This document shows positions 1 through 64,000 of a stretch of DNA of 64,000 nt, piece by piece. The position numbers and the translations under genes were made by a program. Below the pieces are notes generated by a model. That model had not been told where the DNA came from and made no database searches. It worked only from the letters and a program-made list of their open reading frames with translations. Source of the DNA: Bondarzewia mesenterica (lineage: Eukaryota > Basidiomycota > Agaricomycetes > Russulales > Bondarzewiaceae); the NCBI GenBank assembly GCA_004802705.1, contig SGPL01000044.1, forward strand, positions 12,475-76,474, given 5' to 3'. Numbering within the stretch: the first letter of the stretch is position 1; each line of letters opens with the position of its first letter.

Positions 1-3000
1 ACNNCGCTNNTCATGCCCCGAGTATCGAATACGTGTTGGCTGTTCCGAATCGGATTCAATGGCTGTCAATGATGCTAACGAGAAGTGGGCGTACAAGACC
101 GGGATGTAAGAGAAGAATATCCCAATGGCTAGTGCCAAAATGGCCGCAGGAATCACGACAGGGTTATACCGCGGGGTTGGGGGCTGGCTAACAATGCTCG
201 ACTTTCGATTCCGGGTAGCAAGGAGGTTTCTGTAAATAAGTGGGAGACGATATTATAATGACGATATAATCAAGAAAGCTAGGTCCACATACCCCCACTG
301 CATTATGATGAGCGTGAAAAAATACACGCTCTGTGCCCGGTTTAGGAGGTCCTTTGTGAGGCCAGGCCAGTTACCGAAACCAAATATAAGCGAAGAGAAC
401 GGCACTCCGTGTCGCTGAAGGAACCAAAACGACCTGCACCAATGTCAATCAGCAATGCTGTCTGCCGTGAAAGTGTAAATACTGACATAGACATTGCACA
501 TAGACATTCGAACACGCCGAGGAACAGGTATGCGTGCAGCAGGAGGCGCCAATCAGCGAGACGGTCGGTGCGGACGTTGCGTGGCGGGCGAGAAAGCAAT
601 CCGCTTTCGGGGGGCTCAAAGGACATGCTCAAGGCAGGAGCAACATCCGTCTTTCATTTCAAAATCATTAGTTTGAGATAAAGCAAATATGGTGGAAAAG
701 AACGTACGCCAATGCAGATGATGATCATTCTAAGGATGAATTTGGTCAACGATAATACCGAGATAATGATGAGCATCGACTAACTGGATGTTATTCAACA
801 TTTGGGGAATGCCAATCAGAACATTCAGAATGATTGGCATCAGCTCGGAGAAACTGATCACTTTCAATGAATCAATTCGTCTAGCAGGAAGAAAACATAA
901 CTTACCATCCAGCGGGGAGAAGGTACAGGACGGTTTTTTTCAGGTTGTCGAATACAAGCCGGCCTATTTCGTCTTTGTCAACACAATTCACCTTCCCAAC
1001 AAATAAGACATACCATATTCGAGGGCCACAACAATGGCAGAGAAATCTCCCAGTAAAATCATGTCTGCCGCCTCACGAGCAACATCAGAGCCACCTCCCA
1101 TCGCGATTCCACAATCTGCTGCACGCAGAGATGGCGCATCGTTGACACCGTCGCCGGTCATGGCTACAATGCTACCGCGCTCACGCAGTTCTTGCACGAT
1201 GCGGAGTTTTTGCTCTGGCGTCGTACGTGCGAAAACAACTTCCGTATAGCTACACAGTCTGTCCCATTGATGTTTTGTCAGGGTATTGAGCTCGGAACCG
1301 GTGATGACAATTCCTTGTGGAGCGGCTGTAGCAGCGTCAGACACCGTGCTGGGAAGATTGTAAGGCCCATCTTTGTCGAGATCGTGGCAGTGGTGAACGG
1401 CCTTCGGGTTACTGATGATTCCTGCCTGTGCTGCGATTGCCACAGACGTCGCAGGATGGTCCCCTAGGAGCAAACATGAGCTTAGAAAACAGACCGTGCT
1501 GAGAACTTGAATTACCGACCTGTGACAACGAAGAAACGAATTCCTCCGCCACGGCAGATCCTGAAAATATTTTGGTTCAACGTCAGTCATACACCGCAAC
1601 TCGCAGTCATAAAAGACAACGTACCTTACGGTCTCCGGGATGTCAGGTTTTAAAGGGTCAATCAAGCCAACCAATCCGACAATTGTAAGCTCAGAGTTAT
1701 ACTCATCGACAAGTTCAGCGAATGCATCAGATAAGCGATCAATTTTTGAAGAGAATAGATGGTTGGGAAGGACACGGCGAGCGATGATGAGCACTCTCCG
1801 ACCCTGGGAACCCCATTGCTCCTGAATTGCGACCACACGGTCCTTCTCAACTGCCGAAAGCGGAATAGGAGTCCCGCCTGTAGGACAAATCACAGATGTG
1901 CAGCGGGGGAGCAAAACGTCAGGTGCGCCTTTCACAGCAAGCAGATAGTCCTCAGACGAGAAGTTGTCCCAAGATGCAATTGGGGCAATAGATTCTGGGC
2001 TGCTTGAATTTATAGGGTTGAGTTTAGAGAGCGTTAACATGAACTTCGTCTGAAGAGTATATTAGTTTTCTCTTTAACTTAGTAGCCGTAGACCTAGGAC
2101 ATGCCTTGGAATTGAAATTGATCTTGTAATGGTGATGCCAATGGTTTCGCGTGGTCTCCACGGGCGTGAACGAATCGCTGAAGCGCAGGATAGCAGAATC
2201 TAAATTAGTTGTCAGATCGACATGTCTACAGACGGGAATGAAACATGTATACCTGTCGCATCGCCGACAACGTTCCTTTCACCCTTTTCACCGGCTTTCT
2301 CGAAATTTGCTGAGTTACAAACCGCTGCCAGAGCAGGTAACTGGCGGAGGTTTTCGGCCATTTCCAGGCTGGCTTGATTAAGACCAAGGAGCAATGACGG
2401 AGTGGTGAAGGTTGAATCGAATACAGCTGCATCTTCGACGTGCATCTTGTTCTGAGTCAAAGTTCCGGTCTTATCCTAGTAGCATCCTCAGAATAACGTA
2501 CACCGGAAGAAGATCGAAAGACGTACAGAGCATAAAGTATCGACAGAGCCCAGAGTTTCGACGATAGACAATGTTCTATTAAAATTCAGTAAGACATGAC
2601 AATGATGGGTGGAAATCGCGTACTTGCAAAGAACTTTATGATTGCTGAGCGTATGAGCAACTTTGGCGAGAGAAATGGTGATGGATATAGGCCTGCAAGA
2701 TACATAACCGGGGTCAAGCTGAGCATAGATTCTGACGGCTCACAATCCCTCCGGTATGAAAGCCACTGATAGAAGAATAAGCGTTGAAGGTCAGACAAGA
2801 CTTTGAATGAACGACTTGCCCATGATTGATACCACATCGATGAGGAGACTTGGGACATTGATGTACGAAGGGTGGTCACGCCTCAACCTGACGGGATTGG
2901 ATTCAGCCCGTTAGTCCAGTGTACTACGGGGAAAAAAATCACCATGCGGCCCAGACAATGACGATAAAGACTGCGATGAGAGTGGCAAGACTAGCGATGA

Positions 3001-4295
3001 TGATGATGAAGCGAAGGATCTCGCGCTGTAGGGTTGTCATCTGCACCGAAGTTGACGTCGACATCTTGGCTATTTCACCGCTGTCACGATGTAAGGTAAA
3101 TATCACTCATAAATTTAGACATTATTATCAGACTTACAAGACAGTGTGATCGCCAGTCCGAATCACAAGTCCGAGACCTGAGCCGTTGACACAAAGCGTC
3201 CCTTGCAAGGCAATGTTCTTGGTCTGACAGAAGATGTAAGGACCATGTTTCTGAGAGGGGAGGGACGACAGTTGGACCAACCTCCAGGATATTCTCATCA
3301 GTCATTTCCAATCGACCCGATGTTGGCTCGCTCTGTGAAAGACAGATCAATCCGATGCCTCTGCACTAGTTAGACAAGTAGTCAGACCTCTCCAGTTAGG
3401 ACGCTCCTGTCGAACTTCAAGTCCCCGGTGACCTCGACGAGCTTCAAGTCTGCAGGAACTTTCTGACCCATGACGACGTATACCAAATCACCTGGGACAA
3501 GATCTGCAGCAGGTAGAGTCGTCTGCATCTCGTCACGGAGAACCAAGACGTCGGCAGGAAGCATGCCCTGTATTGAAGACATCACGCGGGAGGTAGAGAA
3601 GTCCTGCCAGGCATTGAAGACTGCCTGAAGAGCGACGACAACCAGAAGAACTACCGCAAGGGCGACATTGGACGTCTGAGGATTGGATAACCCCAGCGGC
3701 TTCCTAAAGGCGGACTGAGAAACTCGAAGCGGAGGCTACGAAGAAGCACTTACCATGCAATAAAGCACACCACACTAGCAGTGAGAAGAAGGCTTCCGAA
3801 ACCGCCGAAGATCCAACCCAAAAGTTTGCGTAGGAAGTTACTTTTTGGAGGAGATATGATGTTCCTACCATAGCTCTGCACGCGGCGCAGGGCTTGTGCA
3901 GAATCTAGACCTGTCTTCGGGGAAACTGAAAGCCTCTGCAACGCTTCTTCGATGCTGATTTTGTGCCAGTCGAGAGAAACAAACTCTACATAAGATGCAT
4001 GAGAATAGAGGACAAGAGGAAAATGAGCCTGTGAGCTTACCCTTGATGGCATCATGTGGCGCTTCCCGCCCTTGGTCCGAAACAGTTGCCTTGCGAGCGA
4101 TTTGCAAGCTGAGAGTTCTAAACTCGATGGGAAGTCGGGTAGAAGGTACAACCGTTCCGTGACGAGAAAGGGTGCGGATAGATGATGGCTCAAAGGGACA
4201 CTACCACCACCACCACCCGAGCCGGACGCATCGATGGTGATTGTCCTTGGGACGGGAGGATGCTGCAATTCGATATCACCCGGCGAGACGTTCAT
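1..4295 (-). CDS. Class II P-type cation ATPase (Na+,K+-ATPase-like), 3' end beyond window
   Basis: Membrane pump that couples ATP hydrolysis to cation transport through a phospho-aspartate. The start at 4295 is a good ATG, followed by a Gly/Ser-rich stretch and a cation-transporter N-domain (EFVSLDWHKISIEEALQRL). Then come the TGE(S) actuator motif near 3382, the phosphorylation loop DKTGTLTQNK (Asp codon in 2461-2475, just after an intron), FFVVTGDHPAT (across two introns near 1480-1620) and the hinge motif TGDGVNDAP near 1140-1160. The C-terminal membrane block has PPR-type spacing (EPPESGLLSRPPRN, 342-632). Roughly ten short introns interrupt it. The last membrane helix (AIGIFFSYIPVL) is at about 100-150, so the gene probably ends just outside the window. 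The PPR block and TGDHPAT resemble Na,K/H,K-type (IIC) pumps more than Ca2+ pumps; the ion specificity is inference. Confidence 0.85.
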
Positions 4296-6226
4296 CTGCG
4301 CTGTCCAGTAGAATGAAAACTTGGGGCCGTTTTGAGGAAGAATAATCGATATCGCGAAATGAAGTTCAAATATGTCGAGGCTACCAAACTCGGATACACA
4401 GCCCGCGAAGGTCCGTGCACAATGACATGCATGATAGCTCCTATCGTGCAGAAATTATTCTCAATGAGGGGCATCGGCCATTGGACGATTTTGATGAAAA
4501 AGAAGAGAGCGAATATTGCCAGAGGATTGAGCATTCTGAATCCAGAGCAGACTACTAAAAATAGCTCCACGTGAAATGGGGTGCCATAGGCACAGTTGAA
4601 TTTCCTCGCACGTGCGCAGAATTGGGCACGCAGAAAGGAAGATGTTATTCCATCGAAAAGACTATGCGATTCGTGAAATTGGCGACGTTAGCGACTATCC
4701 CAACATTCTTTAAAGGGGGAAATGATGCAAGATGGCACGTGCAAGTTCAGATACGCCAATGCGGATCGACTGCATCCGAAAAACGACACAACGGCCTGTG
4801 GACGGATGCAAGAGTCTAGCACTCACCAAACTAACTTGCAGAGATCCTCCGTTCCTCACTAGCACCGGTCAAGTCAGGGATGAATCAATGAAGTTTGTAG
4901 TCCCACTGATTGAAGTAGGTACGTGCCGCTGAGTTTGAAATATTCATAGCCCGATAGTGTACCCTGAGTCGGAATTCAAGCGCGCCGGATAAGTGCCGGA
5001 CTCATAATCGCGCTGCTGCCTTAGCTCGCAGCCTCTGGCATCTGCGCTTTCAAGCACAGATGCCAGAGGCAGCAGCACAAAGGCTTTGCACGGCNGAAAC
5101 GAACCTATAGTAAGTATCACGATAACACAACTCGGAGCTCTGGAAAACGAAGAAGGGAGGCGGGGGAGACATGGCGCCGGCTTCTCACGGTTCCGCAGCG
5201 GAAATTTGATCTTAGTAGCAGATGTCTGTGAGATTCTGAAGGTTGAAGGTAGAGAGGGGTAGGGACAATGGAACCATGCAGTTTCCTACGCATGCGCCCA
5301 GCCAGCGACGCGTGCATGCAATAACACCGGGGGCCCAGTGCTCAGCGCTCAGTGTCGGCGCTTCGCGCTCAGCTCTGAGGGGCGCGTGAGGTGCACATGA
5401 TGTACACGATGCATTCCTTCGGAACTTTACATGTGAAGCGTATCTCACCGATGTTGTCAGGGTCATGTCGCACGACGTCTGAGGTCAAAACGTCACTGTC
5501 ACATGGACTCCGGTGTGTTAAGTGATACGGTGCAAGTTGTCCTACCGCCGATGCCAGAGGGCTTGCTAAACCAGGTGGGGAATCGAAAGGAGACGGTGCT
5601 ACGTCAATCCGAGTCGGATAGCTCAGACATGTCCGTGGACATGGAGACTGGTACTGACAGCCAGGCCAAAATCTTGCGACAGATCGACCGAAGACTCGCG
5701 CGTTATGTGGCAGCATTCGTTCTATCGCGAAGGACACTAGACTCGTAACCGTCCGTCTGAGGGAGCGAAGTTCAAAGGTGGGCAAAGCGTCGTCAGACGA
5801 CAAGCTTGCTCGCCTTACTGTGTCTTAGACAGACGGTCACCGGTCTAGAAGGACACCTCACTTGAAGTTTAGCGCTTAAGCTTGAGCTTGAATGTCACTC
5901 TTGCAGACAGTTGGAGGGAAACACCTGTTATCTAGGATAATTATTTTTTACTAAAATTGTAATATAAAGGAATGAGTCGCATTGGCAATTATCGCGTACG
6001 TATGCGTGTTTCCTCCAATCCAATTCACCACTGGTGGTAGCGCGGAAGCAAGTAAGAAAGCGAAGACAGAAGCGAAAAGTCATTAGGTTGCCAGAGTTGG
6101 TAGAGGGGCGGCGTCGCAATTAAAGGAAGAATAATGTAAATCAAGAGTCTCAGCACAAGAACGCAACAAGTCGACGATAGAAGTGGACAATCTTGTGATT
6201 TAAGGGAGGAAAAGGAGGCAAAAATC
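4296..6226. other. Intergenic, no gene recognised
   Basis: About 1.9 kb between the ATPase start and the P450 stop. Short open frames exist on both strands (for example 5369-5803 minus and 5503-5748 plus), but none shows a domain, a splice pattern or similarity I recognise. It holds the inverted repeat listed at 5031-5070 and a single N at 5095. Confidence 0.5.
5031..5070. repeat. Perfect 14-bp inverted repeat (hairpin)
   Basis: GCCTCTGGCATCTG at 5031-5044 is exactly the reverse complement of 5057-5070. The 12-bp spacer itself contains GCTT...AAGC, so the stem can extend past one mismatch. An N lies 25 bp downstream. No gene is attached to it. Confidence 0.85.
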
Positions 6227-8270
6227 TCAACGACCTTTGCGCGCGTTGAAGACCATGCGACAGTCCATTGATGCTGGGAAGATGACCTTGAGGATCATCC
6301 GTCAGACATGGAACAAGTTGGATCAGAAAAAAGGCGCTCACAAAACTATCCTTCATCTCCATGCTTTTCTCGGTGGTCTCTTCTGGTGCCACTACATCAA
6401 AGTTCCGCACAAGGGCAGCCACCACAATCCTGAGCACTATCTGAGCGAGATTTTGTCCACCACATACACGTGCACCAACTCCAAATGGCATCATGTGCTG
6501 AGCCATATCAATGAGGACATCCGAATTATCCTCAGTCTCCAGCCAACGGTCAGGAAGGAAGGTATCTGGGGAAGGGAACAGGGCGGGATTGCGGTGCATG
6601 GACCAACCCTGAGTGGCGACAATGGTTCCAGGAGGTAGTGCGAAACCCATAAGATCAAAGGCATCGGAGAGGAGGCCATTCTTGGCGGTAGTCGAGGGTA
6701 CAACGCGTTCAAGGAGACTCGGAGCGGCGCCATAAACGCGTAGACCTGGCAGGATATAAGACACAACTTTTTTCAAGGCGTATACGAGGCGTACACAAGT
6801 GATGAATTCAAACCTTCTTTGATGAAAGCGTTCAGATAAGGCAATTGCTGCAAGACACTGATATCGGGGATGGCTGTACTATCCGCCATCGCAGTGTCGA
6901 GCTCCAATTGTAGCTTCTTAACAATATCGGACCGGCGGCTCAATTCCCAGCAAAGGTACGAAAGGGTGGTTGACGTCGTGTCCGATCCTGCAATCCTGCA
7001 GGGATGCATACGATCAGTCTAACAGCAATTAATGTATAGGGAGGCACGAACAGGTGTCCCATGTGCTCCGAGATGACGTCTTGGTCGGACATCAACTCAT
7101 TCGAGCCACCAAGCCGATATTGAAGAAGGCGTTGCAGCATTGGTGTCTTCTCAGATTCGCCCATTTTCCCCGCGTTCATCTGAGATCGAGTTTCATAGAC
7201 TCTAGCACTGACGAACTGTGAGGCATTCGGAAGGCTAATGAGAAAAGGAGGAGAATTTTGGAATCCGCAGAATGACTGACTTCAGCCATGATCTTGTCAG
7301 AATCGCAGAGTTGACGCCAACGCCCGTTCGGAAACCGACAAACTAAATTCCAAGCCCAGGTGGGAACTGCGCTGCGCTGGTGAGACGCAGAAGCATTCAA
7401 TGTAAGATGTGCTGTGATTCGAGAGAAAACGTACGAGAATTCCGCGTTTGGGAAAATCGCCGATTGCCATAGCAAGCGGATCCTGTGCTTTAACATCCCA
7501 TTTGCTGAGAGCACCGAGCTGAAAGCCGAACGAAGAGGTTGCAAGAATATCCACCATCAATTGTCGGAATAAAACAAGACAGTCCAGAGAAGTGCCGCCT
7601 GCAAATCTGTTGAGAATCTAAACGCCACCTATCAAACTTGACAATCATGGTTCAAGTTCCTGGAAGACATACATCTACAAGTTCAAGAGTGTACTGGTGA
7701 ATCTCTGGCTGAAACGATGCGAGATTTGAAGGGGCATAGTGAGGTGCATAGCCTCTTTTACGAGCAACGTGAGGGGAATGTGGTAGTGTGGTCATCCTAG
7801 GCGAAAGAACAAGTCAGAAACCAGGATATATGCGCATCAAAAGCATACGTACGCATGGTCGTTATCATTCCTGTGATGGGGTGAGAATATATAGGAAACA
7901 GGATGACCAAGAGAACGACTCACGTTAATAGGCTCTTGTAGTACGTGCTCTTATCGAACTTGTGGATGGTGTAGACACTCTTTGTGGTCAGTAGGTCGTT
8001 GAAGACGACCTTGTTGGGGCCGACGCGCACGACAGGGCCATACTTGTCGAAGAGACTGTGGATGGTCTTGCATTGTTGAAGACGAAGGACATGGGTCGTA
8101 AGCCAGAAGTCGGAGACGGCCGCATGCCAGGGACCGGGAACGGCACTCAAGGGAGAGAAGACAAGCTGATAGATGGCATTGAAGACGAAGTAAAGGGAAA
8201 TTAGGGAGAGGAAGGTAACACCGAGATGGTTGTATACAGCTGTGAAGAAGAAAGCAACCGCGGACGCCAT
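6227..8270 (-). CDS. Cytochrome P450 monooxygenase
   Basis: Heme-thiolate monooxygenase, probably ER-anchored; the substrate cannot be read from sequence. The ATG at 8270 opens a hydrophobic N-terminal anchor followed by the proline hinge (FSPLSAVPGPWHA). Later exons give the I-helix AGSDTTSTT (about 6950-7000), an ExxR-region exon (LRVYGAAPSLLERVVP, 6710-6750) and the heme loop FGVGARVCGG (6456-6485, Cys codon 6462-6464). The final exon is not the plain read-through to a stop at 6150. A 55-bp intron at 6287-6341 joins KDSF to VIFPASMDCRMVF and ends at TGA 6227, which matches the usual P450 C-terminus. About eight to ten introns. Microsomal fungal CYP; family number not assigned. Confidence 0.9.
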
Positions 8271-9434
8271 GAAGGCAAGGACACCAAAAAAAAACACGGG
8301 GCGGAGGGGGAAACACAAGAAGGGAAAGAGAAAAAGGGAGCCCGATGAAGGCCATGGGAGATGAAGGCGAGCTTTTATAGGAAGACACACCGTGGAATAG
8401 GTTTGGCATTGGGAAGTCAATAGATCCCTCACGTCATCATCCTAACAAGGCAACAAATGAATATATTCTGGTGCGAAGCCTGGTAACGAGGCTCTGTTTC
8501 TGTCCGGAAGCTGAATTTCCTTTCGTAGACGGACCTTTGATCCGTTGAGCGGGCTCGCGCCCCAACGTCGAGATTCCGCCGAGACGAGTTTGCCACGCAC
8601 CATGTTTTATATGAACAAATAGAGAGCTGCAAGCATGCATGTACAACACAAGTTGCCAGTCAGCCTTGTCGGAGACAACTTGATGGTATGGAGTCTGACA
8701 TCGTCGATCAGTACGAGCATTTGTACGATATCCACTCACCTTTCGCATGCATCGTGACAGACCTTTGGCTTGTCGTGCGCGCTAATGTGGCAACGATTCA
8801 ATCATAGGCCAAGCCAAGTACCCACACTTATGACCTCGAGGACAACAAGAAACAAGATCTGTGACAAAGAATGCAAAGATTTCGGCGAGGAAGTAGACAC
8901 CTCGGTGTTTCGTCCTTCGTCTCGACTCGATCCAGTCCCGATTCGTCAGTAGGGGGGCGCAACCATCGCCGCATTTCGGCTCAAATGTTGACAGGTCCAG
9001 ATGGAGGACATGATTAATATTGCTTGGGCAGTCTGTCAAACGCGTCCTGCGTAGGGGCTGGGCCGTAGTGAGAATCGATCCTTGAAAACAATCGTGGAAA
9101 CATCCCTGTCGAATATGGTTGAAATGCGCCAGTAGTATCATAGCATGGAAATGAATTGTTCAACAACTTCATCAGCTTAGAAATGACGAGGACATGCCGG
9201 ACAACGGGTACCTCCCGACACGCTGTTGTTCTGAAGGGAACAGTGATTGACCGTACAAAGACTATGTCCGGGTCGACAGAGCAATTGCCAGTGCCCTTTA
9301 AGACAACCACATCCCAGTTATAGGAATCGGAGCTTAACTGCGGATCTCATATGATCAAGAGAATGCGCCGGATGCTTCCTACCTTCAGAATTGTCACTCA
9401 CAACATGGTAAACCTTCGTCCATGTCACCGAATC
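8271..9434. other. Intergenic, P450 upstream region
   Basis: About 1.2 kb between the divergent side of the P450 and the end of the DUF7704-like gene. Minus-strand open frames at 8437-8748, 8782-9141 and 9014-9310 show no domain or credible exon structure. I see no gene here. Confidence 0.5.
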
Positions 9435-9905
9435 CTATCTCTGCTTCCTCGAACTCCCACCACCCGTGATGCCCAAGCCTACGAGAAAGCAAATTCGCAT
9501 GGCTGCACCTAAGTATACAAACCCAATGCTGCCCCACATCATCGCATTCCACTTCCACACCTTCCAGAAAACCTCCAAACCAGCTGGCGCCATGGTCAAC
9601 AGGTGTCCAAAGTCGGCAACCAGCAAACAAAATAACATCCGCTTCCACGTGGTGATGGACGAAGTCGACGACAATACGAGGCGCTCGTTGAGCGCAAACA
9701 AGAGATAGAGGTTGGCCAGTTGTAACAAGGCCATACGTGCGGGAGTATCTGGAGTGGATCTGACCGCACCTCCCGTTGGTGCGACAAGATCATGCAGGTA
9801 GGCCGTAGGTTCAATGGCAGCATAATATGCCCCTGCAAGAGCGGATATCGGCTCGATATACAAGAAGAACAGTCTATACGGGAGAAAGGGTATTCTGGAC
9901 GACAT
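9435..9905 (-). CDS. DUF7704-like four-helix membrane protein
   Basis: Single-exon gene of 156 residues starting at a true ATG. The protein opens with PYRLFFLYIEPISALAGAYY (about residues 9-28), a first helix containing an FFLYxEPxxALxG signature that I associate with the fungal DUF7704 family. Three more hydrophobic segments follow (about 60-75, 88-104 and 122-145), and the C-terminus is short and basic (SSRKQR). A Trp-rich stretch (FWKVWKWNAMMWG) precedes the last helix. The length fits a complete protein. The function of the family is unknown; the family name is from memory of the signature and not from a search. Confidence 0.7.
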   Translation of the reverse strand: MSSRIPFLPYRLFFLYIEPISALAGAYYAAIEPTAYLHDLVAPTGGAVRSTPDTPARMALLQLANLYLLFALNERLVLSSTSSITTWKRMLFCLLVADFGHLLTMAPAGLEVFWKVWKWNAMMWGSIGFVYLGAAMRICFLVGLGITGGGSSRKQR

Positions 9906-11520
9906 GTTGTCGGAGAAAGCGATGCCAGATCCGAAGTTCGACGTCTCCGCGGCAATTCGCGGAGGCTCAGAAAGGAAGGTGTATATTTCCCTAGGTTATC
10001 AGATTTTCATTCCAAAACCGAAGGACATGTGTCGCAATGTAAGTTACACGTTCCCTTACTACAAACTGTAGCTAATACATGCCTTTGCCATTTATCTGAT
10101 CTGGCTAGCTGGTAATACACAGAGGAGTGAACTGTGTGACCTTTACGTCAAAAAGTCGCCAAAACTCCCCGTCGACCGACGTCGCATTCCACTTTTTTTT
10201 CGTCGACATGCCTGTCCCGACAACCACGCGGCTTTGACTCAATTGTGCCGAGATTAACCTGATTTCAAGTCGAGTGCGATATATTGCGAGCAAATATCAA
10301 TATATAAGCTTTTCTCGGTAGCTGTCAACTGTAACAGACAGTGCAGGCGACTTGAAGGAACCGTTACCATGCGGTAGACCAGATGACCAACCCCCGAGCT
10401 CAGCTGGGTAAAAATGACTTGACACGGCGGCGGAGGTAGACGGTTACAATGGGCCTTCTTCCAGGTCTCATAAACCCTGTGCTGTATGCACGTATGACAA
10501 CTGCATCGCACGCCGTGCATGTTCCATGAAGAAGGTTGATACAACGCTCACCTTGCAAGACGAAGGCAATGGCACCTACGACAGGAGTAAGCCGATCTCT
10601 AGTACCTTCGCATGCACCGGCGTCAACATAACCGCCACTATCCGTCCCAGCGTCTTCCAAGTGCGTCAATAAGATAGAAGTCGGAACTCGAGGATGCCAA
10701 CGAAGCTGACCGGGCCGTCGCATCATTACACATAATGATCAAGACAAGGAGATGCGAGTTCAGAAGAGACAAAATGGGCGGACGGACTGCCTTCTCCTGA
10801 AGCGAACAAACCCCCGGCATGCATGAAATAGAGGAACCTCGTGGTAGTCCCTTGCGACTGTGCTTAAGTTACATCGTTCGCTGCTCAAGCGGTAGTGGTT
10901 TGAAAACAACTGCATGAGTAAACAAAAAAAAAAGCGTACATTTCCATTTTTCATTCTTCCGATGACGCCGTGGATCTTCAAACCTAGTCTCCTTTGCAGA
11001 CCTCACACAGAAGACAATCGTTCTGTGTATGCTTCAAACCCGCATCCTTCACTTCCAGTCTCAGCAAGTGCGCGCGATCCGATGAAAGCTGCGGCTTTCA
11101 TTCGGTTGGCACGAGCTGCCAGTGAGAATGATAAAAATAACACAACGGTGATCTTGAATAGTAGAAAAGTGACAAACGCAGCAGTCAAACTTCCATAGGT
11201 TTTGAAAATCAATCAAGCTGCACAAATGAGCATTGATATTGAGCAACGATGTCGACGCGCAGCCAGTGCCACTGAATGCGCGTGTGATCACGTCAATAAG
11301 TCACGTCATACTGAGACTGAACTGCGACCACAGGTTGAATCGAACCAAGCAACCAAACAGCCTGCCCTGCAGGAAGTAATCCAACGACGAATTCACTATC
11401 GCACGTCGGTGCAAAAGTCGAATCGCTGGACGTCGAACATTGAGCGAGTGAAGAACAAATGAATATAGTTGATACAATTGCTGACTTCACACCATGATTA
11501 CAGTCCGTCCCGAAAGTCCT
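9906..11520. other. Intergenic, no gene recognised
   Basis: About 1.6 kb. The longest minus-strand frame (10400-10726, 108 residues with several Cys) and the plus-strand frames lack recognisable domains or consistent splice sites. A short palindromic stretch (ATGAAAGCTGCGGCTTTCAT, 11081-11100) is present. Nothing else is supportable. Confidence 0.45.
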
Positions 11521-12131
11521 TCAAACCCCCTTCGTGTACAACGCACTCTTCATATCAAGGGCGCCGCTCCCACGACTGTCATTCTTGCTCCCCCACTTCG
11601 TGGAACTGAGGCCCTCTCCCGCCTCCTCCTTACCCTTCTGGAGAATTTGTGTTACAACCTCGGTGTCAACATGCGTGCCGAAAACGGTATCCAGTTCTTG
11701 TTTCGATGGTTTGCCGAGGAGTCCCTGAGAGCCCTGACCTGAATGCAGGACCTCGAATGCTGATGACCATGGTGAGCGAATGAAAGAACAGCCACGTTTG
11801 AGTAAATCGCATACAATCGACAACCTCAACTAATGGGATGGTGCTGGATTTCAAAAAGTCAGTGACTTGCATACTCAGGCCAAACAAGGGTTTATTCACG
11901 TGTCTGCGAAACAACTAGATGTTAGCAAATGGTAAGCGCAATCCATACTGCCATCATTACTCACCACCCTCTTTCCACTTCTTGTACTAGTCAACGGATA
12001 CGCGATCAGCATGGATGAACACAACCAGTAATACGATTCAAACTCACTTCGACTGGGTTGACGATGATCATAAAGACATCTGTGGCGTTGTTGTCTGGCT
12101 TATAGACAACCTTGGTGAGTGATTTTCCCAT
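11521..12131 (-). CDS. RTC3: Small SBDS N-terminal-domain protein (Rtc3/Hgh1-like)
   Basis: Five exons encode 125 residues: 12131-12048, 11986-11965, 11903-11900, 11843-11815 and 11759-11521. The joined protein opens MGKSLTKVVYKPD, continues through EYKKWKEGGDTTIPLVEVV and DSFEVLHSGQGSQGLLG, then SKQELDTVFG and QILQKGKEEA. This is the layout of the free-standing SBDS N-domain (FYSH) protein known as Rtc3 in budding yeast, linked there to RNA metabolism and stress. The third exon is only four bases (ACAC). It is required to keep frame and to give the conserved GDTTIP. Every junction is GT-AG and in phase. The extreme C-terminus is less certain. Confidence 0.85.
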
Positions 12132-12528
12132 GATGATGATGATGTATTAGCAGCAGTGACAGGAAGGAAAATCGAGTCAAGTCTTATGGCGTAGCAAGGT
12201 GAGCGTTAGGAAGAGCGTTTTGCATCGAGGAGTATAAGAGGACAATACAGGCAGTGACGTCATGGACTATTGGGCTGGCTTCTTTCGCGGTCATAGACAA
12301 CTCGTGATGCGTGACAGCGTGATGGCGTTGATTAGATTGAATTGCGAGGCCCAGTGAGCATCGTGTATGCCATCGATAAATCCTAAATTTGTTTGCCGAA
12401 ACCAAAATCGTGGAGCAGAGCATGCGGCGGTCTCCAAGGTTGTGCGTTGTTCAGAAAAAAAAAAATTACACGTGTGCGAGGATGCGTGTCAACACGCGTG
12501 TGACAAACCAGCACCTAGCACCAACCAG
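12132..12528. other. Short intergenic stretch
   Basis: About 400 bp between the Rtc3-like start and the original MLH3 stop. It would hold the Rtc3-like promoter and the MLH3 3' UTR. A (CAT/ATG)n-like run lies just upstream of the Rtc3-like ATG. No gene is seen. Confidence 0.5.
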
Positions 12529-12929
12529 TCAACTATCAGGTTGCAGGAATTTCCAGTCAACAATTCCTCCTCGTCGCTTTTGACTACTGCTGGGCGCCAA
12601 ATTTGCAAGCGGGACTAACGATGGTCTGCCCCAAACCTAGTTCAATATGCGATATATTAGGCCTGTAGTTAGAAGAAATCTCACCTTCCATGGGCACATT
12701 GAAATGGAAACGCGGTGTCTGCCAACTGTTGAATCAAACGCTCACACTGTTTCAGGGTGAGCGAGTCGTTGAACATAATGGCGCCTAGGTGCAAAATGCA
12801 AAATGAGCACGAGACATAAATAACACATTGTGCAATCCAGACGAGATGAGTCTCGGCCCTAGCTTACCTCGACATGCTCTAGAGTTAACCAGGTTGAGAA
12901 GCCCACGTGGACACCAGCGGAGAGCTTTC
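12529..12929 (-). pseudogene. MLH3: MLH3, detached C-terminal exons
   Basis: Last part of the MutL-homologue MLH3, cut off from the rest by the transposon at 12930-19292. Exons are 12929-12868 (ALRWCPRGLLNLVNSRACRG), 12784-12685 (AIMFNDSLTLKQCERLIQQL, then FPFQCAHGR) and 12625-12529 (PSLVPLANL to the stop at 12529). The introns are normal GT-AG. The ACR motif (codons 12869-12877) and the CxHGRP motif help build the metal site of MutL-type endonucleases, and both lie here, away from the DQHA motif at 19789-19800. No start codon or promoter is evident, so this part is probably not translated as MLH3. The 8 bp at 12922-12929 are the target-site duplication and belong to the MLH3 frame. Confidence 0.9.
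12922..12929. repeat. Target-site duplication, left copy
   Basis: GAGCTTTC, identical to 19293-19300 and directly abutting the left inverted repeat. Each copy supplies the Lys-Ala codons of MLH3 on the minus strand. Confidence 0.92.
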
Positions 12930-12951
12930 GAGAATATGGTCATTCCAAGGG
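12930..12951. repeat. Left terminal inverted repeat
   Basis: 22 bp beginning GAGAATATGG and ending in the core CATTCCAAGGG (12941-12951). The core is an exact reverse complement of 19271-19281. Confidence 0.9.
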
Positions 12952-13075
12952 ACGCGGCGCCGCAGGCAGCTGAAAATGGGCCCAGGGAGTCCGGGGGCGG
13001 CGTGGCCAGAGGCTGCCAAGGGAGGTCCATGGCCTGCGCGTATGTCTGACAGCAGTCCGACAGCGCACCGCTTCT

Positions 13076-13091
13076 CGAGCGCCGGCGCTCG
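13076..13091. repeat. Subterminal 16-bp perfect palindrome
   Basis: CGAGCGCCGGCGCTCG, perfectly self-complementary, about 150 bp inside the left end of the transposon. It could bind a dimeric protein such as the transposase; that role is inference. Confidence 0.8.
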
Positions 13092-13297
13092 CTGGCCAAC
13101 ATGTAGGTTTATTTGGTTTGTTCGCTTCCTGTCGAGTCCGACGATATGGGGCAGATCTTGAGTCATGTACGATCCAAATGACATTCTCTCGGAAATATGG
13201 ATTTTAGCAGAGTATGGTATTGGTACATACTTAGGGGCCTGCAGCTCTTAATACACAGGGGTTCGAGGCCTGCTCGCTCTCCACCACTATCACCACC

Positions 13298-14022
13298 ATG
13301 TATCCTGAACACGACCGGCACATCTCAGACTTCCTTACGGTCTGTCGAGCAAACACCACACTCATTCACCCATCATTTTTACGAATGCCGTCGTTCAATC
13401 AGTGCATCTTTTGCGAACACCGCCCCGCTCCGATGCCATTTGGCCTCACGGGCACTCACTTTGCAGTCGTCTTTGAAGTAATCGGTTGTATAATGAACAG
13501 AGACTGCTTTCTCACAATGAGCGGAGATGCTGAGCTATTTAGTGACTCAGAGAATGCTCGCGATGCACACGAAAGCCCAGTCGCTTCGTGTTGGCTAGAA
13601 GCACCTACGGACGACGGTGCACAATTCACGGAGTGGCAGCAAATGTTGCAACGCTTGCATGGCATTGCCAGGAGTGCTGGTGACATGCGGCATCGCTGCG
13701 AATTGTTTTCGAGTGAGGGCGGCCCGTTCTACACTCGACAGTATCTCCAGGTGTCGTGGCCTTTGCGTGCTCTCGACGATGTGTGTACCCTATCATTTAA
13801 CTTGATATCCCTTTGCTAACTGTTCTGTAGGCTGGCACTTGGGCTTCTCGCGCCGATCGACTTCCAATCTTCAATTCACGCCGAGAGCACTGTCCGCCAA
13901 GAACGCTTCAGGATGTTCCGTTTGGGCGGTCTGTACGTGCCCGCTTCTCACAGTGGAGTGGACCGACAGATGATGGCCGAGGTATTGTTGCTGCCAGGCT
14001 TTTATCTATGCACATTCTTTGA
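13298..14022 (+). CDS. Transposon-borne protein of unknown function (ORF1, 224 residues)
   Basis: Two exons, 13298-13780 and 13831-14022, joined in phase over a 50-bp GT-AG intron, encode 224 residues. I do not recognise the family. The first part (MYPEHDRHISDFLTVCR) is followed by a C-rich segment (FNQCIFCEHRPAPMPFG) whose CxxC plus His could bind metal. Next come a hydrophobic strand (THFAVVFEVIGCIM) and a charged half ending in DVPFGRSVRARFSQW and DDGRGIVAARLL. There is no signal peptide or long membrane helix. It lies wholly inside the transposon, ahead of and parallel to the transposase. It may therefore be an accessory transposition factor, a regulator or passenger cargo. The start at 13298 is a true ATG and no in-frame stop occurs. 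Confidence 0.75.
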
Positions 14023-14369
14023 TTCTTGTCCTCGTTTTTGACTGTAGCTTAGTTCTTAGACCAGTATTTGCTTTCCTTTCCCTGCATCAGGTTTTTTCGC
14101 AGTGTTGAACTTGTATACTATGAATGTATGATTATTTTACCTCACTGTACTCTTCTTCATATCAAAACAGATGTCAATCTGAAAGGTTGTTTGATTGTGA
14201 TGATAAAGACCCGCTCGAGCTAAACATGTTTCAGAAATTTACGAAAGTTGGCTGGCGAATTTGCATCCGCTAGGAGTGCATTATAACGAGCTCTTGATGA
14301 GCTCCTATGTCCCTCGCTACTGTCCTTTCCCCTGCTCCTCCACCAGAGTTGAGCACATGCCACGCAAAA

Positions 14370-17300
14370 ATGTCTGCCTTTGAGCCATCAGTCATCCGCA
14401 CTATCATAAAAAAAAACCCTACCAGCATCCGAACGCCGCAGTTTCGAAAACAGGTGGAATTCGGCTGTATGTCAATCACTCTCTTCATTCAGAAAAAAAA
14501 GGGATTGAGAGAACGACTTACTTTAGGTGACGAAACGTGTTGCATCTTGGACGAAACATCGTGCGACACAGTCACGATCAGCAGCACAGCTGGAGTGGGA
14601 AGCCCACGTCGTAGAATATGTGAGCTACATCTACGACGCAACAAAGGTCCATGCGAATGCAAAGAAGGGCACGATTCCACCGACCTTGGTGAATGATATC
14701 CCGATTTACGGACCACGATTTCTGCCGCCAGATTATCTGCACCTTCAGAAGCGTCAATCTGTGCCTCTCATAGAGCCGGTGACTGCTTACCTGAAGCCTC
14801 TCCACATCATCCATCCCTTTTATTATGGAAACCTCGCGCGCTGTCCTCAGTGTCATTCAGAAGATGTTCGCTGGGATGGCTGGACAGCGACGGGCCATCG
14901 AGAACTACATGGGATTCGAAGAGAGGAGGGGGCTTTGGGATATCAGCTACGTTGCAAGCCGTGTGAGGAGAAGCATGGCAAACATACCCGAGGTGGAGAA
15001 AAGGGGCATTTTTGCTTCGCGACGACTAATTCCACCTTTTGGGAAAAGTGGGAGTACTGGGAGATGCCGCGTAAGTCTGTTCACCAAGTGTATGGATAAA
15101 TACTGACTGTTGTGCATACCGTGTGCCTCCATGCGGTACACAATCAGGTGGTATTCCCATCTTTTTCCAGCGCTGTGGTGTTACGCGGGAGCTATTCGAT
15201 TTTATTGCTGAGCTGCGTCCATCAACTACATCAATCGGTCTCGAAGAGAATATAAAACGTGCGTTATTGACATACCTACCTCCGTTCATGCGATGACGAC
15301 CCTGTGTAGAGCTGCACCTTCTTGAATACCACCAGCGGGAGCTCGAATACCTGAATAGCTATAAAAGCCGTCAAGTCTCACCATTTAAGCCATGTGCGCT
15401 TCAAAGCTTCTCAGCGCCGCACGAGATGGGTTACGAAGACACATCAATTACCCATGATTTGGTCACAGATATCTTGCTGGAGTTTGACAGGCGCACTCGA
15501 CGTGCAGAATCAACAGAGTATCTACAAACGTTATCAGGTGTGTGACCTCGCTGCATCAGGAATCCAACGTTTACTTACCAATTGGTTCCCACTAGGGATC
15601 TGCCTTTCTCTCGACAACACATTCAAGTCTGCGGGAAAGGCGTCCATTGCCGACACGCAGCTCGCGCGTACGAAGCTGATGAAGGGAGGTATACTCAGCA
15701 TCATCAACGAGAAAAATGAGATCCTCGCTTGGGTGAGTGATACTTCACCAGTGCCGAAAATGTCGAGAACCGACTCTGATGAAGAAAACAGCGCTTGTGT
15801 CAAAGTCAAGCCAATGCCGAGATTGAAGAAATCCTTCAAGGTATCCATCGCCGTTGCATCGAGCTCAAGGTTCAGCTGCCGGAGATGGTGATTGTCGACA
15901 ACTGTTGCCATGTCCGAGGTGCCGTTCGAAGGGCGTTGCCGGATGTGCAAGTCGCACTCGACACGTACCATTTTTTGATGCGGTATGAACACCTCTTCAG
16001 CTGCTATCACTCACCTGCATGGACGCTGACTTCTGTACACCACAGGTATCTCGCCACCATTGTGAATGGTACAAGAAACCCGCATCGATCTGCCGTTGCG
16101 AAAGATGTGATAGACTCGATACTGATGACTCGAGCTGGTGGGGGCAAAAGCGCTGAGTATTGGAGCCGAGACGAGCAGGAGCAGCACCTACAGTTGATGT
16201 ATGAAAGATGGATGATGAAGGGAGGGGTCTGGTCTGCAGCAGCATCCAAGGTGAGTCTTGCCCCTTGCTTGTGCATGTCGAAATGCATCACCGAGAGCTC
16301 TGTTTTCAAATTTCAAGGTCCATGCTGATCAGTTGGCTCATGTCAAAAAAGGCTGCCTCACTCGTCGCCGCCAGGACATTCGTTCTGATGGCAGCCGAAT
16401 CGAGGGATCACATAAGGGGTGGAACTCAATCCAGCGATCGTTCGCAAGCGGCCTTGAGGTCTTCGTCGCCTTAGCCCATGACTTTGTGCTTCGCCGCAAT
16501 GTGCGAATCGCATTGTCTTCTGGCACCTCTTCTTTCATCATATCAACTCACGGTTCACATCATCTCCGCCTCGTAAATCACGTCGCTGGCCTATGGAACT
16601 CCTTAGTGGAGATTGAGAGTGGTAGAGTTGGGAAGGGCACGAACTTAAAGGGTCGACCTCGACTTCTCTCTGTCTCGAGCCAGGAGACATTCGGTCTCGT
16701 TCAATCAGATTATTCCATTACATTTAGCGGACTCCTGCCCATCAAGGACGAGGACCTCGAAGAGCCCATCAACTTACTACAACGGGCAGCAAAAGACGAG
16801 TTTGAACCTGCAGCGATCATGCAGTCCATGCAGATCGATCCGGCACTCCTTCTCAAGCCGCAAATCACCCATACGCCCATCCGCTCATCTGGCTCTTCCA
16901 CTCTGCGCAACCAGCCACCACAGGCTACAGCAACTCGAGTTTCAACAGCTACAAGGTCTATTGGCAGCTGCGAAATGGGAGCGCTTAATGCTGCATTGAC
17001 AGCCACTATGTCAGCATCTCGCAGCAGTACCCCGATGGCGACAAAACCTGCTCTGGAGGTAAAGAGGGAGTACATATGGCAGGGCACTGCCATGGTGAGC
17101 CGTTTCGAGTGATGCGGCTCCGCAGACTCTGATGTCTTCTAGGACTTAACACGCGAGCTGCCCGATAAGGTTGTTGACCTCACACTTGACGAGAGCGCTC
17201 TGCCTGTCTTTAGTCGAGCAGTCGGCACCCAATCCACCACCTTTGCTGCCACTGCTGGCTTTGCCATGCAGTTCCCTCTTGAGTCCCATGGAGAGCATGT

Positions 17301-18921
17301 CGACAGGGTCATCTTGGTAAGTCTTACTGCTTGCATGTACAAGCATCTGCAACTGTTGTGTGTTGCAGGACCTAACACGGGACTCTGATCCAACCGACGA
17401 CCTCGAGCCCGCAGTCAGCAGCATCCATGTCGCATCCACTGCCGATGTCTCGCCGGATCCCGTGCGTCTCATTATGGGCCCGTCTCCCAGTCCACCAAAG
17501 CGCAAGGCTTGCTCGTCTGAACAGGAAGTTGAAGAGGGACTCATGCGGAAGAGAGTTCGTGCTGGCGAGGGTCGCGTCGATGATGGAGACATTATAGTGG
17601 TGCGTCCGTGAATTTGTGCTCTCTACTCTTTTCGCCTTTTTGTGTAGCTTACCCATCGCTTGCTACAGGTTTCAAGCTCAACGGCTTCCGCACTTTCCAG
17701 CCCGCAAGTTCCGGGTCAGACTTCCATCAGCACGTTCTTCCAACCTCACCGAAATAGCGCGGGACAGCTCCGGGCCATCACAGCTTCAAAGTCGGCATCA
17801 GCGCCGAGCGCGGTTGCTCCCAAGACAGACGGTGACGACTCAACCACCCGAGATACCCCCTCGCAACCCCTTTCTGCCGCTCTTCCCCTCCCCGACTTAC
17901 CTGGCCTCTCGCGCTCGCAACGCATCTTTGCAATTTACACCGGCATAGACACGCGCGCGCTGTCGATCTCGTCGAATCACGAGTTCTATCTGTTCATGGA
18001 CATGCGCTTGGAGGAGAAGTGGGCGTCGTTCGCCATGAACTCACGGAAATGGGTCGTCGCAACAGCCGCTTACAACGTGAGGCTCCAGGCCATGAACAGC
18101 TCCAAGGGTCTCCAGGCGATCACGAAGAATCCGCAGGCGCTCCTGAACAAGCTCAGCGAGATCGAGGCAACCATCATCCAAAGGATCAGTACGAGCAACT
18201 ACCTCTGTACGTCCTCTCCCCCCTTTCGATTTTGGGCACAGTGTCAGGGCACTTACAGGATGCACACACAACAACAGCACGAAACGGCACCGACACGTTC
18301 TGGCGGAAGCACTGCGCGGCCGTCTCGCTCACGAAGTCAGAAACGGGCGTCAGCAGCGCAGACGGCATGGCTCGCAAGCCGGTACGGTATCGTCTCTCGC
18401 TCTTTCGCGCTCTTTTCGCGTTGTCTGTGGAACTGACTGACCTCCCGTGCCTTTTCTTTTTCTGACAGCGGAAGCCTCAGACGTGCGGGCGCTGTCGCGT
18501 CGTCAAGTACTCGGGCGGCGTCGGTTCCGATGCCAACCACAAGAAACAGCACTGCTCGGACGGTGTCAAGCCGAAGGACACCGCCGACGAGCTGCCCGAC
18601 TGGCCACAGCCGCTCGGCATCTTCACGAAGGGGTCGCACTTCCACCCCATCGCTTTCCTGATGACCATTCGCGAGATGTACGAGCGCGTCGTGATCGTGG
18701 GCGAGGGCGGCGCGCCGGAGGTCACCATGGAGGACGAGGCGTTCGCGAAAATGCTCACCCGCCGCACCGTGATCACCGCCGACGGACGCGTCCTCTTCCG
18801 CCTCTACGACTCGTTGACCCTCAGCCCGCCGATGCCGGACCTCGTCGTGGAGCACGAGGGCAAGCAGTGCCTGCGCGTCGACTGTCTTTCCGACTCGCAA
18901 GGCTCGGGCTCGGGAGCTTGA
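14370..18921 (+). CDS. Transposase with DUF6729-like zinc ribbon and acidic DDE-type core
   Basis: Thirteen exons join in phase to 1258 residues: 14370-14453, 14527-15070, 15148-15258, 15310-15537, 15596-15732, 15792-15982, 16046-16250, 16318-17094, 17143-17316, 17369-17599, 17669-18206, 18278-18381 and 18469-18921. A zinc ribbon (CPQC 134-137, CKPC 171-174) sits in a region I associate with DUF6729. The probable RNase H-fold core has LSLDNTF (Asp329), VIVDNCCHV (Asp404), VALDTYHFLMRY (Asp425) and SRIEGSHKGWN (Glu529). Which aspartates are catalytic is not certain. Downstream are DLTRE/DLTRD repeats, a basic PPKRK nuclear-signal-like stretch, a PIP-box-like QTSISTFF (911-918, bases 17717-17740) and a C-terminal CGRC/His/Cys cluster from residue 1114. 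The start at 14370 has A at -3; an in-frame ATG at 14307 is the alternative. The function as the element's transposase is inferred from position and core motifs. Confidence 0.85.
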
Positions 18922-19202
18922 GAGGTCGGGAGGGTCGGGAGGTCCGGAGGTTTGGGTTGATTGGGTCGCTTTCTTTACACTTTACACACACCTGTCATTT
19001 GTCACTCGTAGCTCTCGTTCTTGGTTCCTCTATCTGCAATGCCATCGCTCCGTTTCGCTTCCCTCCCCTCGCGCCGTGAGAGCGGGCAACGACTTGGCGA
19101 GAGAACGGAGCCCCAGGACGCGAACCCCTACGCTAGGGTTGGCCCTTGTCGAAGGCGCGCCTTGGGGTGGAATCCGGAAAAGGCAGGTCACGTGCGCGGG
19201 CG

Positions 19203-19252
19203 CAACGGTCGAAACGGTCGCAAACGGTCGCAAGTGGTCGCGAACGGTCGAC
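19203..19252. repeat. 10-bp tandem repeat, five copies
   Basis: Five near-identical units of the form AACGGTCGCA lie about 40-90 bp inside the right end of the transposon. They resemble subterminal transposase-binding arrays. I see no matching array near the left end. Confidence 0.85.
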
Positions 19253-19270
19253 GGTGCCCGTTCGGGAAAG

Positions 19271-19292
19271 CCCTTGGAATGGCGATGTTGCC
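19271..19292. repeat. Right terminal inverted repeat
   Basis: 22 bp whose reverse complement begins GGCAACATCG and ends in CATTCCAAGGG, matching the left repeat at 17 of 22 positions. It abuts the duplication at 19293. Confidence 0.9.
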
Positions 19293-19300
19293 GAGCTTTC
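19293..19300. repeat. Target-site duplication, right copy
   Basis: GAGCTTTC, identical to 12922-12929. On the minus strand it follows YWWQ of MLH3 and supplies the next two codons. Confidence 0.92.
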
Positions 19301-22300
19301 TGCCACCAGTAGACAACGTCAGGCGGTTCAGAGCTCGTATGATCATGTCCCGTGGACCGAGTGTTCGCAAGGCTGGGTATGCCAACCATCTCATACGTGG
19401 CCAGAAATTCCTTCAGTAGTTCCTGCAGTTCGCTAGATATGAAAAGCTAGGGAAAGAAAACGATGTTTGAAACGGCTCTCGGTTCACAGAAAGTGAAGAA
19501 AGAACTAAGCACCTTCTCGCTGATGACTTCTGGTACGGAACTAACCAAAACCTGCTCATATATGGCATCCTGACTTTCATACTCTGTGTCGCCGGAGAAC
19601 GTGAACCCCCATCTCTCCAAAACGGCTTTCGCTTCACCCGACCCCCGTAACACCTGTGCCTCTGCTCGTGTCAGAAGGACAGGCTGGTGCGGAACTAGCT
19701 CAACACGAAGGGCACTGGTTCCCTCCGCATCAAGGAATCCAACGCACAAGTCTTTCAGGAAACGCTCGACACGAACGCGCTCGGAGGCAGCATGCTGGTC
19801 AATGAGCACCAACGCGCGGTCCACCTCATGAGGGTTACCAGCACTGGTTACGGCACTATCGTCGCTAGGCGCATCGATAGCGCATACTATGAATTTCTTG
19901 TCAAGCTGACTGATGACCTTCGCCCGAAGCAAATCACTCCTTCTGAAACGTCCGATGAGGTATCGCTCAGAGGAGTGACTGAAAAACCGACTCAGATGGG
20001 CCGAAGAGTGTGAAGGCACACAGTCGGTGGCTGGGTCACTGCGGCAAGAGTTGGAAGGGAGGTCGAGAGAAATAGCTGGAATACGAGGTTCTGCGGGAGT
20101 GAATGATGTATTGGCCTATAATGATCGATGGACGTATACCATCGTGAATATCAGGACGTCCAAATTTTAGTGTATGTGCATGTTCGATACCTTTAAGGCG
20201 TTCAAAATCCACTGGGGTGTCTTCTTGTCGATGATGCCACTCTCTTGCTCCTGTATCTTCTTCAGCCGTCTTGTATCAACTAGCAATCTCTTGAACTCTG
20301 AGCCACTCTCAGGTTCTTTCGAGTCGGTCTCTTCAACGGTAGACTTCCCCCGCGGATACGAATTTCCGGTGCGCGAATCGACGACATACGTGATGCCAGA
20401 ATTCGGGTCTGTCCAAAACGACCTCGTCCGATGCATTATCTGTCTATCAATGCCAGAGCGATAAATGAACGAAACAAAGTCTGGTCATGCATTCACTTAC
20501 ATTAATCATTATAGGTGCAGATCCTGGTCGTGAATTTACATCAGGTTGGGTATGAACATCGCGGGGTATTGTAGGGATGACAGGGAGTGAAGCATAACGC
20601 TTCTTGGATGGAGATACGGCATCATAAAGCTTCCGTTTCTTTCTAGGTGAGTCCATCACCGCAGGCTGACTATGGACAACGAAACCATGACGAGCGAGAA
20701 ATGAGTAGATGACCGAACCAAGAAACGTGCAAACAGCTTCATTATTCTGAGTTTGGATGAAAGGTGAACATGCAAGACAAAAGGTGTGAAGATTTAAAAA
20801 TTACCAAGAATTGTACTGTAGCCTTGTCTGGCTCTAAGCAGTTATCCACATCTCGTCGAGAAATTGCGATATCAAGGGCATACACCGGCTTGAGTTCGGA
20901 CTTGCGAGGGGAACGACGAGTAGCTATGTCGTAGACAGATGAGATGCATACCAAATCCATGAAGAGATTGATTCGCACAAGGTCGAGGCAAGCTGGATTC
21001 ACCTGCTTCGTCGAATGCCTAGAAAGAGACAGAATTGTTTGTTTTTTCTGATGAAAAGAAAAGAAGGACGTACGTGCTTTGCAAAAGAGCTATTCGAGAA
21101 CTTTTGTTCAATAATGCGATGTAGATGACATGGCGCTAAAGGGTGTCGATTGACATCTATGTGGAGTGCGAGCTCAAATCTTGTGTCGGCAGAGCATACA
21201 CCGTTGAAGACGTACAGAGATACTGATGAGACTAAAGAACATTGCGTATGTGATGAGGACGCCCTCATGCGAACAGATTCAAAATAAATACCTTCGAGTG
21301 AGCCCCATTTAAGCTGATGAACCCGCGTATAGACATTTCGCCTCTAATGAGATCAATTTCGTCGACATGCTATCCCAAGAATCTTGAGCCCCCTGCGAGT
21401 CACTTCTTTCTAATCGTGAACATACCGCTGCAAGAGCCTTGCCATGTATATGCCGAAAAGCAGCTAGGGTTGAAGGGGTCTAGGTGATGGGTTGCAGCCT
21501 TCGACAGCCTATGCATTGAGCACCATGACGCACCTTCGGTATACTAGTAACCCTCCCTTTCTCAACCTGACCCTCCCTTTTCTTGTGAATATCTTCAAGA
21601 GAGAACGAGACGGAAGGAAAGACAAGAGCAAAACGTCTCTATGTCCTTGCGGACTAACTCTATAGTTTTCGAGGGGGGTGGATGCGACAGTCGACGGATA
21701 GGAAGCTGAATATAGAGAGAATATGTATTGATACTTTGAGGAAACAAAAGGATCGCCTACATTGTAGAACACATCACGGAGGCACACCACGGTTCCCGGA
21801 GTCTCTCTTCTCCAACGGACAGAAGGTCCATCATAAAGACATTGTCCACTCTGCATAACAAAACATTTGTTAGTGAGAGAGCTGCGCAATGGGTGCAAAC
21901 GTACCTTCAGAATAACACTCCAAGAGTCTCTGGACCTTGTTGTTCGCGATGAGATCTCAAGACAAGATATGTCTGCGGCCGACGCCAAGGCTAAAATAGC
22001 AACCGTCAGAACGGCACGCAACACAAGCAATTGGAAATCCAACCTTCACCACGAAATCCAAACGTCGAAATCGAGCCGGACGTGTCGGGTACGTATACTT
22101 TGGAGGTGTCTGTATTACAAGAACAGGAACACCTCAGATTGCTCTTCCAAACCTCTAGAATATACGGACTTACTGTACCTGCCCGCTTCGAGGCCCTTGC
22201 TCAACAGAGACATGCTGTCCCTGCTTATGCCTCCACCATTATCCTTGACCCAGCATTCCCAAATCTCACAGTCTAGACCGATCTCAATATGACCCGCTCC

Positions 22301-22405
22301 AGCATCCAACGAATTCTGCACGAGTTCGGTAACGACCTGGGGCAGAGAGGTCAATATCTGCGTAGAGCGTAACTTTGTCCGTACGGGCTCCGACAGACGT
22401 TCCAT
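19293..22405 (-). pseudogene. MLH3: MLH3, N-terminal and central part, truncated by transposon
   Basis: MutL-family mismatch-repair and meiotic protein that pairs with MLH1 as the MutL-gamma endonuclease. The ATG at 22405 opens the GHKL ATPase: ELVQNSLDAGAGHIEIGLD (Mg-binding Asn), VKDNGGGIS, then SCLEISSRT and a transducer block (PVYALDIAISRRDVDNCLEP, 20742-21002). A long polar linker follows. The C-terminal domain has VISQLDKKFIVC, LVLIDQHAASERVRVERF (DQHA at 19789-19800) and ELQELLKEFLATYEM. It runs to PPDVVYWWQKA, where the transposon begins. Translation would continue into the element for about 86 residues and stop at 19030. Such a product keeps the ATPase and DQHA motif but lacks ACR and CxHGRP. 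About nine introns, otherwise intact. Annotated as broken in this haplotype. Confidence 0.9.
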
Positions 22406-22631
22406 ATCATGAGCGTCTACAGAGTTCCTGGCATATTGAGATGTTGAATGATCAATTTCGTCCTGGTGCGAAAGTGAAACCTTGGTGAAGGCAAACTAGC
22501 TAAGTGGCCACTTCTCCAAAAGGCAATTGTGACTTGTCTTGAACTTCAGACGTCTCCTGTCGATCACCTATTCCGACTCCGAGCACCTTCAGCGGACGCA
22601 TTCACGTCTTTCACAGATATCTCGGCATACC
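22406..22631. promoter_or_regulatory. Bidirectional promoter region of MLH3 and NUP42
   Basis: About 225 bp separate the divergent start codons of MLH3 (22405, minus) and the nucleoporin gene (22632, plus), so both must start transcription here. No specific element is recognised. Confidence 0.55.
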
Positions 22632-24046
22632 ATGGTGCGTGGCTCTTGGGATGCGAGAATTTTACCGACTTCCTAAATTTGGTTGGAAGGCCATCTGTCA
22701 ATACTTTCTGCGTGGACAATGCAGGTTTGGAGACAACTGTAGAAATGAGCACCCCAAGGGTGGTGAGTGAGCATGGTCAGTCATTTCTCAATCGAATACT
22801 CAAAAATATGACTTTTTTAGGAGGCCAGTGGACGCCGGGAGCATTGAAGCCCGTTCCGTTCAGGTGCACATCTCACACATATACTGTTCTTTTCCGAAAT
22901 CGAGTTCACACATTGTGATAGTTTGGATACTATGACGAGGGATTTTGACCCTAAACAAGACAAACCTACCTGGCCGCTATCCTCGTATGGACCGGCCAGA
23001 CAAGAGCCATGTCTATTAACTTCCCTAGACGAGTCGTTCGAGGAGCTACATTTGAAAGCTCTCATAGCGAAGGGCAACAATACAATCAATGAATATGTGC
23101 GACATCTGTCTTCTGTCCTCGAGCCCGGAGTGCTGAATTGTCTCTGCAGATTAAGTACGAACAGGACAAAACGGCGAGCGCGGAGCAAATTTTCGCAAAT
23201 CTCCGTGTTAATATTAAAGAGGCATACGACGTTGCCAGGAAGCAGAGCCCGATCAACGCTCCGCCTGGCTCGACATCAGCCTTTGGCGGGAGCGGGGCTT
23301 TTGGAGGTGGTGGGAGCAGCGCACTTGCAAGCGGTGGTTCTGCGTTTGGTGGAGGCGGTAGCTCAGCGACTGGACAACCTCCCGCCTTTGGTGCGCTTGG
23401 CTCAACGAGCACACCTGCGTTTGGTCGACCAGCCTTTGGACAGACTGGGTTTGGCCAAGCGGTGCAACCTACATCAGTATTCGGGCAACCCGCTCAACAA
23501 CCCGCCTCCGCGTTCGGGCAGCCTGCTCAACAGCCTGTTTCTGCCTTCGGACAACCTTCTCAACGGCCTGTTTCTGCCTTTGGACAGCCCGCTCAGCAAC
23601 CTACATCCGCGTTCGGACAGCCCACGCAGCAGCCCAGATCCGCGTTCGGGCAGCCTGCCCCACAGCCCGTCTCTGCCACTGGTGGTGGTGGCGGAGGGTT
23701 CGCAGCGTTTGCTGGCAACAAGCCCTCTGCATTTGGTGCGGCCGCACCCAGTGGCACCCCCGCTTTCGGTCAGTCTGCCTTTGGCAGTGGTGGTCCGCTC
23801 AGCCAAGCACCAAGCGCGTCCGTCTTCGGCCAAACGAGCACGCCCGGTCCCGCCTTCGCACAGACAGCCCAGCCTTCCGCAGGGGCGTTCGGTCAACCCA
23901 TCATACAGCCTACATTGGCCTTTGGCCAGCCCGCTCAAGCACCTACATCTGCGTTTGGCCAACCTGCACAACCAACTCCTCCTGTATCCGCTTTCGCCGT
24001 GCAACAACAAAAAACTGAACATGTCATCAAAACACCCTGGCAATAG
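22632..24046 (+). CDS. NUP42: NUP42/Amo1-like FG nucleoporin with CCCH zinc finger
   Basis: Nuclear-pore protein of the mRNA export side. It has an N-terminal CCCH finger ([19 protein letters not shown], about 22694-22752). After two introns comes [13 protein letters not shown], then [19 protein letters not shown], a block I recognise from Amo1/Nup42-type proteins. A helical stretch ([20 protein letters not shown]) follows, then more than a dozen FG repeats of the AFGQPAQQP type (about 23277-23990). The C-terminus is short (HVIKTPWQ, stop 24044-24046). The start is uncertain. ATG 22632 followed at once by a 55-bp intron gives M-AICQYF, the shape usual for this family; ATG 22651 without that intron adds a 16-residue leader. 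Confidence 0.88.
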
Positions 24047-24564
24047 CTCACAGACAGTATTGTTGGCCATTAAATGCAAGCAAGACACAGGGACGGACGT
24101 GAGAAAGGCTGCTGATGAGATGTGTGCAAAATGAGGAAGGCCGATATGAATGGAGCAGATTTACATGGGAAAATAAGAGGGAAAAACTCACTGGCTCGAA
24201 AAAAATATTTATATGCGCGAGAGACAAAGAAAAACGGCGGCTCCATTGTTGACTTGCCACCAAGGACGGCACTGCCATTGAGATATGGGGCGGTGGCATC
24301 CTTGGTACCACTGCTGGGTTTGAACTGGCGCCTGGTGGATGGACCTGAGCTCAACGCGGGTGAGCGCGTCTGGTGGATAAAAAATCCGACCTCCCGCCCC
24401 GGATCGACGTGTGGCTGGTGGATTACAACCGGCAACTACCCGACCGGTCTCAGAAAAAGGCGCGATTTACTGGTGGACCGACACCCGACCTTACCCCCTA
24501 TTATCAGGGGGCCTACTTTGCCGGTGCAAACTTGGTTGGACGCGGGCTCGCTGCGTCGTCTGGT
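24047..24564. other. Intergenic, TIM54 upstream region
   Basis: About 520 bp between the nucleoporin stop and the TIM54 ATG. An open frame continues upstream of TIM54 but has no ATG before 24565 in that frame, so I treat it as leader or promoter. No gene is seen. Confidence 0.5.
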
Positions 24565-26118
24565 ATGTCTTCCACCGAAGGCACTCCTCCTGTTCCCAGC
24601 CCACCTCAACAAAAATCAGGCGCGCGAGCCGCGCTCGAGTACACGGGCATTCCTCCGTCATGGTTTGAAAAACGTCCACGCCTGCCTTCGCGCAACTGGC
24701 TTATCTTCATCGGTGTCACATCATCTGTCCTAGGTTTCTATCTCTACGACCGTCGCGAATGTAAACGTATTCGCGAACATTACGCCAGTCGCGTTAGATA
24801 TCTTGCTGAGGAGCCGCTGCATAGCTTAGACTTTCCGCGCAAGGTCACAGTCTATGGTGCGAAATGGCCCGGAGACGATGATTGGGATAGAAGTACCAAG
24901 TACTTTAGGAAGTACGTCAAGGTCTGCGCACGTACCCTCTGCTTTCCATTCCTCTTTCCTGACGTTGCTTGTATCAATTTGCTTGTTATCCGGTTACACT
25001 GCTAGCCTATCCTTGTCTCCGCTGCTGTCGACTACGAGATCATAGCCGGAAGGCGGCATGGTGACCTGGCCACACGCATCACAGAAGATATCAAGACCCA
25101 GCGCCGTATTGCATTAGGATTGGAGGTCCCAAATGAGCCGATCATGCCCCTTCCAACACGACAGTCACCCGAACAAAAACAGCGTCGGCTGCTGGATGGT
25201 GGCGTTGTACTCGTCGGCCGTCCTGCATTCAAAGAGTATATGGCAGGTTTACGACGCGGATGGACGGAGAGCCTGCAAAAGGTTGATCGAGAGGAGAAGC
25301 TGGCGAGGGAATTGGAGAGTGACGGCCGGTTTGATGAGCTTGATGAACTCAAGCATCCGCTCAGCTCGGAAGACATAGAAGGCGAGCCACTCCCCACGCC
25401 CTCGCGCCTCCCTCCCTCTCGACCGGGCGTGTTCTCCCCATTGTCAATGCGTGGTCCTATTCCTTCCAAGCCCGTCCCCGCACAACAACATCAGCCAGAT
25501 CTAGGCGCGGACGTACCACCTCCCGCACACATTCCTCCCCAACCTTCACTCCTCCTCGTTCCATTCACCAACTACCTTGGGATGGCACAGGTTCCCCTCA
25601 TGATCTGGGACTTCTTCAATGAGCGACATAAAGTCCGAACTGGTGCCGAATCTGCGTACCGCATCATCATGCGCGAGACACGTCCACTCATCGGCCCACC
25701 ACCCGAACCGGAATTGTCCTTCTCCCAGCCCTCACTCGCCAACACCGACTTTGCCTTCGACACCGAGGGCGAGTCTTACTATAAATCATCCACTGCCAAG
25801 CTCCCCTCCGAAATCCAAAAGGCCAGGGACGAATACTACAAAACCCTGCCGGAAAAGCTCGCCAAGGCCCGCCAGTTGGCGCGCCGCGAGCGCGAGCCTA
25901 CGTCGGACGAGATCACCACCCCGCCACCTACTGAGGTGGAGTTGCGTACCGAGCGCATGAAGAAAGAGTTGCGTTGGACTGGGGATGAGAAAGGCTGGGA
26001 GATTATCCGGCCTGATGCACCCGTCGAGTGGGACCCACGCATGGAGGGTGCGCTGAGGGTGTTCGTTGACCCTCCGCAGATATGGACCGAGAGTGCAAGT
26101 GGCGAGCCCCAAAACTAG
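24565..26118 (+). CDS. TIM54: TIM54, mitochondrial inner-membrane translocase subunit
   Basis: Two exons (24565-24921 and 25006-26118) encode 489 residues. The protein is a subunit of the TIM22 complex, which inserts carrier proteins into the inner membrane. Family features seen: GARAALEYTGIPPSWFEKRPRLPSRNW near the N-terminus, then a single membrane helix (LIFIGVTSSVLGFYLYD). The intermembrane-space part includes VTVYGAKWPGDDDWDRSTKYFRKYVKP, the exon junction, DYEIIAGRRHGDLA and GVVLVGRPAFKEYM. Further on are NYLGMAQVPLMIWDFFNER and a charged C-terminus ending in EWDPRMEGALRVF. The start was chosen at the first ATG in frame. A proline-rich linker (about 5390-5560 relative to 20000) separates the two conserved halves. 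Confidence 0.93.
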
Positions 26119-26257
26119 ACTGGTATCTTCGTGCAATTTGGAACCATACATATACTCTATCTTATGCAGCATTTGGTGGTACACACATACACAGTGCGTC
26201 GTGATAATGGTATAAAGCAATTCTTCCCTTTCTGCTTCTCACTCTATCCCTCTTCCT

Positions 26258-29200
26258 TCAACCGTCGATTAATTTGATGGTCCCTCTGTCGATCAAAGCT
26301 TGAAGCTCGGCAAGTGGATCAATATCGTCGAAATAGGCTGAGACAGGAGCAGGCTCTGCAGGCCGAGCGTCAGTGTGCTCCACGGTGGTGATCTGGTGCT
26401 CAAAGTTCGACAGAGTCCTTTCAGCGATTCGGTCCGTATGATCTGTCGCGCCAACTTGCATCCCTGACTTCGTAGGCTCCTCGTCAGGATTGACAAGCGT
26501 TGCAGAAGTGACGTCGGGATCTGGATTTGCGTCTACGATGCGAATGAGAGTGTCGTCAAAGACAAAATCTTCATCGTCCAGAAACTCAGGCTGAGGAGTC
26601 ATAACTGGTTTCTGTGCAGAGTCTGAATCGTAACCGCGGAGCTCATCTGAGGTGCTTGCGTAGAATAGGGGTTCGTCTACGGTCCTCTGACAGCCAAAGT
26701 GAGGATGAGAAAGATGCCTCGATTTGCGAATCCTACCTGCAATGATACCTGGGATGGAGAAGGATTAGCCCTGCTGCCCAGAGCCGGCGGACCAGAACCC
26801 TTGAGACGTTTCACAGGAAAGTCCGCAATGCCTTCATACTTCCGCTTGGGAGGCGGTGTTGAAAAGAGAGGAGAGACCCAGGTGCCTTCGAGATTGCCAA
26901 CAGCCTCGGCGGGTAATGCTTGGCAGTCAGCTTCTCCAGTGAGGTCAATGGCATCCACAATGGACGCGTTGGCGATGAGTGCATCCATCTCCGAATTGGA
27001 GTAGTTAGTCGAATCGGAATAGGTCGGCGTCGGAGCACTCTTCCTCTTTCCAGTTCTCAACAGTTCGCTCAGCTCAGGAAGGTTGTCGTCCAGATCAGAG
27101 TCGCCGGCAAGTTCGTCAATGGTCTCAGATTCCTTCGGCTCAGCATCAACCAGGTCAGCGAAGTCCATGTCGAAGTTTGGCGCAGACTTGTGCTTGCGTC
27201 CTGGAGTTGTGATAGAATCGTCTGCCAAGTTATCAGGTAGTTTTAGCCGTCCTCCATTCGAAAGGTTGAGCTTTGACGGTCCCTTGGTACGCTCATGGAG
27301 AGTTTCCAGCTGCTTCATATTCGCATCAGCCACGGGTTTCATGACTTTTGCAGTTTGTGTCGATCTTTTGGAAGTTTTTGAGTTGTCGCCCTTGTGTTGC
27401 TTCTCTTTCTTCCCCTTGTTGGTCGAAGAGCCGGCGGCGGCTGACGCCTTCACCGAAGACTTGTCGGAAATCACTTGGCCATCGCCATGGCCTCGGCTTT
27501 TCGGAGGAGCAGGTTTGTCGAGGCCTTCTCGGCAACTACACAGAACGTGATGTTATACTAGGATGAATTTGTTCAGGCTGTAGAGGAGGAGAAACCCACG
27601 GACCAAAAGTGCCGGCAGCTTGTCTTATTTTTACACGTATGATTGCATCTGATGGCAAGATTTTGTGCATCACAATTTGCATAGGGAGAAACGGGCCAAC
27701 TCACGCATATTTTCCATTCGGGAGCTTTCTCAGAAATGCCCCGTTGTCTTCCTCTGAGATTAGGGCTTTTTTGACCTGACCCGTATCTCTTGAGGCGGCG
27801 GCTTCCGAAAATCTCTCTTCTGCGTTCACATAATCAGCGTTGCAACAGCGTTCGGGAGAGTTGTTAACGTACTGGACTTGGTTAAGTCCTTCATCACGAT
27901 GGCATCGTCATCGTCGTCTATATTCATATCCCAAAAATCAGCATTATCCTCCAAGCCCTCCAGATCCATTTCCTACGGAATCTCATTAGATGTATACATT
28001 CAAATAGATTGTTTATCACGCACTATTGCAGTTTTGGGGCGAGTGACCTGAACAGGGTAGTGTCGGCCGTCGATTCTTGGTTTGTATTGCACCGACTTTT
28101 CAACACCAGCTATGCTTTCCTGGCGCCTCGCTGGATCAGACATGACGATGACGATTGGGGGGGGGGATCACTCACAGAGGATACGTATACACAGACCGAC
28201 TGACTTGGCTTGTCCAGCTTCGCTGTGATAGAATAAGTCTTTCCGTCTTTGAGGTATTTTGTCCTGGAAATTCTAGAATGAGTTCGAATTCGTAGAGCAA
28301 AAAGACTCGCAATACGGTATTCTTCGGAAGTCGATGTAGTCCAAGTCAGACGTTACGGTCAGCAAGGTAGTCATGTCTACGTGGCGCCACTTGTTCTTCT
28401 TCAATTTCGTCGAGGGCGCGGCGTCCAGTATGAGGCTGCATTCAATAGACAGCTCGACATCAACGCTGTCACCAGAGGTGTCCATGGATATTTCCTTTAC
28501 AGTGAGTCGATAACGGGGCAAGTCAGCAGCCATGGCAAGTATTTCGTGACCAAATCCTGGCTTCCGGTTCAAAATCTGAATTTTACGTCAATAATAGGGC
28601 ACGAGACGTGTGGTGAAGTTTCACTTACCGCATCAAGGCGCAGTGGACTTTGTTTACGCAGAGAGTCGAAATTTGTGATACCGTGCTCGGCAAGAACCTA
28701 AAATGCTTTGGGTGAGCGGAGGATACTAGCGAATACATTGAATGTACTTTGATGCTAATTGTGAAGAACATAAGTCAGCGACAGCATTTGACCCGTCCTG
28801 GAGACATGGTTCCTCACGATTTGTCTCCAATTTTGTCGATCTGACGCAAAACAACAGGCCTATCTTCCCAGCATTTGCCTTCTAAAATCCGAATCCTACA
28901 CGCTCATAGTAAATACCTCACAGTGAACGATTATGAATAAACATACAGCTCTAGACCACGCTTGATTTGCGCTCCGTTTGCTTTGACCAAGGCCACTTCG
29001 ACTAGCGCTTCAACCCAAGCGGGACTCAGTAATCCTACACCTGGATAACTTGTTTTGCACACACCTTTCGAAATACGGTTGACGTGACGGAACACCCCCA
29101 ATGCCTCCAGATTCAGCTGGCTGTCCCCGGTTTTATATTCCGGGAGATTCAACTGGATACCACCAAGGACGGCCTGAAAAACAAAGAGATCGTCTATATG

Positions 29201-32200
29201 CCTGTCCCACGTCTGGTTTGAGTACTTTCCTGAATTAAGATGAAAAGTTTATCCGATGTCTTTTCGACTTTCGTGATTTTGTACCGGATATCCTCATGCT
29301 CTCGGAGTTTGCGGAGGACCTACGATATATGAAGTCAGCACTTGGGAAACATTGGTCCCACTCACTGGCTTCTCTCCTGCACGGAGCCTCATCTCGAAGA
29401 GTCTGTATTTTCTGTCTGTGAGCGAGTGTTGATATGTAGAATCGTCCATGCCTACTCCTCTGTGGTGGAGATGAGTTCGAGCTGGGTTACGGAACAACGT
29501 AAGATATAGATCGTCAAGTAGAAAAGACAAATCTACCATCTCACGAAGATTAGCATTCTCGGGTAACTTGAGGATAGAGCTCATCTGAAAGAAGGGTTTG
29601 CGAGAAGACTTAAAGACTTATGTAGTCCGAGACTTACGGTCGACTGGCGGATGTAATACTGCAAGGAACGTTCAGTATAAATCCCCATCAGATGTCATGG
29701 AAAAGGTGTGAACCTTGCTCATTATATCGCCATAGGCAGTAGAGCACAGATCACTGGATCCTTCTTCAACATAATCCAGAAGATCCGACTCTTTCAGCGT
29801 CTTGATGCTTTCCGTGACCATGTCACTAATTCGCTCCTGCCATGTTTGGAGGTCTTGTTTTCCGACCGCATACCGTCCCGGATTCTTCTTAACTCTTTGA
29901 AAAAGGAAAGAGTTACGAAGCCACTCCTTTGCCGTCTCAACGTTTGTGATTGTTCCCAAGCCAACTTCCGAATTGATATGCTCAACGAGATTGAGGTGGA
30001 GGGAGCTCTCAAGTATCGTTTTGCCCTGCGCAAGATTCTTGTACTTGTTTTCGAGCTCTGACTCGCACATGATAATGGCGATTCCTTCCTTATCTATAAG
30101 ATTGCGGTCAATGGGGTTTCAGTGGAGGACTCGAAGAATGGACATATACCAAACTGAGGTCTCCCCTGTGTGTTAGTTGTGCGTAAATGGTGAATGTTGG
30201 CGAACAATGATGATTTTGAAAACGCACTGCTCGTCCGATCATCTGCATGATGTCAAGATCTGAATACTCTTCCATGGCACTCCCCTGAAACATTTTGACG
30301 CCCTTAATCACAACGACGTGTGCAGCTGAAATTGTGAGGGTACATCACACTGTCACAGAGCATAGGATGGCCAGAACTTACGCAAATTAACGCCCACTGC
30401 CAGTGTCTAGAGATATATGGACATTCATAGTGAATTTTTCATGTGAGTAAAGCGGCGTACCGACGTGGCGACGACGACTCGCAAATCTTTGCTCAAGAAT
30501 AAATTCTCGGTTGTTCGTTTGTCATCAATGGTCAAGCCGGCATGATGAACTCCAATTCCTGCCTGCGCTAGTTCTGCAGTGGAATTCAACTTCGGAACCG
30601 AAACGGAGTAGGACAAAGAAGCGCGCACTTTCCAACCGTTTATCATGAAAGGTCGGATTGATCCTGGAAAAGACGATCGGGAGCCGTTATCTAATCAATA
30701 ATGCTCTAAAGTCACCTTCTGGATTGCGACCAGGGCAGGCTTTGCTTCGACTCCGCGGATTTTTCGTAGTCTTTCATGAGCTGCTCGGCCGTGGTTAGAA
30801 CGCCTGTAAGACCTGATTCAGCCATACGCAGGGGGATATACCTGTTTACCTCACATACCCTTTCGAGTAGGACAGAATATTAGGATGGGCTTCTGTGCGG
30901 AATGCCGTTGAAGAAGCGGGAAAAGTTTAAAATTCAATGAACTTGAGAAGAGAAAGTCGTTCTGGCTTTTTGCTTTCGGAAAACCATAGACAAAGCGCGT
31001 CAACTTGCATGGCCTAAACTCCTCTCCGAACTGCGACGATGAAAGGATCAAGATGTGAGTACGATGTGATTGCAGGACGATCCTACCACAAAGACTTGAG
31101 CAGGTGCATCGGAGTCCCGGTCCCCAATCCAGTTCGCAACGTCGTCGATGTTGGGCACTGTGGCCGATACGCAAATCAGACGAACTGCGGAACCACGAGT
31201 CTTCATACGAGACATGACAACTTCCAGGGTACTGCCTCGAGACTCGTTCAGTATATGAACCTTAAACGTACTTCTCATGAGCATTGAGGCACATGAGACA
31301 GTACGAAATCAAACCTCGTCGACAAGAAACAGTTGTATTTGTGACAACATCTGGCCATGATTACGCCTGCGGAATAAAGGTTTTAGCATTGGAGTTAGGA
31401 CATGAGGTTAATACACCCACCAACTTCTGGTAAGACTGTCCCACTTTTCTCCCTATGACCGACAGTAGATGGGAATCAAGTGATGAAAATGAAAAAATGC
31501 AGCAACAAACAAACCGTCGTGACACTGGATAGGGTAAGTGGTCGTTAATTGTAGGGAAACACGATTAAGAAGAAAACGAACATGATAGTCGCATTTCGAG
31601 CATCTCCCCACGCGCTTTGCCCGAAGGCAACCGTGTCGCCAGTCATTTCGCAACCTTCAAACAATGAATCTGCCTGAAACTCCTGCGGGAATTGAGCCAT
31701 TACATACATTTAATCCCGAGACCTCTGAATTTGGACTCCCAGTCTCTGAATCTCTCAGAGCAGAGCGCCTGGAAAACGAGAATTTATGATCGATCAGAGC
31801 GCAGGGAACGGGAGCATACTTTTGTCGGTGCCATGTAAACACATTTCGCAGCATTCGCCTGGTTTCCTGAGGTCATAATCATTCGTATGATCGCTAGCTC
31901 GAACAACACAGTTTTTCCGCTTCCAGTTGGCGCTAGGATGGGATCACAGTAAACCTAGAGGACTGTGACCTTGAACACATATACTCACCACTGATGACCT
32001 AGCAAATTCAAAAACTTATACTTAGTGCATGACTCTATAACCACACAGACAGAAGGTAATTTGTTCTAGCTCACCATGTTTTTGTTAGTCTGCGTCATCT
32101 AGCATAGAGCGGCAAGGTCAGAGGCAAGTGAAATCTATACATCAAAATTTTCTCACCGCATCAAAACAAGTAGATTGGATAGCGTTGAATACTCCAAACT

Positions 32201-33012
32201 TGAACAGACCACGGTACATGTCGGCTGGAGAAAGGTGAACAAGATAACGACAAAGCAAGATAGACAGATATGAGACTAACGGAGTTCTGACACTGGACGT
32301 AGTCGGATGGCGTGTTTGTTCGGAGGTTCAACAGTCTGAGTACGACCGATACCGGAGTAATGCAATAAACTCGTAGGCCGGGGTCCGAGAGGAGAGGGAC
32401 TGGATGAATCACGAAATCGCGACGCAGAATGTTCCTCAGACTGAATATTACGCGCTGAGCTGTACGGCAAATTAAATACTGGCGCGTTAAAGACACGTGA
32501 AGAATCTGTGAAATGTAAGTTCCTTTTGTCAAAGACCAGGCAAATGGCATGGACCAACTGTATCGGGAAGAATTGTGGACGCCAGAGTGTGAGTCAAATG
32601 AGAACGATGGAGTACGTGAACGATGGGCAATTGATGTCAGACCCGATTCCACAGTCGGATGTCGATTGTAGCTGGCGTATGAAGCGCTTTCCATGAATTC
32701 TTCATCATCGAATTGTCCGATTTCGTCTGCATCGGGCGCTTCTACCAGGTTGTCTCTCGATGCAAGCCAATGCCTTTGCATGGGGCTACTTTCGGAGAAC
32801 GACGAGTTTTCTGCGATTGATAAATCCTCTATGGAATGAAAATACGAGATATATGAGCGCATATATCTACCTATGTCATCGGCAAACTGATCAATGAGAC
32901 CGTTCTCCTCAATCGGCATGACAGTGTCTGTCTCTGGAGAATATTCAAGGTCATAGTTTTGGTCGTCTATTCCATGTTCCCTATAAATTTGAGCAAGAGA
33001 AGAGGGATTCAT
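26258..33012 (-). CDS. HFM1: HFM1/MER3 meiotic DNA helicase
   Basis: Ski2/Brr2-type superfamily 2 helicase that stabilises recombination intermediates for class I crossovers. The ATG at 33012 opens a polar N-terminal region (33012-32300). The helicase core has APTGSGKTVLFELA (Walker A, about 31900), LVDEVHILNESRG (DEVH, near 31260), RLICVSATVPN, ILIFCPTRKG, GIGVHHAGL and QMIGRA followed by an intron. A winged-helix exon (29672-30070) and a Sec63-like region (GGIQLNLPEYKTGDSQLN, about 29100) follow. A CNHTCKNKTSCRHFCCREG cysteine cluster, characteristic of HFM1, is split by an intron near 27540-27650. The tail (26258-27474) is acidic and disordered, with an AIDLTGEAD stretch. It has more than twenty introns. 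It is divergent from CKS1 and tail-to-tail with TIM54. Confidence 0.9.
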
Positions 33013-33247
33013 GTGGAGGGTTCCGGCACTGCGATTGTATACTGTGCTATCGTGGACAAATCGTGGAGCTCAAACTTCGGACTCGGAATCAAAGCGCGGA
33101 TCCGTGACGCGTCGTGTATTTACATCATGTGATGTTTCTCAGCCGTGTGACCGCAGTGACGAAACGCGCCTCTCCAAACTCACATTGTAGCAACCACCAA
33201 TACCTACTTATTTGCATTCTATTCACGCCTTTGTTCGTAATCTGGAG
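33013..33247. promoter_or_regulatory. Bidirectional promoter of HFM1 and CKS1 with an MCB-like box
   Basis: 235 bp between divergent start codons. It contains GACGCGTC (33106-33113), which includes the MluI cell-cycle box ACGCGT (33107-33112) known as the MBF site in yeasts. Both flanking genes are cell-cycle or meiosis genes. A single copy also occurs by chance about once per 4 kb, so the role is inference. Confidence 0.5.
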
Positions 33248-33768
33248 ATGGCTACAAAGCAGCAACACCAGCAACAGGCGGATCAAAAGAAGATTGACGA
33301 GTATATCGAGAAGTGCGTTTCACACACTGTGATTCGGACCTGAGCAGAGCAGCAGTGAGATAGATATACAAACCCCCAGGATTCATTACTCTGATCGATA
33401 CTCAGATGATGAATACGAATACCGCCATGTTATCCTCCCAAAGCCTCTCTTCAAGCTCATTCCGAAAAATTACTTCAATCAGGATGACTCCGGTACCCTT
33501 CGTTTATTGTCGGAGGCCGAGTGGAGAGGCATTGGGATCACGCAGAGTCTAGGATGGGTACATTATGAAGTTCACGGTATGTCTAACTTCCGTGTAAATT
33601 CTTCGTCGCTTCCAATTTCTGAATGATGTCTTCTCAGCACCGGAGCCGCATGTGTTGCTCTTTCGACGCCCGAAGAATTTTGATCAGCAGTATGCTCAGC
33701 AGCAAGCCTATGAGCGCCAGCTCGCCAATGGGAAGCTTGCCGCAGGGAAGAATGGGCGGAAGAAGTAG
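33248..33768 (+). CDS. CKS1: CKS1, cyclin-dependent kinase regulatory subunit
   Basis: Three exons (33248-33312, 33380-33576, 33638-33768) encode 130 residues. It binds Cdc28/Cdk1 and phospho-threonine on substrates. After a Gln-rich N-terminus ([15 protein letters not shown]) come the full family signatures: [53 protein letters not shown] and [11 protein letters not shown]. The C-terminal tail is Gln- and Lys-rich ([13 protein letters not shown] to GRKK). The junctions keep frame and the gene is complete. Confidence 0.97.
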
Positions 33769-34475
33769 TATGGGATTGTCACGTTGAGTCTTTGCATCAT
33801 TCGTCAGGCCTTATCGTACCCCCTCGCTTGCAGCTTTTCTGTCCCTCCCATCACTATAGCTCTTTGTTTTTCATTCTCCATCCTATCTGTCGTGTTCATC
33901 ACGTCCCCACTTTCTTAGGCATTCCGCGTTTACTTCGATGATTACCCTTCCGATATCCATGACGTTTCTCACTCTCCTCTCTCTGAATTTGCGACGCTGC
34001 AGAAAGAAGATCGTAACACCGGCCTTCTTCATCAACATCTCCTCGGATAGTCCCCGGAAAAACCTCGCTTTGTATACAAATCGCTGCTTGGCTTCTGCGT
34101 CTGATCTTGTGACTATGGCTTTCTTTGCTCTCCCGCTCACTTGCCAGCCTCGAAGATCAATATGCAACGTTCACACATTCCTATATGCCAGGACATCCAC
34201 GATGATTTCCAGTACATGCGTAACAACTCGTCTCCTGATTTCCTTCAAAACTGTGTGTCTGACCTATCCAAACATATTACGTCGGGCTGGCAAGATGGTA
34301 GGAAGACATGAGTGAGTCAAGCGTAAATGTGTCCGAAGTACAACTGGGTGTGTCATGAGTCCGTGGCTTTGTTTGAATTATATGTAATTGAAACCGCAGA
34401 GCAATCATACCTGATGGAAAATACTGTACATGAGACAGATGGCATGAACTTTATGCACATGGTTGGACTCACGAT
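33769..34475. other. Intergenic, no gene recognised
   Basis: About 700 bp between CKS1 and the cerato-platanin stop. The two overlapping open frames here (33938-34315 plus, 33883-34167 minus) have no recognisable domain. Confidence 0.5.
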
Positions 34476-34892
34476 CTACAAGCCGCACTGTGACGCGGCA
34501 ACTTGAGAGACCGTCGCCTGAACAGTGCCCAGCGCGACCGCCTGACCATTCGTCAAATCATTCATGGCATCCAACGATAGGTTAAAGCCATCGGCAGCAT
34601 GGTCGATTGCGAGAACGTTAATGGTCTTGCCATTGTACGTGATCGCCCAACAGGTTCCACAGTTGGGGGAGTTCCAACCCGCAACGGCGCTACTGGCACC
34701 GATGTAGGGGAAGCTCGGAAGGGACCCGAAGGTCGAGAAACCACGAGTTATGAGTCCATTCGTGCCATCGGAGCAGGCTACGCTCGTCAACGAGTTCCCA
34801 GAATTCCCGTAGTTGTCGTCGTAGCGGATGGTGTCCGCGAGGGCGAGAGTGGAGAAAGAGACGGCGGCAACGAGGGCGGTGATAAACTTCAT
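34476..34892 (-). CDS. Cerato-platanin family secreted protein
   Basis: Single-exon gene of 138 residues. The ATG at 34892 gives a clean signal peptide (MKFITALVAAVSFSTLALA, cut before DTIRYDD). The mature protein has the family pattern: TIRYDDNYGNSGNSLTSVAC, then GLITRGF, PYIGAS and NSPNCGTCWAITYNG, then INVLAIDHAADGFNLSLDAMN, ending SQVAASQCGL. Four cysteines (in SVAC, NCGTC and the last SQCG) would form the two conserved disulfides. Members are small double-psi beta-barrel cell-wall or secreted proteins that bind chitin oligomers and can act as elicitors in plant-associated fungi. The upstream in-frame ATG at 35060 would mask the signal peptide and is rejected. Confidence 0.96.
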   Translation of the reverse strand: MKFITALVAAVSFSTLALADTIRYDDNYGNSGNSLTSVACSDGTNGLITRGFSTFGSLPSFPYIGASSAVAGWNSPNCGTCWAITYNGKTINVLAIDHAADGFNLSLDAMNDLTNGQAVALGTVQATVSQVAASQCGL

Positions 34893-35861
34893 GGTGAGGA
34901 TTGGGTGCAAAAAATGCCGGATGATTGGGAGGCGCAGTGGAGTAGAGAGCGGTTTATGAAGGGGACGAAGAGCAAATGCTGGCGAAATACTGCTAGTTGC
35001 CAGAGCTTTTATAGAGCAAATGAAACGGAGATGAAGGCAGAGCGTGTGAGTATGAACCACATGCTCGAGATGATTCAGAGGCTTCTGTATACTTCCTTGA
35101 TACTATGACCAACGGTCTGGAGGAGAATCGTGGCCGCGCGGACACTGCTGACGTCTTCAAGAGACCAGGAAAGGATGAGACGTAGATAAAAATGGCACAC
35201 TATATTGGCAATGGCATGATCGCACTCCGGCATCGGTGCTACTGTAAGGTGGGCAAACCGTAATTGGTGATGATACAATGATGTACCAGGCGGATAGGCC
35301 ATGAAGGGCCGTGAACAGCATTGGCTGAGGAATGCCGACGAAGAGGTGCGAGTAATGGCATGGGCGGTCTTGAGTGCCCGCACACTTGATAATAACTAAC
35401 CTTCGTGATGACTGGTATTGGAGATGGACGGAGTCGAGTAGCCGGGAGAAAGTAACGAGGAATTGCCAGGAATTGCCGTTGCCAAACAAATCATACTCAC
35501 CCTCCTTAGATCTTTTGAATACCTCAGCGCTCAGAGCATTGCATCGGGTCGCCCTGCAGTCGGTCGCCAGCGTCCTGAACTAGTTCAAAGAGCAGCATTG
35601 ATTTGGGTTCGGAAATGAGAGCCGGAATGACCAATTTTACTGTGCATGATCTATGAGCGACGTAGACCAGCACAACAGCAGATATAGAGGCATAGCGCAC
35701 ACTGGGAAGTATTGGGGTACCCGGTACGTGCCGCGAGTGAAGAAGGTGCCTTCTGCTCGATCGGCCAAGGTTAAGGTTTGAATGTGGTCAGGCCTGAGGG
35801 CAATTCCATTTATCGACATCACTGCGAGGGTCGCTTGACCCGACCAGTCCTCCCTTAATCC
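34893..35861. other. Intergenic, shared upstream region of cerato-platanin and insulysin genes
   Basis: Nearly 1 kb between divergent genes. Open frames here are short and show no domain. It must hold both promoters; I recognise no specific sites. Confidence 0.5.
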
Positions 35862-38800
35862 ATGCTCCTCCGCCTGGCAGCAGCGAGTCGCGTAGCTCCA
35901 CCACCACCATCGTCTCTTGCAATCAGGCAGCTAATATCACAACCACGCGCTCGTTACGCTACCAGCACCATGACCGCTCCCAATGAGCAAGCATACTGGC
36001 AACACATTAACTCGGTTAAAGGTCTCAAGCACTCGGTCTATACGAAGCCCATACAGAAGTCTCCACAGGATGACAGGGACTACAGGCTCATCCGCCTGGA
36101 GAATGGGTTACAGGCAATGCTCGTTCAGGACGTCAAGGCAGACAAGGCAGCAGCCAGCTTAGATGTGGCGGTAGGGCATCTGCACGATCCTGTGAGTGCC
36201 CTCCCAGATATCTTTATTCATATAAGCAAGATGTAGGCACACTCTACGCGGTGTGGAACGTATAAAACAGGTTTCTTCTTGTCAAACTCGCGTGCAACCG
36301 GGGAAGCCGCATATCGCGAACGCAGCCTTGAAACCGGGCCACTTCGCTTGTCCCTTTGTGCTTGTATCTGTCTTTCACAGCTGACGGACATGCATAGGAT
36401 GATATGCCTGGCCTTGCTCACTTTTGCGAACATCTACTATTCATGGTGAGTGTGGTCCGTTACAATACGTTCATGCACTCTGACCATTCCTGTCTTTCTT
36501 AAGGGCACTGAACGATTCCCCAAAGAAAATGAATATTCGGAGGTATGTGAATCATCTACTGTTCTACTGTTTTCGTTGACGTTGTGCTAGTATCTGTCAA
36601 AAAACAATGGATCGTCGAATGCGTTTACAGCGGCATCCAACACGAACTATCACTTCAATGTCGCTACACCTATGTTATCAGGCGCCTTGGCACGCTTCGC
36701 TGCGTTTTTTCATTGTCCACTTTTTTCGCCTTCTTGCACGATGCGGGAGCTTAACGCTGTCGACTCTGAGAACAAGAAGAATCTTCAAAATGACATCTGG
36801 CGTATCTTCCAGTTGAACAAATATTTGACTAAGCCTGGCCACCCTTGGAGCAAATTTGGTACTGGTAACAAGGAAAGTTTGACCCAGGCCGGAAGGGATG
36901 CGAAGGCCAAAGGTCTGATTGGCGGTGCGAATGGTAAGGCGAATGGATTACCGGGATCTGCACCTGGCTCAGTGACTGGAAGTTTGGCCCCGTCTCCTAT
37001 TCCTTCTCGTGTTGCTTCACCTGCGCCCTCCGCGAACTCGTCGAACAGTGAAACAGAGGCAGATGGAGGTGCTGTCGGTCGGGAAACCCGGCGTCGGCTC
37101 ATCGAGTGGTGGAGTCGAGAGTATTGTGCCAGTCGCATGAGATTGTGTGTCATCGGCAAAGGTAAGGCCCTCGATCACAGTCGGCTCTGCTGTCCTAGTC
37201 CAGTCTCATCCCGATATACAGAATCTCTGGATGATCTCTCGGAAATGGTCGCCGACCTTTTTTCTCCAATTCAGAATCGTGCACAGGAGTCGCTTCCCAT
37301 GATACCAGATCACCCTTTCGGCTCCAACGAGAAAGGCGTGAGTATCTCACCTTTGATAGATTAATCTTGTTTAAGTGTTATGCTGTCAGACGTTGGTAAC
37401 TGTTCAAACGGTTATGGATCTCCACGCCCTCGAAATCTCGTTTCCACTCGATGATCAAGCTCCTTTATGGCGTCACAAGCCCGGACATTTTCTCGCAGAC
37501 CTTGTCGGGCACGAAGGTCCAGGGTCCCTCCATTCGTATTTAAAAAACAAGGGTTGGGCTACTGCCGTGCATACTGGGCCGCAAGAACTTGGACGAGGGT
37601 TTGCAACGTTTAAAATTACCTTGTTCTTGACGAAAGAGGGTTTCCGTAGGTTTCTTTTTTTCATTTCGATCTTTCCATGCTAATGGATATCCTCGCTTTC
37701 AGGGAATTATCGTGCTTGTGCTCTTGCGGCGTTCAACTATCTCTCCATGTTGCGCTCCGCGCCACTCCCCGCCTGGTATCAACAAGAACGGAGCACCATT
37801 TCGAACATCCGCTTCCGTTTCCTCGAGAAACGCCGTCCAGACGATTACGCAGTTGCTGTCAGCGGCCGTCTTGCTTGGCCCACGCCGCGTGACCTTACAC
37901 TTCAAGCACCTCATGTCGTGTGGGAGTGGGATTCTGAAGGCGAGGCAGAGAAAGAGGCGCGCAGTGCTTTAGATAAGTTGCGGGTGAGCGAGGGCCGTGC
38001 TGTGTTGATGGCGAAGAAAGAGGAGCATGACAGCATTGCCGGAGAACACGAATGGCAAAATGAGCCATGGTATGGAACGGCATTCAGAGTCGAGGAATTC
38101 GATGAGGAATTCATCAAGCTTGTCAGTTTTTCTTACTACGCTCGGAGAAGTGCGCTAATCGCTCATTATCAAGGCTGAGGGTCCGAGCACCGTCCCAGAG
38201 TTGTATATCCCTCGTCCAAACGAATTCATCCCGCAGAATTTGAACGTCGAACAACGTGAGGTTGCCGAGGTTTGTCCATCTCTTTCATGTGTGCACCCGG
38301 TGACTTAATATGCACTTGTCATTTTCAAGCCACAACCCCGTCCCCATCTAGTCCGTGAGACTGCCCTCTCGAGTCTCTGGCACAAGAAGGATGATCTGGT
38401 TTGGGTGCCCAAAAGCTCATGTGTACATGGATATCCGATGGTGATGCCGCTGACCTTCCGCAACATCTAGCAGAGGACTAATGATATTTCTCGATTCAGC
38501 CCATTCGCGAACGAGTCACCTCTTGCTTCTGTACTGACACGGTCAGTATCTGATTCCCTTGGTTATAGGCGGAATGCTGACCTCTTTCACAGGCTATACG
38601 CGGATCTCGTGAACGATTCCCTGACTGAATATGCCTACGATGCAGAATTGGCTGGTTTGAGCTACAACTTCGGGGTCTCTACACTCGGCATATTCGTTTT
38701 TATCGGTGGATACAATGACAAGCTGCACGTACTCTTACGGGATGTTCTAGAGCGGGTGAAGAACATCCAAATAAAGCCAGACAGACTAGAGGTCATGAAG

Positions 38801-40392
38801 GAGCAGGTCGGTTGTTTTTTCCGTTCCAGTTTTCAGCTCGCTTCGTGCATCGACAATTGTTGATCCACGCTTAATACATTTGCAGGCCAAGAGAGAATGG
38901 CAGAATTTTTTCCTTGGCCAGACATATCGCATCTCCGACTATTATGCGCGCTACCTCATGATCGAGAAGCAGTGGACCATAACAGAGAAGCTTCAAGTTC
39001 TTCCTTGTGAGTAAATGGATCGCACCTTGTCCATGATGTAGTTTGACAGTGTCTGAAATTCTTACTTTCAGCGGTCACCGTGGAGAAGGTGCAGGACCAT
39101 ATGACGAAACTACTGTCGACCATGCATTCTCGTATTTTGGTGGAGGGTAATATGTTCAAAGACGTATGTCAGACGTTTCCGTTGAATATTATGCCATCTC
39201 ATTTAAAGATTTACAGGAAGCTGTAAAGCTTGCTAAGATGTCGGAAGAGATTATCAACGCCTCGCCGTTGCCTGCATCGCAGATGGTGGATTTATCACTT
39301 CTGCTCCCCAAAGGTGCTTTTCAAGTCTCTTCTTATCGTTGATGATCAATACTCATGCTCGCTGCCCAGGTTCCAATCACGTTTGGTCGATACCTGTTCC
39401 AAACCCGAACGAACCCAATTCATCGCTCACCTATTACACACACTTCGGCTCTTTGATTGACCCCCGTCTCCGCGTTACATCCGTTCTTCTTACCCAAATT
39501 CTTTCTGAACCAGCTTTCAACGTGTTGCGCACCAAAGAGCAATTGGGTTATGTCGTATCGGCATCTCAGTGGATCGCTCCTGGGGCCAACGAAACAGGTC
39601 TACGCATCGTGGTCCAGAGCGAGCGGGACCCCATGTATCTGGAAGAGCGCGTCGAGGCGTTCTTGGAGCACATGAAGGGCACCATTGAAGACATGAGTGA
39701 AGATGAATTTTTGGAACAAAAGGCGGGTTTGGAGCGGAGGTGGAGGGAGGCCCCTAAAAACCTGTCAGAGGAAATCCAAAGGCATTGGGCGCATATCGAG
39801 TCGGGATACCTTGATTTCTTGAGACGTAAGTCATCCACATGATTCCGGCGTTTTGATCAAATTTTGACATCAAATTTCAGGCTCTCATGATGCGGATGAA
39901 TTGAAGACCATCACAAGGGAGGAGGTCCTCGCGCTCTTCCTATCTCAAGTCCACCCATTATCTATCACCCGCGCGAAATTGTCCGTCCACAGTCGCTCAC
40001 AAAAACCTCGACCGAAGCATGTCAGCGCATCTGCAGCGGAGGCGTTCCAGCAGCTCGCGAAGGAGATTGGCGTGGCGGCCGACGAAATCAACTGGCGAGA
40101 AGAGCTCCATGCGGACGGCGAACCTCTGGTCGGCGAGTTTGAGAAATTTTGGAAGGGCGTGTTGGCTGAAAAGCCGGCTGATGCGGCGCAGAAATTGATC
40201 GTGGTGCAGAAATTGCTCGATGCACTTCCTGGGCTCGTCGCGCGGTACCCCTCGGAGGCTGATTCCGAGGGCACGTTGAAGGAAGACATGACGCTCATCG
40301 AGAATCCTAAGATGTTCAAGGCGTTGCTGAAGGTGTCGGAGCCTCCGAAACCGCTAGTAGAGTGGAATGACTTACCGACGTCCAAGTTTTGA
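35862..40392 (+). CDS. STE23: Insulysin-type M16 metalloprotease (insulin-degrading enzyme / Ste23-like)
   Basis: Zinc peptidase that degrades short peptides in an enclosed chamber; yeast Ste23 and Axl1 relatives also process a-factor. The ATG at 35862 gives a basic, Ser/Ala-rich leader that could target mitochondria, with an internal Met (MTAPNEQ) as a possible cytosolic start. Motifs: RLIRLENGLQAMLVQD, the inverted zinc motif HFCEH (36419-36433) in PGLAHFCEHLLFMGT, SSNAFTAASNTNYHF and the third ligand in MRELNAVDSENKKN. Later domains show LGYVVSASQW, GLRIVVQSERDP and SHDADELKTIT. It ends at 40390-40392. A Gly/Ala/Ser/Pro-rich insert of about 65 residues (36883-37080) interrupts the first domain. 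More than ten introns. Confidence 0.93.
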
Positions 40393-42839
40393 GTCTGTCC
40401 TCGATTTTCACCCGGCATGCTTGCTCCCATCTCTCTCTTCCACTTCATGTTACAGAGTCACAGTCTTTCTGTCTTGTACTTATTACTCGAGTAGCGCCGA
40501 CTTTGTCGGCATGTACCTTGCTTGCAAGTAATTTTTCGTAGGTACAATTACAGCTATCGTACAAGTACTACTGGGTAGGATTTCGAAATTGTGGCTACAG
40601 TTACAGTTATCCTTTTTTTTTTTGTGGCGGGGGAGTTCTACATGGCAATCACCGGTTGACGGCCGATGTCCGCGCAGCCACAATTTTGACCAGGGGAAGG
40701 GTAATCATGGATCATAATGCTTCATCATTGGCTCTGGTAGTCATCGCCAACATAGGCTCCGATGAGCTCACGACCCGTTGCAGTGGCAGAAAACCCTTGA
40801 TACTTTAAATCATGGACACCGCTGGACATCATATTTGCTGCGCTTTGCTGTGCTCTGCTTGCCACTGCACATCATGCATGGAGGATTCGGACTGTGAATG
40901 GAAGTCGCCGCCATCCTGGAAATTCAATTAAGTACGCAACAGCGCTCGACGCACTCGCTACTCTAGCTTGCATGGTTCCTCCTTATCATGACAGCACCGA
41001 AGGCCAGGAGGTGGAACACATGAATTACTGGACCTTGGCCGTATTAGCGAGCAAGGGACTTGGTAGTCAGTGCCACAGCTCATTAACAAACGCGCTGAAA
41101 CATCCTCGGGGTCAACCGTCGGTATGCCAGTGCGCTCATATGGGCGAGAACAGTCGAGGATATGGGCGTCTGCGATCGTGACTCCATTGATCCCGATTGC
41201 GCGTCGGCGATGGACGAGTCTGCAACATCGAACAAGGTCCGAGGCGGAGAACCCATTGAAGTAATTCACTTTCAGAAAAGACACAAACCTTCACTCACCA
41301 TGCACATACCCGTCCACAGAATAGATCACGCCTAATCGCGGAATTAGGTATCATAGAATGTTTCGCAACAAAGTCATAGCCCGACTCTCCCATCAACTGA
41401 ACTGAGTTTCACTGCGCCGAGTCGGAGTAGAAATATAAGTCAATGAGATATGATGGAGGCGACCTCGAGTCACAGCGCAACTGGTCTCCGAGTCCCAATA
41501 GTACGGCGATCGCAATTATGCATGCCGCGGTGGAGACGATGCCAATCAGGCGGAACAAACTAATCATAGAGCTCCGATCGCGGGATATATCGACATCATA
41601 GTTTGCATCTCCATGGGCTCGTGCAGCCTGAGGGAAACATTGTCAAAAATTGAAGTCCAACCGACTCGAGCTGAGGGGGGGGTCAGATTGGCTCGCGTAG
41701 CCACCGCAATGGTGCTAATCTATCTTTTGAAGAAAGAAAAAGTCCGCTAATGCGGAAAACAAGGTTAGCGATAAAGGCTCAAATAGCCAAGGATGTGGTA
41801 CTTATATGCCTTCCCGAGTTGAAATGGAACTACAGGACCTTCCTGACAAAGACGGCTAGGATAGTTGACACTTCGGATGGACTCGCTGCGGGCCGGAACT
41901 ATTTACATTCGATCAAATTGGAGAAGCCACTGCAACGTTGGAAAGCCAAGGAGAGCCTTTGGATGCAACCTCTCTAGACTTGAGAATAAACACCAGTCGG
42001 GTTTCGTTAAGAACTGGAAGGATACAGGAGGATACAGTTCTGGCAAATTTGTGGAGAAAGAGCCAAAACAAATGATGAGTAAAAACATCCAGCTGCTAAT
42101 ATCCAGCTGTGTAAGACTAGACCTTACTGTTGTGCATTTGACGTTTCCTGTCGGTCCATACAGTATGAAAATCGGACAGGACAGGGCCTGGGAATGGGTG
42201 AATCCGATCAACAAACCGTTGGTGGCGCGTCCATGCGCGTCCCATTCACGTGATCGCAAAATCCGGTTTTCGAACCGAACTGCGCTGGTAAATTCCTTTA
42301 TTTGGGGAATTGCACTGAGCAAGGGTGACGGGCTAATTGAATTGTTCGAGCAGGATTTGAGATGTAAACATTAAGAAGGACGACGGTCGAAGCTTTTATG
42401 CCGAGAAACGTGTTCTGGAGGAGCTGTTAGAGGGAAGCGGAGGGGTACCGGCATGGTCAAAGTTGTGGGTCCAAAGATGCTGAGATAAAGCGCGCGCGTT
42501 GGTTTAGTGGCTTGTGGATTGAAATGGACTCTGTTTGTTAGTAGTTCAGCCCAACGTCTCCCTCCATTTCGACGCGTCTCCCCCTCCTCTTCTCTCTCTG
42601 CGTCCGCCTCGGCTACCTCTCTCCTTCCTCGACTGTCGCATACACATCGGGTCTTCACAGCATTCAATCTCGGACACTGCAGGGCACTGTAGCATTATAG
42701 TAAGTATAAAAGTCCGTGGCAAAATATCAGTCGGTGCGCTGTAGCTTTGCTTCCGTCCTTGTGCCAGCCAGACTCAACTTTCCAGAATTCTCTCAAGTAA
42801 AGAACGCGCAATTTTTCCCGACCTGTCTGCGCCATCGAA
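40393..42839. other. Long intergenic region
   Basis: About 2.4 kb without a gene I can support. It includes a poly-T run near 40612, frames at 40894-41284 on both strands with no domain, and the coding-like minus segment listed at 41409-41627. The last 300 bp are the upstream region of the next gene and contain one ACGCGT (42572-42577). Confidence 0.45.
41409..41627 (-). other. Possible C-terminal exon of an unrecognised membrane protein
   Basis: On the minus strand, after an acceptor-like CCCTCAG, an open stretch reads AARAHGDANYDVDISRDRS, then MISLFRLIGIVSTAACIIAI (one membrane helix), then polar residues and a stop at 41409. The charged-then-helix pattern looks coding, but I cannot find upstream exons. 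It may be a gene relic or chance. Confidence 0.25.
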
Positions 42840-45800
42840 ATGGCTGACATGTCGACGCCATCTGCTTATTCGTCGCGTTACACGCGCACAATAAGTCCGC
42901 CTCTCTCAACAGCTGGTGCAAGCACGATAAGTCCTCAAACACAACGCTTGAACGTGGTGACGCGTCTGGCTATCGAAGGGAAAGCAAAGCGAAACGAGAG
43001 CAATGTTGCAATCAAAATGTATCTCAAGGTGTGTTGAGTCGTGGCAACTCATTATTTTATAATCTGTACTGATCTGGACGCTCATTTCTGAGTAGCTCAC
43101 CCTGCCTGCGGATAGCATAACACCTGGAAGTGCTATCCCATTATTCAAAGGTCTGTGATTTTTTGCGGGTTTTCTAGCTGCGATATGGCATCGGTGGCCG
43201 AGCTCGATTTTTTCACTTCGTCAATCCGTGCTTCATAGTATCTGTACTCATACAATCTATTACAGAGGAAAACGTGAAAATCTTAGACCACGAGCTCCAT
43301 CCTCTCGATAGTAATTCTGTCCCGTACCAATTCTCTTCCGCCGCCTCCCCACTCCTCCACAATGCTGCTCGCGCTCTCAACCTCCCGGCACGCTCATCCA
43401 CTTCATATCTCACCTTGTTTGGGCAACCTCCCGCAAGTTCATCTCGACTCTCCTCGACTACACACAAGGATCCAGATATCCCTCGCCTCGACAAGACGTA
43501 TACCGGACAGATCCTTGTAAGCGGATATCAAGTATCATTTGTACTTCCAAAGGAACTTCCTCCGCGGTATAAATTAAATGGCATCGATAGTGAGGGAGAT
43601 GAGCTACGACGCACCACCCCCACTAGGAGTAGACGTGGATCTATAGGCGAGAAAAATGTGATAATGTTCATGGCAGGCATCAGTATGATGGTACCATACT
43701 TGTCAATCCCGCCTAGGGCGCCCTGGCTTGTGAGTTCCTGTCTTCCAATACAATACATCGTCTTTCTTACGCATAGCGTCAAGCTTTCAATTCCCACTCC
43801 CCGCTGCCTCCAGAACAATCTCAAATTGCGCATCTTCCCAGCCAATCCCGCGACCTCTTCGTCTACGCAATCAATCTCCTCTGCCGAAGCAGAATCAGAG
43901 CTCACGTGGGATATGGCTGCAGATCCTCATGTGACGCGTTCGACCACTTCACGTCGCACGTCAGCATACCAATACCAGCATTTTGCGGATGACGAGAGCA
44001 GCGACTCGGCGAGCGCACCCGGTTTTTCCGATGGTGTTGGTATTCAAGGCACCTTCCCAAGTACGGAGCGCGTCCGCGTTCGTTGGGCTCATCCCATTCG
44101 TGCGGTGGATGACGGGGTCCGGGACGGCAGACGGCGGATAGGCGTTACGGACGCTCGTGGAGAAATGGTGTGCACCATTTTGGGGCGCGGACGCGAGCGC
44201 AGTGGCGAGATGGAGGGGGTTCTTATGCGTTTGGAGTATAAGGGCTCTTGCAAGGGAGTCTGGTTCCCCGGCGTTGCCACGCTGCTAGGTATGGACGTCG
44301 CTCTGGAGGCGAAAAATGCCGAAGTCAGTTGGGCCCGAGGACGCGATCCCAAGTGGACCGTTGTGGGCGGCCCAGGTTACACAGGTCACGAAATTGGCGG
44401 GACCCACCACCCGAAAGTCGAAAGCGAAAATCATATCTCGTTCGCCACGTCCACGTTCATGACATCCTCTGACGAGCGTGATGTTGGACCCTCGGGACCC
44501 CAAACACCGTCACGGCCGAGCTCGAGAACATCTTCAAGTCTTTCCCTACTTCGCGCTCCCCTGCCATCTCAGAGTGCGGGGGAGTATTCGTTTGAGACCC
44601 CATCGGCCACACCTTCCGAGGCTGGCATGTCGTCCTTATTCTCTACAACAGATGGTGGCGGCTCCAGAGGTCGGAGCAGAGCATCTTCAGTGGATGCGGA
44701 TGTTCGAGATCCTTCTGTTCCTATTACTCTTCATCTCAACATCAACGACCTCCTACCCCCGAACAAACAAGTCTTCACCTTCACGGTCTCTGGCGTCGTT
44801 CTCGTCAGACCACGCACACAGATTCCTTCCCCCACCGACATTAACCCGCACGAAAGCTCTCTATCTTCCGACAGCGATGATAACAAAAGGGAGTTCACGG
44901 TTTCGATCCCACGTTTCCGCGTTCTCGCCTCCGACAACGAGCAGATCGGAACGTCCGTGCGGAACGGCATTGACGCTGGTTACGAAACTGTCGACATATA
45001 TACGTCGGCAGAACCCAAGGCGCGCAAGGTAGAACTGGCGCATGGAAGCAGGTCAAAGGTAAGCGCCGAGGGCGGGCGCATCGTCCTCCGTCCCACGCCG
45101 CGTTCCTCCACATCTGCACTGCCACCCATCCGTGGCGCACGCCGCGATGACTCCGATGATATGAGCCGGCCACCAAGTCGTCCCCGTACTCCATCGGAAT
45201 TTCGATTAGGGTCGTCTTCCATGCTACGGGATACCCTTTTGAGCTCATTGAAACCTCGTCGAGACGGTCCATTCATGATTCCGTCGGTTACCGCCACTGT
45301 GACTCCACTGTTATCTTCCGGATCTGTGCTCCCCGATGCGTATGCCGTCCGTGCAGTGCTGCCTGCTCCTGCCGATGCGGACAGCGAGTGGTTGGAGTTC
45401 GGTCTAGCCCAGTCGTCATCGCCTTCTACTTCTCAGACTATGCTCAAGGACGGCGGACAGCCGCCCCGAGTAGAGATCGTAACCGCCAGCCTAGATGGTG
45501 TCCCCATTCGGTATGAGACCACTGTGGCGGCCAAGCCGGAGCAGAGCGCCATGTCGGCGCTCGCGTTTGAACAGATGAGCGGCAAGGAGTGGATCACTTG
45601 GGTCCGTCTGCATGTGGGCGCGCTAGGTGGAGGAATGGTGGAGGTGCTCTATATCGTGAAGGAGAAGAATCTGGTAGATGCGAAACAGAAGGAGCCCACG
45701 AGAAAGGGCAAGGAGAAGCTCAAGGAAGCACCGGAAATTGGAGTTATCCTACCGACATTTAACATTCCCGTCGGTTGGTTGCAAGTTGACATCGAATCAC

Positions 45801-46527
45801 TTTCCGGTGAGCTTCATATCCGCTGAGACGCGCTCTTGATCTTACTCTTTGAACAATAGAATTTGAGATTACGTCCGTCCAGTCGAATCTCTCCCACCAG
45901 CAGAGCTTACCTCGGGGCAGGCGACTGCTACACTACAGCCTCGAATCTTACTTCTATTGTCAACTGAGGTTACAAGTGCACCCTACGATCGCAGACACTC
46001 CGTGGATATCTCCATCGGTCTCGCGATTCTTCCATCTTGCAGCATGCACAGCCCCGATAATCATGTCTCTCATGCTTTTCTTGCTATTGCTTGGAGTGAA
46101 CAATGACCTCGGGCTCATCCGGAGATCGTTAGATAGCCATTCAACGGGTTGGGGCTCGGGATGGGATAACGTAGTATCACCCACCGTCACGGTGACTGCG
46201 ACGGCGGTATCGCGCTCGAGCGAGGGGCAGCAACCGATATCATCGGCCGCCAATTCCTCACAAGCACCACATGCACAAGTCACGTCTATAACCATAATCG
46301 ACGTGACGTCGCCGCCTCCGGAGCAGCCTCCTGAAGGTGACAAGCGAGGGGGGAGCAGATCGCCGTTCAGAGAGCGCTTCGCGGTCTTGGATCCTCGGCG
46401 CATATACATCATCATCCCAAATATGCGGGAGATTGCGTGGAATACTTTGGACACTATGGTGAGGGGGGTGAAGTCTGCATGGTATAACGTAAGACGGGTG
46501 TATCATTTCCCTCTGGAACCCCCGTGA
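42840..46527 (+). CDS. Large protein of unknown function with C-terminal membrane anchor
   Basis: Five exons (42840-43028, 43096-43150, 43266-43729, 43784-45806, 45860-46527) join in phase to 1132 residues. I do not recognise the family. The N-terminus is Ser/Thr-rich (MADMSTPSAYSSRYTRTISP). Strand-like blocks follow: NVAIKMYLKLTLPADSITPG, YTGQILVSGYQVSFVLPKEL, then RVRWAHPIRAVDDG, LMRLEYKGSCKGVWFPG and TLHLNINDLLPPNKQVF. They are separated by long Ser/Pro-rich disordered segments. Near the C-terminus are FNIPVGWLQVDIES, one hydrophobic helix (TAPIIMSLMLFLLLLGVNND) and a short tail that could re-associate with membrane (RIYIIIPNMREIAWNTLD). There is no signal peptide, so a tail-anchored or single-pass protein is likely. 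The third acceptor was chosen at CAAG (43783) to keep frame. Confidence 0.8.
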
Positions 46528-46813
46528 TTTATGCACTGAGGAGACTTATGGAGACTATTAGGGGGTGTATATATACATGGCGTGTTATATTTCCTTACTG
46601 ACCTATGCTCATTTATGTTTATGTTACTTATCATAGCTGATCAAACCGCGGTGATGTAGTGTGCAGACAATGCGGTGATATTTGTTACAGGAAAAGGCAC
46701 AAGCGCTATAGAACAATACAATACAAGTAAAGCTCGAGTATGACGCAGTCAAAAGGCAAGCAGCAGAACGCGCAAGGAAAATCGTTGTGAATGAATCACG
46801 ATACGTCTGGCCA

Positions 46814-49070
46814 TTACTGTGCCCAGGGTGAACGAAGGAGGTCCACGTAGGCACGCGCCTCCGCGGCGTAGTCAACGGGCTGAATTCGCGAGATGCCGTA
46901 GCGGACACGAGTTTGATCCTAAGTGATAGGGCATGGTATTGAGCTCTAGAAAAATCATTCAATCAGAGTACTCACATTGAATGTGTCTTGTTTGGCACGA
47001 CAAGCGAAATTGAACATGTGACAGGTCGACTTCAGCATGATGCTGTTGTATTGCGTGTCATCACGCTCCTAAATAGCTTTGAGTGGTGCGGGCAATGGCG
47101 AGACTCAACGATCCATACCTTTATTTCGTGAAGATCGTTGGCAGGCATTCCGAAAACTGCGAGTCCAACATCATTGAAACCCTGAAGCCATGCTTGTCCT
47201 GTATAGTCGGCCACGGCCATGGACATGATGTACCTTGTAAGATCGAACGTTTCGCCTCAAAGTTAATATGGAGATAACATATATGCAATGACGCTCACCG
47301 ATGCTCTGGTTTCTCAAAACTGCGATCACATTTTTCGCATCGCCATCCGTCATGGCCCTCGATGACTTTCTTGTTACATTCAGCGGTCGGACAGGCAGGG
47401 TAAGAAATATTATCGGACTTGATGTGCATGATGGTCGCCCGGAGAGAGAAGAAATCGACTTTGTCGGCAGTCATCCCCAGCTGAGATTCCTTCACGTCAC
47501 TTATAGTGCGCATCTCGTTGCGGTTGATGGTGGCGCCCGCGGCAGAAGGACCCGCAGAAGATTGAGAGGTAAAGGATGTGGCTGCGCCAACGTCATCGTA
47601 CCACCCGCGAAGAAGGTGCGCCTCTGGAATGTCAGGGCTTACAGACATTGTGCTGGAACTGAACATCGACAACGAGACACCTGCAATTTGCAAATACGTA
47701 AGAAAATGGTGGCAACTTTGAACTTGCTTGACAAACTAACCTCCAAAATCACCAACCTTCACGCCCTTGAAGGCGACGACACGAGGTTGGTCAGCCTGGA
47801 ACTGTTCTGCTTGCTTGCCCCAAAGAGTGAGGCGAACAGAGAATCCGGATCTATCAACGAGCGTTAGATCTCGTTTTTGAATCTGCAAGAGTAGTTAGCC
47901 ACCAAGCCCTGACAGACAGAGAGAAACGTACAGTCCGATTTGTCTTTGTGTTGATTTCTCCTAGCTCGCCGACATCCTTGACGATACCGATAACGTCTGG
48001 AAAAAGGATTAGAAACCGCAGGCGCATGAGCAATGAAGAATCATCCAATCCAACATACCACAAATGCTGTCTTTGGCCAGGTCCTTTAAACCTGAAAGCT
48101 CAACGAAATTGTATTTGACAACCGGCAGATTTGCTGTATCGAGGCACTGCGGCGGCATCAGCAGGCAATGTCAGGACAAGGCCAAGCAAATCACGTACTT
48201 CTTCAATTTCCGTGCTGCGTTCAAGGCTTAATTCGTATTCGTTGGAAACAGAAGAAAACTTCTTCTTGGAGAGATTGACGCGAGCTTTGGAAATGTAGTA
48301 TACTTTGTCCTCATGGAGCTTATCATAAAGCTCATCGACGACAGCATTAAACCCTGTGGCCTTGATTTCTCCGGAGTCATCCATGAAAGTTACGTTGAAG
48401 AATTTGCCCTCCCCACGCTGATTAGAATATGTCCTGACATCGGACTTTTGCGTAACTCGGGCTCTGATCTTCCAGTTGTTTTGATAGGGGCTGAGTCCTT
48501 CGATAGGGAAGATGGAGTTGTTCCGACCGCCTCTCTGCTGCGGAGCGGTGGAAGTGACAGTAGTTGAAGGAGCCGCCACAGGAGCCGAGGTGTCTGTTTG
48601 TGCTTGAGCCTGCCCTGGAGTCTTGTCTGGACCGAAGGCAGTAGGATTGCCAATTTTCGCGGCTTCCTTCTGAACAACCCTCAGCGAAAGGATGACGACT
48701 AAGCTATAAAAAAAATTAGTCAGACAGCAGCACATTTGATTGATGTATAGCTGATAACAGACCGTTTTTCTTGTATGTCATTACACGAGATCTTCTCGAG
48801 CTGTGCGATGGTATTCTTGCCGATGAGGTCCTCCTCCACAAGATGGTTGAGTTGTGTGGCCAGCATAGCCTGCACAAAATGGGTGCCATCGGAAACGATG
48901 ATGCGGTATCTGTCCGCGGATGAGGAGGTGGATGCTGAACCTGTCGAGACTTTCTTGATAGAAAGGAATTGAACGAAGGGACTACTGGCCCACAGGTCCT
49001 GATCATCACGGTCGCCCACTTGTAGACGTTGGCAGATGCCGTCAGTGAGTTGAGGGATGGACGACTCCAT
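46814..49070 (-). CDS. RFA1: RPA1, large subunit of replication protein A
   Basis: Single-strand DNA-binding protein for replication, repair and recombination. The ATG at 49070 begins MESSIPQLTDGICQRLQ, the usual N-OB start. A linker (APVAAPSTTVTSTAPQQRGG) leads into DBD-A (SIFPIEGLSPYQNNWKIRARV, then RGEGKFFNVTFMDDSGEIKA), DBD-B (KRDLTLVDRSGFSVRLTLWG) and DBD-C. DBD-C carries the Cys4 zinc ribbon (CPTAEC and WRCEKCDR, about 47320-47400). The protein ends near RAYVDLLRSPWAQ at stop 46814. About eight introns. A longer reading to 49097 would need a TTG start and is rejected. The MCB-like box upstream suits S-phase control. Confidence 0.95.
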
Positions 49071-49663
49071 TATAGATACGATGGATGGTGCAGACAAGAG
49101 TACAGAACGACTGTCTTCTGCTTTGTATGTAAGGTCTGCCTGTGGGAGATAAAGACAAGAGAGTGGTATGCCAGTAATCGCGTCGAAGCGTGTTCATTAT
49201 ATAAGCACGATGTTTACGCGTCAGTGACGCCTTGGTGGCGCCTGGCATGAATCACACCTGAGGCTGCAAGACACACCCACAGCCTGATAGTTTTTTTAAC
49301 GCTGTCATGCCTTCGTGGGTCTGGCATGATATTCTGCAAGCATGCGACAATTACTGATGAACCTTTTGTTGGAGCTGCGTTTCAGATTCCTCAGTCGGTA
49401 CTGTGAGTTCGCTGGTAGTTCCTATCTAGCTTGACATGCAAGTTTCTTGGATATCGATAGCTAGCCCTTCCCTACACAGAACGACTATCTTCTGTGTGAG
49501 GTCTGCAAAGGAGACTAGTCCTTCCCACTGTTTGGATGAGTTACCCAAGATGCTATAGATTCATAATTTAATGTTAAGGATCACAAGTAAGTACGCCAGA
49601 CATCTATCGACTCCTCCGGGTGCTACACAGATGATCATAATCCCCTTTGTCAGTCCCATTTGT
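49071..49663. other. RPA1 upstream region and IDO 3' flank
   Basis: About 590 bp. It holds the RPA1 promoter with the box at 49216-49221 and the 3' end of the dioxygenase gene. No other gene is seen. Confidence 0.55.
49216..49221. promoter_or_regulatory. MCB-like box upstream of RPA1
   Basis: ACGCGT, about 146 bp upstream of the RPA1 ATG. Replication genes are classic targets of MBF at this site in yeasts. One copy only, so the call is tentative. Confidence 0.45.
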
Positions 49664-51133
49664 CTAATTCCCTCGTAGCATTGTGCGATTCGTCGCATCC
49701 CTTCCTGCTTTCAACAGAGTCGAAAGCTCGCTTCCTCCGGTCCCCCGCGCAGGCCCGGTTTTCTTCTCTCTAGGACTTTTCTCCGTGGATCCGGGAGGGA
49801 TTGTGCTCGACATCGACACCACGTAAAGACATACGATGCGGATGTGGGCATCTCTGAATTTCTTCAGCGCCAGGACGGCCGTGTCAAATGGCTCGCGTAA
49901 CAATGGCGTCCGCTCGGCCAACGTTCTAATTGATATTGGAATAGTGGCGAAGTCTACCAGGAATGCCTGATGCTTCCCGGGCATATAGCGTCGCATCCTC
50001 TCCATGAAACCCTTGTCGGCCTTTGTGTTAAGGTTCGACGGCGCTGGGCTACGCTTCTTCTGGAGCTTGTGGTCGACGTCAAGAAAAACATCCAATGCAT
50101 GCATGACCGTACTCTGACCCGCGGAAGGTCCGCCCAGATCCAGTGTATCAGAGTCCGGGACACCGTCGTATATCCATTTCGGAGCGTTAGGCCCGCTTGC
50201 GCCACTTCCATTCCACCACGGCCTGACGTGCCAATAGAAAATATAGGGATCGACCGTTTCACGGGACCTCGCGATGATCTCCGTCAACTCCTGGATGATG
50301 GCTGCTAACCGCGTAAGATCTTTCGAGATTTTGGAGACGGCTACGAAACTGGTGGTATCCTTCTGATGAACGTACGAATCGACAATTCGTAGCATCTCAA
50401 TCCCTCGGATCTCCGCCTTCGCTGACAAAACGTAGAACTCGTGTTCTGCTTCTGTGCCAGATAAGTGATGCATGAATCCTACATTGTTTGATGACAGAGG
50501 GAGTTCAGGATCAAGGGGCTTCCAATTCCACAGGACGACGTCCGCAAAGGTCATAATTGGAGCTGTTCCAAGAATGCGAGAAACGTTGACCATCGGAATC
50601 GCCAAGCAAGAGGGTATATGAATGGGGGAAGGATCACTTGCGGGAGGTTGTGAGTGGACGTAGAAGTTGATGAGGAATGCGAGGACCATATGTGCTCTCT
50701 GCTGACGGCGTATATCCCCTTCAAAGCATTCTGTGTCGAGGATGGGAAGCTGATGGCAGGAAAGTTAGCAATAGTCCATTGATTTCTGTATTAATGCCCT
50801 TACCGAACGAACAGATTCCCTCCAGGCTTCCCCATCGGTACGTTTTTCCATGGCATCCTCTCGCTTATCACTTCCTAGACTCAATGTCTTCTTTGCCTCT
50901 TCCAGCGCCCTCTCCCACAATTCGAATGCCCCAGTCAGGGGTGCTAGTGATTGGGGAGGGAAGAAACCGGTTGCGGAATCTATGTCGTATTCCTCCAAGG
51001 ATGGCATGGACTTGGATTTATTCATGGTCCTTCCGAATATTGTTGCAAGGAGAAGCTGCATCAAGAGGCGGAAAAGTGACCCAATATCTGGTAGGGCATA
51101 AGTGGGTGTTGCGATGGTGCTGACGTGGTCCAT
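49664..51133 (-). CDS. BNA2: Indoleamine 2,3-dioxygenase (tryptophan to N-formylkynurenine)
   Basis: Two exons (51133-50804, 50749-49664) encode 471 residues. It is a heme enzyme opening the tryptophan ring, first step of the kynurenine route to NAD. Family features in order: TYALPDIGSLFRLL and TGAFELWERALEEAKKTLSL in the small domain; ADVVLWNWKPLDPELPLSSN; a FYVLSAKAEIRGIEML helix; IFYWHVRPWWNGS; LDLGGPSAGQSTVMHALDVF; YMPGKHQAFLVDF; and KKFRDAHIRIVCLYV, whose His fits the proximal heme ligand. The C-terminus has RGTGGSELSTLLKAGRDAT, the conserved GTGG loop. The intron is GT-AG and in phase. There is no targeting signal, so it is probably cytosolic. Confidence 0.94.
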
Positions 51134-53265
51134 TTTGGATGCGTTGCGTGGCAGATATGTGTGGAGGTGAGTGGTTTTGAAGTTGGATGGTAGTCACTCT
51201 CTTTATACTTTGCGTCATGTTGTGCCAACTGTGACCTTTGAGGCCACCACTGCATACCGGTACTCACACTGTGATCTCATTCTACCGCATCTCTGCACTC
51301 ATCAGCACAAGCGCGAGCCCTGTACCAGACTCCTCATCTCACTACAGAGTTTGGACCTGTTTTCTTTCGATATCGCCTCATGCCGTTCCTTCGGAACCCT
51401 CCCACTGATCCTCCCCTTCCCGTCGGCACGCTAATAAGTCCGAAGCAAGAACAAGTCATACTCGATCTGAAAGGTCCGTTTCTCACCCAACAGGATCATC
51501 GGAATCCGTGACTACGCTCCCCGTCGCCAACAAACCGACGTCCGTAGGCCGAACAGTCCATCTCTTGCGTTCTTGTCGCAAGTCATGTAGTCGCTGTCCA
51601 CCATCCCAGTATCTGGTCAGTATCTGGATGTTTCATTTCGCCGTGCAATGCGAGACACGACAATGACTCAACGAACATGTCTAGATTAAGGTGCTATCCG
51701 ATCTCAGCCGACGACCGAGTCAGACTCATGCGTCGTTTCCGACGTACGTTATAGCAAGTGCTGGCTCAACTCGACAATACATGACCTGTGAACGAATCCG
51801 CAGCGGCATGTACTTTCCGCATTGTATGAGGCAGTTTGATTGTTTTCTGGACAATAAGAGCAAATGGAGATCTGGATAAGACCTTGCGAGTGAGGGTTTG
51901 ACGATGTGCTTGCGTATTCGCTACAATGAGGTCGATGATTGAAACCATCAATCAGGACTCGGACTCACTGTGGCGGATGCAGCGCAATGCCGTTGCGCCG
52001 CAGGCTGTGCTTTGCACGAAATATGATCGTCTCCAGAACCTTTCCTATAATGTTCACATTCTCGAGGCCTTCCGTATGTATATAGTATCAGTACGTTCAG
52101 GAGCCTACATTACTCCGACTCCCAATTGACCGTGCTCAGAGTCTAAGCCCATTCGCATATGCAGCGGGTGACAAAATTCCGATGCTGTTCAAGTGATTAG
52201 CCAGATGCTGGAGAATTCCGAAGAACAACAGAAATGACACGGTCATAATGATCAACGTCATGTTCGGACCATTGAATGAGATATTATCACCGAAACGTGG
52301 TGAATTTGAACCCATCAATGCATCACCGGTGCCCTTCAATAGGCACTGTATAGGATCGTACCTTGACCTTGAGACCTTGACTACGACGAGTTTGACACCT
52401 CACACCGCGCATCGTAACAAATTCAGAGGCACAGGGTAAGAAGCTCGACTGCAGACTGTGGTACTGCCAAAATCAGAGAGCGCGCAGGCTACATCACTGT
52501 TCAATTAACGGCCCTTACGTATATTTACGGAGCACGATTCGCAAACTGTTGAATTGTTAGATTCTCGAGATCAGGCAGTCCTTCCCGATGGAGTAGAGCG
52601 GAAGTTGAAACCGAACCACAGTACGGGAGTTCCAAGTCCAACCGACCTGCATGCGAGCCAGATTTCTCTGTCGCCACTCGAACTTTGCTTTGCGGTTGAA
52701 AGTCAACATGTCAGCCCCAACCCATTAATATAGCATCAACCTGCAACTGAGACAACGCATGCGTACTCGGGGAGAGTTGGATATAAGGTAATTATTCCTC
52801 AGGATTCAGGAATACTCGTGCATAGCATCGCTCGGCGCCCTTAGATATTAGGCCGATCGGGCGTTGTTCGAGCCGGCATGCAACAGTCGTCCTTTCGATT
52901 CAACAAATATGGCGCCCGTGAACGCATCTCTGCAATTTGCAGCTACAATGAGACTCGGATGAAGAACGTCCATTCCCATTTTAGTTACGCGCGTTGTCTC
53001 ACGACTCTCAAGACACTACGTACATATGTTTAGAAGACCTATCGTGATATGGCAAATTAACAATAAGTGGGCATGCAGAGTGACTTGAGACATACGCAAC
53101 GTACATATCACGGTTCAGGGATAGTACAAATAGATTGGTAGTGCATGAAAACATTAAGCTGAGATACCGAGGAAAATTGGCGTCAGAAAGTACAGCCTCG
53201 CCTCGATGTTCAATATGCAATGTAATCTGCTCACCGATGCCGACTCCCAACAAAAAAAGCATCCG
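51134..53265. other. Long intergenic region
   Basis: About 2.1 kb with only short open frames on both strands, none with domains or consistent splice sites. I see no RNA gene or repeat structure in it. Confidence 0.5.
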
Positions 53266-55632
53266 TCAATGCTTCCATCGGAGATATTTCCCTTCCTTGT
53301 CCTGAAAAGTACACCTCCTCTTCACTACCTCATTGACCTTCTCCGCAACACCGTGTTTTCCCCTCCGAAGCTTCTCAAATTTAGTCACGAGCTCGTCGAG
53401 TGTGAGCGCCGAACCCCCGCTCGACTTGTGGTCACCAATTACAGCTTTACCAATCTCTTCTTCGGAGGGAAGCGCAAAGCGTAAGAAGTGTGATGGAGAA
53501 TCGTGCTCGGCCTGCAAGCGTTCCGGGAGGTGGAGGTTTGCTGCCGAAGGTTGGAATAATTGAGATTCGAGGGTAGATATGGACACGGCGGTAAGATCAG
53601 AAGGCGACCATGCGGGACGTGTCTTGATCTTGTCAATGAGGACCGCACGTACACCAGTTGAAAAATCAGGAGTCACGCCGCTCTGTACCCCCTATCAATA
53701 CACAATCCAGACGAGCTTTCTGGAGACTCACACAGTACGCAGAAGCTAGGCCGAGTTCCATCTTCAGCGCGTCCAAGAGACTCATTTTTTTCCCCTTCCG
53801 AATCGCCATCAACGCCACCTTCAAACTTGTTGGGCTCCGGTCCTCCATCATTGCTAGAGTGTCTTTAGCCCACTGCACAACATCAGCATTAACAGGATCG
53901 GCTTTTCCGTCCGCATATTCCCGTAGCTTTTTGAATATGCCCTCCACCGTATCCTGTTGGAATGCCTTGTCAAGAGCGATACGAATGGCCCCAGTCAGAG
54001 GAGCCACAGGATCTGAGGACTCTCGCTCATAATGAAGCTCCTCGATTGCATTGTCGATCTGGATCAAGGTGGGATTCTCAATAGCGGCCAGACGCTCAAG
54101 AAGTATAGGTACACGATGTGATGAGATGAAGTGTGTCGCAAAGCCGTGTTCGCTAATAGCATGACCGTCATGATATATTTATATAATGAAACCGAAACAT
54201 AAACTTACAATGTTGCGCGCCCAGATAAGGCGGCTCCCGTCAACGCCAGATACGTCCCTATTTCACCGTCAAGGCGGGAAAGATAGTAGGAAGCGCCCAC
54301 GTCAGGAAAGTAGCCAATTTTTGTCTCGGGCATAGAAAAGCCTGTCCTTTCGGTGGCAATTCTGAAAAGGGCTGGCGCTGCCAGGCCAACACCACCGCCA
54401 TCTGTAAGAGAACGGACATGAATCAGAAGATGAAACTCGGATGGCATTCAACTGCGGTGATTAAAAAACTGGCAGGCTTCGAAACAGTTCAATAATCACG
54501 ATATAAGTCGCACATAGTGACCAAAGAATAAGGTGCACTATGTGTGTCCTGCCCATGCAAACTGAACATGCTATGCTCGAGTGATGCCTTTCCAGTTTTT
54601 TGATTTGCAGGATGACATTAGCGCTGTCCAGTGCCGAGCCCATGGACAATTAGGTGCGTATATCTCTTCCGATTTCCAGTCTCGCCGCATAAGGGAGGCG
54701 TAGTCTGACTGCCAAAATTTGTCTTCCTCCGTCAAAACATTTTGGCGAAGGTCAAAAGCTTGCGCTCGGACAATCAACTGGCAGTGGCAGCCATGATGAA
54801 GTCGAGAATATCATGGAATACCCGTTTGCTGAGCGCTTGTTGTCAATTCGCCAGGCGACGGGCAGAAAGTTGAAGAGTGGCTTGCGATAGCATCGTGATG
54901 CGAATAAATAGGTAAGGTGAGGGGAAATAAACTGACATGTGATTCCATCCATAATGGCAACATACGGCTTGGATAGAGTAGCCAAGGCATAGTCCAGGCC
55001 AAACCTGAGAGACGGGTGAAGACGACGAGGAATGAACATATAGTAATTACGCACTCGCGACTGAAGAAATCAATGGCCTGTGCACGGGTATCTTCTTTCG
55101 CTGCGAGCTCAACGATGCCTGTAAAACATAGTAATACGAGGATACGAGATCGGCATGATAAACAGCGTAAAAATTAAAACAGATCACATACCAGCCACGT
55201 CACCGCCCGCACAGAAAGCCTTCCCGACACTGGAGCCAACAATTACGCCACAAAGGTTGGAGTGCCCCCAGGCCTTGCAGTATTGATACCAGTGAGCGAG
55301 GCATGGTCAAGATAATAAACCTCAGACGAACCTCGGTCTTGGAAGCAATAGAGTCGATCATCTCCGTGTTCAGTGCATTCAGCTTTTTTGGCCGGTTGAG
55401 AATAAATCGACGAGAAGCTAGATTCTCCTCAAACATTACAGGTGCCTGTAGGATGAATTCTTGTTAATGGATGGACCTTCGTGATTATGGCGAACGAAAG
55501 TCGGACCTCATCTGGCTGTGGGGAAGTAGGTGACGGGGTAGAGGAGGCCATGTGTCTTGCAATAGCACCAGTCCTTCTTGCAGCAGCAGTAGAGGAGAGT
55601 GAGCGCAGAGGCATTCTAGATAGTGAAAGCAT
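53266..55632 (-). CDS. EHD3: 3-hydroxyisobutyryl-CoA hydrolase, mitochondrial
   Basis: Crotonase-fold thioesterase of valine breakdown. The ATG at 55632 gives an Arg/Ser-rich presequence ([20 protein letters not shown]). The core follows: [66 protein letters not shown] and [23 protein letters not shown] (oxyanion loop and catalytic Glu region). Further exons give [21 protein letters not shown] and [16 protein letters not shown]. The C-terminal block ends KYLRWKH. About ten introns. The one between GIT and GGGVGL (54402-54946) is 545 bp, ten times the local norm; with its canonical sites the joined residue is Tyr where relatives usually have Met. Confidence 0.93.
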
Positions 55633-55789
55633 ACTGGTGACTTTTCGACCAAGCGCTTAGCAAACTAAGGAAGTTCGACGCCGGTGACGATGAGGACCGA
55701 AAGCCGTTAGTGCTAAAATAGGGTTAAGGTTGAGTAGTACCTCATAATTGATAATAAAATCAGACACATGATAAAAAAACCAAATAACC
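55633..55789. promoter_or_regulatory. Bidirectional promoter of EHD3 and tubulin cofactor E
   Basis: Only 157 bp separate the divergent start codons at 55632 (minus) and 55790 (plus). The stretch next to the plus-strand ATG is A-rich. No specific site is recognised. Confidence 0.5.
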
Positions 55790-58267
55790 ATGTTACCTCC
55801 AACCGTTGGGACACGGTTCTCCCTGGCAGGCTACATTGGAACCGTCAGATTCTTTGGAAACGTTGACGGCACGAAAGGCGATTGGATTGGTGTTGAGTGG
55901 GATGATCCTGCTCGCGGAAAACACGATGGCATCAAAGACGGAAGACGCTACTTTTCATGCATGTCAGTTGCTGTCCCCCTCCGATCACGTCTTACTGGAT
56001 CTTTTTTCTATCTTTAGAGTCCCAAATTCAGGCTCTTTCATTCGGCTCATCCCGACAATTGACTTTGGAAAGTCATTTCTCAAAGCCCTGGTGGAAAAAT
56101 ATGTGGAGGTCCAGCATGGCTCAGCGACCCAAGAAACCGTCATCCTTGGTTCATCTAATGGCGCCATTCAAGTCGAAGCAGTCAATCTCGACAAGGTTCG
56201 CCAGAAGTTCTCGCGTCTTGAACGTCTGCGCGAGATCAGCCTTGATAAAGAGTGCGTCGCATATGCTGATCAAAAGGGCGAAATCCGGTCAAGATGTCCA
56301 AGTAGGTCGCTCTAGTTTGTATACAAAAGAACATTGCAGGGAGGAAAGTCGTACTAATGTGCTCAATATGAAGGCGTAAAGGGGTTAGACCTTTCGTATA
56401 GTCTTATACCTACCTGGGACATCGTCGTTCTCATCGCAATCGAGCTGCCCGTCCTTGAACGTCTTGCGCTAAAGTAAGTGTTCGACTCTAAATTGATCAC
56501 CACATCCTTATAGTTACGACGAATATAGCAACAATCGTTTACAGCCTCTTGAGTCTTCTGCGCTCGCCCAGCATGCCTTTCAGCACATAACGGAATTGCA
56601 ACTGAATGCCACGCTCCTTACGTGGCAAGCGGTGCTAAATGTTCTATCCCTCATACCGGCGCTTCACCAACTCGAGTTTGGGTACAACCGTCTCACAAGT
56701 CTGGCTTCCGAAAAATACCCCGAGACGTCTTCATCGTCTCTTGAGTTACTCAATCTAGACAGTAACGATCTCGCGGACTGGATCGACATATGTCAAGCAC
56801 TACAGAACTTTCCTAGGTCACCTACTGACCACCTAGTATCATCTAATGATATATAATTGCTGACACCATCTGATGTCAGTTTGAATCGCCTCATTGTCTC
56901 CGCCAACCCGCTGTCATCTATTCCACCCCTATCTACTGCGACCTTCAAACTCGGCACTCTCAAACACCTTGCCCTATCACACACCCAAATTGGTACATGG
57001 TCTTGCATCGATGCTTTAACTGACTGGTGTCCCGTGCTCGAAGGACTCACCCTCAGCGGTACACCGCTTGTTCAATGTTCGTATCCTTACCAATTACCAA
57101 CGTTGACTCAACATGATGGCATCGTATTTCATTCTTGCTCATTTATCATTAAAACAGCTCCTGGCGCGGATAGGATATGGCGCCAACTCACGATAGCGCG
57201 TCTTCCCAACCTTCGAGCGCTTGATGGTGCCTCGGTGCGTTTGTACAATTTCTCTCATCCTTATCCCCTTCCCCCGCCGCTGTTCACTTATGTTAGATGA
57301 AGGTCCTAAATTGAGCCTTTCTCATCAGATCTCATCGCGCCAACGTGCCGATGCCGAGCTTTTTTATCTTTCACTGATATCTCGTATATCATACACCTCT
57401 GACGCTGCGCGCCGAGCCGAACACCCACGATGGGACGCCCTGTGTCAACGTGAGTTACTGTTATTGATCCTATTCTGTCTCCCCAGGTGCATCATTGGTG
57501 CTCTCACTTCCAAATTTATCTCTGCGTTTTTGGCTTTGTGATTCCAGTGCTGATGTTTCGCGAAACCCTTATTCCGCATCTCATGACCACAACATTGCCC
57601 ATGATGTCTTCGATGTTGCCCATCACTGAATCCATCTGTGTATCTGTGTTGTTCACATCCCCGGATTGAAAATCGTCATTGTTCGACACTGCATCTTTAA
57701 CACTGTTACTGCCAATCCCGTCGTTGCTCTCGCGCTTTTGATCCGCCTGCCTGTGCAAATGTGCCGTGTGCATCCCTGTGCACAACTACTTACTGGCCCG
57801 TCGTACCGCCTGATTGGACTTTTCGACTAGTACATGGCACGCCGGATACCTCAACCTCTGGCCCTGCAAAAGGCGATAAGCTTAGCAGTCGGCTCATTCG
57901 TATGGGTTCTCTTAACACTCTAGTCTTCTCACCGCGCTGACAAAGACAACGGTATCGATAAAAAGAAATACAAGCCATACTCTCGTCCTCACCGCCATAT
58001 GCGTCCGCGCCGCCCACGCCCAGTGCATCGCCAGTAACGCTCCGCATCTTGCCAACGGCCCCCTTACGTCTCCTGCGCCTTAAACTCCAAAAAGCCTTCA
58101 AGGCTCCCCGAGGGGCGCGCGCTGATGTGTGGGTGCGCATGGCGGACGACAAGTTGTCTCGGCTTGGCAGTCTGGATGGGAATGCTGATGCCGATGAAAG
58201 CAGAGAAGTTGGCTGGTGGTTGGAGGAGGGGGCGGAGATCATGGTTTGGTTAGAGAAGTCGGGATAG
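55790..58267 (+). CDS. TBCE: Tubulin-folding cofactor E (CAP-Gly, leucine-rich repeat, ubiquitin-like)
   Basis: Chaperone that binds alpha-tubulin during dimer assembly. Domains in order: CAP-Gly (GTVRFFGNVDGTKGDWIGVEWDD, GKHDG, then FIRL), a leucine-rich region (LDLSYSLIPTWDIV, LERLALNYNE, ITELQLNATLLTWQAV, LHQLEFGYNRL, LELLNLDSNDLADW, LNRLIVSANPLSSIPP, LKHLALSHTQIGTW), then RADAELFYLSLISRI and HPRWDALC. After a 381-bp intron (57450-57830) come HGTPDTSTSGPAKGDKLSSRLI, a variable segment, and a ubiquitin-like C-terminus (LRLLRLKLQKAFKAPRG to WWLEEGAEIMVWLEKSG). That long intron is unusual here. The stop is at 58267 and the gene is complete. Confidence 0.92.
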
Positions 58268-60123
58268 AATGGGTAGTCGCGTCTACCCATAACGAATTGT
58301 ATGCACGCCTATGTGATCTTCTTTCTCGTGGACGTGGGTGATGTCTTCATTTCACATCTGTATTTTGTTCACAATTTGAACAATCATCAACAGTTGTGCC
58401 GTGAGTAACCTTGCTATCAACCACTGTCAACCGGCAGACCTCAATTGACAATTTTTGCCATTCTCGGAGCGCGCAGGGTTCTCTAGCAGCCAAAGCTGAA
58501 GAACTTGCGACCAAGGTTTCGAAATTTCACCTGCCGCGACAGTGCCATGATCCTGTCACCTTCGATCAATGAACGCGGTATATTACATGTATGGCACAGG
58601 GACCCACAGGAATACACAATCGCGGTGCATAACAGCTTCTCATGCAATCAAGATCGTAGCGCAAGTGCTCATGTAGCTGTAGCCGCGGATCAGCTCACCG
58701 ACATCTGATGGCTTCACGTGCGAATGGAACTCGAACTCGAATGCCAGCGCAGTGCGCACCGTTTCACGATCAAGTAGTAATCAGTATAAAATCAAGGACA
58801 CGGTTGCAAGTCAAGTCCTGCATCACATGAATGATGGATCTATCATTTTTCACCCTTAGTTTTCCCTCCGCCTCGCCCAATTCCTGGCAGCTGCCGGTCC
58901 TATATTGCATCTTGCTCACTCAAGCTTCGAGAAGACCGTTGCAATATACCATATCAATATCAGCTGGGGCCAGTCACGTTGCGAATCTCAAGGGAACGTT
59001 ACAGGTATCGATCATGCTTCAGTCCTGAGCTCAAAGGGCAGCGAGCTAACCCACCCTCAGCCGCCGAACATAGATGGAATCAGACGAGCTTACTGTATAT
59101 TATGTTGCTGCTCAGCACGAGAGCAATGCCAACGGGCGGGCAATCTGAACTATAGTACACAAGTTGAGTGCTGAGTGAAGGTCGTGACATCAAGCCGTAC
59201 GCCGTGAAAACACTGATCCTGTTTGATGTGGTAGACAAAAATATATGTACATACATATGTGCACATACATACATGATATATGAAAAACCATGTCAACGTC
59301 AAGAACCCTCGAGTCTAGGAATATCCGGTCTTCGCTTCCCAGACTCAAGGCGCCTATCAATTGAACAGGTGATATATGCATACCCACATACCTTCTATCG
59401 TTTCCCCTGTGAAGCAGCCGTTGCACATCACGAACCTGCGCCCCCGACGGCCTGGCAGCAGGAATAAATTACATCGTCGGAACCAAACGCGCGCAGACGC
59501 CGATGAAAATTTTACGCGAGCGCGGCGAACAGGCGAATCTCAGTTGCGATTAGGCGAGCGCTGCATCGCTGCTTGAGAATTCCCTTCGTCAGCAATATCG
59601 GCACTCTCCGAGAACACCCCGCGGTTGTCGGCGTTGCAGATATCGTCTATGGGACCCGTCTCGCGTTCTATTCCAGTAAGATGGTCCTTTCCAGCGGAGA
59701 ATAATAGGTCAATGAACGTGCGAGCGAGAACCATCGCTTCCAGGCCTTTAAACCTATACCTGATGGCCTAATGAGTCGCCCAACAACTAACGGAAGGGCG
59801 TTCCGAGGGCTTGCGCACGCGGTCTTGATCTTGACACGTCACACCTGAAGGGTTTGTCCCAGGTCCCAAACGTACCACGCCTGCCAGGTAAATCGCGGGT
59901 GGAAGAATTCGACAGTGAGAAACTACAGTGCTCCGTTCATCGCACATACGCCAAACGCCAAAGCCACATATCGAGCAGAAGAGAAGAGGCAACATTGGAG
60001 GAAACGAGGAAAAAGCACTGGAAAGAAGCAAGAAACCAATTGCGGGCCCCGGTATCGTGTCTGCCCGTCCTACTTGTTTGGCACAGAATCCCAGGTTCAA
60101 TCCAATCGGGCCTATCCCATTCT
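58268..60123. other. Long intergenic region
   Basis: About 1.9 kb between the ends of two convergent genes, too long to be UTR alone. It holds the AT-rich repeat at 59240-59281 and only short open frames with no domain. No gene is seen. Confidence 0.5.
59240..59281. repeat. Low-complexity (TACA/ATGT)n tract
   Basis: A 42-bp stretch of imperfect ATAC/ATGT units, partly self-complementary. Simple repeat with no sign of function. Confidence 0.7.
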
Positions 60124-61575
60124 TCACCGCCATCCGCCATCACCATTCGCGTGCCTCGACGGAGGCGCTCTGTCATCGAGCCGGTCGTCCTTTTCGTCGC
60201 GTCGTCTATCGTCCCTGCGGCGATCATAATAAGGGTCAGGGCCTCTTCGGTCATCATAATAACCCCCCCGCCGATCATCGTACCCTGCAGGTCTTCTTTC
60301 ATCATAATCCCTCCGCGGCGGAGGCGACCTGGGGGGGCGGCGATCATCCACGTCATTGCGGCGGGGAGGAGAGCGGGATCTGTCACGGCGGTAAGGCCTG
60401 TCTTCGCGATAAGAGCGCTCATAGCGATCGTCGCGGCGGTCATCCCTGTGACGATCGTCGCGGTAACGGTCATCCACACGGCGCTCATCACGACGATAAT
60501 TGTCCGGGCCACGCTGTATTTAACTGTAAGATTTAATTTGCCTCGATTATAATGAGGTACACACGTCGTCTGGCATAGTCACTCGAACTGCTTGACCGCG
60601 GAGATCTTTGCTATCAAGTTCTTTGACGGCTCTTTCAGCATCCTCGCGAACTAGATACTCAAGAATTCTGCACCCATACTCGGATTAGAGATTGAAGTGA
60701 TGCTGGCCAACAAAGAAAACTCACCCAGTGCCGACATTGTCGCGGTCAATGTCGGCAAATGAAACGCTACCAACTTCGCGACCGAAGTCCTTGAGGTCCT
60801 GAGTACGGGATGGATTAGCACTGGCACTCCATACGCCAACGATAGAATGGCCAGAAACGTCCCGGACTTGGAACAATAAGGATACTCAGAGCAATCAAGG
60901 AACCAGATTGGCCGAGAGCGCGTAGAAATGCAGTCATAAAAAATAGCGAGCCATCGCCGTACCTGCCAGCTAGTATCTCTGGAGATGCCGGACACAAGGA
61001 TACGGATGCCTGGAGGCCTCCTCGAGCGAGGGGCGCTATCCTGCATATGAGCAAACCCCTAAAGAGTGGAGCATTTGAAGAAATTACCCATATCTGTCAT
61101 CATAAGGTTCACGGCGGGGGCGCGACTCCTTGGCGAACTCAACAACAATGCTGAAAACAAAGCATTGAGTGGGTCGGTGACTGCCACAATCGCTTGCGTG
61201 AACTTACTTAGAGCCCAAAAAGGTTTTTCCATTGAAATGGTGCATGGCATCTTCCGCATCCTAAGCTTCGTGGTCAAAACTGGGGCGAAAATATTACGCA
61301 GACCATATAAGACTTGCCCTTGAGCTCTCGAACTCGACGAAGCCAAAGCCTATACCGATCGATAAAACGGACTTTCCCATAGCAGGAAGACGGAAGATAC
61401 TTACCCGTCATGACTCTGCAGTCAACGATTTTGCCATATCCATCAAAAAACTTGGAAACGTCGTCGGTCCTAGTGTCGGGGGGCAATTCTGTGGCACGAA
61501 GGCGATATGAGAGTTTATATTTGTAGATAGTATGCGAGGGAGGTACGTACTGCCGAGATAGAGACGACGGGCCAT
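60124..61575 (-). CDS. SR-family RNA-binding protein with two RRMs (Srp2/Npl3-like)
   Basis: Splicing or mRNA-export factor. The ATG at 61575 gives MARRLYLG, an intron, then KLPPDTRTDDVSKFFDGYGK (RRM1 RNP2 region), GFGFVEFESSR (RNP1) and DAEDAMHHFNGKTFLGS. A linker (IVVEFAKESRPRREPYDD) precedes RRM2 (RILVSGISRDTSWQDLKDFG, then VSFADIDRD, EYLVREDAERAVKELD and LRGQAVRV). The C-terminal exon (60124-60477) is a long RD/RS tract (DDRYRDDRHRDDRRDD, RDRSRSPPRR). The intron at 61261-61317 starts with GC instead of GT (GCAAGT donor). About seven introns. A nuclear protein, probably SR-kinase regulated. Confidence 0.9.
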
Positions 61576-62290
61576 GATGATAGAGAGGGTCAGAAAGAGT
61601 GATGAAGTTGGTGTGGTGACAACTGACAACGGCTTCAGTAGGAGTTGAACTCTTCTAGCTGAGTTCGAATCTTCCCCTGTGCACGGACCATTTGGCCCCC
61701 GCGATTCTGCCGTGTGACAAACATTTAATAAGCTCATTTTGTTCGCAGATGAATTAGGCGCAGATGCAAAACAGGTTTCAACGGAAAAGAAATTATGATC
61801 TGCAAGTGTGAGTGACATGCATGAAGATGTGAAGATATGTACCGTAGATTCTTCACTCCAATTCTTTGCTGTGTGATCTTACCACTTTTGGTAAAAGAAT
61901 ATTGTGTGAACATCCGACTGGTCTCCCCCAAGAGCTACTCCTCTTCGTTCTTATACAGTAGAACTTGAGGTACACTTAACACTACCTTGTGCGGTGATGC
62001 TCAACTAATGCAAAAATTGGGCGCGTTGCCAGGATGCGTATCATGTAAATTTGCCCCAAACGCTACATAATGAACTCATATGGAAGGAGCGAAAAGCAAA
62101 ACATCGAATGCTCGAATACAAAACTAATAACTGCGAGAAAATTAGATTTGACGCTCGACACCGAACGAACAGCGAAGCGTATAGAGCTAAATATGAACGA
62201 GTGACACAAAAAGTGGGGGGAAAATATAGACAGATGTGCCGCGCAAACGAGGAGACAGGGGACAAAAGTAGGACAAAAGCGTCGGCTGGC
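61576..62290. other. Intergenic, SR-protein promoter and NFS1 3' flank
   Basis: About 700 bp. It holds the upstream region of the SR gene and the 3' flank of NFS1. Only short frames; nothing else is seen. Confidence 0.5.
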
Positions 62291-64000
62291 TTAGTGCTGC
62301 GACCAATCTATGGAGTTGATATCAATACCCTCCTGTACCATTTCCCACAGCGGACTCATATCGCGCAGCCTCTGCACAGTTGCAATGATCTTCTCAACGA
62401 CATAGTCGATCTCTGCCTCCGTCGTGAATCGCCCAATACCGAAGCGGAGAGACGAATGTGCCATATCTTCAGCGGCGCCTATCAATCAAGTTAGAGATAC
62501 CCTCGGTAGTAAAGTTCCTGAAAGGCGTACCAAGAGCGCGGAGCACATATGAGGGCTCAAGCGAAGCGGAAGTGCAGGCACTTCCTGAAGAAAGGGCGAC
62601 ATCCTGGAACTTGGATTGAACAACTCAGACGCAAAAGATAAAGGGAGTTACAGACCTTCAAAGCCATTAACAAACTCTCCCCTTCAACGTATGCGAAGCT
62701 GAGATTGACACATCCTGGGTAACCATTCGCATCTCCATTTCGGACGACATGATCGACTTGCGAGTTGATCTTTGTGATCAGACGCTGTGACAGCTCCTCA
62801 ATACGTGCATGATCTCTCTGAAAGTAAAGGAATATCAGTATCAGGTATTCCGAAGTATTGGTACGAAACGACAGTAACGCTCAGTACCCCTGCACGTAAG
62901 TCACGGCCAAGTCGACAGCTCAGGATCCTGACAGGACCTTCACGAGCGTTGAGAAAGTCACCCGGCTCTCCAGCGAAGCTGGCGTGCAGTTTCATCACTG
63001 CGCCCAGAAAAGAAAAAAACTCACCGCCATTTCCAACTTCGCAATTCTCGCAGCCTCGCCCATGCCAACTGCTAATGCAGCTGGGAGTGTCCCACTCCGC
63101 AATCCTCTTTCTTGCCCTCCTCCGCTCAAAATAGGCTCCAGGCGTACCCTCGGTCGTCGCCTCACGTAAGCGGCGCCTATCCCCTTCGGCCCATAGATTT
63201 TGTGCCCCGAGATACTCATGAGGTCAACATTCATCTCGTTCACGTCTACTGGCACCTTTCCCACCGCTTGCGCAGCATCAGTATGAAGGTACACCCCGCG
63301 ATGCCGCCGAGCAATCTGCCCAATTTCCTTTATGGGTTGGATGACGCCCGTCTCATTATTGACGGTCATGATGGAGATGAGGGAAGTGTCAGGGCGAATG
63401 GTCTTCTCGAGCTCTTCCAGATCGATAACTCCATTATGTTGCACAGGAAGGTATGTCACATCGAAACCCTCTTCTTGGAGTTTGCGACATGAGTCAAGTA
63501 CACATTTGTGTTCCTGTAACATCATTAGAGTGGTCGCAAAAGCAATTCACGGCACATACCGTTTGGGTTGTAATGATATGCTTTTTCTTTTCCTTGTGGA
63601 AGCGGGCAACACCCTTGATGGCCATATTGTTCGTCTCCGTGGCTCCGGAGGTGAAGATGATATCTTTTGTGTCTGCGCCGATTAGGTCGGCAATGTGCTA
63701 CGATTGATATCATAAATGAGTACAAGCTGTAGGCAAGGATGATTTTGAAACTCACCTTTCGCGCGTCCTCAACTGCCTTCTCAGCTTCCCACCCGTAAGC
63801 GTGTGTCCGGCTATGGGGATTGCCGTATTGATCAGTCAGGTATGGAAGCATTGCGTCCAATACGCGTGGATCTACAGGAGTTGTCGCCTATACTAAGGTA
63901 AGAACTTGTGCCTTCAGGAAGGAAATGTAAGATACGTACTTGCATATCAAGGTAAATGGGACGAGCTTTGTCTTTCATGGAACCTTCGCGACGCGGCATT
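62291..64000 (-). CDS. NFS1: Cysteine desulfurase NFS1, 5' end beyond window
   Basis: PLP enzyme that takes sulfur from cysteine for mitochondrial Fe-S cluster assembly and tRNA thiolation. Seen in order: [89 protein letters not shown] and [14 protein letters not shown] (PLP lysine). Then [26 protein letters not shown] and the active-site loop [15 protein letters not shown] (Cys codon near 62575). The end is [17 protein letters not shown] and [15 protein letters not shown], stop at 62291. The last window bases encode [14 protein letters not shown]; the mitochondrial presequence and true start lie outside, or an internal Met is used. Several introns of 50-60 bp. Confidence 0.95.

What the first reader, a model, noticed from the sequence alone, without database searches (positions are those of the whole stretch)
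12922..19300. Complete 6.36-kb DNA transposon inserted in the MLH3 gene, with exact ends
MLH3 coding runs up to PPDVVYWWQKA at 19293 and resumes as ALRWCPRG at 12929, 6.4 kb away. GAGCTTTC flanks the insert on both sides, and 22-bp imperfect inverted repeats (17/22, core CATTCCAAGGG) abut the duplications. Removing the insert plus one duplication gives WWQKALRWCP in frame, a strong internal proof of the boundaries. The two coding frames inside are intact, so the insertion looks recent and the element possibly active.
Basis: seen in the sequence. Interest (0 to 1): 0.95.

Follow-up and report, generated by a model that had tools for sequence, protein, structure and literature searches.

The report
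Undescribed fungal transposon inside MLH3
A complete 6.4-kb jumping gene sits inside a coding exon of the meiosis and DNA-repair gene MLH3 of the mushroom Bondarzewia mesenterica; its predicted transposase belongs to a family that fits no curated family well, and the insertion is likely young and possibly still mobile.

Summary
Confirmed. Window 12930-19292 is a 6,363-bp DNA transposon with exact ends: 8-bp duplication GAGCTTTC, 17/22 terminal inverted repeats, MLH3 in frame across the joined flanks. Seven of seven Russulales MLH3 proteins aligned run unbroken through this site. Six other contigs of the assembly hold relatives; five of these keep an end that aligns to position 1 or 6363 of the element. 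The host is Bondarzewia mesenterica; its deposited MLH3 model runs into the element. A separate upstream ORF is conserved in a sister copy but has no database homologue. The transposase family (128 proteins) is not KDZ, carries DDE plus DxxH, folds most like IS256 transposases, and by sequence leans weakly to bacterial ISL3 while lying outside ISL3, IS256 and MULE profiles. So: a real insertion of a known kind, from a deep lineage for which I found no description. Activity, allele state and mechanism are untested.

The parts
12922..12929 (.). target-site duplication GAGCTTTC, left copy
19293..19300 (.). target-site duplication GAGCTTTC, right copy
12930..19292 (+). complete transposon, 6,363 bp (strand of the transposase)
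12930..12951 (+). left terminal inverted repeat, 22 bp
   Evidence: 17/22 to the right end; same end in C111 and C306
19271..19292 (-). right terminal inverted repeat, 22 bp
   Evidence: same end in C111, C559, C640, C112
19204..19250 (+). array of about five 10-bp units AACGGTCGCA next to the right end; possible transposase binding sites (inferred)
   Evidence: TRF 4.8 copies, 84% matches; fewer units in other copies; the single motif is not enriched in the window as a whole (5 matches, 3.66 expected)
13298..13783 (+). ORF1, at least 162 codons (possible further exon not settled); orphan protein
   Evidence: 50% aa identity over 159 alignment columns to the C111 copy in one frame; 8 candidates, none at E<=0.001
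14370..18921 (+). transposase gene, 13 exons, 1,258 aa predicted
   Evidence: hand-made splice model guided by relatives, 12 GT-AG introns of 48-87 bp; 49-52% and 40-46% identity to four relatives over the N- and C-terminal parts
15613..15615 (+). D329, first acidic residue of the predicted DDE triad
15897..15899 (+). D404, second acidic residue
15960..15971 (+). D425-x-x-H428, the D(2)H motif
16402..16404 (+). E529, third acidic residue
19294..22405 (-). MLH3, part upstream of the insertion (ends ...WWQKA)
   Evidence: P0121 and relatives
12684..12922 (-). MLH3, severed downstream part with ACR and CAHGR segments

Best explanation
The 6,363 bp at 12930-19292 are a complete DNA transposon with imperfect inverted repeats and an 8-bp target-site duplication, inserted in a coding exon of MLH3 in Bondarzewia mesenterica, and its single 13-exon gene is predicted to encode a DDE transposase that likely moves it by cut-and-paste. 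Shown: the ends, the duplication, the reading frame of the empty site, relatives with the same ends elsewhere in the assembly, and conservation of the DDE-type residues and the DxxH motif. Inferred: the splice pattern; that the transposase binds the TIRs and perhaps the 10-bp right-end array, excises the element and joins it to target strands 8 bp apart; that MLH3 in this nucleus is null because its ACR and C(P)HGRP-type segments are severed; that the insertion is young. The transposase is a deep fungal lineage among the RNase H-type transposases that carry C/DxxH (as in IS256/MuDR and hAT), nearest by sequence to bacterial ISL3.
For: Ends, duplication and frame. Same ends in other copies. A second 8-bp duplication, AGGTTCCA, left of the C111 copy and right of the C559 copy. 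MLH3 unbroken in 7 of 7 relatives; deposited host protein runs into the element. One open 13-exon gene. D318, D393, D414, H417, E518 of P0001 invariant or at least 90% conserved in both alignments (56 and 45 rows). Model with pLDDT 80.5 best matched by ISCth4, an IS256-family transposase. Sister right ends 99.2% and 99.4% identical; no C-to-T decay in the window copy.
Against: Cut-and-paste itself is not shown; the best fold match, ISCth4, works by copy-out/paste-in. The C111 copy has different 8-bp flanks on its two sides, which I explain by a mis-join. No other copy in the assembly has both ends and an open gene: C111 has an in-frame stop in an aligned exon, C184 is decayed. The allele state is unknown. 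PF01610 finds nothing in this genome although it rings in 4 of 14 control genomes, so the ISL3 lean rests on relatives and profiles.
Confidence: 0.8

Rival explanations
1. It is a divergent MuDR/MULE element, perhaps already catalogued as such in Repbase or Dfam; it works as other MULEs do.
For: 8-bp duplication within the 8-11 bp of MULEs; [quoted passage not shown] IS256 is the bacterial relative of MULEs and the best fold match; 14 of 45 relatives touch PF10551 at E<=0.1, more than touch ISL3.
Against: No PF10551 match of the window protein at E<=10; PF10551 finds 4 places in this genome, none in the element; profile comparison with own-genome MULEs weak (3 short rows, probability 8.1); the ISL3 comparison is stronger.
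Confidence: 0.35
2. The element moves by copy-out/paste-in through a circle, as IS256 does, rather than by excision.
For: [quoted passage not shown] circular forms are also reported for some MULEs (passages).
Confidence: 0.2
3. The insertion is old, inactive or fixed, in an MLH3 that had already lost its function.
For: Only the occupied site is in the assembly.
Against: Both MLH3 parts are open in frame and conserved up to the joint; the duplications are identical; the transposase model is open; C-to-T decay as in C184 is absent.
Confidence: 0.12
4. The junction is an assembly artefact.
For: 844 contigs, and the C111 copy of the family looks mis-joined.
Against: A mis-join would not create an exact 8-bp duplication abutting TIRs with in-frame MLH3 on both sides.
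Confidence: 0.03

Closest known systems
ISL3 family of bacterial insertion sequences (PF01610, NCBIfam NF033550)
   Same: DDE with DxxH; best profile comparison (probability 87.7, E 3.4e-6); one relative, P0055, passes the Pfam cut-off (28.7 bits against 23); 8-bp duplication (ISL3 value recalled).
   Different: Window protein at 13.9 bits, below the cut-off; no PF01610 match in the genome; P0055 against 72,556 plasmid records at E<=10 gives one weak place (E 5); eukaryotic gene with 12 introns, about three times as long.
IS256 / MuDR (MULE) transposases
   Different: Weaker by sequence than ISL3 (IS256 profile: probability 42.6, E 2.5e-4; own-genome MULE 8.1); no PF10551 match of the window protein.
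KDZ (Kyakuja-Dileera-Zisupton)
   Same: Fungal host, cysteine clusters in the transposase, 8-bp duplication as in Zisupton. One relative (P0091) bears a CxC5-like name in a source.
   Different: PF18758 has 60 matches in this genome, none in the element or its copies; CxC5 only on C334; neither among the families listed for 45 relatives at E<=0.1.
hAT (Hermes)
   Different: No hAT Pfam family matched the window protein or is listed for 45 relatives; Hermes scores no better than retroviral integrases.

Membership tests
DDE cut-and-paste DNA transposon (class II) | terminal inverted repeats and fixed-length target-site duplication | tested here: met
   17/22 TIR, GAGCTTTC; AGGTTCCA at a second site, inferred to be one insertion
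DDE cut-and-paste DNA transposon (class II) | further copies with the same ends | tested here: met
   five other contigs with ends at position 1 or 6363
DDE cut-and-paste DNA transposon (class II) | RNase H-type transposase with DDE triad | tested here: met
   conserved residues, predicted fold of a relative
DDE cut-and-paste DNA transposon (class II) | excision and reinsertion | not testable with these tools
   needs an assay
KDZ | KDZ domain PF18758 | tested here: not met
   60 matches in this genome, 58 over the cut-off, none on C379 or the other copies
KDZ | CxC5 cysteine cluster PF18718 | tested here: not met
   2 matches, both on C334
ISL3 | PF01610 above its curated cut-off | tested here: not met
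   window protein 13.9 of 23 bits; no match in the genome; 1 relative, P0055, passes
ISL3 | 8-bp direct repeat | tested here: met
   8 bp here; the ISL3 value is recalled
MuDR/MULE | MULE domain PF10551 | tested here: not met
   no match of the window protein at E<=10; 14 of 45 relatives at E<=0.1, best 2.1e-4
MuDR/MULE | 8-11 bp duplication | tested here: met
   8 bp; range from PMC6446971, passage
MuDR/MULE | C/D(2)H signature and long helical insert between second D and E | tested here: met
   D425-x-x-H428; helices at 435-499 of the P0001 model; feature from PMC3942029, passage; not exclusive to MULEs
IS256 | IS256 transposase profile | tested here: not met
hAT | hAT-type fold and domains | tested here: inconclusive

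The most novel reading that the evidence does not exclude
Probability: 0.33. Interest if true: 0.68.

Novelty: new variant of a known kind. Interest (0 to 1): 0.46.

Why it matters
Large protein families of mushroom genomes are filed as 'hypothetical'; this element gives one of them (128 proteins at E<=0.001) its ends, its duplication length and a gene model, so that copies can be annotated. If the ISL3 link holds, it adds a bacterial-eukaryotic transposon pair that is absent from the list of Kojima and Bao (PMC10045372: part 1 of 5 of the text read; the word ISL3 does not occur in the paper). The insertion is also a natural MLH3 disruption whose allele state and effect on crossing over can be tested, and it shows that the deposited MLH3 model is a chimera with transposon sequence.

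Tried and rejected
MITE search: the exact 11-bp core CATTCCAAGGG occurs 25 times in the genome (13 for the control pattern). Of the 21 sites outside this element and the C112 pair, the outer 11 bases match the left or right TIR at 7 of 11 at best (C513, L040); no second end was seen in the 2 kb fetched there. So no MITE burst was found by this exact core; copies with a changed core (C111, C559, C640, C306) are missed by it.

Splicing of the element out of MLH3 transcripts: no GT lies at the upstream junction on the MLH3 strand, so splicing that restores the frame exactly looks impossible; cryptic sites were not tested.

Empty-site test for AGGTTCCA: joined C111 and C559 flanks give frames of 32 to 100 codons across the joint, which decides nothing; that site rests on the 8-bp match and copy identity.

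ORF1 from one sequence did not fold (pLDDT 41). The profile of A2 finds no convincing solved structure by sequence (4 matches, E 0.81 or worse). No Rfam match at gathering score in 12000-20000. An ISL3 query found no confirmed relative in genome contigs. In one search no MULE or P-element row is among the 50 shown; nothing is concluded. Foldseek's weaker rows are taken as chance. The first BLASTP of the gene model returned nothing because of an input error and was repeated.

Literature: no paper in the held library holds both 'ISL3' and 'Agaricomycetes'; the five terms together gave 0. Searches gave no description of this family in titles, abstracts and the passages I read. Repbase and Dfam were not on hand, and most subscription journals are not in the library, so it may be catalogued.

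Full report
Where it is. The window is contig C379:12475-76474 of a 33-Mb, 844-contig assembly. The MLH3 query finds P0121, EW146_g1688 of Bondarzewia mesenterica, 100% identical over 83% of the query, on a contig of 101,107 bp; C379 has the same length. The host is therefore taken as this mushroom (Russulales, from my own knowledge).

The observation. GAGCTTTC flanks 12930-19292 on both sides; the 22-bp ends match at 17 of 22 positions; with the flanks joined and one duplication dropped, MLH3 reads WWQKALRWCPRG in frame. Among 57,621 position pairs at the same spacing in the window this is the only one with identical 8-bp flanks. Seven other Russulales MLH3 proteins were aligned out of 596 hits (120 listed): P0123, P0124, P0126, P0127, P0131, P0132, P0139. 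In 7 of 7 the sequence W(Q/H)KALR(W/S)CP runs through unbroken; the deposited B. mesenterica protein instead continues into the element (RQHRHSKGFPER...) and lacks the ACR and CAHGR segments. These I take for the ACR and C(P)HGRP motifs of MutL-type nucleases (names recalled); loss of function is inferred. Each MLH3 flank queried is single in the assembly, so no empty allele is visible.

Other copies. DNA and protein queries find relatives on C111, C559, C640, C306, C112 and C184. Alignments reach element position 1 in C111 and C306 and position 6363 in C111, C559, C640 and C112 (twice, in tandem); C184 is internal only. A distant family member used as query found no further contig. The C111 copy is 6,295 bp from end to end, and its flanks differ (AGGTTCCA left, GCGCCTGT right); yet the C559 copy, whose contig starts inside an element, is followed by AGGTTCCA. 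C559 and C111 right parts are 99.2% identical over 1,120 bp, C640 and C111 99.4% over 651 bp. The simplest reading is that one insertion with the duplication AGGTTCCA was split, and C111 was joined to another copy by the assembler; this is an inference. Near-identical sisters on three contigs suggest recent movement of this subfamily, which is 72-74% identical to the window element at the right end. C306 (76 bp) and C112 (49 and 88 bp) hold only ends.

Genes. A splice model made by hand with these as guide has 13 exons (14370-18921; 12 GT-AG introns of 48-87 bp) and gives 1,258 aa. It is 49-52% identical to P0001, P0002, P0006 and P0031 from residue 1 to 682-748, and 40-46% over the C-terminal part. 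The first intron is the least certain. Upstream, ORF1 (13298-13783) matches the C111 copy at 50% identity over 159 columns in one frame, although DNA identity there is about 66%; this looks like a second gene under constraint. In C184 it is broken by stops. It has no homologue at E<=0.001 (8 candidates) and no usable model. The C111 copy carries one in-frame stop in an aligned transposase exon; its other stops fall where the alignment crosses introns or leaves the frame. The right end has about five 10-bp AACGGTCGCA units at 19204-19250, with fewer units in other copies; over the whole window the single motif is no more frequent than in shuffles.

Age. Over 2,875 aligned bases the window element and C184 differ at 644; 502 of these are C or G in the window against T or A in C184. 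Where C111 decides, 304 such changes fall in C184 and 107 the other way. C184 has a CpG ratio of 0.10 against 0.96 in the window element. The window copy shows no such decay. With identical duplications and an open gene model this supports a young insertion; it does not prove present activity.

How it most likely works (inferred unless marked). The transposase binds the unequal ends, its DDE centre cuts the element out, and the free ends attack a target with an 8-bp stagger, which is filled in to give the duplication (the duplication is shown). Cut-and-paste is preferred because eukaryotic DNA transposition is largely of that kind (PMC7780238, passage); copy-out/paste-in, the path of ISCth4, is the main mechanistic rival. 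ORF1 may be an accessory factor; there is no direct evidence.

Verdict. The thing is of an ordinary kind (DNA transposon with TIRs and an 8-bp duplication), from a widespread lineage for which I found no description in the papers searched, in an interesting place. Interest is moderate; the superfamily question is what could raise it.

Noticed in passing
L026 (G000:C184:25361-28244): A decayed internal copy with RIP-like change: 502 of 644 differences are C-to-T or G-to-A relative to the window element, CpG ratio 0.10; share of window C read as T by next base: CG 0.57, CA 0.43, CC 0.31, CT 0.17. [quoted passage not shown]
   Followed up: partly
L021 (C111:47355-53653) and L022 (C559:1-1120): AGGTTCCA is left of the C111 copy and right of the C559 copy, whose contig starts inside the element: probably one insertion split by the assembly, with C111 mis-joined to another copy.
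   Followed up: partly
window 19030-19326 and P0121: The deposited MLH3 protein EW146_g1688 ends in sequence translated from the transposon.
   Followed up: yes
L025 (C112:62974-63184): Two tandem right ends of this family behind similar foreign sequence, with no left end seen nearby: perhaps a non-autonomous derivative.
   Followed up: no
L023 (C640), about locus position 2110: The near-identical sister copy breaks off 651 bp from its right end into unrelated sequence: a truncation or a mis-join.
   Followed up: no
G000, many contigs: KDZ transposases are abundant in this genome, 60 matches, most with stops inside; a CxC5 domain lies on C334.
   Followed up: no
P0085 (Pisolithus marmoratus): A relative annotated as a septin-domain protein (PF00735) that covers 77% of the transposase query: a gene fusion or a wrong gene model.
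   Followed up: no
L040 (C513:6800-6810): A lone site within 4 mismatches of the left TIR; no partner end in the 2 kb fetched.
   Followed up: no
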